Assembly: GCF_019649055.1 (NCBI RefSeq)
Contig: NW_026570244.1
Location: 1-64,000, forward strand
Source: Paramacrobiotus metropolitanus
Lineage: Eukaryota > Tardigrada > Eutardigrada > Parachela > Macrobiotidae
Reading direction: 5' to 3'
Length of the DNA: 64,000 nt
Part shown: positions 1 to 64,000 of the stretch, piece by piece
How the letters are laid out: every line of letters starts with the position of its first letter
Numbering within the stretch: the stretch's first letter is position 1
The notes under the pieces: model-generated
The model's database searches: none
Seen by the model: the letters and a program-made list of their open reading frames with translations, nothing else
Told to the model about the DNA's origin: nothing
Program-made: the position numbers and the translations under genes

Positions 1-66
1 CAGTCTTGAAACATGAGTATGATAAACTCGCTTGCTCAGATGCTGCCGTCCGTAGAACCGAGTAAC

Positions 67-103
67 GCTAACAAGGTAATCGCAAGCAGATTACCTTGTT
101 AGC
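67..103. repeat. Perfect 15-bp hairpin
   Basis: Positions 67-81 and 89-103 are exact reverse complements around a 7-nt loop. There is no T-tract after it and no gene beside it. It could be the remains of a foldback element. Confidence 0.7.
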
Positions 104-1687
104 ACTACTCGATACTGTTATTTATAACATTACTGTTATTACAATTGCACCACAAGTATAGATTGTGCGATAGTTTTCACTTTATGCGTAAAATTAATAC
201 TTTTTAGCGTGGACTTTGTTCCTAATTTTCAGCTGTTGCTGCCACAAGAAACGGTAGGCATGGGACGTATGTCAACATATCGGCGCATCCCATCATCAAC
301 ACATATGCCAGTTTAAAAATCTTTAAACTGCAATTTCGGGATCACCTACGTGGTTGTAACAAGCTCAGAGAGCGTGCTGTTTTAGCTCCTTAGATCAACA
401 GTTTATTTACTTAGTTTGTGAAAACTAGCGTTCACTTACAACTAGAAGTTGTTCCAATGAATACGTATACTATCCACGCACCTCATACCCCATAACATAA
501 CGAGAAATAAGGAAAATTAGTTTAAAAACGCTTGCTTGATTACATCACTGTAGCACACATTGCAATAACTACTAAAAATTGAACTTGACTGTGCAGTATA
601 AGCAAACCATGCGCATAATAATTATTATTATAAAACATGTCCACAGCGGAAGCGTACGCACGTATGTACAGTGAAGCCTACTGATCTTGAACACCCACGG
701 TACATAATTTTTGTTCAGGGTTCAGAGCTGTTCACCACTTACAGGTTACCGGCAGTGTTATGCATTACGAAGGTACGAAAAAGTCTGTTCAAGGTTCAGG
801 GGTGTCCATCGCTTAAAAATGTTCAAACACGGAGGTTCCACTGTATGTATTCTATGAAACGGGCTGATTATCATGTGCATTTCACTATATTTTGATGCAC
901 AGACGCCGTGGGACACAGATTAAAAACGAAATTTGATACACAATCAAACTGGACATTAAAGGAGTTCAAGTCTGGGTGGGAGGTAATGCACACGTTTGTT
1001 GATACGTTCACGACAACTGCATTTTATTCTTGCACAGTGCTCATCTACCCATCTGACATTTTCATGACCATGACCAATAGACATGGTGACGAACGAGTTC
1101 AAGAACGAACACTGTGATTAATGTAAATGTACAGCGATTTCTTATTGTGAGCGGAAATGAATGTAGTATTTTGAGTGAAGCAAGCTGTAGTTTTCATTAC
1201 GGTGAATGATGATTTGTACTAACAGACAGGTAGACACAGGTTGGATGAGAATTACACAGGATTAGAGCGCCCGGGTCAACTAGTGCTAAAGCTGCATGTA
1301 AAGGTCACCACACTGACGGAGACCCATAGCCCTACCTACACGTAATAAATCTGATCTTCGAACGTTACAAATCTTACGTACATAGTAATTAAAGGCAAAC
1401 CTGCAGTGAGCAGCCAACGTAAACTTCAGAACGTAAACTAAAATATATAAGTATGGCTTTCATTCTAAACACTAACACCATCGCTGCACACCATTAACCA
1501 CATCACATCAAGTTCCGTTCAACGCGTAAAGATATCTACCGTACAATACTTGTAATGCATACATTTATATATTATTAGTGTAAAATTACATGAGTATACC
1601 GATCTGTGCATTGACTGTTATCGAATAACGCTAAACAATACCGCTGTACTAGATATCAGTTAGCACAACGCAATCTTGGCCCAAAGC
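104..1687. other. Intergenic stretch with no supported gene
   Basis: Only short open frames occur here (671-895 and 908-1117 on +), without a signal peptide, recognisable domain or convincing splice partner. The composition is AT-rich. I see nothing to annotate beyond the hairpin upstream. Confidence 0.5.
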
Positions 1688-2949
1688 TTAGAGTCGAACC
1701 TTCTTACACGTATAAAAACTGCATTCGCATTCGGAATCAGAATCCAGTTGAGGGTCAGGCATCACGAATTTCCGTTTACGGCTGGAATTCTCCGCCACGG
1801 CTTGATCATCCGCAACATCCATATCAACAACCACGCCACCGCCGAAAATGTCCACCACATTTCCCACACCGTCGACGCCAACGATGTCAAGCAGCTCCAC
1901 GTCATCGATATCGTTAACCACCTCCTCAGCACCGACTTCATTCAACGCTACACCACCGATAACCACTACCTGCACGTCACCGATATCCAACGCCGCACCA
2001 CCGTCATCGTCCGCCTCTTCGCCACCAAGGAACTCTGCTAGAAAGACCCCAACTTCTCCGCCTCCCACAGCACCATCAACATCCACTCCATCCGCAACCC
2101 CGACAACGTTTTCCACCCCATCCGCAACCCCGACAACGTTTTCCGCACCATTCGCATCACCAACAACATTCTCCACATCGTCCGCGCCATCAACATCATC
2201 CGCCACATCATCCGCTACTACACCATTGAAATCGCCCACTTCATCCACGCCAGCGCCTTCCGCAAATACAGCAAACCCATCCGCCGTAATGACTTCAGGA
2301 TGAAAGTCGTAGGAAACACCCGGAAACTGCAGAACAATGTTGCTGAAGTCCAACTGGTAAAGAACCTCCAGCACATGGATATCCAGCTGTAAATAACAAT
2401 ATTTCGTCACAATTATGGAATAAAGTGCCGCCGCGAGGAAATCATGGTCACTTATGTTACTTATAGATAACCTTTTCTTATTTGTAAAATTAATAACATT
2501 TTTACTTTGAAAATAAACATTAACTATAAGACATCATTTTCTGTTTGAAGTGTTTTTCTTGAACGATAGCTTACCAGAATCTGCATTACAGCACGGAAAC
2601 CTTGAGCAAAGAACCAATCTGGCTCCGCAGGTCGTAAACGTTGGTAGTGTTTGTCAACTCGAACGAAATACAATACTTCATTTTGTGGAACTAGACTTAA
2701 ATTATTATCAATACTATTTATGATAAATGCTCTACCTTTCCACTGTGCGGCCGTGAAGACTTGACCAATGGTGGTCATCCCGACCCACTTGCGATATTCA
2801 TCGTACATGAAACCTAAAACACGTAATATTTTAACTGTGTTTTACAAAGAAATCGGCGTAATTTAGACAATTATTAGTAGTCGATATTTACCTTCCATTT
2901 GGTACCAATAGTGCTGCACCCCTGCATTTAAATCCAGTTGGTCAGCCAT
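1688..2949 (-). CDS. Acidic D/G/V-rich protein with C-terminal NLS-like motif (3 exons)
   Basis: The exon model is 2892-2949 (58 nt), 2575-2813 (239 nt) and 1688-2386 (699 nt), giving 331 aa. Donors are GTAAAT and GTAAGC, acceptors TTTTAG and TTTACAG, and phases match (1, then 0). The start follows a short leader and opens MADQLDLNAG. Residues 1 to about 135 look globular, with many aromatics and a hydrophobic pattern. Residues of about 140-300 are a low-complexity run of Asp, Glu, Gly, Val and Ala with repeated units such as ENVVGVADG. The C-terminus has a basic cluster, SRKRKF, followed by an acidic and Cys-containing tail. There is no signal peptide or membrane segment. A nuclear acidic or disordered protein is an inference; I recognise no family. 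The last exon also has an open plus-strand frame rich in Ser/Thr/Pro, which I take as the antisense shadow. If the second exon is not spliced, it ends at a stop at 2524. Confidence 0.62.
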
Positions 2950-3600
2950 TGCACGAAACACTTTCGATAACGAAAAGAGAATTGAGTTTTAAAATAAATT
3001 GAGATACTTTGAAGTATTGTTGTGAATAATGATCGTTTGACCAGTGGCTGCTGTTCTTTACAATATTACAGGTAAATCAGCCAGGATGTTTTCCTCATGC
3101 CATTCATATCGTGATATTTGAAGTTCATGAATCCGTGTACAATTATGTAACAGGTTATGCTTCAGTGATGAAGTTTTACATGTACAGGACATTTCTGTTT
3201 AGCAAATCCGATTACATACAGAGTAACGGTTAACTTCCTTCGTCGAGCGTTTCTTGTGTGTTTTTTAATTGCATGCACTCGTATTACTACAGCTCAATTG
3301 ATGAATATTGACACAACTATGAACTTCGACACATAAAAACAAAGATAACTTTGCACACAAGTAAAAATCGTAATTACCGTGAAAGTTTGTTTTGTTTAGA
3401 CAGAAATATATTCGTGTAAACAACTTGCCGGGTCTGGCTTCGTAAACAAGTAAATACACACAGCTCAACTTTGTGACCTTCACTTTCAATCGGTTCATGG
3501 TCAACCGGTTATTAACCGAACCGGCTGTAAGCCGGACCGGTTTTAGCCTGACCCCGTACCTGCTTTTATTCTTCTGACTATATACCAGGAATTTGCATAG
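2950..3600. other. Spacer upstream of the decayed protease copy
   Basis: I searched this stretch for the signal-peptide and pro-region exon expected before 3601 and found none. A minus-strand open frame (3265-3876) has no recognisable content. The segment at 3490-3545 is rich in short CCGGT palindromes. Confidence 0.4.
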
Positions 3601-3832
3601 GTGCTGATTGTGGCAACAGGGAGCGCCGGGCAACGACAGACCTGCGGTGGGGTCATTATCGGCAGCCAAACCGTGATCATGGCGGCACACTGCTTGCTGG
3701 ATCAGGCAACAAGGTACTCCCAGAATTTTATATACTTCTACCTGTCGATACCTTTCCTTTGCTAAAAATACCTTACCTTTGTAGTTTTGCCCGGCCATAA
3801 CTGTTTTAGGCCGATGCTGCGTGCACGAAAAA

Positions 3833-3868
3833 CACGGGTGTTGGCTGCGTGGACGGCCAACACCCGTG
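3833..3868. repeat. 13-bp perfect hairpin inside pseudogene intron
   Basis: CACGGGTGTTGGC at 3833-3845 is mirrored at 3856-3868 around a 10-nt loop. Nearby, 3940-3956 and 4061-4077 carry inverted copies of an AAATTACCGGACA-type string that recurs near 16345 and 29720, suggesting remains of a mobile element. Confidence 0.6.
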
Positions 3869-6800
3869 AGGACCAAAAAAGGTCACCCGTACACGCAGCC
3901 ATAATGATTTTAGGCTTTACATTGCGGGCTTTACATGCTTGTCCGGTAATTTCTGACGAATCAATACAGCGAAATATACAAATTCACGACGTAGTGTAGT
4001 GGCAATCGCCATAACGCGTATTTCGCGCTAAATGTGTGCTGTATGTATCTTTACGTAGGAAATTACCGGACATGTACACGCAGTCATAATTTTTTACTTA
4101 TATTTTGAATATTTATTTTATTTTCCGTTTATGTGTTTCACTATTCACACTTCTGATTATTGATTTTCACCGTTTATTTTCCTAAATTTTTATTTTTCTC
4201 CTAATACGTTCAGTTGCCTAATCCTTATGGTCGAGTTAGGCGACAACTGTCGGCTGCCAGCGTGCAGGTAGTTATCGGCGCCACTAGCAGTGCGCCTTCC
4301 CCCGGCCTTCCGGATCCCGATGGCTGCAGGGAGAGCTTCGCCGTGGCCACCATCACGACGCGCCCCGACTACGACGACCTCCTCAACGACAACGACCTGG
4401 CCCTGCTCCTCTTGGCTGCGCCTATTGACATCGACCGCAAGTTATGCGCCTGCACACTGTGTCTGAGTTTCCTGGAACCGCAAGTCGGGGACCGGTGCAT
4501 CCTTACCGGGTTTCTAGCGGAAGAGACCGATTCAACCGGCAAGTTAACCCGGTTTTCAGTTTGAATTTTACTTTGAGGTTTCGGTATACAGTGACACCGG
4601 CGACAGCGCTGAAATGGGTGGTGCAAACCGTTGCGGACCAGACAGACACCGTCCTGTGCCCGGCCTTCACGGATGGGACCCGGCAGACCAACCGCAGCCG
4701 GAATATCTGCACCACAGCTCCGGTTGGACAGGGTTCGTGCCAAGGAGACGATGGTCAGTGACTATTTACTATTACCTCGCTCTTTCATAAATTGAAGCGC
4801 AATCGCGTACAAACTAGCAGTAAGCACCTCCTAGGCGGTCCACTCGTCTGCAGGGATGGAAACCACAGCCGGTACTATTTGGCCGGCATTCACGGCTTCG
4901 ATTCTGCCACCTGGGGCACCGGCCTTGGCAGTCAGAATACCAAAGTGCTACCATACCTTCAGTGGATCGCCGACAACGCTTTTCCTGGAGATGTTCCGGC
5001 TCCCGTCGTAGTGGCGCCACTTGCGGCCCTCCCAAAGCAACCGAACCCATTTCGGCAAATTCTCGACACTACCACGATGGCAGCGGACCCTGTGATAATC
5101 ACGGCGGGCTCGACTGCGAGTAGCGCCACCGTCATGCCGGTTCCCGTTCCAAGCGGCCGGGAACCGTGTGGGGTTCCCGGGAACGGGCAGGCGGACCCCT
5201 TTGGCATCGTCAACCAGAGTCGACTGAAACAAGCGTTGGCTTTTCACCCGGCCGGGGTCACATCGTTTATGCGTCCCCGGCGCAAGGGACCCAAGGCCCG
5301 TCCGATGCGCCGAGACTTCTCCGAGACGGAGGACCCATTGCCACGTATCCTCGGCGGAACGGACACCACGCCGACGCTGATCTGCTGGCAGGCTTATGTG
5401 ATTGTCAACCAGGGAAACGGTCAGGAGAGCACGTGCGGCGGCGTCATCGTCGGTTCGCAGACGGTCCTGACGGCGGCTACTTGCATGGTCACCAGCAACG
5501 CGTGCGTCACGCTTTTATTTGGCAGCAACACCCGCTTGACCTTTTGATTACGTAGATCTCCCATACCAGCGTCGGACTTCAGTGTGGTGGTGGGCGCCAT
5601 CGACAGCAATTCCCGGCTTCCGACGCCCAGGATCCGACGGGGTGCGCCCAGCTCTTCAGTGTCCAGGCGGCTGCGATCAATCCGGGATACGTCTACAGTA
5701 CCGACGATAACGATATCGGTGAGACAAAACCATGAATCTAAGAATCTAAGAAACCTAAGAAACTCCTCGTCCTGAGGCAATTGAATACTGATGTCCGTCA
5801 AGGTCTCCTGACACTGTCGACGCCCATCGATTTGGTAAATAAACCCTGTGCCTGCGCGATCTGTCTGACGGATCGCGTGCCGGCGGTTAATGAGTCCTGC
5901 GGAATCAGCGGTTACGGATCCGAGAGCAACGCCGTAACTCGTAAGTCGCTAAACGGTCCGCGTACAAATACTTTATGTACAATACTTATACAGCGCCCCG
6001 CAGCGTTATTCCCTTGAAATGGACCACACAAAAGGTCAACGTCCAGGATAAGAATTGCGCCACATTCTGCTCGGGCTCATTGTGCACCAACGTCAGCAGC
6101 TACATGTAGGGGCTTCGCTCGCTTTTGGCCTCCCGGACCCCGATTGGTTTAACCCGGCTTTTATTTTAGCTGCACGACGGGTGCCGTCGGTCAAGACCAG
6201 TGCGTCGGCGATGCCGGTAAATAAATTCAATAACAAAATAGATTAAAACAAAATGCCGGTATACAGTAATCTGTATTACTCAGGCGGTCCTCTTTTCTGT
6301 TACAACCCGGCGGAGAGTAATTACTACCTGGCCGGGATCATGGCCTTCGGCTCGGAGACCTGCGGCAAAGGTCAGGGCGTCCAGAACACCAAGGTATCCC
6401 TGTTCCTGCAGTGGATCGCCGACACCTCGTTGGCCGGCGACGTCATCTTTGACACCACCGCGGTGGTCACGAAACCGCCGCCCCCGACCTCCACTACCAC
6501 CACCACCACGACGACACCGGCAACTACCACCACTGCCCCACCCATCGTCCGCTGTGGAGTGTCCGGGACGGGAGCGGAGGATCCATTCGGACTGGCCACG
6601 CAGTTCCGCTTCGGCTCCTTCACCAAATCCCGGATGCCGGTGATCCCTACCATCGTGGGCGGGACTCCGGCGCAGTCCAAGGAGATCTGTTGGCAGGTGG
6701 GTGGCAGAGACCTTTCCGATGACTGCGACCTTACCGGACGTTGTGGCTCGTACAGGCTCTGATAATCGCGGAAGTCGATGCCGACAATATCGTTTATTGT

Positions 6801-7359
6801 GGCGGCGTCGTGGTGGGCAGCCGGACGATCCTCACCGCCGGACACTGTCTGCATAACTACACTACAAAGTACACAGCTTATTACTGTACGTTACCGCAAC
6901 TTCGTGACCATTTGGTTTGGTTGGCTGGTTTGCAGGGTGCCGGTGACAGACGCCAGCCTGGTCTCGGTGTTCGTCGGCAGCATGACGTTTCCGGCCTCGA
7001 GCGACACCAGCGGCTGCGTGCAGCAGGGCACCGTGTCTCAGATTATTAACCGCGCCGACTGGAACGCTCACAACCTCGATAACGATATCGGTACGTAGAA
7101 GTGACGCTGTGTCAGCCGAGCGGTGCAGCGTTGCGTTGTGTTCGTATAGCGATGCTGGTGCTGGCCACGTCCCTCAACATCGCCGGCAGCGGCGGCTGTG
7201 TGTGCACCGCCTGCTTGACGGACCGGCAGCCGGCCACGGGGGAGCGCTGCGTGGTCTCCGGATACGGCCAGCAGACAGCGGACGATAACGCCCGTACGTA
7301 TATATCAATAATGAATACCACTTATGTCAAAAATATCAAAGAACAAACAGGAGAAGGGC

Positions 7360-7535
7360 GCGCTGTTCCGTATTTGTGGCAATGTATAAGTGTGTGGAAA
7401 TTCAGCGCGGAAACACGGCTTCTGTCCTGGGGACGGTCGGGTGTTCTCGAGAGTCAGAATAGTTATTTTACTTGTTCTTAAATTTATTGGGTTTTTAAAG
7501 TTTGAATGCACCTAAATGGAATTGGTTTGTACAAG
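7360..7535 (+). repeat. Dispersed repeat, copy 1 (pair at about 16367-16550)
   Basis: The segment from ATTTGTGGCA through GCGGCTTCTGTCCTGGGGAC-like sequence to TTGTACAAGTTG is shared, with small indels, with 16367-16550. Here it lies in the enlarged intron between pseudogene exons 7150-7293 and 8088-8258, which is only 60 nt in the intact gene. Probably a MITE insertion. Confidence 0.6.
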
Positions 7536-7566
7536 TTGATAATAAATATATACCACTTAATGGCAC

Positions 7567-7818
7567 TTAAATTGTACGCGAATTTCCTATCCTGGGATCC
7601 GGTATGTTGGGAGAATGCAGACTTCCGTGCGGTAACTGAGGTTTGATGGGTGCCGGCATGGCCGGAAGTGCGCAATTACAGCTGAGTATCTTACCCGGCG
7701 GTACAGATTGCTCACTGTCGGCACCTTCCGCCTGTGCCCGGTCCCTTCGCCCCCCTTTATTGATAATGACAAAAACAATCAAGAACCATGTGCATAACGG
7801 AATAAGACAGCTTGCCAT
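7567..7818 (-). CDS. Possible small secreted protein nested in the pseudogene intron
   Basis: A single open frame of 83 aa starts MASCLIPLCTWFLIVFVI, a good signal-peptide or anchor pattern, followed by a Pro- and Ser-rich mature part with two close Cys residues (CNC). It starts at an ATG and needs no splicing. It lies antisense in the 0.8-kb intron that separates two protease pseudogene exons, which in the intact paralogue is 60 nt, so the sequence arrived with an insertion. I recognise no family. It may be a chance frame in inserted DNA. Confidence 0.3.
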   Translation of the reverse strand: MASCLIPLCTWFLIVFVIINKGGRRDRAQAEGADSEQSVPPGKILSCNCALPAMPAPIKPQLPHGSLHSPNIPDPRIGNSRTI

Positions 7819-8430
7819 AGCAGCTCAGAAACCAATATCCAGGATGTGCCCTGTAGGGCGGGTGGGTGGTAAATTCAACCGTAACAGCAAGAATGTAGCA
7901 AAAACACGAATGCGAGTGAAAGCTAGCTGTAACGCACGAAAGGCAAGATGCACACGGCACCGTGCTGCCGGTGCCGGGATGAACAGGGAAACAACAGTAC
8001 AGGGATACGTAAATTGCGCCAATTTGACATTAGCTAAGTAACACTTAACTTTCATTTATGTTGGCTATAAATTGACGCTCTCTTTAGCGGAACCCGATGT
8101 GGTCATTTTGTCTTGGGTGACGGAGCCGGTGATGGCGCAGAACTACGACGGGGACGTGTTCCGTTCTTGTGGATCAGACCACCGGCGCCGTTTACGGATC
8201 TACATAATTTCATTTGCGCCGGCGGTCAGACCGGGAAGGCCAGCTGCTTTGGCGACAGGTAAACACGTAATTCGTTCCTGCGCTAGGTTTAATGGTTTAA
8301 CATCTGCACACATTCAGGGCAGGAGCCCAGTTCGAAGCAGCAAACACTCACAAGTCACAACAACAACAATTCTCCAGAATACGCAGTATTTCAGATCAAG
8401 CTTCAAGCAAGAGTACAGTAATTTAAACAC

Positions 8431-8782
8431 CACAACTCACCAGGGCACATTTTCCGGGTGTAAATTCAAAAAATCTCATCTCTTGTAAAAAGGAAGTATA
8501 CTACCGTAGTAAGTTTAAAAAAATAATTACATCTGCCATGGTGCATGGGCGTGGCCAAAACAGAATTTAACAATAAATTCTGCACGTACGAAATAAATAA
8601 CGTACGATGCGGTGCATTGCCCATAGGCTACAGTATAGTGTAGAATTTTTTGTTAAATTCTGCTTTGGCTACGCCCATTGACCATAGCAGATGGAATAAT
8701 TTTTTAAACATACTACGGTAGTATATTATGTTTTTACAAGAGATGAGATTTGTTTGAATTTACACCCGGAAAATGCGCCCTC
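8431..8782. mobile_element. Short TIR element (MITE), in last intron of the protease pseudogene
   Basis: The ends are inverted repeats: GGGCACATTTTCCGGGTGTA at the left is mirrored at the right, and the match continues for roughly 100 bp per arm through a GGGCGTGGCC-like segment to an AT-rich centre. It has no transposase. Ends of the AGGGC type and an internal GGGCGTGGC string are shared with the larger element at 25677-26354, so they may belong to one family. I do not see a clean target-site duplication. Confidence 0.7.
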
Positions 8783-9287
8783 GTCAGTACACCCACTCCC
8801 TTACAAACACATTTGTTGACTAAATCTCAGGATTTAACATTTTTTTTCGCCACAAACGTACCAATGCGAGCAAACATGCGTTGTTTAATTAAAGTCCTTT
8901 GCGTCAGGAGATGTATAGTACTGCTTAAACCACCGGCAAGAGAATCTTATTTTCAGCGGTGGTCCGTTTATGTGCTACGATCCTGCCACGGCGTCCCACT
9001 ACGTGGCCGGATTAGTGTCCTTCGGGAACGACCCCTGCGGGTAGACCGAGGGCAGTCAGTACACCAAGGTGGCCGCCTACCTCGACTGGATCCTAGCCAA
9101 CGCCCCGGTTGGCGACGTCACTATCCAACCGATCACCACAACCACCACTAGCCATCCGTCTACTGCAGCGTCCACCCCGGCCGGCGCAACCGGGCTGCCG
9201 GGGACCGGGGCTCCTGGATACTACTATCCGGACTAGATGACCGGCAGCCGCAATAAGGGAGTTCCGGCCGACGTGTTCGGCGGCTGA

Positions 9288-10100
9288 TGCCATATCCTGA
9301 AGACGGTCAGGGAGAGGGAGTTTCGGCTCAACGGTGATACGGATGTGATTTAGAAATTAGAGTGATATTGAATCTTCGTTCTGTGGCTGTGGGCTAATTT
9401 TGATGGCGTAGCTTGGGCTTGTACTACTCTAGGCCTTGGCTGCAGTGATTTCTGTGACGTGTTGCATCTCCTCTAGTAGTGTATGTGCTACTGGTGCTTA
9501 AAGAAGAAGGGCAGAAAAGTGTTTGGGATTGCGCGAAGTCGGGTTTCCGTGGATATACACGAATTTAATACCATGTACTTTCCGTAAGTTCCGTTATACG
9601 TAAATTCTGCCGCGAAAGTGTTTCCAATAAGTGGGATTATCGAAGTGCGGAAGATTAATGAGCGACCACGGTAACGCATTAGCTGTATACACTTCTATAT
9701 ATGCTTTATACTTGCCGGCAACTCTTACCGCTCGATTATGCGGAGAAAACAGCGCTGTTCGTAAGGATTCGCATCCACATTAGTTCACGCTACTTGTCAC
9801 CAGTTAAACAGGTTATTAACTAGCCGAATTACGAGTATTACGGACAATACTGTGCTCGTGCAGACACGAGTTGCGGCACGAATAAACTGGAAATTATCCG
9901 TACTACGACTGTACGAGTTACGCTTTACTGGAATCACTTTGGCGTGAATCCATAAACGCAGCTGACAGCCTTAAAAGAATTCTAATGAAGTAATGATTAT
10001 TGTGCGCATTTTCATCGGTGTTACTATTCAATGAACAACGGCATTAGCAAGAATGACGAGCGGAGTATACACTTGGCCGTTTCCGGAGGCGGTTGACGCC
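9288..10100. other. Intergenic, partly shared with 12.8-13.0 kb
   Basis: The first 200 nt downstream of the pseudogene stop (GGTGATACGGATGTGATTTAG and following) recur after the stray exon at 12.5 kb, so duplication included 3' flanking DNA. The rest shows no gene. A 63-aa minus frame at 9488-9679 has no support. Confidence 0.5.
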
Positions 10101-10138
10101 GTATAAAAATACGCAGCTGATACCGGTTGCAGTCATTT
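10101..10138 (+). promoter_or_regulatory. TATA box and initiator-like site
   Basis: TATAAAA at 10102-10108 is followed about 30 nt later by GCAGTCATTT (around 10129-10138), close to the TCAGT-type initiator of ecdysozoan core promoters. It lies about 110 nt upstream of the ATG at 10247. Confidence 0.5.
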
Positions 10139-10246
10139 AGTTGCTAGGACAGTTTTTGATTACAAACGTTTCAAACCTCATCTATAAAACGACGGCTCGC
10201 TTCGCTCGTCCGCTCTTTAGTGTCTTCCATAAATCCGCAATACGCC

Positions 10247-10666
10247 ATGATAGCTTCATCCGCCAGCAACGGTTCGTTGGGCTTTCTATGCTCCCTGGCC
10301 GAGAACCAGTACCCGTGTGGATTGTGGATTGTCTGCAACCTCCCGACGATTATCGGCCTGGTGGGCGGTGCCCTGCTGGGCTGGTTTCTCTACCCGTACG
10401 TGGAGCACTTCCTAGACGGTGGCGATAAAAAGGTACCCGATTCGCCGCAGTTGGAGTCTTTAAGCGCATCGCCCAGCCAAGCTCGCCTGGTCCGCCAGTG
10501 CAGCGAGACGTGGGCGCGGCTGCACGCGGAGGATAAGCAGCGGGCGGCGCGATTCCGGGCGGAGGTGCTGCACGTCTGCGCGCGCTATCAGGAGCGCGGG
10601 GCCGCGGTGCGCGCCTTCCTGGAGATGACCGCCAATTGGGCGGAAGCAGACGATGCGGCACGCTAA
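10247..10666 (+). CDS. Small single-pass membrane protein, 139 aa
   Basis: One uninterrupted exon runs from ATG 10247 to TAA 10664-10666. I chose this ATG because the frame further upstream has only non-ATG codons and the TATA/initiator pair sits about 110-145 nt before it. Residues of about 25-50 are a hydrophobic segment (WIVCNLPTIIGLVGGALLGW), next to an acidic patch, then a Ser-rich stretch and a strongly helical C-terminal half rich in Arg, Ala and Glu. This fits a type I or III one-pass membrane protein with a cytosolic amphipathic helix. There is no motif that I can assign to a family. Third-position GC is high, like the protease exons. Confidence 0.6.
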   Translation: MIASSASNGSLGFLCSLAENQYPCGLWIVCNLPTIIGLVGGALLGWFLYPYVEHFLDGGDKKVPDSPQLESLSASPSQARLVRQCSETWARLHAEDKQRAARFRAEVLHVCARYQERGAAVRAFLEMTANWAEADDAAR

Positions 10667-11024
10667 GGCCGTGGCTTGAACATTGAACCAGCTTCGTGTT
10701 AACGCATATTGCGCGAAGAAGCGATTCTCTGCTCGAACCGGAGTTATATGCGTATTGAATACGTGTTCCGGTTGTACAGTGTCTCTTGATTTTATTAAGA
10801 CGTTTTTTAGCCGCGTACTGACTGGCTGGCATCCCATTTTCTTGTACAGTCCTACATTATGTATAGTCGATTCATAAATCGCCACGTCTTTATTCCCAGA
10901 TAATTAACTCCTCATTCGAGATTCCGCCTTTGCAGCTATTAATCATTCTTAAAGAATAGTTTATGACATGTTGGTTCACCGTAAGTCCGTAACGTCATAA
11001 CTTGAAAATACTAGGGTTGTGGAT

Positions 11025-11120
11025 ATCCTAGACGAAAGGGGTGGATACAGGATATATCCTGATATATCATGGATATATCCTCCACTATCCGGATATATCC
11101 CTTCTATCCAATTGTATCCT
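11025..11120. repeat. Clustered GGATATATCC palindromes
   Basis: Four to five copies of GGATATATCC or close variants occur within about 90 nt. Each is a self-complementary 10-mer. It could be a protein-binding array or a transposon terminus. Confidence 0.5.
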
Positions 11121-11314
11121 TAATTTTAAATAAATGTTTTATTTAAAATAGATTTCACAAAACAGCCCCACGATTTCGAAGATTGCTTCATAGTTTATAC
11201 AGATGACCTTAATCACGCTATGGTCCATTAACAACAACAGATATGAAGAGTTAAAATTTAAATCAGCAATGAAGAACATGATATGATGAACTAAAAAAAA
11301 ACTATGTTTTCCGC

Positions 11315-11683
11315 TTAGTTTTTTGCGAACAGATCAGCTAGCGAAACAAAATCCTGGAGACTTTCAACAAGCTCTTCGCTAGTAGCTTCTTCAATGTAAC
11401 TGAATTCGAACAAGAACTGCGAGAATTCGTCGTCGTTGTCCAAAATGCCACCAACTATTCTAAGTTAGAATGATTGTCTCGTAGTGTTTTGGTTCGACAG
11501 TAACTTACAAGTAGCATCTCAACACCGTTTAATAGGATACTCCTCAAACGAACGCTGGAAATCGTCCATTTGTCTACGGTATTCTTTAAATGAATTGAGC
11601 GATTCTATAGCAGGGTATGCGAGAAACAGCTGCGGAACACTCATGGAAGCCAACAACAGGCCGATAACGAGCTCGCGAGACAT
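11315..11683 (-). CDS. Small secreted acidic protein, 100 aa (2 exons)
   Basis: Exon 1 is 11526-11683 (158 nt) and exon 2 is 11315-11459 (145 nt). The 66-nt intron begins GTGTTG and ends TTAG, and the joint is phase 2 to 2. The start MSRELVIGLLLASMSVPQLF is a clear signal peptide; cleavage after about residue 22 is likely. The mature part has a basic helix-like segment followed by a Phe- and Glu-rich acidic tail ending FAKN. The donor is weak (G|GTGTTG), but the reading stays open in one frame on both sides. No Cys occurs in the mature part, so a disulphide-stabilised peptide is unlikely. The family is unknown. The signal exon shares the string GTTCCGCAGCTGT with the signal exons of the Ig-gene copies at 54.2 and 60.4 kb. 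Confidence 0.55.
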
Positions 11684-11689
11684 ATTCTC

Positions 11690-12480
11690 GCTACTACTTA
11701 CGTGCAGACCAGAATATCAGCCAAAATTTAGACAACACAGCTACTCTGAACTGTTACGATTGCCTAGCGCGCATAGCCCTGGGAAATAAAATTAGGATGG
11801 GTCGATCGATTAGTTCGTGTTCGGTTGGCTTTGTGGCGAAGATTCTGCAGATGAGGAATATAATAATATCAAGTGCATACAAGTGTACTTAATAAACTGA
11901 GCGGAGTATTGTAGATGAAGGTTTCTTAGGGGCAGTTTGCCTATTACGTAACGCTGTTTTTGTAGTGCTCCGCGGGAGAGAACTTCCGCTCGGAAAGGTT
12001 ACAGATTTCGAGCACCCAGGGGATCGCTCGGCGAATACGGAAAACTGATTAGGTGGAAATGGCTATAACTGTATTCAGCCATCATTCGCAACAACTTCTC
12101 TGGTATAAAAAATCTTACCAAAACATTCATCTGCATCTTTTGACGTATGTATTGGTCCGCAGACTTCATTCCGAACAAAGATCCTGTTGTGACTGGATCT
12201 GGTTCTGGATGCGTCACCACCCGAATTTGTCGACCGAGGCAAAGCGAAGAACCTCTATACTCAGGAAAACGCGACTTTTGTCGGCCACATTGGCCAAAAT
12301 TTAAAACAAATTTATTTTTATGCAAAGAGTTCTTATAATTTTGACCTTTATTGTATATACGGAATACGGAGCCCTCAGAATATTCGCGCGAAGAACGTTG
12401 CGCCTACATCATAAACGAAAAGATAACCAGTATTATAAAAATTCGGAAAACGGAATAAAAATTTGACCGTTGTGGGCAAC
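11690..12480. other. Intergenic, no supported gene
   Basis: A 108-aa minus frame at 11999-12325 and overlapping plus frames show no domain, signal peptide or splice support. Confidence 0.4.
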
Positions 12481-12487
12481 TAATACA

Positions 12488-12960
12488 CACTGTGCTACGA
12501 CCCTATCACGGCGTCTCACTACGTGACTGGATTAGTGTCCTTCGGGAACGATCCCTGCGGGCAGACCGAGAGCAGCCAGTACACCAAGGTGGCCGCCTAC
12601 CTCGACTGGATCCAAGCCAACGCTCCGGCTGGCGACGCTACCATCCAACCGATCACCACCACACCTCCAGTCTCCCGTCTACTGCAGCGTCCACCCCGAG
12701 CAGCGCACCCGGGGTGTCGGGGACTCCAGGATACTACTGGTACTATCCGGACTAGGTGACCGGCAACCGCAATAAGGGACTTCCGGCCAATATGTTCGAC
12801 GGACGGTTAATATCTGCAGATTGTCATGGAGAAGGATTCGATTTCGGCTGAACGGTGATACGGATGTGATTTAGACTTTAGTGATACTGATCTTCGTTCT
12901 GTGGGTTTGAGCCAGTTGTGATGGCGTAGCTAGGCTGCAGTGATTTCTGTGACGTGTTGC
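12488..12960 (+). pseudogene. Stray copy of the protease last exon and 3' flank
   Basis: From TGTGCTACGACCC onward this matches the domain-4 terminal exon (compare 8957-9287 and 23208-23580), including the VSFGNDPCGQT segment and the DWIQANAP motif, then the same 3' flank as 9288-9480. There is no splice acceptor or upstream exon. The frame shifts in the Thr/Pro linker and a TAG interrupts near the C-terminus. It is closer to the 9-kb copy than to the 23-kb gene, so it probably arose from that copy. Confidence 0.8.
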
Positions 12961-13360
12961 ATCTCCCTAGTACTGTACTCTGTACGTGTTACTGGTGTTT
13001 AACGAAGTGTAGTGACTTGACTGTATACTACAAGCTGAGCACGGATGAATATAGGCTCACGATTAGTGGTAAATTTAATTCGTGTGAACTTCGCATGCAC
13101 TGTAATGAAACTTTGTCACTGGGAGCTTTAATGATTAATAAACTTCGGTTTTTTAGCAGGACTTTCGCTGTTACGTTTAGGGCTTGCTTGAGCCAGGTTT
13201 CTGCGCTTATGAACATATTTTGCAGATGTACGAGAACAATTAATGTAGATGTACTCGTATCTGTACTCGATATTGAAATGAATAGTCTTTATTGGGCAAA
13301 AGCCATCAAAATAATAAAAAGTGCATACGCAGAATATGTACTACGCAAAATGATTCACAT

Positions 13361-14100
13361 TTAAACATTAAAAAAACAGCCAAAATCGTTAGCGCTGTCA
13401 GTCATTTTAGAACGCATACCCAAAGTGCCCAAAACAGCAGCGGCATTTCCTTTTACAACAGCCAGGCTAAATCTCTGCTTTAAAAATGCGGTAGAGCGTG
13501 GCTTCCCTGTCGCGTCGCGAATCCTGCCAACGAAACGAATAAGCTCCGAAAATGCCGGACCAAAAGTTCCAAAGGTCTCGACCGCCAGGGGATAAAGAAG
13601 ATATCCCATTCTTTCACAAAGGCGTATTTACGACGTTTACTGTCTTCGGCCAAGAGCGCAACACTGCCGGATGCACTCGCGCTTGCCCGCACATGGGATA
13701 AGGCTACTGTGTCCCAACATGTAGCGTCCCAAAGGAGCGCTTTGCCGTTACGTACAGGAACGAGAGTCATGCCGGCTGGTCGTATATTGTTTATACCGGA
13801 CAGTCCCAGTGGCTCGCTTTGGCATGGATACCCAGCATGTTCCAAAGCCCGCTTTGTTATATCGTTGAGTTCCACATGTCTAGACCATCTTCCTCGGCTG
13901 CTGGAACAGGATAGGCCGTGGTGACCATTTGTTTCCACATGGCTTCCGCAGTTCACACAGTCGTGTTCTTCTACAGCTGGAAGTCCAAACCGAAGTGCGA
14001 TGCCAATACGCACTTCTTCATCCCGCAAGAACGTGCGCAAATTAGGTGCAGGCAAAGCATTTAGCCATACTGTTGTTGCTGTCATTTCGCCGTGCAAAAT
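13361..14100 (-). pseudogene. 3' fragment of a non-LTR retrotransposon polyprotein
   Basis: Two minus frames (13480-14097 and 13361-13609) together match the C-terminal region that follows the reverse transcriptase in many animal LINE-like elements: a WLNALP block, EEVRIGIALRFGLP, a C-x2-C...H-x4-C zinc knuckle (CVNCG ... GHHGLSC), a WDATCWDT block, then PLAVETFGTFGP and RSTAFLKQR. A frameshift near 13600 separates the last two blocks. The reverse transcriptase and endonuclease are absent, as in a 5'-truncated insertion. I see no poly-A tail, so the copy is probably old. Confidence 0.78.
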
Positions 14101-14501
14101 TGTAGTGAAAAACTATGCCCGTGGTAGCAAAGCAGTACATGGTAGCCCTATGGGATCCATGGTAACACGCGTTTAAATGACCACTGGGCGTAACAAAATA
14201 AAGCTGGCGAAACGTAAACAGCCCAGGAACACTCCCCGCAGCCTGCAGATTCTGCTGCAGTTTAATTCAGCAAAATCAGGTGATTAGAAGCTGAGATCAC
14301 TGGCCGGGAGGGAGAGGAGCGAAAATCCTGGCACAGATAGTTAGTATTCATATAACAATGTACTATTATATCCCATTTTACAAGCCTGTCGACAAATTGG
14401 ACATAACAGGAAACATAACAAATTTACCGGCTACACTTAAATCCATAGTATGGCGCGCCACGCCAACACCATTTTAACGAGTAAAAAAGGTTTGGTGAGT
14501 C

Positions 14502-14941
14502 GGTGACCACTCCGTACACACCCTTTCACTCCGTACACAACCTTTTGCACTCCCTTTCGTTCCGTGCACAACCTTTTTGCGCACTACCATTCACTCGGTG
14601 CACTACCAAACTTTTATATATATTTATATACATGTATATTATACTTAAATACTTATCAAGGAACTAGATCTATAATATAACTACAAAAAAAGCTGAGGCA
14701 TCGAGATCGGAAAAACCAGAACCTAATAAAAAAAACTGTAATCGCCATTAGATTCAGCATGTTCAGAAACATGTTCAGAAATACTCGTACAATAACTCTG
14801 CTGTGAAAAAATTTAAAAAAATTAAAAGGTTGTGTACGGAATGAAAGGTAGCGCAAAAAGGTTGTGCACGGAATGAAGGGGAGTGCAAAAGGTGGTGTAC
14901 GGAGTAAAAGGGTGTGAAAGGGTGTGTACGGAGTGGTCACC
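14502..14941. mobile_element. Foldback element, GGTGACCACTCC ends
   Basis: GGTGACCACTCCGTACACA at the left is mirrored by TGTGTACGGAGTGGTCACC at the right. Each arm is built of degenerate tandem units (ACTCCGTACACAACCTTT-like), with an AT-rich centre and no coding capacity. The element at 28419-28855 has the same ends and unit. Confidence 0.8.
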
Positions 14942-15494
14942 AAAAGGTTTTCTGCTGATTATAGCGCAGTATCGGGCAAAACCCGCCAGAAAACAGCCAG
15001 AAAACTTGTCCTCTGTAACATGCATTTGGCTGTTTGGTACACGCCAGATATTTTAATGAGAATAATGCTAATTATGCTGATTGCTTCGGCGAAAGGTGGC
15101 TAGAAAACGGTAGGTGAAGTAAGAGACAATCCAACTGCGGAGCGCATTTAGGCTTGGCAATAAACATAGTGCAGTGGCCGTCATGCAAGCGCCAACTTCG
15201 AGCTAATATCGCTCTACCTGCGCTTTGACATTCTCAAGTTGGCGACAGGCTCGTACATCAGTTTATCAGCATCCCACTATTTCTGCAGTATATTCCCGTA
15301 GGCAACAGTATACATGTACCGTTTACGCTAGAGATGGCCTATCCTCTTGGAAGCTGTCTTCTCTTGAAGCTGATAACAGATGGCTGTTTATCTGTACGGT
15401 ATAATTATGGCAATATATTGTAGCGATAGAAATTAGATGTACCGCCAGTAGGAGTGATAATTGCCTTTCTCTACTGTTTATTGGTTGTTGTGTT

Positions 15495-15596
15495 ATGAGG
15501 ATCAGAATCCTAGTTTTGCTACTTTTAGCGACCGCATCACACGGTCAGAAACATCTTGAAATTAGTCTTGCTGCAGCTTGCTCCGAATCTTGCTAA
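15495..15596 (+). CDS. Possible first exon of a small secreted peptide
   Basis: ATG 15495 opens MRIRILVLLLLATASHGQ, a textbook signal peptide, and the frame stops at 15594-15596 after 33 codons. A GT at the CACG|GTCAGA position could be a donor. About 260 nt downstream (around 15856-15960) a short frame with CCYNIV and ACQCYNFSW follows a CACTAG acceptor-like site and ends in TAA, but the phases do not join directly, so an unseen exon would be needed. Treat it as a candidate only. Confidence 0.25.
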   Translation: MRIRILVLLLLATASHGQKHLEISLAAACSESC

Positions 15597-16366
15597 CGCG
15601 CCTTCCGCGCTTCTTGCTCAACGCTTATGCGTCTTGCTCCTCAGCTTGCCCGCTGATTCTTGCTACGTTGTACTTGCTAATAAACACCTGCGATGACCTT
15701 GTGTTGTGTTGCGTAATCGCTATGGGATGATCGTGCATCTCCCATCATTGTCACCCTGTAAACGGTAGTCAGCTTCCGGTCAGCATCGCTGCCGACCGTG
15801 CCAGCCTTTCCCACACTAACAGCCGACAGATCGTGGTAAGGTGGATTAACCAACGCACTAGAACAGCAGTCAAACCGGCTGCTGTTACAATATCGTGCGC
15901 GATGCCCAACCGGGGAAAGGCAGCGGTGTGGCATGCCAGTGTTACAACTTCAGCTGGAGCGCGCCGCGAAATGTGCAGCCGATGTAACCCGTAATTTTGT
16001 TGCCCAGCTTAATTCTCCATACCGTAGTGAAGTAAAACGTACCGTTAAACGTAGTAAAGTGCAACCGCTTTAAGAGCTAACTTCGCGCTCGCAGTACCTT
16101 TAAGAGGAGTTTAATGTCCTTTGCAACAGGGCTTCCACCCTAGGCTTCTCTAGGCTTCAGACAATACACAATCAATAATCTTGCAATCATGCAATTTGCA
16201 ATACTTTGACATCAATAAAAGCATACTTAACAATGTTAACCTTTATGGAAAATGCATAGCAGATGAAAAGTAAAGCAACGGTTAATACGAATACATGTAC
16301 TGTAGCAATACGAATAGGTATATTATTTACTTTACTTATAATTTAGGAAATTACCGGGCAAGCTTG

Positions 16367-16550
16367 TACTCGGTATTTGTGGCAGCATATGAAATTATTA
16401 TGAAAATTCAGCGCGGAATCGCGGCTTCTGTCCTGGGGACGATGGGATGTTAGTCATGTTATACAGAGTCTGAACTTCAGACTCTGAAGAGTTATTTTAC
16501 CTTGTTCTAATTATTGGGTTTTTTAAGCTTGTACAAGTTGAATCAATAAA
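16367..16550 (+). repeat. Dispersed repeat, copy 2 (pair at 7360-7535)
   Basis: It shares AAATTCAGCGCGGAA, GGCTTCTGTCCTGGGGACG and TTGTACAAGTTGA blocks with 7360-7535. It begins next to an AAATTACCGGGCAAGC string related to those near 3945 and 29725. Confidence 0.6.
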
Positions 16551-17004
16551 GTTTTATACAGCTTGTACTTGTAGATTTACTCTGTACTTTCTGTTATGGT
16601 TATTGAAATTTTGCTTACTCATGTAATTACCAGTTTGTCGTTATAGGTAATTACTACTCTCATTCCCACGCGGTACGCATGGCACCAGTACAGACGCTTA
16701 CATGTTCTAGCGCATATTATCACTCGATACCGACTTATTGCAGAAATATGGCACTGGACACGCGACAGCCACAAATGATTGTATATATAAAGCGATTTAG
16801 CTTTAGTACGAGTAATACGGCCGTACACTGAATTCGGCTTCGGCTGAATAACTTTGCATGTCATCGCGTCGCACTGACCACTGTCGCCAATGATATCATT
16901 AACTGCAAGCACACCATCACCAAAAAAATATAGGTCTTAACATAATTATTATTTTAGCGTACAAAGAGAGTCTGCGTTGCTGTTTGCCGTGGTCGGAACC
17001 ATAG

Positions 17005-17017
17005 GGAAGCATTCAGT
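17005..17017 (+). promoter_or_regulatory. Initiator-like TCAGTC upstream of the protease start
   Basis: CATTCAGTCGC lies about 70 nt before the ATG at 17079 and fits the TCAGT initiator type. No TATA box is obvious at -30. Weak evidence. Confidence 0.3.
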
Positions 17018-17078
17018 CGCGCAGCGGAGAATATTAAGAGATACATTTTGATAGTCCGCTCGCGTGCCGTTGTAATTC

Positions 17079-20000
17079 ATGGCTGACTTCTTCAGACTGC
17101 ATTCGTTACCCGGCATCTTCCTGCTCTTTTTCGTGATCCAAGCATCCCACAGCAAACTTTTTATACGCCGGAACCGGCGACCGAATCCCGGTCAAGGGGA
17201 CACCACCGGTTTCCGGGCAATCGCTGGCGGTGTTCCGCTGCAATCCACCTCGTTAGTCGACACCGGAGGCCGATCGCGACCATCGAAACAGTGCGGGCAA
17301 CCCGGTGACGGCAGCGTCGATCCGTTCGGGTTAAACCGCAGCCCGGCGACACGCAGCCGGCAACGGGAGATCTTCGGGCGCCGGCGTACCGCCAGCAGTC
17401 CGCGGGAATGGCAGCCGGAAGCGGAGGGACGGGTTCTGGGTGGGGCTGACATAGGCCCGAACACCGCCTGCTGGCAGGTACGTGATATCATACAAACCAA
17501 CTAAATTTTGCAACTGTTCATTAGATTGGCGTTGGCTGTTATATGCTGAACGAAGTCGCAGTTGGTTACGCGGATCACCATGACAGCTTTCTGTTGTCCT
17601 AACTAGTACTCGTATTTGCATAGGCGTTGCTTGTGGCAACGGGAAGCGCCGGGCAACAGCAGACATGTGGCGGGGTCATAATCGGCAGCCAAACCGTGCT
17701 CACAGCGGCCCATTGCCTGCTTGATAACACCACAAGGTCTCTACAGAATTGACATAAATATTCCCGATCGCTTTTTGCTGTTAATTATTTTGTTAAAATT
17801 TTCTTTATTTTATTTTGTTTTATTTATTTTATTTTATTTTATTTATTTTTTTTGTTTGATTATTTAGATTCACTCGTTTTAATTTTATTTTGTAATTGTT
17901 TTTACCTGATTACTGATTAGGCGACAACTGCCGGCTGCTAGCGTTGTAGTAGTCATAGGCGCCACGGCCAGTGCACCTTCCCTTGGCACCGCAGACCCCA
18001 ACGGCTGCACGGAAACGTTCGCTGTGTCCACCATTACCACGCGCCCGGACTACGACGACCTCCTTAATGACAACGACCTGGCGCTGCTACTCTTGGCCGC
18101 TCCCATTGCTATTGACCGGAAACCTTGCGCTTGCACCCTCTGCCTGAGTCCCCGGGAACCGGTTGTCGGGGACACGTGCGCCCTTACCGGTTTTTCAGCG
18201 GAAAAGGTCGATCCAACCGGTAAAACATCTGGCCGCTAAATTTGCTGTTACTTGAAAAGTTTTGATATGCAGTGACCCCGGCGACGTTGCTGAAATGGGT
18301 GGCACAGACCGTGGTAAACCAGACCGACACCGTCCTGTGTCCGACCTTCACGGATGGGACCCGGCAGACCAACCGCAGCCGGAACATCTGCACCACAGCT
18401 CCGATTGGACAGGGTTCGTGCCAAGGAGACGATGGTCAGTGATTATTTACTATTATCTCGCTGTCTCACGAGCTGAAGCGCAATCGCGTACAAGTTAGCA
18501 GTAAGCACCTACTAGGTGGTCCACTCGTCTGCTGGGATCCCACCGGCAGTCGGTACTACTTGGCCGGTATCCACGGCTTCGACTCGGCGTTCTGCGGTAC
18601 CGGTCTCGGCAGCCAGAACACTAAGGTGGCGCCGCATCTCCAGTGGATCGCCGACAACGCCTTTCCCGGCGACGTCCCGATTCCCGGGCAAGCGACACCG
18701 GTATCGGTGACCACAAAACCAAGAGTGTTGCATCAAGCTCCCTTCCGGCAAAGTCTCGACACCACCGAATCCTGCGGCCTGATCGGAAACGGGATAACCG
18801 ACCCGTTCGGCATCGAGAACCAGCCGCGCGGGAAGACGGTGTTTGGGAAGACCGCTCCTTCGGCGTTAGAGACGGCCAAGGTCATGGCCATCCGCCGTGG
18901 CGGGCCGAAGCGCCGCCGTGACTCGCGCAGTGACGGGGCCCATCTCGAGCCGAGGATTCTTGGCGGTCAGGACACGAATACCAGCATAATTTGCTGGCAG
19001 GCCTTCGTGGTGGTCGACCAAGGCAACGGGCAGGAGACGACTTGTGGCGGGGTCATTATCGGGCCGCAAACCATCCTGACGGCCGGCACGTGTATGGTCA
19101 ACAGCGGCGGGTAAGCGGTACAGAACAACTTCCTCTGCCCTGCTGTTTCTTAGATTTCTTAGGTTTCTTAATCTTCTGACTTAGTAATGAAGTTAGACTA
19201 TTTTCAGCACACCAATGCCGGCGTCGGCCTTCTCCGTCGTCGTCGGCGCGGTGGACAGTACCGCCCCGGTATCCGACAGTCAGGATACGTCGGGATGCGC
19301 CCAGCAGTTTTCGGTTCAAACGGCGTTGATCAATCCGGGCTACGTGTTCGCCAGCGATGATAACGATATCGGTTAGCATACAACTCTTGATAGACGTCCG
19401 TTGGTATCTGTACAATGAAAGCACGCTGGTTGCAGGAATACTGACGTTGTCCACGCCCATCGATCTCGTCAACAAGATCTGCGCCTGTCCGATCTGCCTG
19501 ACCACGCGGGTACCGGCCGACAACGAGATCTGCGTCATTAGCGGTTATGGATCGGAAACCAACGGCAATCGTAAACCGACGTCGAATAAATTGTATACAT
19601 ATAAGGAAAAAATTTGGGGCGTTCACTTTCAGCGCTTCGTACTGCGATTCCCTTGAAATGGGTCACCCAGAACATCGTCCAGCAAGATAGCAGCTGTGCC
19701 AAGTTCTGCGCGGGATCTCTTTGTACCAATGTCACTAACTACATGTACGTGTCTTTGCAAAGTCTGGATGAGAATGACCTTATTTATTCCGGTGTTATTA
19801 TAGTTGCACGAAAGGCGGAGCTAATAAGGACCAGTGTCTTGGAGACAACGGCGGTCCGCTTTTCTGCTATAATCCTTCCGAAGGCAACTACTACCTGGCG
19901 GGCATTATGGCCTTCACCTCGGAGACCTGCGGTGCCGGGCAGGGCGCCCAGAACACCAAGGTGTCCCTGTATTTGCAGTGGATCGCCGACAACTCTCTCC

Positions 20001-23000
20001 CTGGTGACGTCATCTTCGACACGACTGCCGTGGTCACCTCTGGTACCCAAGCAACGACCCTCGGGACCACTACAGTGGCCTCGACTCCGACTGCGACTGC
20101 GCCGGTCTCGACTGTGAGTGGCGCCACCGTCACCCCGGCTCCCGTTCCCAGTGGTCGGGAACCGTGCGGGATCCCCGGGAACGGGCAGACGGACCCTTTC
20201 GGCATTGTCAACCAGAGTCGGCTGAAACAGGCATTAGCATTCCACCCGGCCGGTGTCTCTTCTTTTATGGGTCCCCGGCGGAAGGAACCCAAGGCCCGCC
20301 CGATGCGCCGGGACTTTTCCGAAGCGATGGACCCGTTGGCGCGAATCATTGGCGGGACAGACACCACGCCGACGCTGATCTGCTGGCAGGCTTTTGTGAT
20401 TGTCAACCAGGGCAACGGTCAGGAGATCACATGCGGCGGCGTCATCGTCGGCCCGCAGACCATCCTGACGGCGGCTACTTGCATGGTCACCAACAACGGC
20501 GCGTGCGTGACGCCACTCTTGTAAATGGCAGCAGCATCGGTTTGACCTTTGATTCTGTAGGTCTCTCGTCGCGGCGTCGGACTTCAGTGTGGTGGTGGGC
20601 GCCATCGACAGCAATTCACCGGCCTCCGACACCCTGGACCCGACGGGCTGTGCCCAGCTGTTCACTGTCCAGGCGGCTGTGACCTATCCTGGATACGTCT
20701 ACAGCACGGATGATAACGATATAGGTTAGGCAAAACCGGTGTGAATTTAAGAAATCTGGGAAATCTAAGAAATCTAAGAAACCTAAGAAACCTGAGATAC
20801 GCTGATGTCCGTTGCAGGTCTCCTGACACTGTCGACGCCCATCGATCTGGTGAATAAACCCTGTGCTTGCGCGATCTGCCTGACGGACCGCGTGCCGGCA
20901 CTTAATGAGTCCTGTGGAATTAGCGGATACGGATCCGAGACCAACGCTGTAACCCGTAAGGCGTTAAATTCTATGCGTTAGTATTTTATATTCGCATCAG
21001 TCCATATACGGTATATCTGTACAGCGCCGCGTAATATTATCCCCCTGAAATGGACGACACAAAAGATCAGCGTCCAGGATAAGAACTGCGCCACGTTCTG
21101 CTCGGGCTCATTGTGCACCAACGTCAGCAGCTACATGTAAGTAAATGCTCCGCTCGTTTTGGCCGTCCGGCATGATTAATGCGCCTTTTCTTTTAGATGC
21201 ACGACGGGTGCGGTCGGTCAAGACCAATGCATCGGCGATGCCGGTAAATAAATTTTAAAACTAATAAGGTTATTTTTTTAATAAGATTAAGTGAAATATA
21301 AAATACGCCGAAGTAAATTAAAAGTTGATTAAATTAAATTAAATTAAATTAAATTAAATTAAATTAAATTAAATTAAATTAAATTAAATTAAATTAAATT
21401 AAATTAAATTAAATTAAATTAAATTAAATTAAATTAAATTAAATTAAATTAAATTAAATTAAATTAAATTAAATTAAATTAAATTAAATTAAATTAAATT
21501 GAATTAAATTAAATTATTACTCAGGCGGGCCTCTGTTCTGTTACAATCCGGGGGAGAGCAACTACTATTTGGCCGGGATCATGGCTTTCGGCTCGGAGAC
21601 CTGCGGCAACGGGCTGGGCGCCCAGAACACCAAGGTGTCCGTGTTCTTGCAGTGGATTGCCGACAACTCACTGGCCGGTGACGTCATCTTCGACACCACC
21701 GCGGTGGTGACGAAACCGCCGCCCCCGACCACCACTACCACCACCACAACGACGACGACGACACCGGCGACTACTACCGGTGCTACGCCCGCTGGCAGCT
21801 GCGGCCTGTCCGGAACCGGAGCCGCGGATCCGTTTGGACTGGCCACGCAGTTCCGTTTCGGCTCCTTCGCTAAATCGCGGGTGTCGGTGTTTCCTACGAT
21901 CGTGGGCGGGACGCTGGCGCAGTCCAAGGAGATCTGCTATCAGGTGGGTAACCTGCTCCTAGCGTGAATATAGAGTGACCTTTACCGGTGACTATGACCT
22001 TTAATGGTAACTGTATAATGATGACTGTGACCTTTTCGGTGGTGTGACCTGTCAGGTGGAGTAGTGGATCCATTTTGAGAACTGTGACCTTTTTGGTAAC
22101 TGTGACCTTTGTAGGCGGTCGTAATAGTGCAGGTCAGCGCCGGCCTCGTCGACTACTGCGGCGGCGTGGTGGTCGGAAGTCGGACGATTCTCACCGCCGG
22201 ACACTGTCTGCATAACGATACCACCGGGTACGCTGCATTCCTCACCACCATCTTGCCACAGTTTTGTGACCTTTGGTATCTGTTTCCAGGGCGGCGCTGA
22301 CGGATCTCAGTCGTATCTCGGTGTACGTCGGCGCCACGGCCTTCTTGCCGACGGTCGACACCACCGGCTGCGTGCAGCAGGGCACCGTGGCGCAGATCAT
22401 CAACCGCGACGACTGGAACGCCAATAACCTCGACAACGACATCGGTACGTCGAAGCGACGCTGTCTCAAAGCGGTGCAACGTTGTGTTGTGTTCGCGTAG
22501 GGATGCTGGTGCTGGCCACGCCCCTCAACATCGCCGGCAGCGGCGGCTGTGTGTGCACCGCCTGCTTGACGGACCGCCAGCCGGCCACGGGGGAGAGCTG
22601 CATGATTTCGGGATACGGCGCGCAGACGCCGGACGATAACGCCCGTACGTGCGCGTCGTTGCAGTTAACTCGAGTTATGCCGGTTAATTGAACGTTCTGT
22701 TCAGCGCAACCGGATGTCATCTTCCTGTCGTGGGTGACGCAGCCCGTACTGGCGCAGAGCACCGACGGGACGTGCTACGTACTGATTGACCCGGTAACCG
22801 GTTCGTTGACGAATCTGAATGATTTTATTTGTGCTGGCGGCCAGAACGGGAAGGACAGTTGCCATGGCGACAGGTAATATGTTTTCTTCAGCTAATAAAA
22901 TATACAAGTGATTCGTTCTTGAGTACGATACCACAAGAAATACACACTCATGGATTACGATTTACAACGATTTTTATACGGTACCAACCCGCATTTTTGT

Positions 23001-23580
23001 GAAAAATTTGAAGAGTGGTTCATAATGAGACTTTTGGTACACCTGAATGCATTAATTAAACATTCTGGAGTTTTGATTCACACATAACTATCCGACTGGA
23101 TGATCCGCGCGCAAACGGGTTTCACGTCTACGTATACCATCAAATCTTTTGGCTACAAAATACCATAAAGCAATACAAAGATTAAATTTTACTGCACTTG
23201 TTTTCAGCGGCGGTCCGTTTATGTGCTACGACCCGACGACGTCATCGTACTACGTGGCCGGGTTAGTGTCCTTCGGGAACGATCCCTGCGGGCAGACCAT
23301 CGGCAGCCAGTACACCAAAGTCGCCGCCTACCTCGACTGGATCCAGGCCAACGCCCCGGCCGGCGACGTCACCATCCGCCTGACCGGCGTCACCACCACT
23401 AGCCTCGCACCACCGGTCACCACGACGACTGCGGCTGCTCCGCCCGGGACGACGGTCAGCGGGGCGCCGGGGACCGGGACCACCGGCTCCTATACCTACC
23501 CGGACAACGTCTACCCGGACTACTACCAGATGACCGGAAGTCGGAATAAGGGACTTCCGGCTAACATGTTCGGCGGCTAA
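17079..23580 (+). CDS. Secreted polyprotein with four tandem S1 serine-protease domains (polyserase-like), 1503 aa
   Basis: The 19 exons are 17079-17477, 17624-17736, 17921-18219, 18273-18434, 18516-19110, 19208-19371, 19436-19570, 19633-19744, 19804-20502, 20561-20724, 20818-20955, 21025-21136, 21197-21243, 21525-21943, 22115-22227, 22290-22444, 22501-22644, 22705-22873 and 23208-23580. The total is 4512 nt and every joint is in phase. Residues 1-25 are a signal peptide. S1 domains start near residues 119, 471, 840 and 1172 (VLGG, ILGG, IIGG, IVGG), each preceded by a CG..G.G..DPFG module. Domain 1 has AAHC and NDND but GDDGGP (Ser to Asp). Domain 2 has TAGTC (His to Thr) and GDNGGP. Domain 3 has TAATC and GDAGGP. 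Domain 4 has TAGHC, DNDIG and GDSGGP, with Asp six residues before the Ser as in trypsins. Linkers are Thr/Pro-rich, and the Tyr-rich tail ends NMFGG. Only domain 4 should be catalytic, yet its activation site lacks a basic P1 (PT|IVGG). Extracellular action is inferred. Confidence 0.93.
21327..21516 (+). repeat. AAATT pentanucleotide microsatellite
   Basis: About 37 near-perfect AAATT units with a single G substitution near 21501 fill most of the 281-nt intron between exons 21197-21243 and 21525-21943. The matching pseudogene intron (6217-6283) has no array. Confidence 0.95.
22960..23195 (+). repeat. Half copy of the GTGCGCGCACAAACGG foldback family
   Basis: The last protease intron is enlarged to 334 nt by a block carrying CATAATGAGACTTTTGGTAC, GCGCGCAAACGGGTTTCAC and GGCTACAAAATACCATAAAG. 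The same string order is found in one arm of 38961-39723 and 57254-57948. Confidence 0.7.
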
Positions 23581-23827
23581 CCAACATCGGCGCTTAGCTT
23601 AAATGAAGTTTTGCTGTTGTGAATAATATCGCGTGTTTATTTGTCCTTTACCAGATCTGTTCGTTGCTTTATTCGGCTAGTTGTTTCGAAAACGTCTCGG
23701 TTTACATAAACATATCAATTCACTCAATCGTTTATTATTCAGATGGCATTCTGTGCAAAGTACGGTAATTCATATAACATTTTGTTCCGGAATCAAAAGA
23801 AGGCTTCTCGGTCAGTATAGAGTGGTC

Positions 23828-26800
23828 CTAGCCGGAGGCCGACGCCGCGGTGGTCGTATTTGCCGGTGAGATGGTGTTCTTGCCGTTCAAACGACTGCGC
23901 GGCGCCGCGGCCTCCAGCGGCTCCTCGGCGTCCGGCTGGTCCGTGGCGGGGTCCCCGGGCGGGTCCGTGACGTCTGCGTCATCCTCGGGACCCGGCGGGA
24001 GGGTCTCCAGGGTCGTCGTTGGGGTCGTGGAGGTGGTGGTCGTCGTTGTCGTGGTTGTCGTAGTGGTGGTGGTCGTGGTGGACGTGGTGGTGGGCGGCTC
24101 CGTCGTGGTGGTGGTGCGGAAGGGCCGGAAGTGCGGCACCGGCTGCTGGGCCTCCACCAGGATGTCGTGCAGGTTGCCCATGTGGACGAACATGTCCTTA
24201 AAGGATCCTTTGAAGTCTGTGAAAGGTGTTTTGTAGGGGAGAGGTCAGATGCGGAGTTAACGGGGAGGACCTACCGTCGGGGATCTTGAGGGCGTCGAGG
24301 TTCTTGAACATCTCCGGCTGGCTGCGCTGTCGCTGCTCGCGGTCGAACTTCACCCAGATCTTCGTCAGGGTGCGCCCGTACTCGCCCACCTTGGAGCCGT
24401 AGAAGGCCTTCAGGCTTTTGTACAGGTCAATATCCTGCTCTGCGCATATAAGACCGTACATTAAAATTTGTAATAGTTCGACTGCTGAGCTCGCAAAATG
24501 TTGGCGTCACAAGTTTTCCATCCGGAAATCAGTACTGACTGAGGTACAGCCTTTAAACCGGGTAATGCAGTTTCTATCCTTGGAACGCTTAAACTGATAG
24601 GAATGTTTTTAAATTGTTAGCAGTTAATGTACTCGTACAAGCGGTATTAAATGTATCATAACATGCTTGCCGTTTTTATTAATCAGCCTAAAGGTAGTCA
24701 CTTTGTTTTAGGAGGTTAATGATACGCTGTGTACTGTATACAATTATAACTGATTGCTAAAGGTACTGCATGAGGATGTGGGCCCGCGGCGTAATTATTC
24801 TATGCATACTGATCCTTAGCGAATCACAGGTTCCAGAGATCGTGTGCAAAGTTTTTTTTACTACTTTTTTATTAGCGCTGGTTTTCTCAAATCAAAAGAA
24901 ATCCCATGGCATAAACATAAGTTACATAACCATTATGATAATATTATAACTGAAGCCAAGACGTAGTGTATTGCACGGGATCGGGAGCCGCGGAGGACCA
25001 CGAGCCGGACGTTGTCGCGTAGTGAAGTGCCCATCTAGGGCTTAGTGTATGGGGCGGTCGGCGGTGCCGGGCGGCGGTCGGGGCGCCGCGGGAACGGCGG
25101 CAGCGGCGGCGGCGGACCCGGCGGCCACGCTGGTCACCAGACCCTGCAGGTTGTCCACGTGCGTGAACAGGTCCTTGAAGCCGGTCTTCCAGTCTAGTTA
25201 AAGGGTTTTATGCATGCGCCACACACTAACAATAATAGCACTCCGATGTTTCTCATACTTTGCTCACCAGGTGCTGCATTTCCTGACAGAATTAAACCTA
25301 CAGAAACTCAGAAACTGACTACTTTTCATAGTAAATTGCGAAACCATATACAAGGTGGATAGGGGAAAAAGTAAGTGAGCAAAATAGGAGAAAAACCGGA
25401 GTATATAAAATTCTACCCAATTATCCAATATATAATATTAACTCCACGACCAGATTACATGTGTCTTAACAACCGATCGGTTTCGCTGTAGACTGAAAAG
25501 AACTGGCCATCCGCGTCTCGTGAAGGTACTTGCTAGCTACCGGCTGGCAAAAATAAATGTACGTACAGTGGACTTCAAAAAGGTGATACATTCGGTCCGC
25601 GACCGACAATTTATTAGTTAAGACCAAATGACCAATAAAATGACCAATAAACTGCAAACATGGCACATGCAACTGACCAGGGCCCAGTCACCGGCTCCCG
25701 GCTCCGAAAATTTCCTTTTTTGCCGGAAGACAGGTGACCCTTGGGTATGCTTGAAAAAATACTTTCAACGGCCATGGTTAAGTGGGCGTGGCTAAATTTA
25801 ATTTTAGTGCATTAATACAATACATACAGCACTATGTACTGGGAATACCGTAACAGTGTACCGTCAGAGGTTTTTGACCAACACGTGTAATCAGTAGTCA
25901 GATCCTTTTGAATTCTTCTAAAAATTACCGTTAAGCAAATCACCGAGAATTATGTAGTACAGTACTATTTTGTATTGGGAAACGGGAATACGCCCCGCGA
26001 CAGAGTATCATAGATGTTTGTTGGCATAAATAAAATACGCGTTATCACTACTCACTAGTTTCACAATTTTTGTTAAATTCTTCTCGATTATTGGCAGCAG
26101 TAATTTTTAGAAGAATAAGTAAGGATCGGACTACTGATAACACGTATCGGTTGCAAACCTCTGACTTTGTAAGCTACACTATTACGGTATTCCCAATACA
26201 TAGTGCTGTATGTAATAATGCATTGGAATTATGTTTAGCCACGCCCACTTAACCATGGCCGATGAAAATATTTTTTAACTATACCCAAGGGTTACTCTGT
26301 CTTCCTGCAAAAAAGGAAATTTTTCGGAGCCGGGAGCCGGTGACCGGGCCCTGGTGAGCACAGACTCATGCTGAATTCAAACACTTGCGTCGCGCACAGT
26401 TCCGAACGGAAACCATCCACCGATATCTCAAACGAAAGACAAAACAATTACAAGAATTTTGATACCAAACAAGCTGTTTTTTATGGGATCTAAAAAGAAA
26501 ATCGAGGCACTCAAAGTTTCTCGTAGACAAAGCATAGAATTTGAATCCACGGTTGAGTTTCAGTTTTCACGCAGAAAAAGTATGCTTTGTCTACGAGAAA
26601 CTTTAAGTGCCCCGATTTTCTCTTAGATCCCATAAAATACAACTTGTTTGGTATCAGCATTCTTATAATTTTTTTCTCTTTCGTTTGAGATATCGCTGGA
26701 CAGTTTTCGGTATGAAATTTGCGAGTTGCAAGTGATAATATCAGCAGGCCGATGGCCAGCACGGAATTTGGGTGTCTGAGTACAGGCAAGTTCCTGGTTG

Positions 26801-29800
26801 CGCGCGTTTTGTGGGTGGGTGGGTTTTGTAACACCTTTTTGAATTCCATTGTAGTACGTAGTTCTCACTGCATGTGCAGAAGCTCGATATAAAAATTTTT
26901 TTTGAAAGTTGTGTATCTTTAAGACTACGTGGGTGAGCATGCACTTGTTCCGAATGTTTAGCGAATGTGGTCGGTTGTTGAGAAAACTGGCAAATCTTCA
27001 ACCGAGCATTTGTCATGATCAGCGTTGAGACAGCCGGTTGGTCGTACGTTAGGTATCTTAATCTGTGGGTTGTTAGTAATACGTACTGTCGGGGACTCTG
27101 AGGACTTCGAGATTCTTAAAGATCTCGGTCTTGTGCTTGCTGCGCTCCTCATTAGAGAACTTGGCCCACATCCTCAGCAGTATCTTGAAGTAGTCGCCTA
27201 CTTTGCACGCGGTGAAGTTGCGCAGGACGTTGAACACGTTGGCCCCTGCAGCACAACAACACACGCAACATGTAACACCCAACCGCATTTAAATTCTGAC
27301 CTTGTGGAAATTCATTTACAGTTTGAAGAAAACGTTACACAGACAGTTGTCGTTCTGGTGCGCTTTTCTATCAGTACTGGTATACGAATTTTAGTGACGT
27401 CAACATGGGCTGTTGTTGGCCCGATATTAATAACTTTACGTGACCGGAAGATGGCTGAATTTGAAGCTTACAGTGAGCGGCAGCCGCTGTCATCAAGCAC
27501 TATATACCGCAAATTTGGCAGCATCGATGTTGCCGGTACCGCCGACATTACCCCGTGGTACTCTGTAATTCTATGTCACGGTACTATATGTATCCATACG
27601 TGGTCCTCGCGCGCCTGCCGCTCAAAATCAGTAATTAGTAACGTAATCGGTAATTAGCAATCCGAAACAAAGAAGTCAGTAATTAGTAATCAGTAAGTAT
27701 GTATTTACCGGCCCCTATCATCGGCGTTATTCCCACTCGTACATACGGTATATTTAATGTACGATTAATATATACATGTATATACACATGTATATACATT
27801 TGTATATTTAACGTACGATTAATATATACATGTATATACACATGTACATACATTTATATATATGTATATTTAATGAACGATTAATATACACATGTATATA
27901 CACACGTATATACATTTATATATATGTATATTAAATGTACGATTAATATTTACGTAGATGTATGCTCCTGTGTGGCAGTCTTTCTGATTGCACTGTTATC
28001 ACAAGCGAATTTGTCAGGATAAATAAATTAAATTAAATTATTGCCTCTTAAATTATCTCTTTTCCCATGAGGATTCAAGCACCTAGCTGAGATAAGGAGG
28101 AAAATTCTGAATTCACTTCCAAGAAGCTCCAAGAACAGAATAAAATACGGCACTACTCGCCCAGCTAGCGGGCGGCCACTTGAACAACGACTGCTGACCG
28201 GAAGTCAGCAGCGGCAATCCAAACATTTTCTGCTTCAACATGCCATTTCACTAAGCTGTTACGTTTTATATTATGGAGTAAACTTTCTTCAGTATAGCTG
28301 TGTAGTTGTACTCGTAGATATTTACGTATACCAAAAATGCTCGGGGTGTTTTTAGTATAATTTATGTCAGGGCATCATCTTTAAATAAATTAGGAGTATA
28401 TTATAGTGTATCGATATAGGTGACCACTCTACACTATACCTTTTACTCCGTGCACTACCTTTGCGGGCATTACATTTCTTGTAGAGTACCTTTGAAAGTA
28501 GATCCCGTCCTCATTTTGCGAATTATTTACTCACGGGAAGTCGCTTTATATGCTGATGATGTTTTGAATTATGCAGCAATTCTGGAAATAGCTTTGATGT
28601 GAAAAAATTTCAAAAATAAAGGTAGCGTACGCAGACAAAGTTATTGCCGAATGGTTGTGCATGGATTCAAAGGTAGTGACCTAACTAAAGGTGAAGTTTA
28701 CAGGTAAAATACCTAACTTGATGTGACAAAATGTAAAAAATAAAAAGTCACACACGTAGATAAAGTCAGTGCTTAAAACGATGGTGTACCGCATGAAAGG
28801 GAACGCAAAAAGGTTGTAGTAAAAGGTAAGGAAAGGTAGTGTATAGAGTGGTCAGCATAAATGTAACATACCGCAATATACTACTTTATAATTTACGATA
28901 CGATAATGTGTCGATAATGATATTTTATCCATACGCGGGTAAATTTACGCGCGTGCATACCTCCTAGTTTGGCCTCGAGCTGGAGGATATTGGAGTTCTG
29001 GAGGAAGGTGGCAAAGTGCATAAAGGTCTTGACATCCTCCGGCGACAGCTTACTGCTCAGCTCCGCCGGCCAGTACAGGTCCTTGGCCGGGGTCTGGTTG
29101 GCCCCGGCGGCATCTGCAGAAAGCGCCCGGCTACACATGACATTTCTGCACTTTTACAGCCCGCGTCCGATAATTTAGAATACGCGCAGGAACACAGCGG
29201 AGAAAAACACTATTTCCATCCTGCACGCATACTACGGCGCACTGTATACGCGTTACCTGCATTCGGCATATGGCTGGCGAATATTATTAAACGAACTGGA
29301 TATCACAGGAAAGTATTGACGATAAAAATGAAAAAAAAATTTAAGTAGGCATAAATTTGTCAATATTAACTATTAAACGCTAAAATCTGTGCCTTCGCAC
29401 CCATTAGCTGTATTTTCTATGCTAAGTTACGAGTTTTACTATAGACTAATTTTCTAATTATATTAGTATAGTTAACAAACTAATTAATAAACAAACCAAG
29501 TAGTATTATTATACTAATTTTTTTATATATTAATTTCTATATTTTTAATATATATCATGTTATTTATTATGATTATACAGTAATTATTTTTTTATGATTA
29601 TTGCGCTTCAATATTTTACTATGATGTTTATATTTATGATTTTATCTACATTCTACACATGTTTAATAAATAAATTAAACTATTTATCAATTGAATTCTT
29701 TTACGGTATTATTTAAGTGGTAAATTATCGGACGGGCTTGTACATGCATATCCGGCAATTTCAATAATCCGGCGCCACTTACGGATGTACGACACCGCCA

Positions 29801-29846
29801 GGAATATCCAGCACAGGCCAGTAATTATGAAATAATGGCAGCGCAT
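23828..29846 (-). CDS. Secreted protein, isoform b with mucin-like Thr-rich tail (256 aa)
   Basis: Exons are 29783-29846, 28961-29113, 24275-24439 and 23828-24216 (64+153+165+389 = 771 nt), all joined in phase 1 with GT-AG introns (donors GTAAGT, GTATGC, GTAGGT). The start MRCHYFIITGLCWIFLAV is a signal peptide. Exon 2 gives a helical segment with PAELSSKLSPEDVKTFMHF. Exon 3b carries VGEYGRTLTKIWVKFDRE and ends in KIPDG. Exon 4b opens with FKDMFVHMGNLHDIL, then a run of about 45 mostly Thr residues and an acidic Pro-rich tail. The Thr run suggests dense O-glycosylation. It is convergent with the protease gene, with 247 nt between the stops. The first two exons fit both this pair of 3' exons and the pair in isoform a. 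A separate gene for exons 3b-4b cannot be excluded. Confidence 0.6.
25042..29846 (-). CDS. Secreted protein, isoform a with Ala/Pro-rich tail (175 aa)
   Basis: Exons are 29783-29846, 28961-29113, 27087-27245 and 25042-25193 (64+153+159+152 = 528 nt), all in phase 1. Exons 1-2 are shared with isoform b. Exon 3a encodes VGDYFKILLRMWAKFSNEE and ends LRVPDS, clearly paralogous to exon 3b. Exon 4a opens WKTGFKDLFTHVDNLQGL, paralogous to exon 4b, but ends in an Ala/Pro-rich tail without the Thr run. Paralogous cassettes of two exons each, with identical phase, point to mutually exclusive 3' ends made by tandem duplication. There is no known domain. The protein is probably helical and secreted. Confidence 0.62.
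25677..26354. mobile_element. Long-TIR MITE in the intron/3' region of the minus-strand gene
   Basis: CCAGGGCCCAGTCACCGGCT at the left is mirrored at the right, and the arms stay complementary for about 250 bp, including AGTGGGCGTGGCTAAA and CCTCTGAC-type segments. There is no open frame for a transposase. It lies between exons 4a and 3a. The ends resemble those of the 8431-8782 element. Confidence 0.82.
26395..26735. repeat. Near-perfect inverted repeat of about 160-bp arms
   Basis: The left arm contains CGATATCTCAAACGAAAGAC, TATGGGATCTAAAAAGAAAA and CTCGTAGACAAAGCAT; the right arm carries their complements in reverse order. The centre is about 26540-26580. The arms differ by scattered substitutions. 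Non-coding foldback, superfamily unknown. Confidence 0.75.
27744..27952 (+). repeat. Tandem repeat of a TA-rich unit of about 65 bp
   Basis: Three to four units of ATTTAA(T/C)GTACGATTAATA followed by ACATGTATATACACATGTA-type sequence occur, with progressive substitutions. Confidence 0.85.
28419..28855. mobile_element. Foldback element, GGTGACCACTC ends (second copy)
   Basis: GGTGACCACTCTACACTATACC at the left is mirrored by GGTAGTGTATAGAGTGGTCA at the right. Arms have the same ACTCCGTGCACTACCTTT-like tandem units as 14502-14941. It lies between exons 3a and 2 of the minus-strand gene. Confidence 0.75.
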
Positions 29847-30855
29847 TGTGCCGCGAGCCGTCTCATTAACACGGAACACCGGCTGCAAAAGGTCACTCAG
29901 CCCTCGCAAAAAAATCCTCGCGCTGCCTCGACTAACAGTTTCCGTTTGCGAAAATATCCCAAGGGTGAACTTTTTGCAGGCCTATCCAATGATACGATGT
30001 CGCGTTTGGGAATTCTATCGATTTTGGAAAAGCACACGGTCATGTGCGGGGTCAGCGGTATTTTTCGCTGTTTTGCCGGAAAAGTCGCTGTGGACAGCCG
30101 CTGATGTTTTTTGCTGCATTGACAACGTGGTGATGACAGAAAGTCACGCGCCGCGGCTTCAAATAGCACAATGCGCCGTTATTTCAAACAAATACATTTA
30201 AAATTAAAATTAACAAACGCCTAAAGAATTTAAATTTACAACAGCTCAATTTTTCCATGTTGTAACCGTGGCAAATAAGAAATTCTTTTTCTGATAGCAG
30301 CGAATTTACTGTATATAGTCGATTGAGAGCGCCTTAAGCAACAAAGCATAAGAAACCTAAGAAACCTAAGACAACCTAAGAAAACATAAAAAACATAAGC
30401 CTATTACTTATTTTCAGCATTAGTCTGCGCTATATATATATCTGTATTTTATATTTTTTCTACCGGTTTTGCTTTTACAATATAAATTACCAAGTGTGTA
30501 GAAGCGACAATAAGTTGATTCGTGATATACCGATGCGTGTACGTAAAATTATTGCCGGGAAAGAAGAAAAAAGCCCCGGAAACACCCGGAAGCCATGCAC
30601 ATTACACAGCACGGAATTATCATTTATTTCATCAACCAGCGTCGTTGATTGGCAGGCGCCGCGCAGATTGCCTTAGCCCCGCCCCACGGGACATACACAT
30701 TATCCGCCGCCATGAATGTTCCAGCAGCAGCCGGGACACACGCTGGCCTGTGCACACAGGCCTTTGTCTTGGCCAAATGCCGGTGCAAATGACTCCTTTG
30801 TTGTCCGGCCGAGCGAGAGAGAAAAAGGGAAAATGACGGATGCATCAGTCGACGC
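29847..30855. other. Spacer with CCTAAGAAA array and a GC-box/CCAAT-like stretch
   Basis: 30346-30399 is an array of AAACCTAAGA-type decamers. Around 30645-30690 an ATTGG (inverted CCAAT) lies next to a GCCCCGCCCCAC GC box, resembling a promoter upstream of the HMG-gene first exons. I see no supported gene; plus and minus frames at 29835-30201 lack features. Confidence 0.4.
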
Positions 30856-31190
30856 GATGGAGGCACTGTGGATCGATGCCGTATACGCCGGCAGGGCATA
30901 ATTGCCCGCGCCAGCATAGGAACCGATCGATACCGCAGCCAAGGGAGAATAATCCTTGGTTCTGTCTCTCGCTGTGCGTGTCTCGCTTTGGCTTTCTCTT
31001 CTATCCACATCTCGTCAGTGCCGGCATGGATAATTAGCCTACAGCGTTTGGTACATTTCAACGCACGCATAGTACTTCTACGTTTCTCAGAGATCGATAA
31101 CCTGCGCTACATGGGTTGAACAACTGATCACCCGGGTGTTCCACCTTACTCCTCTTTTCTAGCAGATTTTGGCATCTTGAAGCCATAATA

Positions 31191-31292
31191 AAACATAAGA
31201 AAACACAAGAAAGCATAAGAAAACATAAGAAAACATAAGAAAACACAAGAAAACATAAAAAAACATAAGAAGGCATAAGAAAACATAAGAAC
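31191..31292 (+). repeat. AAACATAAGA decamer array (repeated at 33151-33252)
   Basis: About ten units of AAACATAAGA and AAACACAAGA occur in tandem. Related AAACCTAAGA units occur at 30346-30399 and in protease introns (5733-5765, 20743-20796, and inverted at 19145-19177). Confidence 0.85.
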
Positions 31293-32057
31293 AGCAGTTA
31301 ATTTTCGAAAATCTTGTACCTTGCACTTTCAAGAAATCCATATAAGTGCGTAAATTAGTCAAGATTTATGTATACAGTGCTCGTACACAGGTTAAAAATA
31401 AAGTAAAAGTGAGAAAAGTAATTTTTAAGAATTGTTCAACTTGAGCAAATTTTAATAATATTATGTGGGTGATCAGTTGTTTAAAATGTATAGCAAAAGT
31501 GATCGATTGTTGAGTAGCAAAGTATTATAGCTTGCTCAGCACGATTTACACACAGCCAGCCTTGACGTGAGTGCGTGAGTGGCGACAACGTCTATATCCA
31601 GCTAAATCCGTTACACACAGGATGAGAGAGAGTGACAGCGAGACTGGCGAGAGAGAGAGAAAGAGAGACAGCGGGATTCGTATAGTCATACACGGTAGGC
31701 ATGGCTTAGCTGGCCTTTCGCTGCAAAGTACACAGCCGCAGCCGTTGCTCACCTCTTTCCTCTGCGTTTCCAAACAGTGTACCAAGGCAACTAAGAGCAG
31801 GACGCTGCCGCATCAAGCCAGCAGCATCTCTGCGTCTCCCTGCCTGATCGACAAGAACTGGTCGGCTGTGTGTGAGAAGCAGAAGAGAGCGGCGGTCCAG
31901 TCTCGTGCGGGCGCCTCTCGCGGTTTGTGTTCTCCGTGTGTGTGTGTTCTCTCAGCGACACTGACTTCCTCATCTGGCGGCAGCCTTCCCCCGCGCCTGT
32001 TTCTCCTGTCCTGTCGCCGCATCTCTTGAAAAGCTGAACAAGAGGGCCCAGGCAGCC

Positions 32058-32290
32058 ATGTTCACACGCCAGCAACCACGCCGTGCCCACAATGGCGGCG
32101 GCGGCGCGGACGGCGCAGCACCCAACAGCAGTGTCATGGCGGTGGCGGCGGCATCGCGCACGGCCAGCATCAGTCGCAGCAGCTGCAGCTCACCAGCGCA
32201 CTCGGATTACAGGCTGTACAGGTTCAGGTGCCGGTACAGCTGCAAGTTGGCCAGCAGAATAATTACCTCAACCAGGCCCCATCAGCAGTG
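32058..32290 (+). pseudogene. Degenerate first exon of the HMG gene (unit A)
   Basis: It is the homologue of 34002-34240. Small deletions just after the ATG (TTCACACGCC against TTCTACACGGCC) and further indels put most of it out of frame, although the GTAAGT donor is kept. Confidence 0.7.
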
Positions 32291-32826
32291 GTAAGTCGAT
32301 GCTATGACGGGAGAATGCATTTATTTCGCTAGCTATGATTATCGACGGAATTTATCTGTGTTTGTATTTCGCATCGAAGCAAAGCCGGACTTGTCACCCA
32401 TTTAAAGTTTGGGAATAGGTGCTCGGGATTGTATCAGTGTAATTAATCTGCGGCGAAAATCTCTGCTTACACACTATTTCCATAACGCTTGCATTTAAGT
32501 CCCAATTCTCACCCATTTTAAAGTTTGAGAATAGGTTACGGTTATTACTGGTGGAATTAATCTGCGTATGTATATACCATAGCCTTCGTGCTTCAGTTTC
32601 GCATTTAAGCAAGCCAGATTTCTCACCCATTTAAAGTCTGAGAATAGGTTACGCTCGATTATTCTTAGTGTATTTAATTAACGACGCAAATCCTCCGCTT
32701 CATTGTGTCCGTCTCCCATGTGCAGCAGCCACTGACCTTGTTCCGATTCTGCAACAGGAACTAACAGGCCCGCCACATCTGTGCAAGAGATGCTGGTCAG
32801 CACACAGCTGAATGGCATTCACTCGC

Positions 32827-34795
32827 GCGATGGAGGCACTGTGGATCGATGCCGCATACGCCGGCAGGGCATAATTGCCCGCGCCAGCATAGGAACCGAT
32901 CGATACCGCAGCCAAGGGAGAATAATCCTTGGTTCTGTCTCTCGCTGCGTGTCATGGCTTTCTCTTCTATCCACATCTCGTCAGTGCCGGCATGGATAAT
33001 TAGCCTGTTTGGTACATTTCAACGCACGCATAGTACTTCTACGTTTTCAGAGATCGATAACCTGCGCTACATGGGTTGAACAACTGATCACCCGGGTGTT
33101 CCACCTTACTCCTCTTTTCTAGCAGATTTTGGCATCTTGAAGCCATAATAAAACATAAGAAAACACAAGAAAGCATAAGAAAACATAAGAAAACATAAGA
33201 AAACACAAGAAAACATAAAAAAACATAAGAAGGCATAAGAAAACATAAGAACAGCAGTTAATTTTCGAAAATCTTGTACCAACTTTCAAGAAATCCATAT
33301 AAGTGCGTAAATTAGTCAAGATTTATGTATACAGTGCTCACACAGGTTAAAAATAAAGTAAAAGAGAAAAGTAATTTTAAGAATTGTTCAACTTGAGCAA
33401 ATTTTAATAATATTATGGGTGATCAGTTGTTTAAAATGTATAAAAAAGTGATCGATTGTTGAGTAGCAAAGTATTATAGCTTGCTCAGCACGATTTACAC
33501 ACAGCCAGCCTTGACGTGAGTGTGCGTGAGTGGCGACAACGTCTATATCCAGCTAAACCGTTACACAGGATGAGAGAGAGTGACAGCGAGACTGGCGAGA
33601 GAGAGAGAAAGAGAGACAGCTGGATTCGTATAGTCATACACGGTAGGCATGGCTTAGCTGGCCTGCCGTAAAAGCACACAAGCGTTGCTCACCTCTTTCC
33701 TCTGCGTTTCCAAACAGTGTACCAAGGCAACTAAGAGCAGGACGCTGCCGCATCAAGCCAGCAGCATCTCTGCGTCCCCCTGCCTGATCGACAAGAACTG
33801 GTCGGCTGTGTGTGAGAAGCAGAAGAGAGCGGCGGTCCAGTCTCGTGCGGGCGCCTCTCGCGGTTTGTGTTCTCCGTGTGTGTGTGTTCTCTCAGCGACA
33901 CTGACTTCCTCATCTGGCGGCAGCCTTCCCCCGCGCGCTCGTTTCTCCTGTCCTGTCGCCGCATCTCTCTTGAAAAGCTGAACAAGAGGGCCCAGGCAGC
34001 CATGTTCTACACGGCCAGCAACCACGCCGTGCCCACAAGCGGCGGCGGCGGCGCGGACGGCGCAGCACCCAACAGCAGTGTCGGCGGCGGTGGCGGCGGC
34101 ATCGCGCACGGCCAGCATCAGTCGCAGCAGCTGCAGCTCACCAGCGCACCCGGATTACAGGCTGTACAGGTTCAGGTGCCGGTACAGCTGCAAGTTGGCC
34201 AGCAGAATAATTACCTCAACCAGGCCCTGTATCAGCAGTGGTAAGTCGATGCTATGACGGGAGAATGCATTTATTTCGCTAGCTATGATTATCGACGGAA
34301 TTTATCTGTGTTTGTATTTCGCATCGAAGCAAGCCGGACTTGTCACCCATTTAAAGTTTGGGAATAGGTTATGCTCGGGATTGTATCAGTGTAATTAATC
34401 TGCGGCGAAAATCTCTGCTTATGGTCACTATTTCCATAACGCTTCGCATTTAAGTCCCAATTTCTCACCCATCTAAAGTTTGAGAATAGGTTACGGTTAT
34501 TACTGGTGGAATTAATCTGCGTATGTATATACCATAGCCTTCGTGCTTCAGTTTCGCATTTAAGCAAGCCAGATTTCTCACCCATTTAAAGTCTGAGAAT
34601 AGGTTACGCTCGGGATTATTCTTAGTGTATTTAATTAACGACGCAAATCCTCCGCTTCATTGTGTGTCCGTGTTTCTCCGCTGTGTGCAGCAGCCACTTG
34701 ACCTTGTTCCGATTCGCAACAGGAACTAACAGCTCCGCTCCACATCTGTGCAAGAGATGCTGGTCAGCACACAGCTGAATGGCATTCACTCGCTG
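32827..34795 (+). repeat. 1.97-kb tandem duplication, unit B
   Basis: Partner of 30856-32826. Its first exon (34002-34240) is open throughout, whereas unit A is frameshifted, so unit B is the likelier functional copy. Confidence 0.9.
34002..34240 (+). CDS. First coding exon, Gly/Gln-rich N-terminus of an HMG-box protein
   Basis: ATG 34002 opens MFYTASNHAVPTSGGGG, followed by poly-Gly, a Gln-rich stretch (QHQSQQLQLTSAPGLQAVQV) and NNYLNQALYQQ. The exon ends at G|GTAAGT in phase 2. Gln-rich N-termini before an HMG box are known in insect HMG regulators such as DSP1, so the link to the exon at 37224 is reasonable. However, that exon reads in phase 0, so either a small exon lies between them or the locus is broken. 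Upstream is a long leader with CT/GA-rich tracts. It is nuclear if expressed. Confidence 0.5.
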
Positions 34796-37223
34796 GCTGC
34801 AAAACAATCTGGCTGTGCTGATTATTTCTAAAGATAGCTGGCCGTGTCTATTTGCACTGGCTGACCTCGTTCCTGCAGTGATGGTCCTTTTCAGCGCCGA
34901 ATGCATTGCCAGCGTTTCCTTATTAGCCCAATCACCGCGCCAGCACACACTATGCGCGCGGATAAAATAGCGAAAATTACCAATTTATTTATCAGGAAAA
35001 AGGAATTATTATTACTTATTAAGAAAAATCGCTATAACAAGCTAAATTAGAATTATTTTTTGATTTATCGATTTTTAGGCTGCTTAAGTTTTTTCCGGTA
35101 TAAATTCGTCAGTTAAATTCTTTCCTATCGATTTTTAAAAACAGGAAATTGCGGGTAATCAGGAATAATTACGGGACGTGAATGCCACGATATTATTATA
35201 TATTATTATGATCATGTGCAGCGTCGGGCGTTCCGCGGAATAAATACGCCGTTCAACGCCAAATGAGATTGGGCAGAGTGTGTGTGTTTATTTTTGCACA
35301 GCTGTGTCGGTTGAGCGCAGTGCGGTGCGGTGTGCAGCAGCCAGCGCATTTTCTGTCAGTGACGGCTGTGTCAACACAGCGCACATCCATCTCCACACTA
35401 TCGATCGGAAATGCCGTTCTGCCGATCGATACCGGCATCCAGCGCGCGCTGCGTCGGGATGGCGAGCGTTCTCCTCTCCCCGCGTTCCCACACCACTTTA
35501 TGCCCATTTAGCCGGCGACCGATTGGGCCGCAGCTATTTCGGGAATCACGCAGAACGCAGAGAGTCGACAGCAATTTTCACTGCCGCGCGCGCACCCATC
35601 GTTAACGTTATTACTGTGGATAATTTCGGCGCTGTGCGGCCTCGTTTTGCTGCAGTTTTGGTGGTGGCTGGGACAGGGAAAAACTGAAAAATATTTGCAC
35701 AGTTGCTTTTTGCGTATCGGGGAAAAATATTTCCATTTTTCGAGTATTTTCCCACGGATAAATGCGTGGGAAAACAGTCCCGCGGTACATCATATTCGCA
35801 CAAGAAATTAGTGCACATTAGTATAACATTACCAGTTATTAACGCTGCTGCATTTTTACCCGGCTAAAACGTTACAAAATACACAAAAATTAATTTAAAA
35901 TATATTAATAAAGTTTTCGGTAGAGTTTTCCCACGAATGAATGCGTGGCGTGGGAAATGTACAGATAGCTACAATGTATTTAAATGAGCAAAATTAATAC
36001 GCATTAATATTAGAATTTAAAGCATTGCCTAGTAGATTAAATAGTCCAAGGTTAACGCAGCAAATAAATATTACCCAAGCTGCCGACAGTGGTTTCTACC
36101 TCATTGAAATTCACCGCTGATTATAGCGCGTGTCAAGGTGGATGGCGCGTCAATGCAGACCGCAAACAGTGTACAATGCCGGAGAACAGCTGCGTTGACA
36201 GCAACGCTTCCGTTCGACATTCGATACGGTCAACGCGTACATAAGGATTATTATAGTAATAAACCCGTACGTATGTTTAGTGATATTATTATACACTTTA
36301 CATAGTTTAATCGAAACACTGACTGTTTACTTGTACATACAGTACATATAATTTGCAATGATGACTAACGTGATTAAGACTAACGTATTAAGTTACATGA
36401 ACTTTTTACTTTGTACTGTACTTGTACTTAATTATTGTTAAGTAGCAGCTCAGATATATTTCTACTGTTCTAGGTAAAGTTGTGTTAGAACAGTGTGCAT
36501 TTCTTATCGCGTCCATGGTAACAAGCTTATGATTGACCACTGGACATAGACAAATGATTTTGGCAAATAGTCAACAATCTTGGATCCACCGCTACACCTA
36601 GAGAATTTTGATGTACTTTAAAGCAACAAAATTGGTGAAGTAGAAGCCGAGATCCTTTGCCTCAAAGGACAGGGGCCGAAGTCCTGGCAGAGATAATCAG
36701 TATTCATATAATTATACCCTTTTGTACATCTGTACATGATGGTATACCTTTTGTATACGTTGTTATCCATGCATCATTTACACATCCATTGCATGCATAT
36801 ATATTGTATGTGCACTTGTACACAGTACGTATCTGTTTGTACAATTTTATTTACGCTGTTTATACTGTATCTGTATATGCGTTTTTTACATTAAATGCTC
36901 TGTATATATAACTTTCTTCTACGTATATGTAGGTACGCTTTTTTAGCGTTTTTATATCGGTACGAGTATAGGCGTTTCCCAGCACATATAAAATTACATA
37001 AATATAGATTTACATGATCGTATAATATATGTAGATTTATATCTTCAAGTAGTTGTTATAAATACTTACAGGGTCACATGTGTACATCTATACGTACACG
37101 TGCTGCATGTGCATATACTACTTTGTATATAATTGTAAGTACGAGTACATGTGCTACCGATAAAAACATTTTCATATGGACGATTTTACAGTGCGCTTTC
37201 AGTGTATATTATCATTTTAACAG
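34796..37223. other. Probable intron or spacer with a segment shared with 45.4 kb
   Basis: 35391-35680 matches 45418-45675, including CTATCGATCGGAAATGCCGT with its inverted CCGATCGAT. 36700-37170 is AT-rich with TACATGTGC/TACGTAC runs. No complete gene is seen. Confidence 0.45.
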
Positions 37224-37769
37224 GCGGAAGCGCTGGTACAGGCGCAGCAGCAGCTGCTGCAGAGCACGAAATCCTCGCACAAGAAGCAGAAGAACGCCCA
37301 GAAGCGGCCCATGACGGCGTACCAGCTCTTCATCCGCGAGCACTTCAGCCGGCGCCAGGGCGACACGGCCGGCATGCACGCCAAGGACTTCCTGTGCTGA
37401 AGTTGTCCGGACTGTGGAAGGCGCTGGAGCCGGAGGAGAAGAAGGCCTACCAGGAGCGCGCCAAGGCCGAGAAGTCGCGCCGGGAGAACGAGGCCGGCGG
37501 CGGCGGAGGTGGGGTGTCGGATTACTCGATGCTGCCGCTGAACGGCGCCCAGCTGGACCTCTCCGGCGGCGTTAACGGGTCCGGGATGCGGGGCGGACCG
37601 CCGGAGATGGACAGCCGGATGGATCTGGGGCTGGGCGGGATGCACGCGCCCCCGGGGGACGGCTTCGGGATGGGAGACATCAAGGTGGAGGATGCCGACG
37701 GGGAGGGCAGCGAGATGCCGCACGGGATGCCCGGCGGTATGCATGAGGCCATGGATAGCGGCGGCAACT
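37224..37769 (+). pseudogene. HMG-box exon with a 1-nt frameshift
   Basis: After a TTTAACAG acceptor, frame 1 reads a Gln-rich lead, a basic KKQKNAQKRP stretch and MTAYQLFIREHFSRR (HMG helix 1). It then stops at TGA about 37398. The next frame continues LKLSGLWKALEPEEKKAYQE (HMG helices 2-3), a Gly-rich spacer and a Met/Gly/Asp-rich tail with DIKVEDADGEGSE, to a GTAAGC donor. One missing base near 37395 explains both frames. The fold would bind DNA as an architectural or sequence-specific factor. The clean remainder means either a recent lesion or an assembly error. Part of the tail is copied at 49057-49262. Confidence 0.65.
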
Positions 37770-38960
37770 GTAAGCAGAAAACTTTGACGTTAATAAATTA
37801 AATTAACCCCCATAAGTATAATTAATTTAAGTTTCACGGTGACCTTTTGAATAACAAACGTCCTTATATAGTATATAAATTTATGTTAATTATCATAGAA
37901 TTGATAGAATATACGTACTACAATATTAAAATTTAAAAAAATATAAAATAAATATGTAAAATTTTAAAATATTAAAAACTTGAAAATTTTTTTATGGATT
38001 GTAATAAACAGCATTTTTTAGATTTTAAAATGAATTTCGAAAGTTTTAAAATCCATTTTAAAATTATGGGAAAGTTGTATGAACCCGAAATTGTTCACTT
38101 TCAACTTTACGACCACGTCCCTTTCGCAATAAATTTTCAAGAAGATCGGGTAATAACCTGACTTTTGGTACACAACAATGCGTTTAAAATTTTCGCCCAT
38201 TTTAGTTAGCTATATTGGCAACCGGATGTTGCGCGCACAAACGGTTTCAGAACAATGTATACAAATCATTTAGCTTTAGAATAGCATAAAGTATTGCAAA
38301 AAAGCTATTCGGGGTGCGCGAAAGCGAAAGTTTTAGTGTATGTATCCCATTTCTGATACTATGTATATAAACTGTCAATGTTTTTCGCTTTTACAGCATA
38401 ATCCTCAACTATTCTGGATCCTGGTTAGTTCGTACCTCCGAATTATCGTGCCGGAAGTGTACTGACTCCTGTTGGCCAGTTCCTCCGCAACTGCGACATG
38501 TACAGGGTGCTGGACTGCGCCGCCAATCAATAGCCAAAGATGTTCTCTTCCAAATCGCGAGGGACGCTTGTGCGCTCTCTCACCTCACTCTTTGACTTGC
38601 AGTGTTCGCTTCTTCCGGGCTCTCTTACTGTTCTAAGCCGATTTATGATAAACAGGGTAGTGTTATCTGCATTATGCATTGGTTTTACTGTTTTGTTTTG
38701 TTTTTTTTTGTCATTTCGTGCCAAATGCCGGGTCAGCATACGTTGAATTAGTATGTTAATGATGTGACGAAGATCTGTTGGTATAAATATTGAAACTATG
38801 ACGAAGTCATGGCGTACACATATATGACGTATTGCGCGAGGGAATATTGATACTGTGTACAGAAGATGCGGTAGTCATTACAAAATAATAATTTTATTAT
38901 TATTATTACATCATCATCATCATTAGGGAAACTGACCAAGTAATACAATTTGATTTCTAT
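37770..38960. other. AT-rich stretch with repeat half and a possible terminal exon
   Basis: 38030-38395 carries one arm of the GCGCGCACAAACGG foldback family. At 38434 a TTAG acceptor is followed by a short frame (FVPPNYRAGS ... DCAANQ stop at about 38533) that might be a last exon, but its phase does not fit the donor at 37769. 38540-38770 is repeated at about 61850-62030. Confidence 0.35.
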
Positions 38961-39723
38961 CTTTGCAATCATTCAAACAGCGAACTCTTAAAAATTAAAC
39001 TGAAACAGAATTCCTGCAAGTGCTATAAGGAAAGTGGACCGGTACATGGTGCCAAATTCGTGTACATGCACGAAAATGCACACTTCCGCGCATTCCCAAA
39101 CATATTTTTGTTTCGGTTTATGAAGTTTTGTAGTCAAAAGAGTTGTATACACTGGCGTGAAAACCGTTTGTGCGCACAACATCCGGTTCCAAAAGTCTCA
39201 TTATGAACCGCTCTCCTTCAAATTTTGCACGTACTCATTGCACATGGCCACGAAGATCGTTTTTACACCGATCCAGATTTTCAAGATTTTTTTTACATTT
39301 TAAGAAGAACTTTAAAATTTTTGAAATTCATGTTAAAATTTAAAAAGCATACTGGAACAGTGGATCGGTGCAAAAACAATTTTCATGGCGCCATGTGCAT
39401 TTATGGGCAAAATCTGAAGGAGACCGGTCCATAATGAGACTTTTGGTACACCAAAATGCGTTTAAACTTTTTGGAATTTTTCAACAACCACAACTCCCGA
39501 ACCGGATGGTGCGCGCACAAACGGTTTTCACACCAGTGTATACAAATTATCTGGCTACAAAATCACATAAACCAAAACAAAAATGTGTTTGGCAGTGCGC
39601 GAAAGTGAAAGTTTCCGTGCATGTACACGAATTTGGTACCATGTACCGGGCCACTTCCCTTAATACTTCCAGGAATTCTGTTTGTTTATTTTTAAGAGTT
39701 CGCTGTTAGAATGATTGCAAAGA
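38961..39723. mobile_element. Foldback element, GCGCGCACAAACGG family
   Basis: CTTTGCAATCATTC at the left is mirrored by GAATGATTGCAAAG at the right, and both arms (about 270 bp) contain ACACGAATTTGG, GTACATG and AAACGGTTTTCA strings in opposite order. There is no transposase. Related full or half copies are at 22960-23195, 38030-38395, 49310-49490 and 57254-57948. Confidence 0.85.
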
Positions 39724-40265
39724 AGAAAAAAACAATTGCCGTTTGAAACGTTCATGATTTTGAGAAATAACGAAGTAAACATCAAAAGACATACTTCTAT
39801 TCAAGTTATTCACTACATTCGCTCAAAAGCGTTAATATTAGCTATGTTTTAATGAAAAAAGTTGATTTCAATTATTCATTAAATAGTATTAACCTTCTTA
39901 AAACATAATACTGTTACAGACAAAGCAGACATACTGTTAATTATTTATTATTATTATTAGAGATTATTTATTAATATATTGTTTAAATTTTCATTTTTCT
40001 TGTTCTTCGATCTTATTTCATAACAATATGTTTAACATTTGGCAAAATCTTTAATAGGAATGTCGAACAGTCATTTAATCAGAAGACCTTAAATACTGTA
40101 CCTTAAACTTCAAAATATAAGCGGGCTTTTCTTCCGTGGACAGCAATCAGTATAAAGGGCAAATACAAATGCAGATGCTAACAAACCAAAATTTTAATTT
40201 GGCAGCAGTTGCGTTTGTACTTGTACTGGCTTTAAAGTCAGTAATGTGTTGTTATCCTTTTTATT
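39724..40265. other. AT-rich, nothing supported
   Basis: Only short frames and ATT runs are present. Confidence 0.5.
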
Positions 40266-40320
40266 CTGCAGACCTTTAACAAGTACCGTGTCCCCTTCCA
40301 TCAGCTGCCGCATCTGCCAG

Positions 40321-41320
40321 GGCTAGGTATGTACCTAATACTCATAACGGTCCTCATACTCATAATCCTACTCCTCATTCAAAATTCATGCTCATAATGG
40401 CTCTCATAATCATAATCTTACTTTGGTCCTACCGGTCATCATATTTTTGTTCATAATCAAAACTCATACCTTTGCCGCTACTCATACCAGTGCGCCCCTG
40501 CGCTTACAATCAATATTATTAGTAAATGCATTATATTATTTATTAAGTAACGTATTATTGATAGAAGTAGCCCGTGTTAAGCGTGCTTTGCAAAACATTA
40601 CATCTTTGTTTTAATATCTGCTGTTGCCGTGACTAACAACGATCAATCTAACTGCGTTATTACTGTTCATTTTTTTGTGTATGTTTTACTTTAATACCGA
40701 AAACGAGATAACAATATCAAAAATCTTGAACAAAGGAAACAACATTTTCTACCATACCGATAACAGAAACGGCATTACCTCTTTGAATTGCTAAAAAAGT
40801 CTACCTTAGATACTCATGGCTTCGAATCTCGCCGGTATGGAACTCGATCCTCTTTCCGACTTCTTTGACCAGCTTCTTGGCCGGTACGGTTCCATTGTTT
40901 AAAAAATGGACGAAAGTGGACAATCGTAGGTTTTCTTACTTACGGTAGTATTTTACGCAGATTTCATTAAGTACTTAGCTTTCATTACTCAGTCCAGCTT
41001 TACTGAAGTCATTTTGTAGTGGAGTCTTTTTTTTGATAAATAGTTTTTCGCTTCAAGCTCAGATGAAATAATTTTGACGAGTGGACGATAGGGGACGGTT
41101 GAGTATACTATCGTGGTCTCAACTTCAACTGAATATTCCATTTTTGACACACTGGTATGAGTAGCGGCAAAGGTATGAGTTTTGATCAAGAACAAAAATA
41201 TGATGACCGGTAGGATCGAAGTATGATTATGATTATGAGAGCCATTATGATTATGAATTCGAAATTAGGAGTAGGATTATGAGTATGAGGACCGTTATGA
41301 GTATCAGGTACATACCTAGC
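40321..41320. mobile_element. MULE-like foldback with 10-bp target-site duplication
   Basis: The arms of about 170 bp are inverted: GCTAGGTATGTACCT at the left, AGGTACATACCTAGC at the right, both then rich in CTCATAATC/GATTATGAG units. CATCTGCCAG occurs immediately on both sides (40311-40320 and 41321-41330). Long TIRs with a 9-11 bp duplication are the signature of Mutator-like elements. It has no transposase. Confidence 0.85.
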
Positions 41321-41473
41321 CATCTGCCAGAGCATTCCTATGCTGGTGAATGCTGCTTTCCTTGGATGAATGCCTTGTGTGTCATTTTCGGCGCCCGGAA
41401 TATCTCTGATCGTTTCGTTACCTTGTCAGGTACTGGAGCAGCCGGAAATACGTCCAAGCAGTGCTTGGGACGT

Positions 41474-41553
41474 ATTTATGTCGAGCTGCTTCTTTTCTTT
41501 GCATTTTTCCTGTACAGGAAAAAGGCAAAGACAAGAAGCAGCTCGACATAAAT
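41474..41553. repeat. 80-nt palindrome
   Basis: ATTTATGTCGAGCTGCTTCT at the left is mirrored at the right around CCTGTACAGG, with only a few mismatches. The flanking ATTACGG near 41560-41600 is also inverted. Confidence 0.8.
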
Positions 41554-42039
41554 TTCCATTACGGCCAAAATAATAATATTATTTCAACCGTAATGGAACT
41601 TGATGTCGAGCTGATATATATATTATATATCCCGATTCTACGGTAGGCACTTTTTTAACGTCGCTTAAGCAGCTTTTAAACGTTGATCAGTGCTGCGGAT
41701 TACCTCTGCAATGCACTGGTGAGATGTCGCAGCTACACATAGTATCAGTACAAGTATACTTATGGAGCCGTTTTTGACATACACAAAGACGTCTCCAACT
41801 ATGGCCTTTGAACGTGCTAAACGTGTCAAGAAGCGCACCAAAAACTCTGAGAATCGACGTTCGCCTTCAGTTTTTTATTACCAATCGTACCCGCATTCCA
41901 TCAGTAAACAAAACAAACAAAAATTAACAAATTAAAAACCGTCCTAGAAAATACAACCCAACACGAAAAAATAAAACAATATTCTGGATAGAAATCTAAA
42001 ATCACAGATTTATTGACTTACTAGCCACTGGCGCTGCTA

Positions 42040-43270
42040 ATGAAATTCAAAAAAAAATTCTTCACCAACCAAACCAGAAAAGTCTGACAATATTGTCGAA
42101 AATGTAATCGAAAATGTAAGGCTTTCATCTTCCGGGCATTCATCGTCGCTACAGCCGTACACCGCTTGCCACGTTGTATCCAAGCCCGTCGAAATACACT
42201 ATAAAAAGAAGATCGAGGAGACATCAAAAGAACTTTGAAATTTTTGCTATACAGCAGGCATAAGGAAAACGAAACTCACCCTTTGTCGCTCCACTGCAAT
42301 TTGGATGCTCAATATGCATAATTCCCGATGGTGGCTGTTGCTGGTTACTGCCGACCGCGCGCAGTTTCTTCTGCTTTTCAGTCCAACGATTTCGTGTGCG
42401 CGGTTTGACGATGCCGTCGTGACAGCAGTTCCTGTCCATTGCCTTCTTTCTTACCTATCGTTTTAAAATTGTTGCAGAATTTTCAGTAATTTTTGGAATA
42501 CATACTCAACTGCTATATAGCCGAAACGCATTTTATCATTTTACCCAATTGCCACAAAACTTGCGATCAAAGCAACGAGCTCTTAATATGCAATAAATAT
42601 TATATATATTATTTATTCAGAAATATTGCTTCTATTTTTTTCAGACGCGGATATAACTTTTAGAGTAGACAAGCTCTAAAACTAATGTGTTAATTTTTAT
42701 TCGTAGCTTACTTTTGAGCAGGGCTGCATCATCTGTGGTAGGGACGATATCGTCAAGAATCGGATTCTCGTGTTGCGAATTCCGCAGGGCCTTGGGAGTG
42801 CGGCCATTTGTCGCTCCGATGGGACTTATCGTTTTTCTTGGCATCAACTTCACGTTTTCATCCGGATACGGCCTAATAAACAAACCTTAACGCGAACTCC
42901 AATGCAAAATCAGTATAATGCAATTAGCAAAAATAGCTGCTCAATTAAAACATGCGATATCGCAGATTTCCCTGTAGTACAACGCCCGAAATCTATAGCC
43001 ACTACAGGAGCGCAACATAAGAAATCGATTTTATTCGTTTACCTTCTGCATGGCAGGCTGGGTTAGGGTAACTTCATCGTTTCTTTCATCTTCTGCGATA
43101 CCAAAGAGGCTGGCCGGATACAGACGATTATCGTCGGACTGTGCGTTGAAAGGGGGTTTCCTGGCATGAAGGGATGGTTGCAGCGCAGACAGCGGACTAA
43201 ACTGAAGTTTTCCGAATGTCCTTCAACAAGCGAACGTCTTTGTAGGTTCGCACAGGACGACAAGAGCGAC
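42040..43270 (-). pseudogene. Broken multi-exon coding fragments
   Basis: Several minus-strand pieces look coding. 43066-43215 has frames with VRCLRCNHPFMPGNP and SLFGIAEDERNDEVTLTQP, in different phases, ending at an AAG|GTAAAC donor. 42712-42844 starts MPRKTISPIGATNG and ends at A|GTAAGC. 42289-42439 has MDRNCCHDGIVKPRTRNRW and ends at a GTGAGT donor. 42040-42210 follows a TTTATAG acceptor with VYFDGLGYNVASGVRL and, one frame over, CSDDECPEDESLTFSITF. Phases do not join without at least one frameshift. A Cys/His- and Lys/Arg-rich N-terminal half with an acidic tail could be a DNA-binding or transposon-derived protein, but I recognise no family. Confidence 0.35.
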
Positions 43271-43477
43271 AAACGGGCTTGTTTAGATCTTCTTGACTTT
43301 CAGAAGCAGTCCATCGCCTGATAGCCATGTTTGCGATATCGCAGTTAACTTATTCCAGAAAAGCGAAAACGAAAAAATATCCTCAAAACGGTGGAACCAG
43401 GAGTTCAAAAATAAAAATATGCATTCACTCTGCAGCGAAAGCAACAGCCAAACACGACTGGATTCAGTGGAAAATAC

Positions 43478-44610
43478 TAAGGTTGGGCATTCCAAGGGAA
43501 ACGTCCCTTTGGAACGGATTTTGGATTGGAACGCGGATTCCAAAATTTGGAATCCAAGATATTCCATGGATTCCATGGAATGCGCTCCAATCCGCGGAAT
43601 TACAATAAATTAGTGGAATTAGCATAATTAAGCGTTATAATTAATTGCAGACGTTGATTTTCTCATTTTACAACCGACCTCTTTCGTTTCAGTAGCTTTC
43701 TACCTTATAAGTTGAACTTCGGGGCTCGAAATCTGCAGATGTGTCATTACATACGGCGTATGTCATAAGCCATAGATTTTTCTCATAGTATGATACTGCA
43801 GTAAGTAGTTGATACTGCAAACAAAAAAATTTTTTAGATCTAAATTACTTTTAAATTATTATTATTGCATCATAATCATAATACAGCATGCAGGTATGGT
43901 ATTACTAATGGTAAATAGAAATGGTAATTACCGTAATAAATGTTTATAAAACAAAAGGGCTGTTCATTTTTAACTTTACGTACGGTACAGTTGGTACTTG
44001 TTTTAGTTTTCAAATTGTTTATACTTGTACTAGGTTTCAGATTGCTGCCGGGTGCCGACTGATTTTTATAGTTTTTACTGGTAGCAGTTAACGCTACAGC
44101 TGCACTACCAGTACATTGTTCGAACTTCGAAGCCGCTGCTTATTTGTTAGCCTTTGCTTCAAAATAGCGCAACGAGTAGCAATCATAGGCGTAAGCGTTT
44201 AATCTTTATGTATGCAAGTATAGGAGTTTACGTGGCCTGGGCAGTGGCGATTATAATTAATTTAAATTTTAAGTAATAAAGGTTACTGTACCTCTCCGTT
44301 GCGTTAAGCCTTTGGCAATTTTATAGCGTAAAAGCAAATCCACTGAGATGTGTGGGAAATGGAACTTAAGAACCCAGAGCCAAGTTATGCAAGGTTTACT
44401 TTGTAGTTTTTTACACGAATTCGCTAAAATTAATGGAAAAAAGCCTTTAAAAAGGTTATTTTTGCTAATTCCAACGAGGAAAACAATTCCAAAAATTCCA
44501 CGTGGATTCCGCAAAATCCGCATTCCATTCCAACCGCCATTTGGAATATGCGGATTCCGTGGAATCAAATTCCACGTGGAATTGGATTGGAATTGGAATG
44601 CCCACCCTTA
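43478..44610. mobile_element. hAT-like non-autonomous element with perfect 8-bp TSD
   Basis: The ends TAAGGTTGGGCATTCC and GGAATGCCCACCCTTA are inverted and match the (T/C)A(A/G)GG-TGGGCA type of hAT termini. GAAAATAC lies directly outside both ends (43470-43477 and 44611-44618), an exact 8-bp duplication as expected for hAT. The inner arms are built of TGGAATCC/GGATTCCA repeats. There is no transposase frame. Confidence 0.92.
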
Positions 44611-45410
44611 GAAAATACCATGGCGGGTACACTGACTCTGAAACAAGTACTGCCACGCAACCAACAAAATAAACATCCTCTGGTTGGGCACTGCGGCTTT
44701 GGACAGGTCTTCCATTTGGCCGAAACGCAGGTTTCGATAGAGTAATAAGTGGCACAAAGAATGTGTAACAAGACAATATTGTCAGTGATATTAATAATTT
44801 GAATATTTTATAATAAGGGAATAAAGGATCAAAAATTTGGATCAATGAAAAGTACAAACTGTATGCAGTAAGATAATTTTTTATTTTACCGAGTGAGTGG
44901 CAGTTAGTCAGCATATTCAGCACGGGCCTGTACGGCACCTGTGCAGCACCTGCTTACTACGGCCTGTGAGCGGCTCAAAAAACAAACAGTGCAAAAGCCT
45001 GCATTTTGACACACATCGCACACCACTGGACATCTCCTGTACGTATAGTTTTTTACCGTGTAGAATCGGGTATATCCCCCAGCCAAAATAATATACTAGT
45101 ATTAGTATTACTGGGCAGCAGACCTGGGCAGTTTCGGAAAATGGAAAATGTGTCCACCGTTAGAGTTGTGAGTCACAAGGAGCGTGCGAGTTATATTTTG
45201 ATTCGAGTTATACCGCGTCTAACGGCGGCGAGTTAAGCTATAATATATAGAAGTTTTATGCGAGTTACGTGCGAGTTAAGTTATTTTGGTAGGCAGTTAC
45301 GCTTCACAGTTACGCCAAAACGCGATAACTCGCAAATAACTCGCGCTAAGTTAACAAGTGAGTTATAACTGTCCGCGTCTGTTTGGGCAGTATTATTACG
45401 AAGTTTCTCC
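44611..45410. other. Flank of the hAT insertion, no firm gene
   Basis: A 41-codon frame from ATG 44621 contains GHCGFGQVFHLAE, reminiscent of a kinase glycine-rich loop, but it is too short to call. 45190-45370 has many GAGTTA/TAACTC repeats. Confidence 0.35.
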
Positions 45411-45417
45411 ACATCCA

Positions 45418-45675
45418 TTTCTCCACACTATCGATCGGAAATGCCGTTCTGCCGATCGATACCGGCATCCAGCGCGCTGCGTCGGGATGGCGAGCCTTCT
45501 CCTCTCCCCGCGTTCCCACACCACTTTATGCCCATTTAGCCGGCGACCGATTGGGCCGCAGCTATTTCGGGAAACACGCAGAGAATCGGCGCGGCAATTT
45601 TCACTGCCGCGCGCGCGCACCCATCGTTAACGTTATTACCGAGACTAATTTCAGCGCTGTGCGGCCTCATTCTGC
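45418..45675 (+). repeat. Displaced copy of 35391-35680
   Basis: It matches the 35.4-kb segment with small indels, beginning TCTCCACACTATCGATCGGA and ending CAGCGCTGTGCGGCCTC. It is non-coding in both places. Confidence 0.85.
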
Positions 45676-45710
45676 TGTATAAAAGCTCTTATTGAGCGTA
45701 TTACTAAAAT
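45676..45710 (+). promoter_or_regulatory. TATA-box promoter candidate
   Basis: TATAAAAG at about 45679 follows the duplicated segment directly. An ATG at about 45850 opens only a 21-codon frame, so the transcript, if any, is unknown. Confidence 0.3.
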
Positions 45711-46052
45711 TCTAATCTCAATCGACAGCGCAGCGAACTCAGTTAACGATCAGACAGACCATACCAATTGGATCACATTTTGGTGCGCCTTAAAGGCGCA
45801 TCCTCCATCCTCCAGGAGCGTGCTCAGCGGAAACGACACCGCGACTAGATGGATTTGTTACAAATACTGTTATACATCCCTATTCCAAATGGAAGAAACT
45901 TCCCTTTGGTATAGGCTGATATAACAGTATCTGTATTACAGCTACGTAGTGTATTAAATGTTTTTGTTTTAATTTTTATTGATTTTTATCTTTTAATGGA
46001 GACATCTTCTCCCGTTGTCTCCAAGGTATGATAATCAACTGCAAACTTATGG

Positions 46053-46755
46053 CGTATTAGTGTGGCTTTTGCTAAGCAGAATTGATTCGTATTTATATTT
46101 GTATAATGCTTAGCATTACTCGTAACCCACTGAATTGGTATAATGCTGAGCATTATACGAATTCGTGAATTACGAATATTGAATATTGCTAAGCATTATA
46201 CGAATGCAGGGGGTTAAGAATAATGCTAAGCATTATACCAATTAGCGATTTTGGAATAATGCTAAAAGGCATATAGAATTACAAATTTCAAAAATTTTTA
46301 ATATACTTAACTTTAGTCTGAAAAACTGAGAAATGGAGCCGCAGTGTGTAGTACATACAGCGCCGCGCCTGTGAAGTCGTATGGACATAATTTGCTACCG
46401 AAATAAACTACAATCCGGTTTGTTTCGGTCGCACATTGTGTGCATACTTTGTGCAAATTGTGCAAACTTTAAATAGAAATGTGCAAATTCTAAATAAGCA
46501 CATTTCATAAATTCAAGCACATTAAAAATTTTATCTTTTTAATTCTGTATCGGTTTTAGCATTATTCTGAAAACGCTATTTAGTATAAAGCTTAGCAATA
46601 TTCAAATTCTAGCAATTTGTATAATGCTTAGCAAATATACAAATTATCCAATCTTGAATAATGCTAAGCACATACAAATTGGCTGAAATGGTATAATGCT
46701 TAGCATTATTCCCAATTCGTAGCATTATTCGAATACAAAACCACACTATGGCGTA
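46053..46755. mobile_element. Foldback with arrays of a TAATGCTTAGCATTA palindrome
   Basis: The outer ends carry TAGTGTGGCTTTTG and CAAAACCACACTA in inverse order. The inner parts (46101-46265 and 46585-46732) each hold about five copies of AATGCTTAGCATT or AATGCTAAGCATT, spaced about 40 nt apart, separated by AAT(T/C)-rich spacers. There is no coding frame. Confidence 0.7.
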
Positions 46756-46856
46756 TATTATTACCGTAAATGTTGCCCACTGAAATCATGGTAGTACACG
46801 TATGTGCTTAACAGGCTACTTTTGCGACTGCTTTATTTGGCCTTTCTGTGTACGTA

Positions 46857-47793
46857 CAGAGGGTTATTCAGCCAAGTGTGGACACTTTTTGGAAAATTTC
46901 TCCTTAGCCGTCGCAGGCTCATTTTACTATTTTAAAAATTTTATCAGGTAAGCCACAACATCCAAGCATACTTTGAATTTAACCGGGTCCCGATTCCCTC
47001 ATCCTGTAGCTTAGGAAAAAATTAAGTTTGTTAACCCCATGTTGGCAACAGTTGACCAGTTCAGCTATAGAAAATGGATTCCCTTTATTCAAAATTTATC
47101 TAAAATTTGGATTTCCGCCATAACCCGTTGAAAACCTGTCGGGGGTTTCGAACTATCCTTTTTCTGAAGGAATTACTGGTTTTTCTCGATTGGGAAGCTG
47201 CATCCTTGTTTTCTCAGCAGTGCTCCCGGGAACACGTCTCGGGTTCTGGATGACTTCTTCTTCCGTGCCAGGTTTGATCCGTGGAGCGTCTTTCTCGACC
47301 AATGAACATTGCAAACGGTAGAAAAAGACTTGTTTCACAATATTAGTTTATGGAGGGACGGAAAGGATAGCTATAGTTTCGTGCATAAGAGCTCGCGCAT
47401 TGAGCATGGCTCTTGCGGGTCTCTTCCTGTTTTTGCGTTTTTTCCAACCGTCCTACCACAAGAACCCGCAATAATATGAAATCGTTTTTGCTATAAAAAA
47501 TATTCGGATCGCCGTTTTTAACAATTAAAACCATCCAGATTTGAAAAACAGACGATCCTCTTAAGGCCAGATGATCAAAAGCCAAATTTTGACTGGTCAA
47601 GGGGTAGAAGTCGGAGTCTTTTGGTCAACAGCCACTATGGCGAGCATTTTACGATGGATTTTCACCAAAATTTGCAAAAAGCATTCAGACTAGTTAGTCG
47701 TTGTACTGAGATGCTTATAACGTCATTTCTTTTAAAATGAAATTTGAAAGGAATTCTTTTCGAAGTGTCCACACTTGGCTGAATAACCCTCTG
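46857..47793. mobile_element. Tc1/mariner-like TIR element with TA target
   Basis: CAGAGGGTTATTCAGCCAAG at the left and its complement at the right form a perfect 31-bp TIR, flanked by TA on both sides (46855-46856 and 47794-47795). The 937-bp interior has only short frames (such as 47343-47600 on -), so it is non-autonomous. The TA duplication supports the Tc1/mariner group. Confidence 0.82.
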
Positions 47794-47832
47794 TACTTTT
47801 GTGTTTCTGAAGTCGATGGATAATTGTATTGG

Positions 47833-47881
47833 CAGTGGGAAGCAGCGGGAGCGCGTTGCGCGCTCCCGCTGCTTCCCACTG
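47833..47881. repeat. 23-bp perfect GC-rich palindrome, 3-nt loop
   Basis: CAGTGGGAAGCAGCGGGAGC at the left is exactly mirrored at 47859-47881, with TTG between. It begins 40 nt after the end of the Tc1-like element. Confidence 0.95.
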
Positions 47882-48384
47882 CTCAAGGTCAGACCTTGTC
47901 GCGGCCCCGATCGATACTGCTAGCGCAACGGGTTTCCCTGTGCAACACGAGACGTTTTAACAGTTCAGCGAGATGTCGTTTCAACAAACTGTCGGGTCAT
48001 CATTTCGTCGGTCAGCAGAAAGTCGCCAGCAAGTTGTCAGTCAGCCGGATATCGTCAGCCAGTTGTCGGTGTGCCGAAAATGGCAGTAAATGAAACCGCC
48101 GTTTTTGCTAGCCTTATACAGTATCCGGAAGCATGAGGTGTCGCTAAATTGCTTGTGTTCATAAAAGGGGAAAAATGGCAGAAAATACATAAAAATGGAT
48201 TAATCAGGGTCAGAGACACTAATATTCCAGCATGAAATCCACATTTTTATAGCTAGTTGCCATCACAGGCGGTTGCAGTATATACCAAGGCTGAAAAATC
48301 ATAACAATTATCTTCACACTGACAGACATAACAATGATACAACACTGATAGACATGATGTAACTGCAACAACGATATTTTGATA

Positions 48385-48566
48385 AAAGTCGCCTGCGTTA
48401 ACCGTTCTTTCTTGGTCTTGTCGGAGCGGGCACAGAACGTGTGTCCCCTCCGATGTGTTGTAGCTAAGCTATTAGTGCTGCTGTTCATGCCGATCAATGT
48501 GGATTGACTGCTGCGTGTGCCGGGACTGCGGGAGCGATATACCGGCCCGAGTCGGAATTGCCGCAT
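48385..48566 (-). pseudogene. Degenerate Ig-like domain 2 exon fragment
   Basis: The minus frame ends FCARSDKTKKERLTQATFI, aligning with CWARSDPTKEEWFTQSAFL of the copies at 53.5, 54.9 and 61.3 kb, and QSTLIG aligns with QATLTI. A TAA interrupts upstream, around 48568. With the Ig1-like piece at 49.85-50.23 kb it keeps the expected gene order on this strand. Confidence 0.55.
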
Positions 48567-49056
48567 TGATTACAAGGCTTGAATGAGACCGTACTTATCG
48601 ATCGATGCCCGAACCCAGTTCCTTTTGGCCAACCAGAAAGTTGAAAGTTTTTTGGGCCAAAACGATTTCTTTAACCTCCATCCTTTCATTTCTGATGTCA
48701 GCTTTATATTTGTTTTATGCTGTAATGATAAATTTCTTATATTTTTGATCTGATGACTCTACTGGTTTTGAAAACTCTAGACCGGTTCTGAAAACTCCAG
48801 ACTTTTCAAAACCAGTGGATTCATCAGAAAACATAAAAAGACAGATCTGTTTAAGGAAATGCCGATCTACTGCATTCGTTTAAAATTGTTTAGAAGATCA
48901 AGAAAAGACACTGATTGTATGCAGAGCACCGGATTCCGATTTCTGTCACACACTCGTGCTAAACTTATCGTGCTTTTTGCAAAAAGCACGATAGATTTAC
49001 TGCCAGTCTGTGACCGGAACCGGAAGATATGGAACTTAACTTGGTCAACCCTGCAC

Positions 49057-49262
49057 AGCTCCTGGCGTCAACGGGTCCGGGAAGCGGGGCGGTCCGCCGG
49101 AGATGGACAACCGGATGGACATGGGGCTGGGCGGGATGCACGCGCCCCCGGGGGACGGCTTCGGGATGGGGGACATCAAGGTGGAGGATGCCGACGGGGA
49201 GGGCAGCGAGATGCTGCACGATATGCCCGGCGGGATGCACGAAACCATATGGACACCGGCGG
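49057..49262 (+). pseudogene. Displaced copy of the HMG-gene acidic/Met-Gly tail
   Basis: From AACGGGTCCGGGA onward it matches 37575-37769 with few changes and keeps GGMHAPPGDGFGMGDIKVED, but has no HMG box or acceptor. A half copy of the foldback family follows at 49310-49490. Confidence 0.8.
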
Positions 49263-49849
49263 CAAATATCTTCGACCTTAAGGGATTCGGCCCGGTACAT
49301 AGCATCCAAACACTTTTTTGGGTTGCTTTTGGACATTGTGTAGCCAGATTATTTGTTACACAGGCGTGAAATCCGTTTTTGCGCGCAAAATCCGGTTCGG
49401 GAGTAATGTCTATTAGAAATTTCCAGAAAGTTTAAATGCATTGAGGTGTACCAAAAGTCTCATTATGGACCGATCTTGCACGTCCAGTAAATGGAAATTA
49501 TTATAAAGATTGGTTCGGTGTGGAAACGGTGTAAAAACGATCGCACCGAGAAACGTAAGCTGACCGGTCTGGTGAAATAGGTACGCCGTATTGTGACTGG
49601 GTACTATCGCCTGTATTGAACACGGACGGCAGCCGTACAAAACGGTCAATGCCCGCATAGTAGTCTGCTGAGAGCCAAGTGCGGTCTGCACCTGACCATC
49701 GAAATTCGTCTATTACTGTTTCAAAGCCCCCGAAAATTTCATAAGTATTTTCGAATTTAAATTTTATGCTGCAGTACTAGTGTCCTTGTACCGAATTGTC
49801 CCGTGACTTTATCCGTCAGATAATGTCACGGGCGGCTAATTTCAACCGG

Positions 49850-50235
49850 ACTGGGCGGACTGAAAGATTATTCACCGCTACGGAAGCGGGATCCGGCAGC
49901 CGGCGGCCGGCGGCAACGGCAACATGGGCTGGCACGGTTGGCGTAAACACCTGGCACAGTTCCGCTGCACATGCTTGAGCAGCATCACGCAGCCACTTGG
50001 CCGGTGCGCATGGGGGTACGTGTGATGGCGTCCACCCACGCGAGAGTCTGGTTCCCGTAGCGATCTGAAGAGCACATGGTTTTGTATCCACCAAACGGTG
50101 GCGCCCGCGGCGTCCGACCGCCAGCTCCACGGTGTCGCTCACGAACGGACGCTACATCTGGGTCAATGGATGGGCTCCGGGTTGGCGACTAATTCCGGCA
50201 TATAACTTGAACGTGGGGATTAAGGCGGCGCGGGC
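49850..50235 (-). pseudogene. Degenerate Ig-like domain 1 exon
   Basis: The minus strand carries CGTTCGT..GCGACACCGT, GGCGCCACCGTTTGGTGGAT and GGTGGACGCCATCACAC, aligning with the Ig1 exon at 60640-60890. The reading (RPFVSDTVEL ... ATVWWIQNHVLF) needs a frame change. Most conserved Cys positions are out of register. Confidence 0.5.
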
Positions 50236-51287
50236 TGAACACCGTGTCACTTAATCGGCTGTTTCATATACTGTTTACACCACTGTAATCCAATACGTCA
50301 GTTATTTATTGTACTATTATGCTACAGCTGTTGCCATAACCCGTTCCGGTGCGGTGTTGAGTCATTACCAGCACTAGAAACTTGATAATTATTATTATTA
50401 TTACGGCACAAGAGCAGACAGCCTCGAAGGGACTTCAAGTCTGGTCAAACAAAAACAATTTTCAGATAACAAAAACATTTACTACAGCTTACCAGATTGG
50501 AGTAGAAATTTGAAAGAAGGTACAGAACTAGCTTCGAGAATTTTACGATTAACACAGCAAGAATTTTATCAAGAAGACGCTTTAGTCGCACACGTGGCAC
50601 TGTGTCCGGCGATGATCGGGATTTAAAATGATTTTTTAATGATTTTGCAGTACAGGGTTCCTTTACTTTGTATAATGCACAGGGAGTACAGTTCAGTGTC
50701 TAATTAATTATCAATTAATTGAATTTAGTGCCTTCTATAACGGGCGGGCCCTTATGCATACTTCCGGTTAGCAGGATCGAAAACAGAACACTGAGAATAA
50801 AAGCATATTAGTGCAGTCTTACGTCATCGTCGTAAGTTGGAGGCAAACAGGGTGAAAGGAAATTCGACAGCTAAGGTCAGAAATGAGACATTAAGTAGGG
50901 GCACGTACAGACGAACACCGGAAGTTGAAGTAATCGTGCACTTGATAATTCGGAATTATCAAGCGCACGACTATTTACGTTGTTTATTAATTCGTGCAGT
51001 GACCTGTACTGCATAAGCACCCTTCTGTGTACATATTTAGCGATACAGTGTTCTCTGTAATTACCGTATATAAATCGCGGATGCACGAAGGTGGTGTTTC
51101 GTAAGTGCCTAAATCGACTGCAACGTCTCGTAAAATTTTTAACAGTTTGCGATAAATTTTTACTGATTATTAATTTTAATTTATTATTATATTTTATCTA
51201 CTGTGCTTATTATTTTGTCTGTTAGTTTTATGTTTCTACTGTAGAAATATAATACTACTAGACAAAATAATACATAAGGTTCTGCAT
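50236..51287. other. Intergenic, nothing firm
   Basis: A short hairpin (CGTGCACTTGATAATT with AATTATCAAGCGCACG, 50934-50968) is the only structure. Frames are short. Confidence 0.5.
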
Positions 51288-51644
51288 ATGGTTCGAAACG
51301 GTGACCACTTTAAAATTGCGCTATTCTTCGCTTTCCTCCTTACTTCGGCGGCAGCAATGTCGGCGATCAAAATCCCAGATGGAAATGCAAGCAGGCGCCA
51401 GTGGCGCCTGTTTGAAGCTGCGGAGAAAGAGCGAAGTTTTCGAGATTAATGTTCGTCAGTTGCCGATCTTACCAACAATAATTTGGAAAACTTCATTGCC
51501 GCATCGAATTATTTGGGGATTCTTTCCATCGTATCCAGTACTATATCCACCGCTGTGGGAACGGTTGTCTCCTGCGCGTTTCCTTACTTTTTGTACCTTA
51601 AAGGACGGAAATTTGCGCAAAAGCGGGGGCGAGGCCTGCTCTGA
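51288..51644 (+). pseudogene. Small signal-peptide/TM protein ORF with one in-frame TAA
   Basis: ATG 51288 opens MVRNGDHFKIALFFAFLLTS, a signal peptide. The frame meets TAA at 51447-51449 after 53 codons, then stays open in the same frame to TGA 51642-51644. The second part has a hydrophobic stretch (LGILSIVSSTISTAVGTVVS) and a basic tail, FAQKRGRGLL, typical of a type I membrane protein. Both halves make sense together (118 codons), so this is a gene with one nonsense change, or a readthrough candidate. No family is recognised. Confidence 0.5.
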
Positions 51645-53270
51645 GAGGTTTGATTACTTAATTTGGTCTTTCACCATGGCAACGTATGATATGTAACCAC
51701 ATTAAGAATAACCTTCAACGTTACATTATTAATATTGCACATTCGGCAAAGAAAATTTTATGTTTTTCACAGGTTTTTTGCCCACCAGCGCTGGGAAAAG
51801 GAAGCAGACAGGGATGGCTTATTGGCCACCAGTTAGTCGTCGTCAACCTTGTAATTTTCCTGGGTAGCTTACAGAATTGCTTAGGCAACAAAAAATATAT
51901 CAGTTGTGTGTTGCTTCAGATATCAGGGAGACAAAATAGGGTAACTTACTTTTGGAGCGTCCTTTATGTTATAATACACGTACGTATAAAACTTTTATTT
52001 ACAGGCCTAGGCAAATATGTAAGTATCTGTATACTCAGTGTTGATGGCGAACTTACCAGTTTTGAGACTGTCATACTTTTATTTCCTTCCTCCAACACGG
52101 TTTTTAGTGGGCGATATTTTGCTATTGCCGCACAAGGATCAACGCCGACAAATTTTGTCCATTTTAACGCGCTCGACTGAAACAACCAAATTATAAAATG
52201 TTGTGCGCACATCAACGGTTTTTACTCAATCTTATTAAAATCTTTCGACTGCAAGTGCTTTTCCTAGAATATTTGGGGAGTAAGCAAAAGTAAAGCTGAC
52301 GTAAACGTATATTATGATTTCGGTATTTTATATAACAGGTAATTTTTTTTTAAATTAACAATTATTTCAAAAATGCTTTATGTAGGTAGACTGCAGTCAC
52401 TGCACGCATAAACATACAGATACACGCCAAGTATACCAGCGTAGCAGCAAGCGTGAATACAGTATTCGTACAGAAGTTTACGCAGGTAAGTGTGTTAAAT
52501 TTTATTTCAGAAATATAGCCTAGAAAACTACGAAAAAGGCAGCTGAGGAAAAACCGCTGACTATATTAAGAAAAAGATCAATACTACGCGCCGCCTCCCC
52601 ACAGTCTGGAGATCTCTCTAACCAGAAAAATTTTTAAAAAATGTGATACCACAGTCACATCTGCCGTCGTCGTTGTTGCCGTTGTCGGCACATTGGTAAA
52701 ATAACGGTAGGGTTTAAGACTGTTAACCACACGGACTGTGCGTTCGCGTAAGAATTGTGTAAGTTTATCGGGCTGTTCGATTTTAGTAGGACCACTCCTC
52801 TAACATCTAAACATCTGCTAATTAATTCTTCGCTTAATTGACAACCAGCACATGGCCAATGAGGTGTGATTTGGTCGCGAAATTTGTTCTGGAAGCTTAA
52901 ATTTGCCTACATATACTGGTGCCAAAAATATGAGACAGTTGGTCCATACCCTCTCCTTGGAAAAATTACACGAACTTTTAGTTTGATTTTTGTCGGCTGC
53001 TGCATTCGTTTAATATTACAATAATAATCCTTAATTCAATGTGGCTGACAGAGTTTAGCCATTTTCTGTACGCAGTATCCAAAATTCCGTTCAAAAAATG
53101 TCTCCTCTGGTTATTATTTATAAAATATCTCCTCTTATTATTAGTTCATTCATTCATAATTTACTGAATACATGCTCGGCACATTGTTAACAAGTGCGTG
53201 TACATTATTCATGCGGCCGAAAAATACACCAGCGTTCTAGAAATTTTCCGGACATTAGGAACCTAGGAGA
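51645..53270. other. Spacer without supported genes
   Basis: A 164-aa plus frame at 51686-52180 opens from a non-conserved start and has no domain; I do not trust it. 52600-53260 is AT-rich. Confidence 0.4.
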
Positions 53271-53790
53271 CCGACGTTATGGCAATTGGGCGGTAAATCA
53301 CAGTAATATTGCACCTTATTTTGGTGAGAGCGTATTGGCATGTTCACCTTAAGATAGGTCATAAAATGATGATGAAATGGTAAATAAAAATTCCCGATCG
53401 TTATGCTGGGCCGTTCAATATAAAGATAGGTACATTGCGCTCGAGACTGTGCGGACGCTGTTAATTACGTTCGAAAGACGTGCTAAGTCAGGTAAAACTA
53501 AGGAACGCCGACTGCGTGAACCATTCCTCCTTGGTCGGGTCGGAGCGGGCCCAGCACTCCACCTCACTGCCGGCGTGCTCCTTCGGCCAGGTGACGAGGA
53601 TGGTCAGTGTTGACTGACAGTAGGTCTCTTCGTTGGCCGGCACGACGTTCTCCGCGTGCGTCGACGACGGCGTGCTTCGTTCGACATTCGACTGGAGGCA
53701 GAACATGGCGTTGAAGTAGTGTCCGGGCGGAACGCTGAGGTAGTTGTCGTGGTATTTCCAGATAAAGTGTTCCCTGATGCGCCTATGCGC
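53270..53790 (-). pseudogene. Inverted copy of Ig-like domain 2 exon plus 3' flank
   Basis: The minus frame from about 53780 reads EHFIWKYHDNYLSVPPGHYF, then MFCLQSNVERSTPSSTHAEN and WPKEHAGSEVECWARSD, ending at a stop about 53488. The flank down to 53270 is the inverse of 61400-61600 (poly-A-signal region). A CGCATAG acceptor-like site precedes it. The exon itself is open, but no partner exon is found on this strand. Confidence 0.65.
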
Positions 53791-54156
53791 AATTACTATA
53801 ATGTAGAAACAAAGCTACGTACCTGTATTTTCGAAAGCATAGTGGCCGGCATATGTGGTTGCCCATGCGTCATGGCGCCTCGAATACAAGGTACACTTAC
53901 CTTGCAGTGTAACCACGCGTGTCTATACGTTGAGTGAGCGCATGAACGGCATACAGTGCCGCACAACTCACACTCTTTTGGATAGATAACCTAGGGAATT
54001 GTCAAAGTTGTAGTGTTGTTCTGGGTTGATATTCATCTGACGTGCCACAAGTCTGCTGGACTCCAACGACGAGAAGTACACATTCTGCCAAATTACAGTA
54101 TTCGCCACTCTACGACAGAAAAAGACACAATAGCTGGTTGATACACAAGACTAGAA

Positions 54157-55047
54157 ATGGCTCTACAGTTCGTGTTAGGCCCTGTACTGGCTACCCTATG
54201 TGTTCCGCAGCTGTGTCTCTCCTGTCCATCCCGAGGAGTAGGCGAATATGAAAAAATCCGTCGTAACATGGAAGAACAAGAAAAGTTGTGAACGAAGATA
54301 ACAAATGTTTGCGGAAATTTCACTTGTAAGTACGACAGCTCTTTATCCGCGATACCTTGCGAAGTTACCGTAAGGCGCACGCACTGGGCAAGTATACAAA
54401 CCTGCATTTTGCATTTCCGTGCATTAACGTAAGTGCTGTATGCCCACTTGTGCGGGTTTGCGCGATGCGGTAAATGCAGATTTGACTCTGAAATGCTCTT
54501 AATTTTCATCAGCGAAAATCTCTGTAAGCGGTCAGCGGCCAGTTATAAAAACGTTACCAGTGATCCTGGTATACTCGTATTACACGAATTCCCTCTGATA
54601 TGAATAATGAACGCTGTAGACAAGCGATGCCGTGGAATCTGCATACCTTCCGCGACCTCTTCCATTTTTCCCTTATTTTGCTCACTTTAATATGTTTTCA
54701 TAATTTGCTCACTTTGGGTGAAAATTTCCGAACGAAACGAAGTTTGTCTGCCGGATCCCGCGCAGCACTTTTTCTGGCAGTACCACGGCAACTACGTGAG
54801 CATTCCGCGCGGTCACTACATGAACGCCATGTTCTGCTTACAGTTGAACATCCAACAAACCACGCCCTTGTCGACGCGCGGGGAGAACGTCGTGCTGGCC
54901 AACGGAGAGACCTACTGCCAGGCAACTCTGACCATCCTCGTCACCTGGCCGAAGGAGCACGCCGGCAGGGAGATCGAGTGCTGGGCCCGCTCCGACCCGA
55001 CCAAGGAGGAGTGGTTCACGCAGTCGGCGTTTCTTCGTTTCACCTGA
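54157..55047 (+). pseudogene. Partial copy of the two-Ig secreted gene
   Basis: 54157-54291 is a signal-exon homologue (MALQFVLGPVLATLCVPQLC), followed by sequence matching the 60.5-kb donor region. The Ig1 exon is missing. 54755-55047 is the Ig2 exon, open from QHFFWQYHGNYVSIPRGHYM to the stop, with the framework Cys and WARSDPTKEEWF. It is nearly identical to 61099-61380, so duplication was recent. Confidence 0.7.
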
Positions 55048-55049
55048 AC

Positions 55050-56080
55050 CAAGCCCCTCCCTCGCACGTCGTTAACAACGTCCGCACACTTCTCGAGCGT
55101 CCTGCAGTGTTTTGTATAAATAAAAATTCGATATATTCGATATATTGTGTTTCATGTACTTATATGTTTATTCATGTACTTATATGTTTATGTACGAATA
55201 AACTTCTAGACTTTGATCATCTGTGAAAGTATGCAAAAATCAGGTTTATTTCGGAATCCAGACTATCTGGAATGCGGTTTCTATATATCGGTTGATAGCC
55301 CTCATTTGAGGACAAAATAATTTTCATTTTCAGTAACGGAAAACTGTAGACAGACAGTTATTAGTTACTTGCAATAGCTGGTACTGTAATAATATCTAAT
55401 ATCATTGTGATATTATAATACGTATTTCGTTACCCGAAATAATTGTTAAAGTTAATAAGTAAGCACCTTTGAAAAAAACTTACATACTGAAAAATAAGAT
55501 ACCCTATATACCGGTAGCCAGCAAAAACCAAGAATTTATTCTAACACGGAATGTGTCTTTCAAACTTTAAAAAAAATTACCGAAAGCGAAATTACCGAAT
55601 TTGTTTTCAGCTGGGAAAATGTGCGCGCAGCGCGCATCGTTTATTGGATAAAATAAATTCCATGGATTTTTTTGCAGAAGCCAAGTTAAAATTATGTGCC
55701 AGTATGAACGAAGTTGAAACTATGAGGCAATGCATGGTAAACTCATTAAAATTCTAGAATTCTTGACACACTTTTTGACTTTTGTTATAATGCTTAAATC
55801 AGCCGTTGTTTGTTTTGGATCGCTAATTTCGTCTGATTACTTATTCTCCCGTCTTCGGAATGTTCAGCAGCCACCATTGAATAGCAATCAACGGAAAACA
55901 GGTATTCCCTGCTTACGTCAGGCAAAAATTGAAATGGGAAGGTTATTATATTATAGCATAAACTAAGAATTCGAATTGTAACTGTTCCAACCGTTAGCAT
56001 TTCGATAACCTGTAGCTCAGGTTGCAATGCATATCGATTGTTGTTACGATTGTTTGCTTGCTTGGGACTCCGGTCTAGAG
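55050..56080. other. AT-rich spacer
   Basis: There is a short tandem of CATGTACTTATATGTTTAT (55155-55195). No gene is supported. Confidence 0.45.
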
Positions 56081-56084
56081 GAGG

Positions 56085-56364
56085 CAAGGGAGAGAGAGAG
56101 AGAAAAGTGGAGCATGCAAACCTCCATTAAGAATTTACTGCGTCCTTCGCCGCCAACAAGGATACGCAGGTGACTACCGACTAGGCATTGCTTAGTTTCC
56201 CAACCTGTTAACCAGCGGCGGTGGTTCTACCATCGGTCCACACAGGTAGAACAAGGGCGCTATCCACTGGAAACCGAGAAACGGTCAAATAATGCACCGA
56301 TGGGGGAATCGAACCCCGGCTACGTCGTTAGATCCGCGTAGGCAGTACCACTGCACCACGGCGC
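56085..56364 (-). mobile_element. tRNA-derived SINE
   Basis: On the minus strand 56364-56293 folds like a tRNA: GCGCCGT acceptor against ACGGTGC-type 3' strand, a GCAG/CTGC D-arm, an A box (TGGTGCAGTGG) and a perfect B box (GGTTCGATTCC). The anticodon arm is irregular (bulged, 22 nt), which argues against a working tRNA. A non-tRNA body of about 200 nt follows, ending in a TCTCTCTC tract. Confidence 0.6.
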
Positions 56365-56419
56365 AATACGTTGAAATCATTTGAAAGATTTTGTCGCTGT
56401 ACGTCAGCCGCTTCTCTCC

Positions 56420-58262
56420 TCACACAGCGGTTGCTAAGCCCAACGTGTTATCCATATTGCAATTCATTAGCGCGTGGGATACGGCGCGATAACTGGGGAT
56501 ACAAGTAGAAAACATGCCTCGAAAAATTTTACTTGTGCCAAGTCGTCCATACCTAAAATGATCTGTACATGCTTTTACTGGGAACCAAAGAATCGAACAA
56601 AGTTCGTCAACCTTCTTCGTATTCACTGCGCCGGAAAACTGCCACATGCCGTGCAGGACATCCCTGATTGTCGTAAACATTAAGCTGATTAAAAAAACAA
56701 ATAAACTATTTAAAACCCGATCGAAGCTAGTTATTTGGCCAGTATCTGCGGACAGCACGGTCACCTTGAACGAGATGTTGGAACAATACTGCGACGCCCG
56801 GAAGGGGTTGTGGACAGTCCCGCCACCGGCGCGTTAACATGCACGCTGACCCCCGGGATGGGATGCTGCTGCAGCGCGTCATTCATTGCCTGTACTACTG
56901 CCCCTTTTTCAACGTGGGGGGCCCTGGTGGCGTTGGTGGTGAAGGCCACCGCGTAGTGGAAGATCCGCTGCTTGTCCGCTGTCTCTTCGGTCGTCACGAA
57001 CTGGATGTCGATGGCTTTTCGCACGAATTGTTCCGCTACAACACGGAGACAATTTATTATTTCCGTTGTGCCACGCAGATACTCTGGCGATATAATGTAT
57101 TACCAAGCACACTCTTCCAGCGAGCGAAAAGCAGCTTCAGTATTGCCTTTTCGGCCAAGTGGGCGGTGCTGGTCAAGATCACCGAGTGCCGGGTGGTGTT
57201 GATTACTGCAAGAAAATTAAACACCGTGGTCAATCAACAAACTGATTTTGTCGAAGGGAAGTCGTCCGGATATATTCCACCAAATTCGTGTACATGCACG
57301 AAAGCTTTACTTTTACTCCCAAAAACATTTTTGTTTTATTTTATGGCATCCTGTAGCCAGATGATTTATATACGCACATACATTGGGCGTATACCGTTTG
57401 TGCGCGCAAAATGCGGTTCGGGAGTTATGGTTGTAAGAAAATTCCAAACGGTTTATATACAGTACGTCCAGGTGCATCAAAAGTCTCATTATGGACCGAT
57501 CTTCTTTAATTTTGCACGTAAAGGCACTGAAGACTTAGTATGAAGATCACTTTTACACCGAACCCATGCAGCACCATTTGTTTCAAATCTTAATACGAAC
57601 AAAACTTTTAAAATTCATTTCAAAATGCGAAAAAGGTCAAAATAATGGTGGTTTTATGTAAGAACCATTTTCAGGCATATGTCCGTTTACACGCAAAATT
57701 TGAAGGAGATCGGTTCAGAACCAGGCTTTTGGTACACGAAATGCTTTTAAACTTTTTGGAATTTTCCAACAACCATAACTCCCGAACCGGATGTTGCGCG
57801 CACAAACGGTTTTCACGCCAGTGTATACAAATCATCTGGCTACAGAATGTCATAAAACAAAGCAAGAAACTGTTTGGGAGTGCGCGAAAGTAAAAGTCTT
57901 CGGGCATGTACACGAATTTGGTACCATGTATCTGGGCCACTTCCCTTAAAATTCCAGATCCCCCCGTAAGTAAAAAATGGAGATAACAGAAATTAAGGGA
58001 AGATTTAGATCCGCATGACCCGTTCCAAATAATTTCACACCGCCATGGTGCGCTCGTGACAAGGTCACGATAGTCCGCATATTGCAAATTAAGCTGATCC
58101 GATCAGGTGACGGCCACCTGAGTACCATGAACACATACCTGGTCTCTCTTTCCTGACGCGATAATCACCGGCGCTGGGTTGGCCATCGCTCATCCAGGGC
58201 ATGATCAGCACGCCCAATAGTAACACCATAACCACGGACGTTAACGCCCGCACAAACGGCAT
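56420..58262 (-). CDS. Secreted protein of unknown family (4 exons, 253 aa)
   Basis: Exons are 58139-58262 (124 nt), 57104-57205 (102 nt), 56765-57035 (271 nt) and 56420-56684 (265 nt), joined in phases 1, 1 and 2 with GTATGT, GTAATA and GTGACC donors and CAG/TAG acceptors. The start MPFVRALTSVVMVLLLGVLI is a strong signal peptide. Exon 2 gives a short amphipathic part. Exon 3 reads EQFVRKAIDIQFVTTEETAD, a segment alternating like beta strands, then a Pro/Ser-rich linker. If exon 3 is not spliced, it stops at TGA 56761-56763, giving a shorter 3-exon form. Exon 4 is supported only by an open frame and a good pyrimidine-rich acceptor. Intron 1 is 933 nt because it hosts a foldback element. Confidence 0.5.
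57254..57948. mobile_element. Foldback element, GCGCGCACAAACGG family, in intron 1
   Basis: The arms carry AAGGGAAGT...CACGAATT at the left and AATTTGGTACC...ACTTCCCTT at the right, plus inverse GCGCGCAAAATGCGG/GCGCGCACAAACGG blocks. The whole element sits in the first intron of the minus-strand secreted gene. Confidence 0.82.
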
Positions 58263-60349
58263 TGCTGTCGGCGTTCGGCAAGCGCAGAAAGGGAAAAATC
58301 TATCAGCTTTTAAAATGCACAGTTTAGGAGAAAAAACGATGCGTTGTGTTGATTGATTTCTTTTATAACCGCCAAGAGATGCTTCAACAGGAAAACCGGG
58401 TTTCTTATGCCGCGCATACGCAGTATCTGACGGCTAAGACTGCTGCCGTTCGTTTTGCCTTGCGATCGAATCGTACATACGGGGAAGCGTAGACCCCTTG
58501 ACAATTTTGCTGATATCAGTTTCGCCGCAACGGCTTATCCGCGGTGGCGGTTTGCTTGTTCATCCGCGATAGCCCAGTCGAACAGCCGGTTCCTGAAAAT
58601 AGTGAGTCGGCGAAACAGGTGTAAGTTGAAGGTTTGGAGTCGGAAGTCGATCGAATGTATTGAAATGTGGCTAAATGGTGGAAGTGCGCAACCACAGCAT
58701 GCCGCACAACAACAAAAATGACAACCAATCAGACGAAAATTATGTAACGAGCTAACGAGTCTGCCAGATTTGCGAATATTATGATGTTGCTAAAAGATAA
58801 AACTTTGATAAGCAGATCTTTTATAAGGTGGAAAAACATCACGGTTTGTGAAAAAAAAGCCAAAGTTTGTTGCGCTTAAAATTTATGAAACTAGATACAC
58901 TGACAGGGAACACCTGTTGTAACGGGAGGAAAATTCAGGAAATGCGTGGATTGCAACTCCAAAAAAATTATATCAGCAATAACGGGCTGACCAATGTTAC
59001 CAAAACACAAGGACTTTCGAACGTGATTCAACGGTCGTTGTGTGGCGAGCATTGTGTAGCGTTTGCGCACTTCTACCATTAGCTACTTTCAACGAGTTCG
59101 ATCCACTTCGTTTGTCCAACTTCGACTTCACACATGTTTCGCCGACTCACTAATTATGTCATCTATCGCCTCAGTAACCCACCTCGACAAGTTTCAGAGT
59201 GGTTGTCGGAATTTGTACTTAGCAAGTACCGTCGGTGTTGCGTGGACTTCGCAGGAATATTAGTAGTCGGATCATACGAAAAATGTGGACTCTTTAAACA
59301 CCAAACTGGACTCAAACTGACCACGGGTTCACGAATTCATAAAACATAACACGGGCCAGTGCCGTATATGACTGCGTAATAAACTCGTACTGTGCTGACG
59401 GAAGGTGAAAGTACGACTGATAGTCCTTAACTGCGTATAACTTTAATCGCGCAGCACGGAGGAATAAAACTGAGATGGAAAGCAGCAGGTAATGGTAAAT
59501 TGATCACTGGAATGATCGATATCATACACAGCAAAACAACATTTTATTTGTCAATGCAACCGTGTTGCAACGATTCTAGAAAGATCGGTAGCTTTTACGA
59601 TGAAAATAAAATAGGAGAACAATCTCTCAGATTGACAAGCGTTATGGCCAACGCCATAATGTGCTGATCCATGCACACATACGCAGTTAAATAAGCTGTA
59701 ATAAAACGCATTATGCACAAACACAAGTTTAGCAATAAAAGCTCATGAACATAATCGCTTTTCAAATGATCGCTATGCGCATACCGACGTAACACAAAGT
59801 TACCTAAATACGTTTTCGACGGTAAGAATGCAGACACAAAGTTTGCTGCGGGGGTTAAATGCATTTCTACCGCGCTGTGGCTTTTGATCACAGCTGGCCA
59901 TGCGGCTATCGACTAATGCTGACGCCACAACGCTAACCCGGCGTCCCGGTGTATTAAGTAGCTGATGGTGCACACTCCTCGTACTGTTAAAAATAAGGCG
60001 CTCCACCCACAGAAGAAGCTGTGCCAGTCCTTGCTAAAAGGCACACAAAAGATACCATTTTCATACCGAAAAATGTGGTCAGCATGATTCGCCCGGCAAA
60101 CCTTGGTAACCAAACCAAACTCAGGCGGCCACACATCCAATACAACGTCGAGTTACTTCAGAAGGCAAAACTGGGGAATCATCGAAACTGATGTGTTTTC
60201 TGGTTTGATGTTCATCTGACCCGCCACAACAAGTTTGTGTATCTCCGATGGTCCGAATTACGTATACTCTGTACAGATATATTCCGCCGAAATTTTGTTT
60301 TTTTTTTGACACAATCGAGTTAAACGCAGAGAAGTTGCCTGGCATTTAA
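58263..60349. other. Intergenic, no firm gene
   Basis: Short frames near 58867-59350 and 59595-60140 lack signal peptides, domains and splice support. 60180-60340 is homologous to 54020-54110, the 5' flank of the Ig copies. Confidence 0.4.
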
Positions 60350-61388
60350 ATGATGCCAGAAATGGGTCGGAAGTTGATATGGGGCTTACTACTGGCGGTG
60401 AATAAGTGTTCCGCAGCTGTATTTCGCATGCCTTTCTCGAGGAGACCTTTCTCAACTCCGTCGCGACTCGGACGCGATCAGAAAGCCGATTATGGAGTTA
60501 CCCAATATCTGCGGAAATGGCACTCGTAAGTACAACAACCGAAATTTATTTGGGGATTAACTGAACTGTACTATCATTCTGTGTATGTTCATTACAGTGC
60601 TGCGGGAAGCGTCAATGGCGGCTAGGCGACCCCGCGATCGTGGCGCCCGCGTGAATCCCCAGTCCCCACATTGATCAAGCTGCCGGAACTGACTGGCCGC
60701 CCGGCGTTCGACCCTTCCGTTTATATACAGCGGCCGTTCGTCGGCGACACCGTCAGTCTTACGTGTCCGCTGAACAGCTCTGATGGGCGACATCGTCTGG
60801 CGGATAAACGGCCGGCTGCTCTTCACCATCCAGACCTCCGCGGGCGGACGCCACTACACTCATATCCGCACCGGGCAAGTGGGGATACTTACAGCCACAC
60901 GATGTTAACTACACCGACTCCGGGAAAATCGAGTGTCTGCGGCGTCCGGGGACGCCGGAAGCAGCCAACTGAAGGAGTATCTGCTACTGCCGCAGCCGCG
61001 GAACATCAGCCAGGTCTTCCGCCAGCCCATGCCCAACGTAACCGCCCCCTGGCGAACGCCCGTGACCATGCTGTTCCCGTGTCATCCGAATCCCGCTCAG
61101 CACTTTTTCTGGCAGTACCACGGCAACTACGTGAGCATTCCGCGCGGCCACTACATGAACGCCATGTTCTGCTTACAGTTGATCATCGAACAAACCACGC
61201 CCTCGTCGACGCGCGGGGAGAACGTCGTGCTGGCCAACGGAGAGACCTACTGCCAGGCAACTCTAACCATCCTCGTCACCTGGCCGAAGGAGCACGCCGG
61301 CAGGGAGATCGAGTGCTGGGCCCGCTCCGACCCGACCAAGGAGGAGTGGTTCACGCAGTCGGCATTCCTTAGTTATACTTATACCTGA
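60350..61388 (+). pseudogene. Two-Ig-domain secreted protein, disabled copy
   Basis: Exon 1 (60350-60525) gives MMPEMGRKLIWGLLLAVNKC, a signal peptide, and ends TC|GTAAGT. Exon 2 starts at 60598 in phase 2. It meets TAG at 60623-60625, then reads the first Ig-like domain (RPFVGDTVSLTCPLNSSD, DIVWRINGRLLF, DVNYTDSGKIEC) only by switching frame near 60783, 60895 and 60935. From about 60935 the second Ig-like domain is open to TGA: PVTMLFPCHPN, FFWQYHGNY, CQATLTILVTW and IECWARSDP. The Cys-Trp-Cys pattern in both domains supports the Ig fold. Four lesions in 330 nt make it a pseudogene, or an assembly-damaged gene. Confidence 0.68.
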
Positions 61389-62104
61389 ATAAACACGCCT
61401 CTCGCACGTAATTAACAGTCCTCGAGCGCGATCTACCTGACTTTATATTGAACGGCCCAGTTTAATGACCGGGAATTTTTTATTTACCATTTCATCATCA
61501 TTTTGTGACCTATCCGTAAGGTAAACATGCGAATACGATCTCACCCAAATAAGGCGGAATATTATTGTGATTTACCGCCCATTTGCCATAACGCCGCTCT
61601 GCTGTTCCCAAAGTCCGAAAAATTTCTAAAAAGCTCGTGTATTTTTCGGCAGCAGCAATAATGCACAGCACTTGTTAACAATGCGTAGAGCTTGTATCCA
61701 GGAAATTATATGCGCTGCATTAGTATTTCGTAGCTGTTTCCCACGCATTTGCTGGTGGGAAACCATATACTCTCGCAAGATATTATGAATTTTAATATCG
61801 CTAAAATGCACCCTGCTGTGTGGATGTGCAATGCAGTGCACTTTTCTTTCAAATCGCGAGGGACGCTGGTGCGCTGTCTTACCTGACTCGTTGACTGGCA
61901 GTGTTCGCTTCTTCCGGGCTCTCTTACTGTTCCAAGCCGATTTATAATAAGCGTTAGAATTATCCATCGGTTTCTGTTGTTTTGTTAAATGTTTTGTGCC
62001 AAATGTCGGGTGTGCATACGCTTAATTATTATGGTAAATTTTGTGAAGTAAATTGTTGGGACTTTTAGAAATTAAGAGCACTGAACATAGAACGTATTAC
62101 GCAT
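61389..62104. other. 3' flank plus repeat shared with 38.5 kb
   Basis: 61436-61600 is the inverse of 53270-53430. 61845-62030 repeats 38540-38770 (CAAATCGCGAGGGACGCT onwards). Confidence 0.6.
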
Positions 62105-62263
62105 ATGTTACCTACTCTGACCGAACCAACAACCAGGGAAGTATTTGTGTCTTGGCTGCGGTTCAAACTGTTTAGCAACAGCCTGTACAGGGTGCTGCTT
62201 AACAATTTACACCGCAAGGAATACACTAACATGTCCGCTGCCATGTCTGCCGTCTTTGGTTGA
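62105..62263 (+). CDS. Short ORF of unknown status, 52 aa
   Basis: ATG 62105 opens MLPTLTEPTTREVFVSWLRF and runs to TGA. A TTTTAG acceptor-like site lies just upstream. It is basic and helical. There is no family and no partner exon; it could be chance. Confidence 0.2.
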   Translation: MLPTLTEPTTREVFVSWLRFKLFSNSLYRVLLNNLHRKEYTNMSAAMSAVFG

Positions 62264-63334
62264 ACTCTTCTAGAGTATTTAGATCCCACTATCCATGAAA
62301 ATTATAATACCTTGTGGTTGTAATAAACGACGCCAGTATCATCATAAAGGTACATAACGGCAGTATCCATTCCTTTTTCCCTTTTTTCGTTTTTCTCAAG
62401 TTTTTTCAGGGTTGTGAGTGCGAAATTCCGGCCGTTTACACAAGTTGAAGGACATCTTGATTATGGTAATGTTTACAACATGGGACGAAGATCTCTTGTG
62501 ACTTGAACGAAATTGCGTAGAATATTGAACGTGCACAACGGCTTGCTGATAATATTATTATACTGAACACGTTCTTATATTTGGTCACCTGGTGTTAAAA
62601 TGTTTGGACAAACAAAAATATAAATGAATAGCTTTCAAAGGAAAACCTTCGTTCATAAATTTCTAAGTACGGACATAGAAGAATTTCCACAAGAAAGCCA
62701 ACGGAAGAGCAAACATTAGACCGGGTGCAATGTAAAAGATCCGCTCTTCCACCTTTACGAGTTTCAGGAATCTCAAATTCCAACGTTTTGAATTTTGTTT
62801 TAATGACTACAGACCACTGGAAAATAAATCAAAAAGCACGTTGAGCGATCAGTCTGGATTAATATTTCGAGGATGTCACGTAATTATATTTTGCGGAAGC
62901 TTTTAATAGAAATATGGAGCAGTCGTACCGTAAACAGATAACCGTAACGCATAATAAACAAGCGTTGACGTTAGCATATCCTGGAAGCGCGTGACGCAGC
63001 CAGGCTTGCGCTTCCGTGATAAGCAATGCAGCATCAATCCAGACAGCATTCCCGTACCGGCCCAGCCGATTTTAGGAGCGGAGTATCCCGTTTCTGAGCT
63101 TAAACCGCTTAACGATGAATAATGGTAGTCCGGTTACTGCGTAGACTATCGTCACTCGACAATACGCGATCTAAGCTGTTCATAGGACGGACTAAAGTGT
63201 TCCAGCTTCTGTCCAATTATATCCACCGGGTCTTGGAAAATTGTCCCCTCCGTTCGAAGCACTTTGTTCCCTTATATTTCCCAATCGGGGCCGCACACAC
63301 AACCACAAACGATGATGATAAAAAGACTATAATT
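62264..63334. other. Intergenic, nothing supported
   Basis: Only short frames without features. Confidence 0.5.
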
Positions 63335-63620
63335 ACAGTACTTCGCTTGGTCCATTATTTTAATCAGTACCACTTTAGGGATCAATATATTAATCACTTT
63401 TACTGCATAGATGCAGTGCTGGTCGTGCTGCATAGATTGCATCACTGATAAGCTGCATAGGCTGCATGGACTGAATGGTAATGCATAGACTGCATCTGAG
63501 TTAGCCGTGGTTGTTCATGTAGCCGCCCGCCACAGAGGCTGTCAATTCAGTAAAGTGATTAATATATTGATCCCTAAAGCGGTACTGATTAAAATAATGG
63601 GCAAAGCGAAGTATGAATGA
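63335..63620. mobile_element. Foldback with CTGCATAG minisatellite centre
   Basis: TTATTTTAATCAGTACCACT with GGGATCAATATATTAATCAC at the left is mirrored at 63556-63615. The centre (63403-63500) repeats (G)CTGCATAGA/GCTGCATAGGC units. Confidence 0.75.
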
Positions 63621-64000
63621 ACCTCGTTAACGCTCTCTAGTTATTCGCACAAAATTAGGCTCTAGAGTGCAAATATGGGAAAACAGCATGTACATGTACT
63701 GTATTCCTACAAGCAGTTCAACATACTGTTTTCCCGTACTAACACTCTGTGGCCTGGCTTGTAATACGGCGCTGCAAAGATAATTGCCAAGACTACTAAA
63801 CCAGCGAGTGCAGCGTTAGTTACTTTGGTGGCTTTTGCTTATAAAGGTATGTACTATTTACCGTAGAGTGTCGGCAAGGTTGTTGGACACGAAATCTGTG
63901 TGCACATGACCACATTTATATGGCATGCATATGATTGACATCCGTTGGTCTTGAAAAATACCCGTACATCATACATGTGGCCTTGACAGAGAAAGTCGTT

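Follow-up and report, generated by a model that had tools for sequence, protein, structure and literature searches.

A probable polyserase-like gene of a tardigrade combines apparently preserved inactive S1 domains with a predicted C-terminal trypsin-like domain of separate ancestry

Within the window, which covers 64,000 nucleotides at the start of the Paramacrobiotus metropolitanus contig C24, we found a tandem array of four S1 domains (D1 to D4). By its sequence D4 is predicted to be an intact trypsin-like enzyme, and D1-D3 appear to be catalytically dead. According to our tree, D4 and D1-D3 are of separate ancestry. Rather than decaying remnants, the inactive domains seem to be a building block that has been preserved, as the genome contains at least one relative that is built of inactive domains only.

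The gene was rebuilt by hand from splice signals, and the spliced exons were joined and translated. The resulting plus-strand model (17079-23580) consists of 19 exons and 18 introns, all of the GT-AG type and with every joint in frame, and yields a coding sequence of 4512 nt for 1503 amino acids with no internal stop. For the six exons of domain 4 the splice sites were reproduced by a purpose-written spliced aligner; with domain 4 serving as its own query, this tests the joints only. Open frames cross the D1-D2 border (18443-19114, 223 aa), the D2-D3 border (19778-20524, 248 aa) and the D3-D4 border (21503-21967, 154 aa), and each border thus lies within one exon of the model. Judged from these frames, the four-domain array is likely one gene. 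Together with the 19-exon model, they place at least two S1 domains in one gene, as is required of a polyserase, and from its architecture we call the predicted product polyserase-like; the domain predicted to be active comes last. Four separate genes were judged unlikely, given an open frame across every domain border. The features of the gene are as follows.

17079..17477, plus strand: first exon, with a hydrophobic leader (MADFFRLHSLPGIFLLFFVIQASHS...) that is a signal peptide by eye, a basic N-terminal stretch and the start of domain 1
17292..18676, plus strand: domain 1 including introns; propeptide CGQPGDGSVDPFG; EGR/VLGG site; His57/Asp102/Asp195; Gly189; pseudoprotease by sequence
18773..20011, plus strand: domain 2 including introns; propeptide CGLIGNGITDPFG; EPR/ILGG site; Thr57/Asp102/Asn195; Asp189; Ala214; pseudoprotease by sequence
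20165..21685, plus strand: domain 3 including introns; propeptide CGIPGNGQTDPFG; LAR/IIGG site; Thr57/Asp102/Ala195; Asp189; Ala214; pseudoprotease by sequence
21800..23367, plus strand: domain 4 including introns; propeptide CGLSGTGAADPFG; FPT/IVGG site; His57/Asp102/Ser195; Asp189-Gly216-Gly226; Ser214; predicted active, trypsin-like
23368..23580, plus strand: Thr/Pro-rich linker and Tyr-rich C-terminal tail, stop codon included, from the gene model

The Pfam family Trypsin (PF00089) matched all four domains (E-values 5.7e-27 for D1, 2.5e-29 for D2, 1.8e-28 for D3 and 4.7e-37 for D4), with scores of 95.4-128.4 bits at a curated cut-off of 20.6, which assigns each of them to the S1 family. 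Four tandem S1 domains over 17079-23580 had been proposed by an earlier, sequence-only reading of this DNA, and our model, which likewise ends at 23580, agrees. The repeat unit, present four times, is a propeptide with a CG..G.G..DPFG motif followed by an S1 domain, and Thr/Pro-rich stretches follow D2, D3 and D4. For the four domains with their propeptides, Pfam gave no match beyond Trypsin and Trypsin_2, and no CLIP domain; there was also no match for the first 122 residues or for three neighbouring minus-strand reading frames.

With residue numbers assigned from motifs, the sequence alignment shows the triad of active S1 enzymes (His57/Asp102/Ser195) to be complete in D4 and in none of D1-D3, with D1 lacking Ser195 and D2 and D3 lacking both His57 and Ser195. 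In the DNA, D1 has codons for His (CAT, 17711-17713), Asp (18075-18077) and, at position 195, Asp (GAT, 18431-18433). The corresponding codons specify Thr (ACG, 19088-19090), Asp (19365-19367) and Asn (AAC, 19847-19849) in D2, and Thr (ACT, 20477-20479), Asp (20718-20720) and Ala (GCC, 21240-21242) in D3. D4 encodes His (22202-22204), Asp (22438-22440), Asp189 (22854-22856) and a Ser whose AGC codon is interrupted by the last intron (22872-22873 and 23208). Alignment and codon positions thus confirm the sequence-only reading in its residue calls for D1 (His/Asp/Asp195), D2 (Thr57, Asn195) and D3 (Thr57, Ala195) and in its view of D4 as the sole complete domain with Asp189; where the alignment could have revealed a catalytic Ser in domains 1-3, Asp, Asn and Ala were found instead. 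In D4, the intron at codons 195/196 splits the Ser codon (phase 2); in D3 and the majority of D1-type domains it falls one codon later, in phase 1. Ser195 may have been lost through sliding of this intron, or the introns may be independent gains.

Fourteen cysteine columns are common to all four domains, with two extra cysteines in D2 and D3, and the inactive domains have kept Asp194. Asp189 and Gly226 are found in D2 and D3, the former not having been pointed out before; D3 also has Gly216, and D2 has Thr216. D1 has Gly at position 189. At position 214, D1 has Gly and D4 has Ser, while D2 and D3 both have Ala.

We searched the genome (169.8 Mb, 533 contigs) for relatives and found at least 162 Trypsin-family matches at exon level. 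With D3 and D4 as queries, the best matches listed include an upstream copy in the window, domains of the inactive type on contigs C65, C74 and C8, and numerous single-domain loci of the D4 type (C16, C21, C1, C14, C40 and others). The window domains were aligned to these loci with the purpose-written spliced aligner. An intron-length penalty was applied for the alignment rows of C65, C74, C8 and the upstream copy; the rows of C16, C21, C1, C5, C14, C40, C66 and C39 are automatic models from spliced alignment without this penalty, and those of C16_730 and C5 include spurious small exons. Two further features belong to the window itself.

3601..9131, plus strand: decaying tandem copy upstream of the main gene, with remnants D1' (Asp195), D3' (Thr57, Ala195) and D4'
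12487..12648, plus strand: isolated additional copy of domain 4's final exon, 81% identical to the D4 query over its residues 246-299

As judged from its reading frames, the upstream copy (3601-9131) is broken and decaying: exon 2 of D3' contains a frame change, while in D4' exon 5 (8090-8259) reads in three frames and the last exon contains a stop. Counterparts of exon 1 and domain 2 were sought in this copy and not found.

A complete gene on C65 (167176-170636; 8 exons, 778 aa, leader by eye) encodes a D1-type domain (His, Asp, Asp195) and then a D2-type domain (Thr57, Asp, Asn195), joined by the exon 168813-169541, with the stop after the second domain. Among the matches listed, no D4-type match lies downstream of it on C65. 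A similar pair is present on C74 (first exons unresolved). Two more pairs were found on C65: one at 56.6-59.5 kb (first domain Gly57/Gly195, second Ala57/Asn102/Asn195) and one at 61.4-64.8 kb, with a frame-broken first domain and a second domain that has Ser57 and Ser195. Partial members are located at 150-159 kb of C65 and on C8, and the member at 116 kb of C65 is decaying. Tyr-rich C-terminal ends, as in the window gene, also follow the last domain in the C65 relatives. Since a two-domain gene composed entirely of inactive domains exists, the D1-D2 pair probably has a role that requires no active domain in cis. Domains 1-3 had been proposed to act as binding or regulatory modules for one protease; this is too narrow, as the D1-D2 pair also occurs as a gene without an active domain. 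D1-D3 may bind or regulate D4 as well.

For the maximum-likelihood tree, we used 33 of the 35 rows, from which the propeptides and positions 57, 102, 189, 195 and 214 had been removed; a partial row (C65_118k_1) and a frame-broken one (C65_61k_2) were omitted, and the chimeric row C65_150k_0 entered the tree as a single row, as it did one dN/dS pair. The 16 inactive rows of the D1 and D2/D3 kinds, from the window, C65, C74 and C8, form one clade (support 100/99). Within it, the D1-type domains are a clade of their own (100/98) and the D2-type domains lie on one side of a less well supported split (65/94). D4 groups with the upstream D4' (100/100) outside the inactive clade. Constraining the seven window domains to one clade costs 78.6 log units and is rejected (p-AU 7e-58). 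The stepwise loss of catalytic residues claimed in the sequence-only reading is not supported by this result: D1-D3 group with the inactive domains found elsewhere and D4 does not belong to that clade, so that we reject successive losses within a single duplicated array. A single-domain locus on C66 (Asp195) was considered as a relative of D1; the tree does not place it in the inactive clade, and forcing it there is not rejected either (p-AU 0.16), the locus being a long branch. D3 and D3' are paired (100/99), with D2 as their sister (99/97), so that the duplication of D2 and D3 looks older than that of the gene, and the upstream copy has probably lost its D2.

How far the active-site residues vary in the inactive class can be read from the individual domains (for this purpose, C65_150k_0 was split into its D1-type front and its D2-type back). 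D1-type domains have Asp (5) or Gly (1), and no Ser, at position 195 in the six readable cases (D1, D1', C65 at 56, 116 and 167 kb, C74); at position 57, readable in eight (the same six plus C65 61 kb and the front part of the C65 150 kb row), they have His (5), Gly (2) or Pro (1). Among D2-type domains, position 195 is Asn in 5, Ala in 2, and Thr, Met and Ser in one each of the ten readable cases, and position 57 is Thr in 7, Ala in 1, Ser in 1 and His in none of nine. The one D2-type Ser195 (C65 63 kb) is paired with Ser57. Ser195 codons are AGY in all Ser195 rows except C14 (TCG); Asn codons (AAY) are one step away from AGY. Over the tree with all rows, at least 8 changes are needed at position 195, 6 at position 57 and 4 for Ser/non-Ser at position 214, hence single residues are still changing within the inactive class.

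The substrate pocket gives rise to another reading of D1-D3, namely that they act as decoys which engage trypsin inhibitors or as traps that capture basic peptides; D2 and D3 would take up Arg/Lys ligands or canonical inhibitors, leave them uncut and thereby spare D4. The combination of Asp189 and Gly226 (in D3 also Gly216) with the absence of His57 and Ser195 could allow this, and Asp189 and Gly226 occur in all ten readable D2-type rows. However, we consider this reading unlikely. It does not fit with Gly189 in D1 and Thr216 in D2, and Ser214 has given way to Ala or Gly in 15 of the 17 inactive rows in which the position is readable (the two exceptions are Pro, in a frame-broken row, and Ser, in the partial row from C65 158 kb), which should weaken contacts to a bound chain. 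The decoy or trap reading would also leave unexplained why the dead domains have a conserved Arg/Lys activation site.

To compare constraint, dN/dS was calculated according to Nei-Gojobori for 18 pairs.

Window pairs: D1/D1' 0.20; D3/D3' 0.17; D2/D3 0.15; D1/C65 0.14; D2/C65 0.10
C65 pairs: 167/116 kb 0.27; 58/63 kb 0.18; 169/150 kb 0.21; C65/C8 0.20
C65/C74: first domains 0.30; second domains 0.11
Cross-type pairs: D1/D2 0.41; D1/D4 0.40; D3/D4 0.36
D4/D4': 0.32
Active pairs: C21 0.21; C16 0.11 (dS 2.45); a third pair gave no value, dS being saturated

The 11 same-type inactive pairs range from 0.10 to 0.30; in four of them dS is 1.05-3.06, so that those ratios are rough, and three include decaying copies (twice the upstream copy, once C65 116 kb). 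Compared with 0.21 and 0.11 for the active pairs, this indicates that the inactive domains are kept about as strongly as their active relatives. The dead domains could of course be neutral leftovers of tandem duplication that are heading for loss, and the decay of the upstream copy and of C65 116 kb tells us that birth and death are ongoing in the family. Yet the low ratios, the complete cysteine set, the open frame of 1503 residues and the recurrence of similar substitutions from gene to gene make this a highly improbable account.

A further difference between the two lineages concerns the activation site. The residues preceding position 16 are EGR in D1, EPR in D2 and LAR in D3, a trypsin-type site with Arg at P1 (R118, R471 and R840), and FPT in D4, where P1 is Thr; basic stretches lie ahead of the R/I site in D2 and D3. 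P1 is Arg (12) or Lys (2) in all 14 covered rows of the 18 inactive ones, counting the C74 domain 1 row (Arg), which rests on a doubtful exon. In the D4-type rows (16 in total, outgroup excluded), it is Thr in 8 and Arg or Lys in 4 of the 12 covered, including C16_730, which stems from a chained alignment. Fisher's test of basic versus Thr in the two groups gave p 3e-4, a value that is overstated because the rows share descent. Five of the eight Thr-P1 rows (D4, D4', C1, C16_741 and C16_780) have an Arg seven residues before position 16; as a lead, this suggests a first cut there, followed by trimming of six residues.

A family match, cysteines, Asp194, a basic site and constraint, all kept in domains that have lost catalysis, are the profile of serine protease homologues, and on this basis we take D1-D3 to be a binding platform switched by cleavage. 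As D4 has Thr before IVGG, it would not be released by the same type of cut, which would put enzyme and pseudo-domains under separate switches. Our proposal, to which we give about an even chance of being right, is thus a secreted polyserase-like protein of two S1 lineages, in which an inactive D1-D2 pair, with D2 duplicated to D3, is combined with a C-terminal trypsin-like enzyme. A D1-D2 pair of a kind that is also free-standing would have been joined to the enzyme, and duplication of D2 would have given rise to D3. Some trypsin-like protease may then cut the inactive domains at the conserved R/I site. The cut domains would remain attached to the propeptide through its conserved cysteine and adopt the activated S1 shape, for which Asp194 and the Ile/Val16 end have been retained. 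D1-D3 might in this way hold a substrate, cofactor or inhibitor close to D4, on the pattern of insect serine protease homologues, with D4 as an enzyme under control of its own. Counting against the proposal, the residue at position 195 is not fixed in the inactive class, with Ser195 in one D2-type domain, and the D1/D2 pair gave a dN/dS as high as 0.41.

Alternatively, the locus may give rise to more than one product, either because a D1-D2(-D3) pseudoprotease and D4 are transcribed separately, or through cutting of the chain after synthesis into independent domains, as reported for polyserase-1 (PMC1435904). The separate gene on C65 for a D1-D2 protein without D4 is in line with this, as are the R/I site of each inactive domain and the basic stretches that precede this site in D2 and D3. 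Nevertheless, open frames cross all three borders, and the conserved propeptide cysteine could tether a cut domain to the linker, and we regard multiple products as improbable. A single chain of separately switched parts is the reading that we prefer.

It can be extended to a class of secreted double pseudoproteases in this tardigrade, in a proposal that is tentative and rather doubtful. Non-catalytic triads, mostly His-Asp-Asp in the first and mostly Thr-Asp-Asn in the second domain, would recur under selection, and the pairs would act alone as cleavage-switched binding proteins. The window gene would have joined such a switch to an enzyme with a Thr/Ile activation site, in many cases preceded by an Arg seven residues upstream of position 16. 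This site would call for another kind of processing or for two steps, and the dead and live parts would be switched independently. Spaetzle-type domains are present in the genome (15 exon-level matches), thus an extracellular protease cascade may exist. For the hemocyanin/prophenoloxidase and CLIP families there was no match in this genome, in searches that had no working control, so that absence is not established.

If our interpretation is correct, this is a case of inactive S1 domains that are apparently kept as such, in a lineage separate from that of the adjoining active domain, in contrast to the simpler scenario in which the sites of a tandem protease are lost in succession. As the free-standing inactive pair and the fusion occur in one genome, the role of a pseudoprotease with and without an enzyme in cis could be tested directly. 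Serine protease families are listed among candidate panarthropod-specific groups (PMC5531438); our search of a limited literature collection found no paper that pairs tardigrades with a serine protease homolog or pseudoprotease. The best solved-structure matches of the domains are various S1 enzymes; 2b9l, annotated as "prophenoloxidase activating factor", is among the structures matched.

Insect clip-domain serine protease homologues are similar to the proposed platform in that non-catalytic S1 domains of extracellular cascades need proteolytic cleavage to work, as described for mosquito homologues (PMC6901238). The tardigrade gene differs from them in having no CLIP match, four S1 domains per chain and an intact enzyme attached. 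Closer in composition are the Tenebrio molitor polypeptidases, panarthropod proteins in which active and inactive S1 domains likewise share a chain, with activation sites ahead of the domains (PMC11172050). According to this source, the active domain comes first in four two-domain proteins and is chymotrypsin-like, whereas the predicted active domain of the tardigrade gene is trypsin-like and last; the six secreted Tenebrio proteins have L/I sites and Sushi/LDL modules are common, whereas the tardigrade gene has no further Pfam module. Human polyserase-2, for which three S1 domains with activity of the first alone are reported (PMC1435904), is also a secreted tandem S1 chain with one active domain and others that have lost catalytic residues. 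In comparison, the intact domain of the tardigrade gene is the last of four, its inactive domains keep R/I sites, and its D1-D2 pair is also found alone in another gene (C65). The polyserase-like kind is thus already known, and what appears to be new here is the position of the predicted active domain at the end, together with an inactive pair that has a gene of its own.

The codon of the catalytic serine (Ser195) in domain 4, the only domain of the four-domain gene (17079-23580, plus strand) that is predicted to be active, is split into AG and C by the last intron of this domain (22872-22873 and 23208). In domain 3, which has alanine at position 195, the intron (21243) lies two bases later than in domain 4, within the next glycine codon. 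The same later position was found in six of the seven D1-type rows of the family alignment, i.e. the inactive domain 1-like domains of the window and of other contigs (18434 in domain 1 itself), the remaining row being frame-broken. This offset may reflect a sliding of the intron where the serine was lost. The intron adjoining the Ala195 codon of domain 3 also contains about 38 near-perfect copies of ATTAA (21328-21516; 98% matches).

Upstream of the gene, a tandem duplicate in decay is present at 3601-9131, with remnants of domains 1, 3 and 4 (D1', D3' and D4'), the reading frames of D3' and D4' being broken. About 3.4 kb beyond this copy, the last exon of domain 4 occurs once more, standing alone (12487-12648). 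An open frame of 210 amino acids on the minus strand (13480-14112) has stretches rich in Cys/His and by eye resembles the terminal part of a retroelement protein; a Pfam search with this frame gave no match. Two blocks of tandem repeats with units of 19-34 bases (14508-14607 and 14824-14932) appear on inspection to consist of mutually reverse-complementary units, an arrangement as seen in mobile elements or large hairpins.

Elsewhere in the same genome, contig C66 (477714-479196, minus strand) carries an S1 relative of one domain, in which His57 and Asp102 are present and position 195 is Asp (GDDGSA). The replacement at 195 is identical to that in domain 1, and the two aspartates may be of common or of separate origin.
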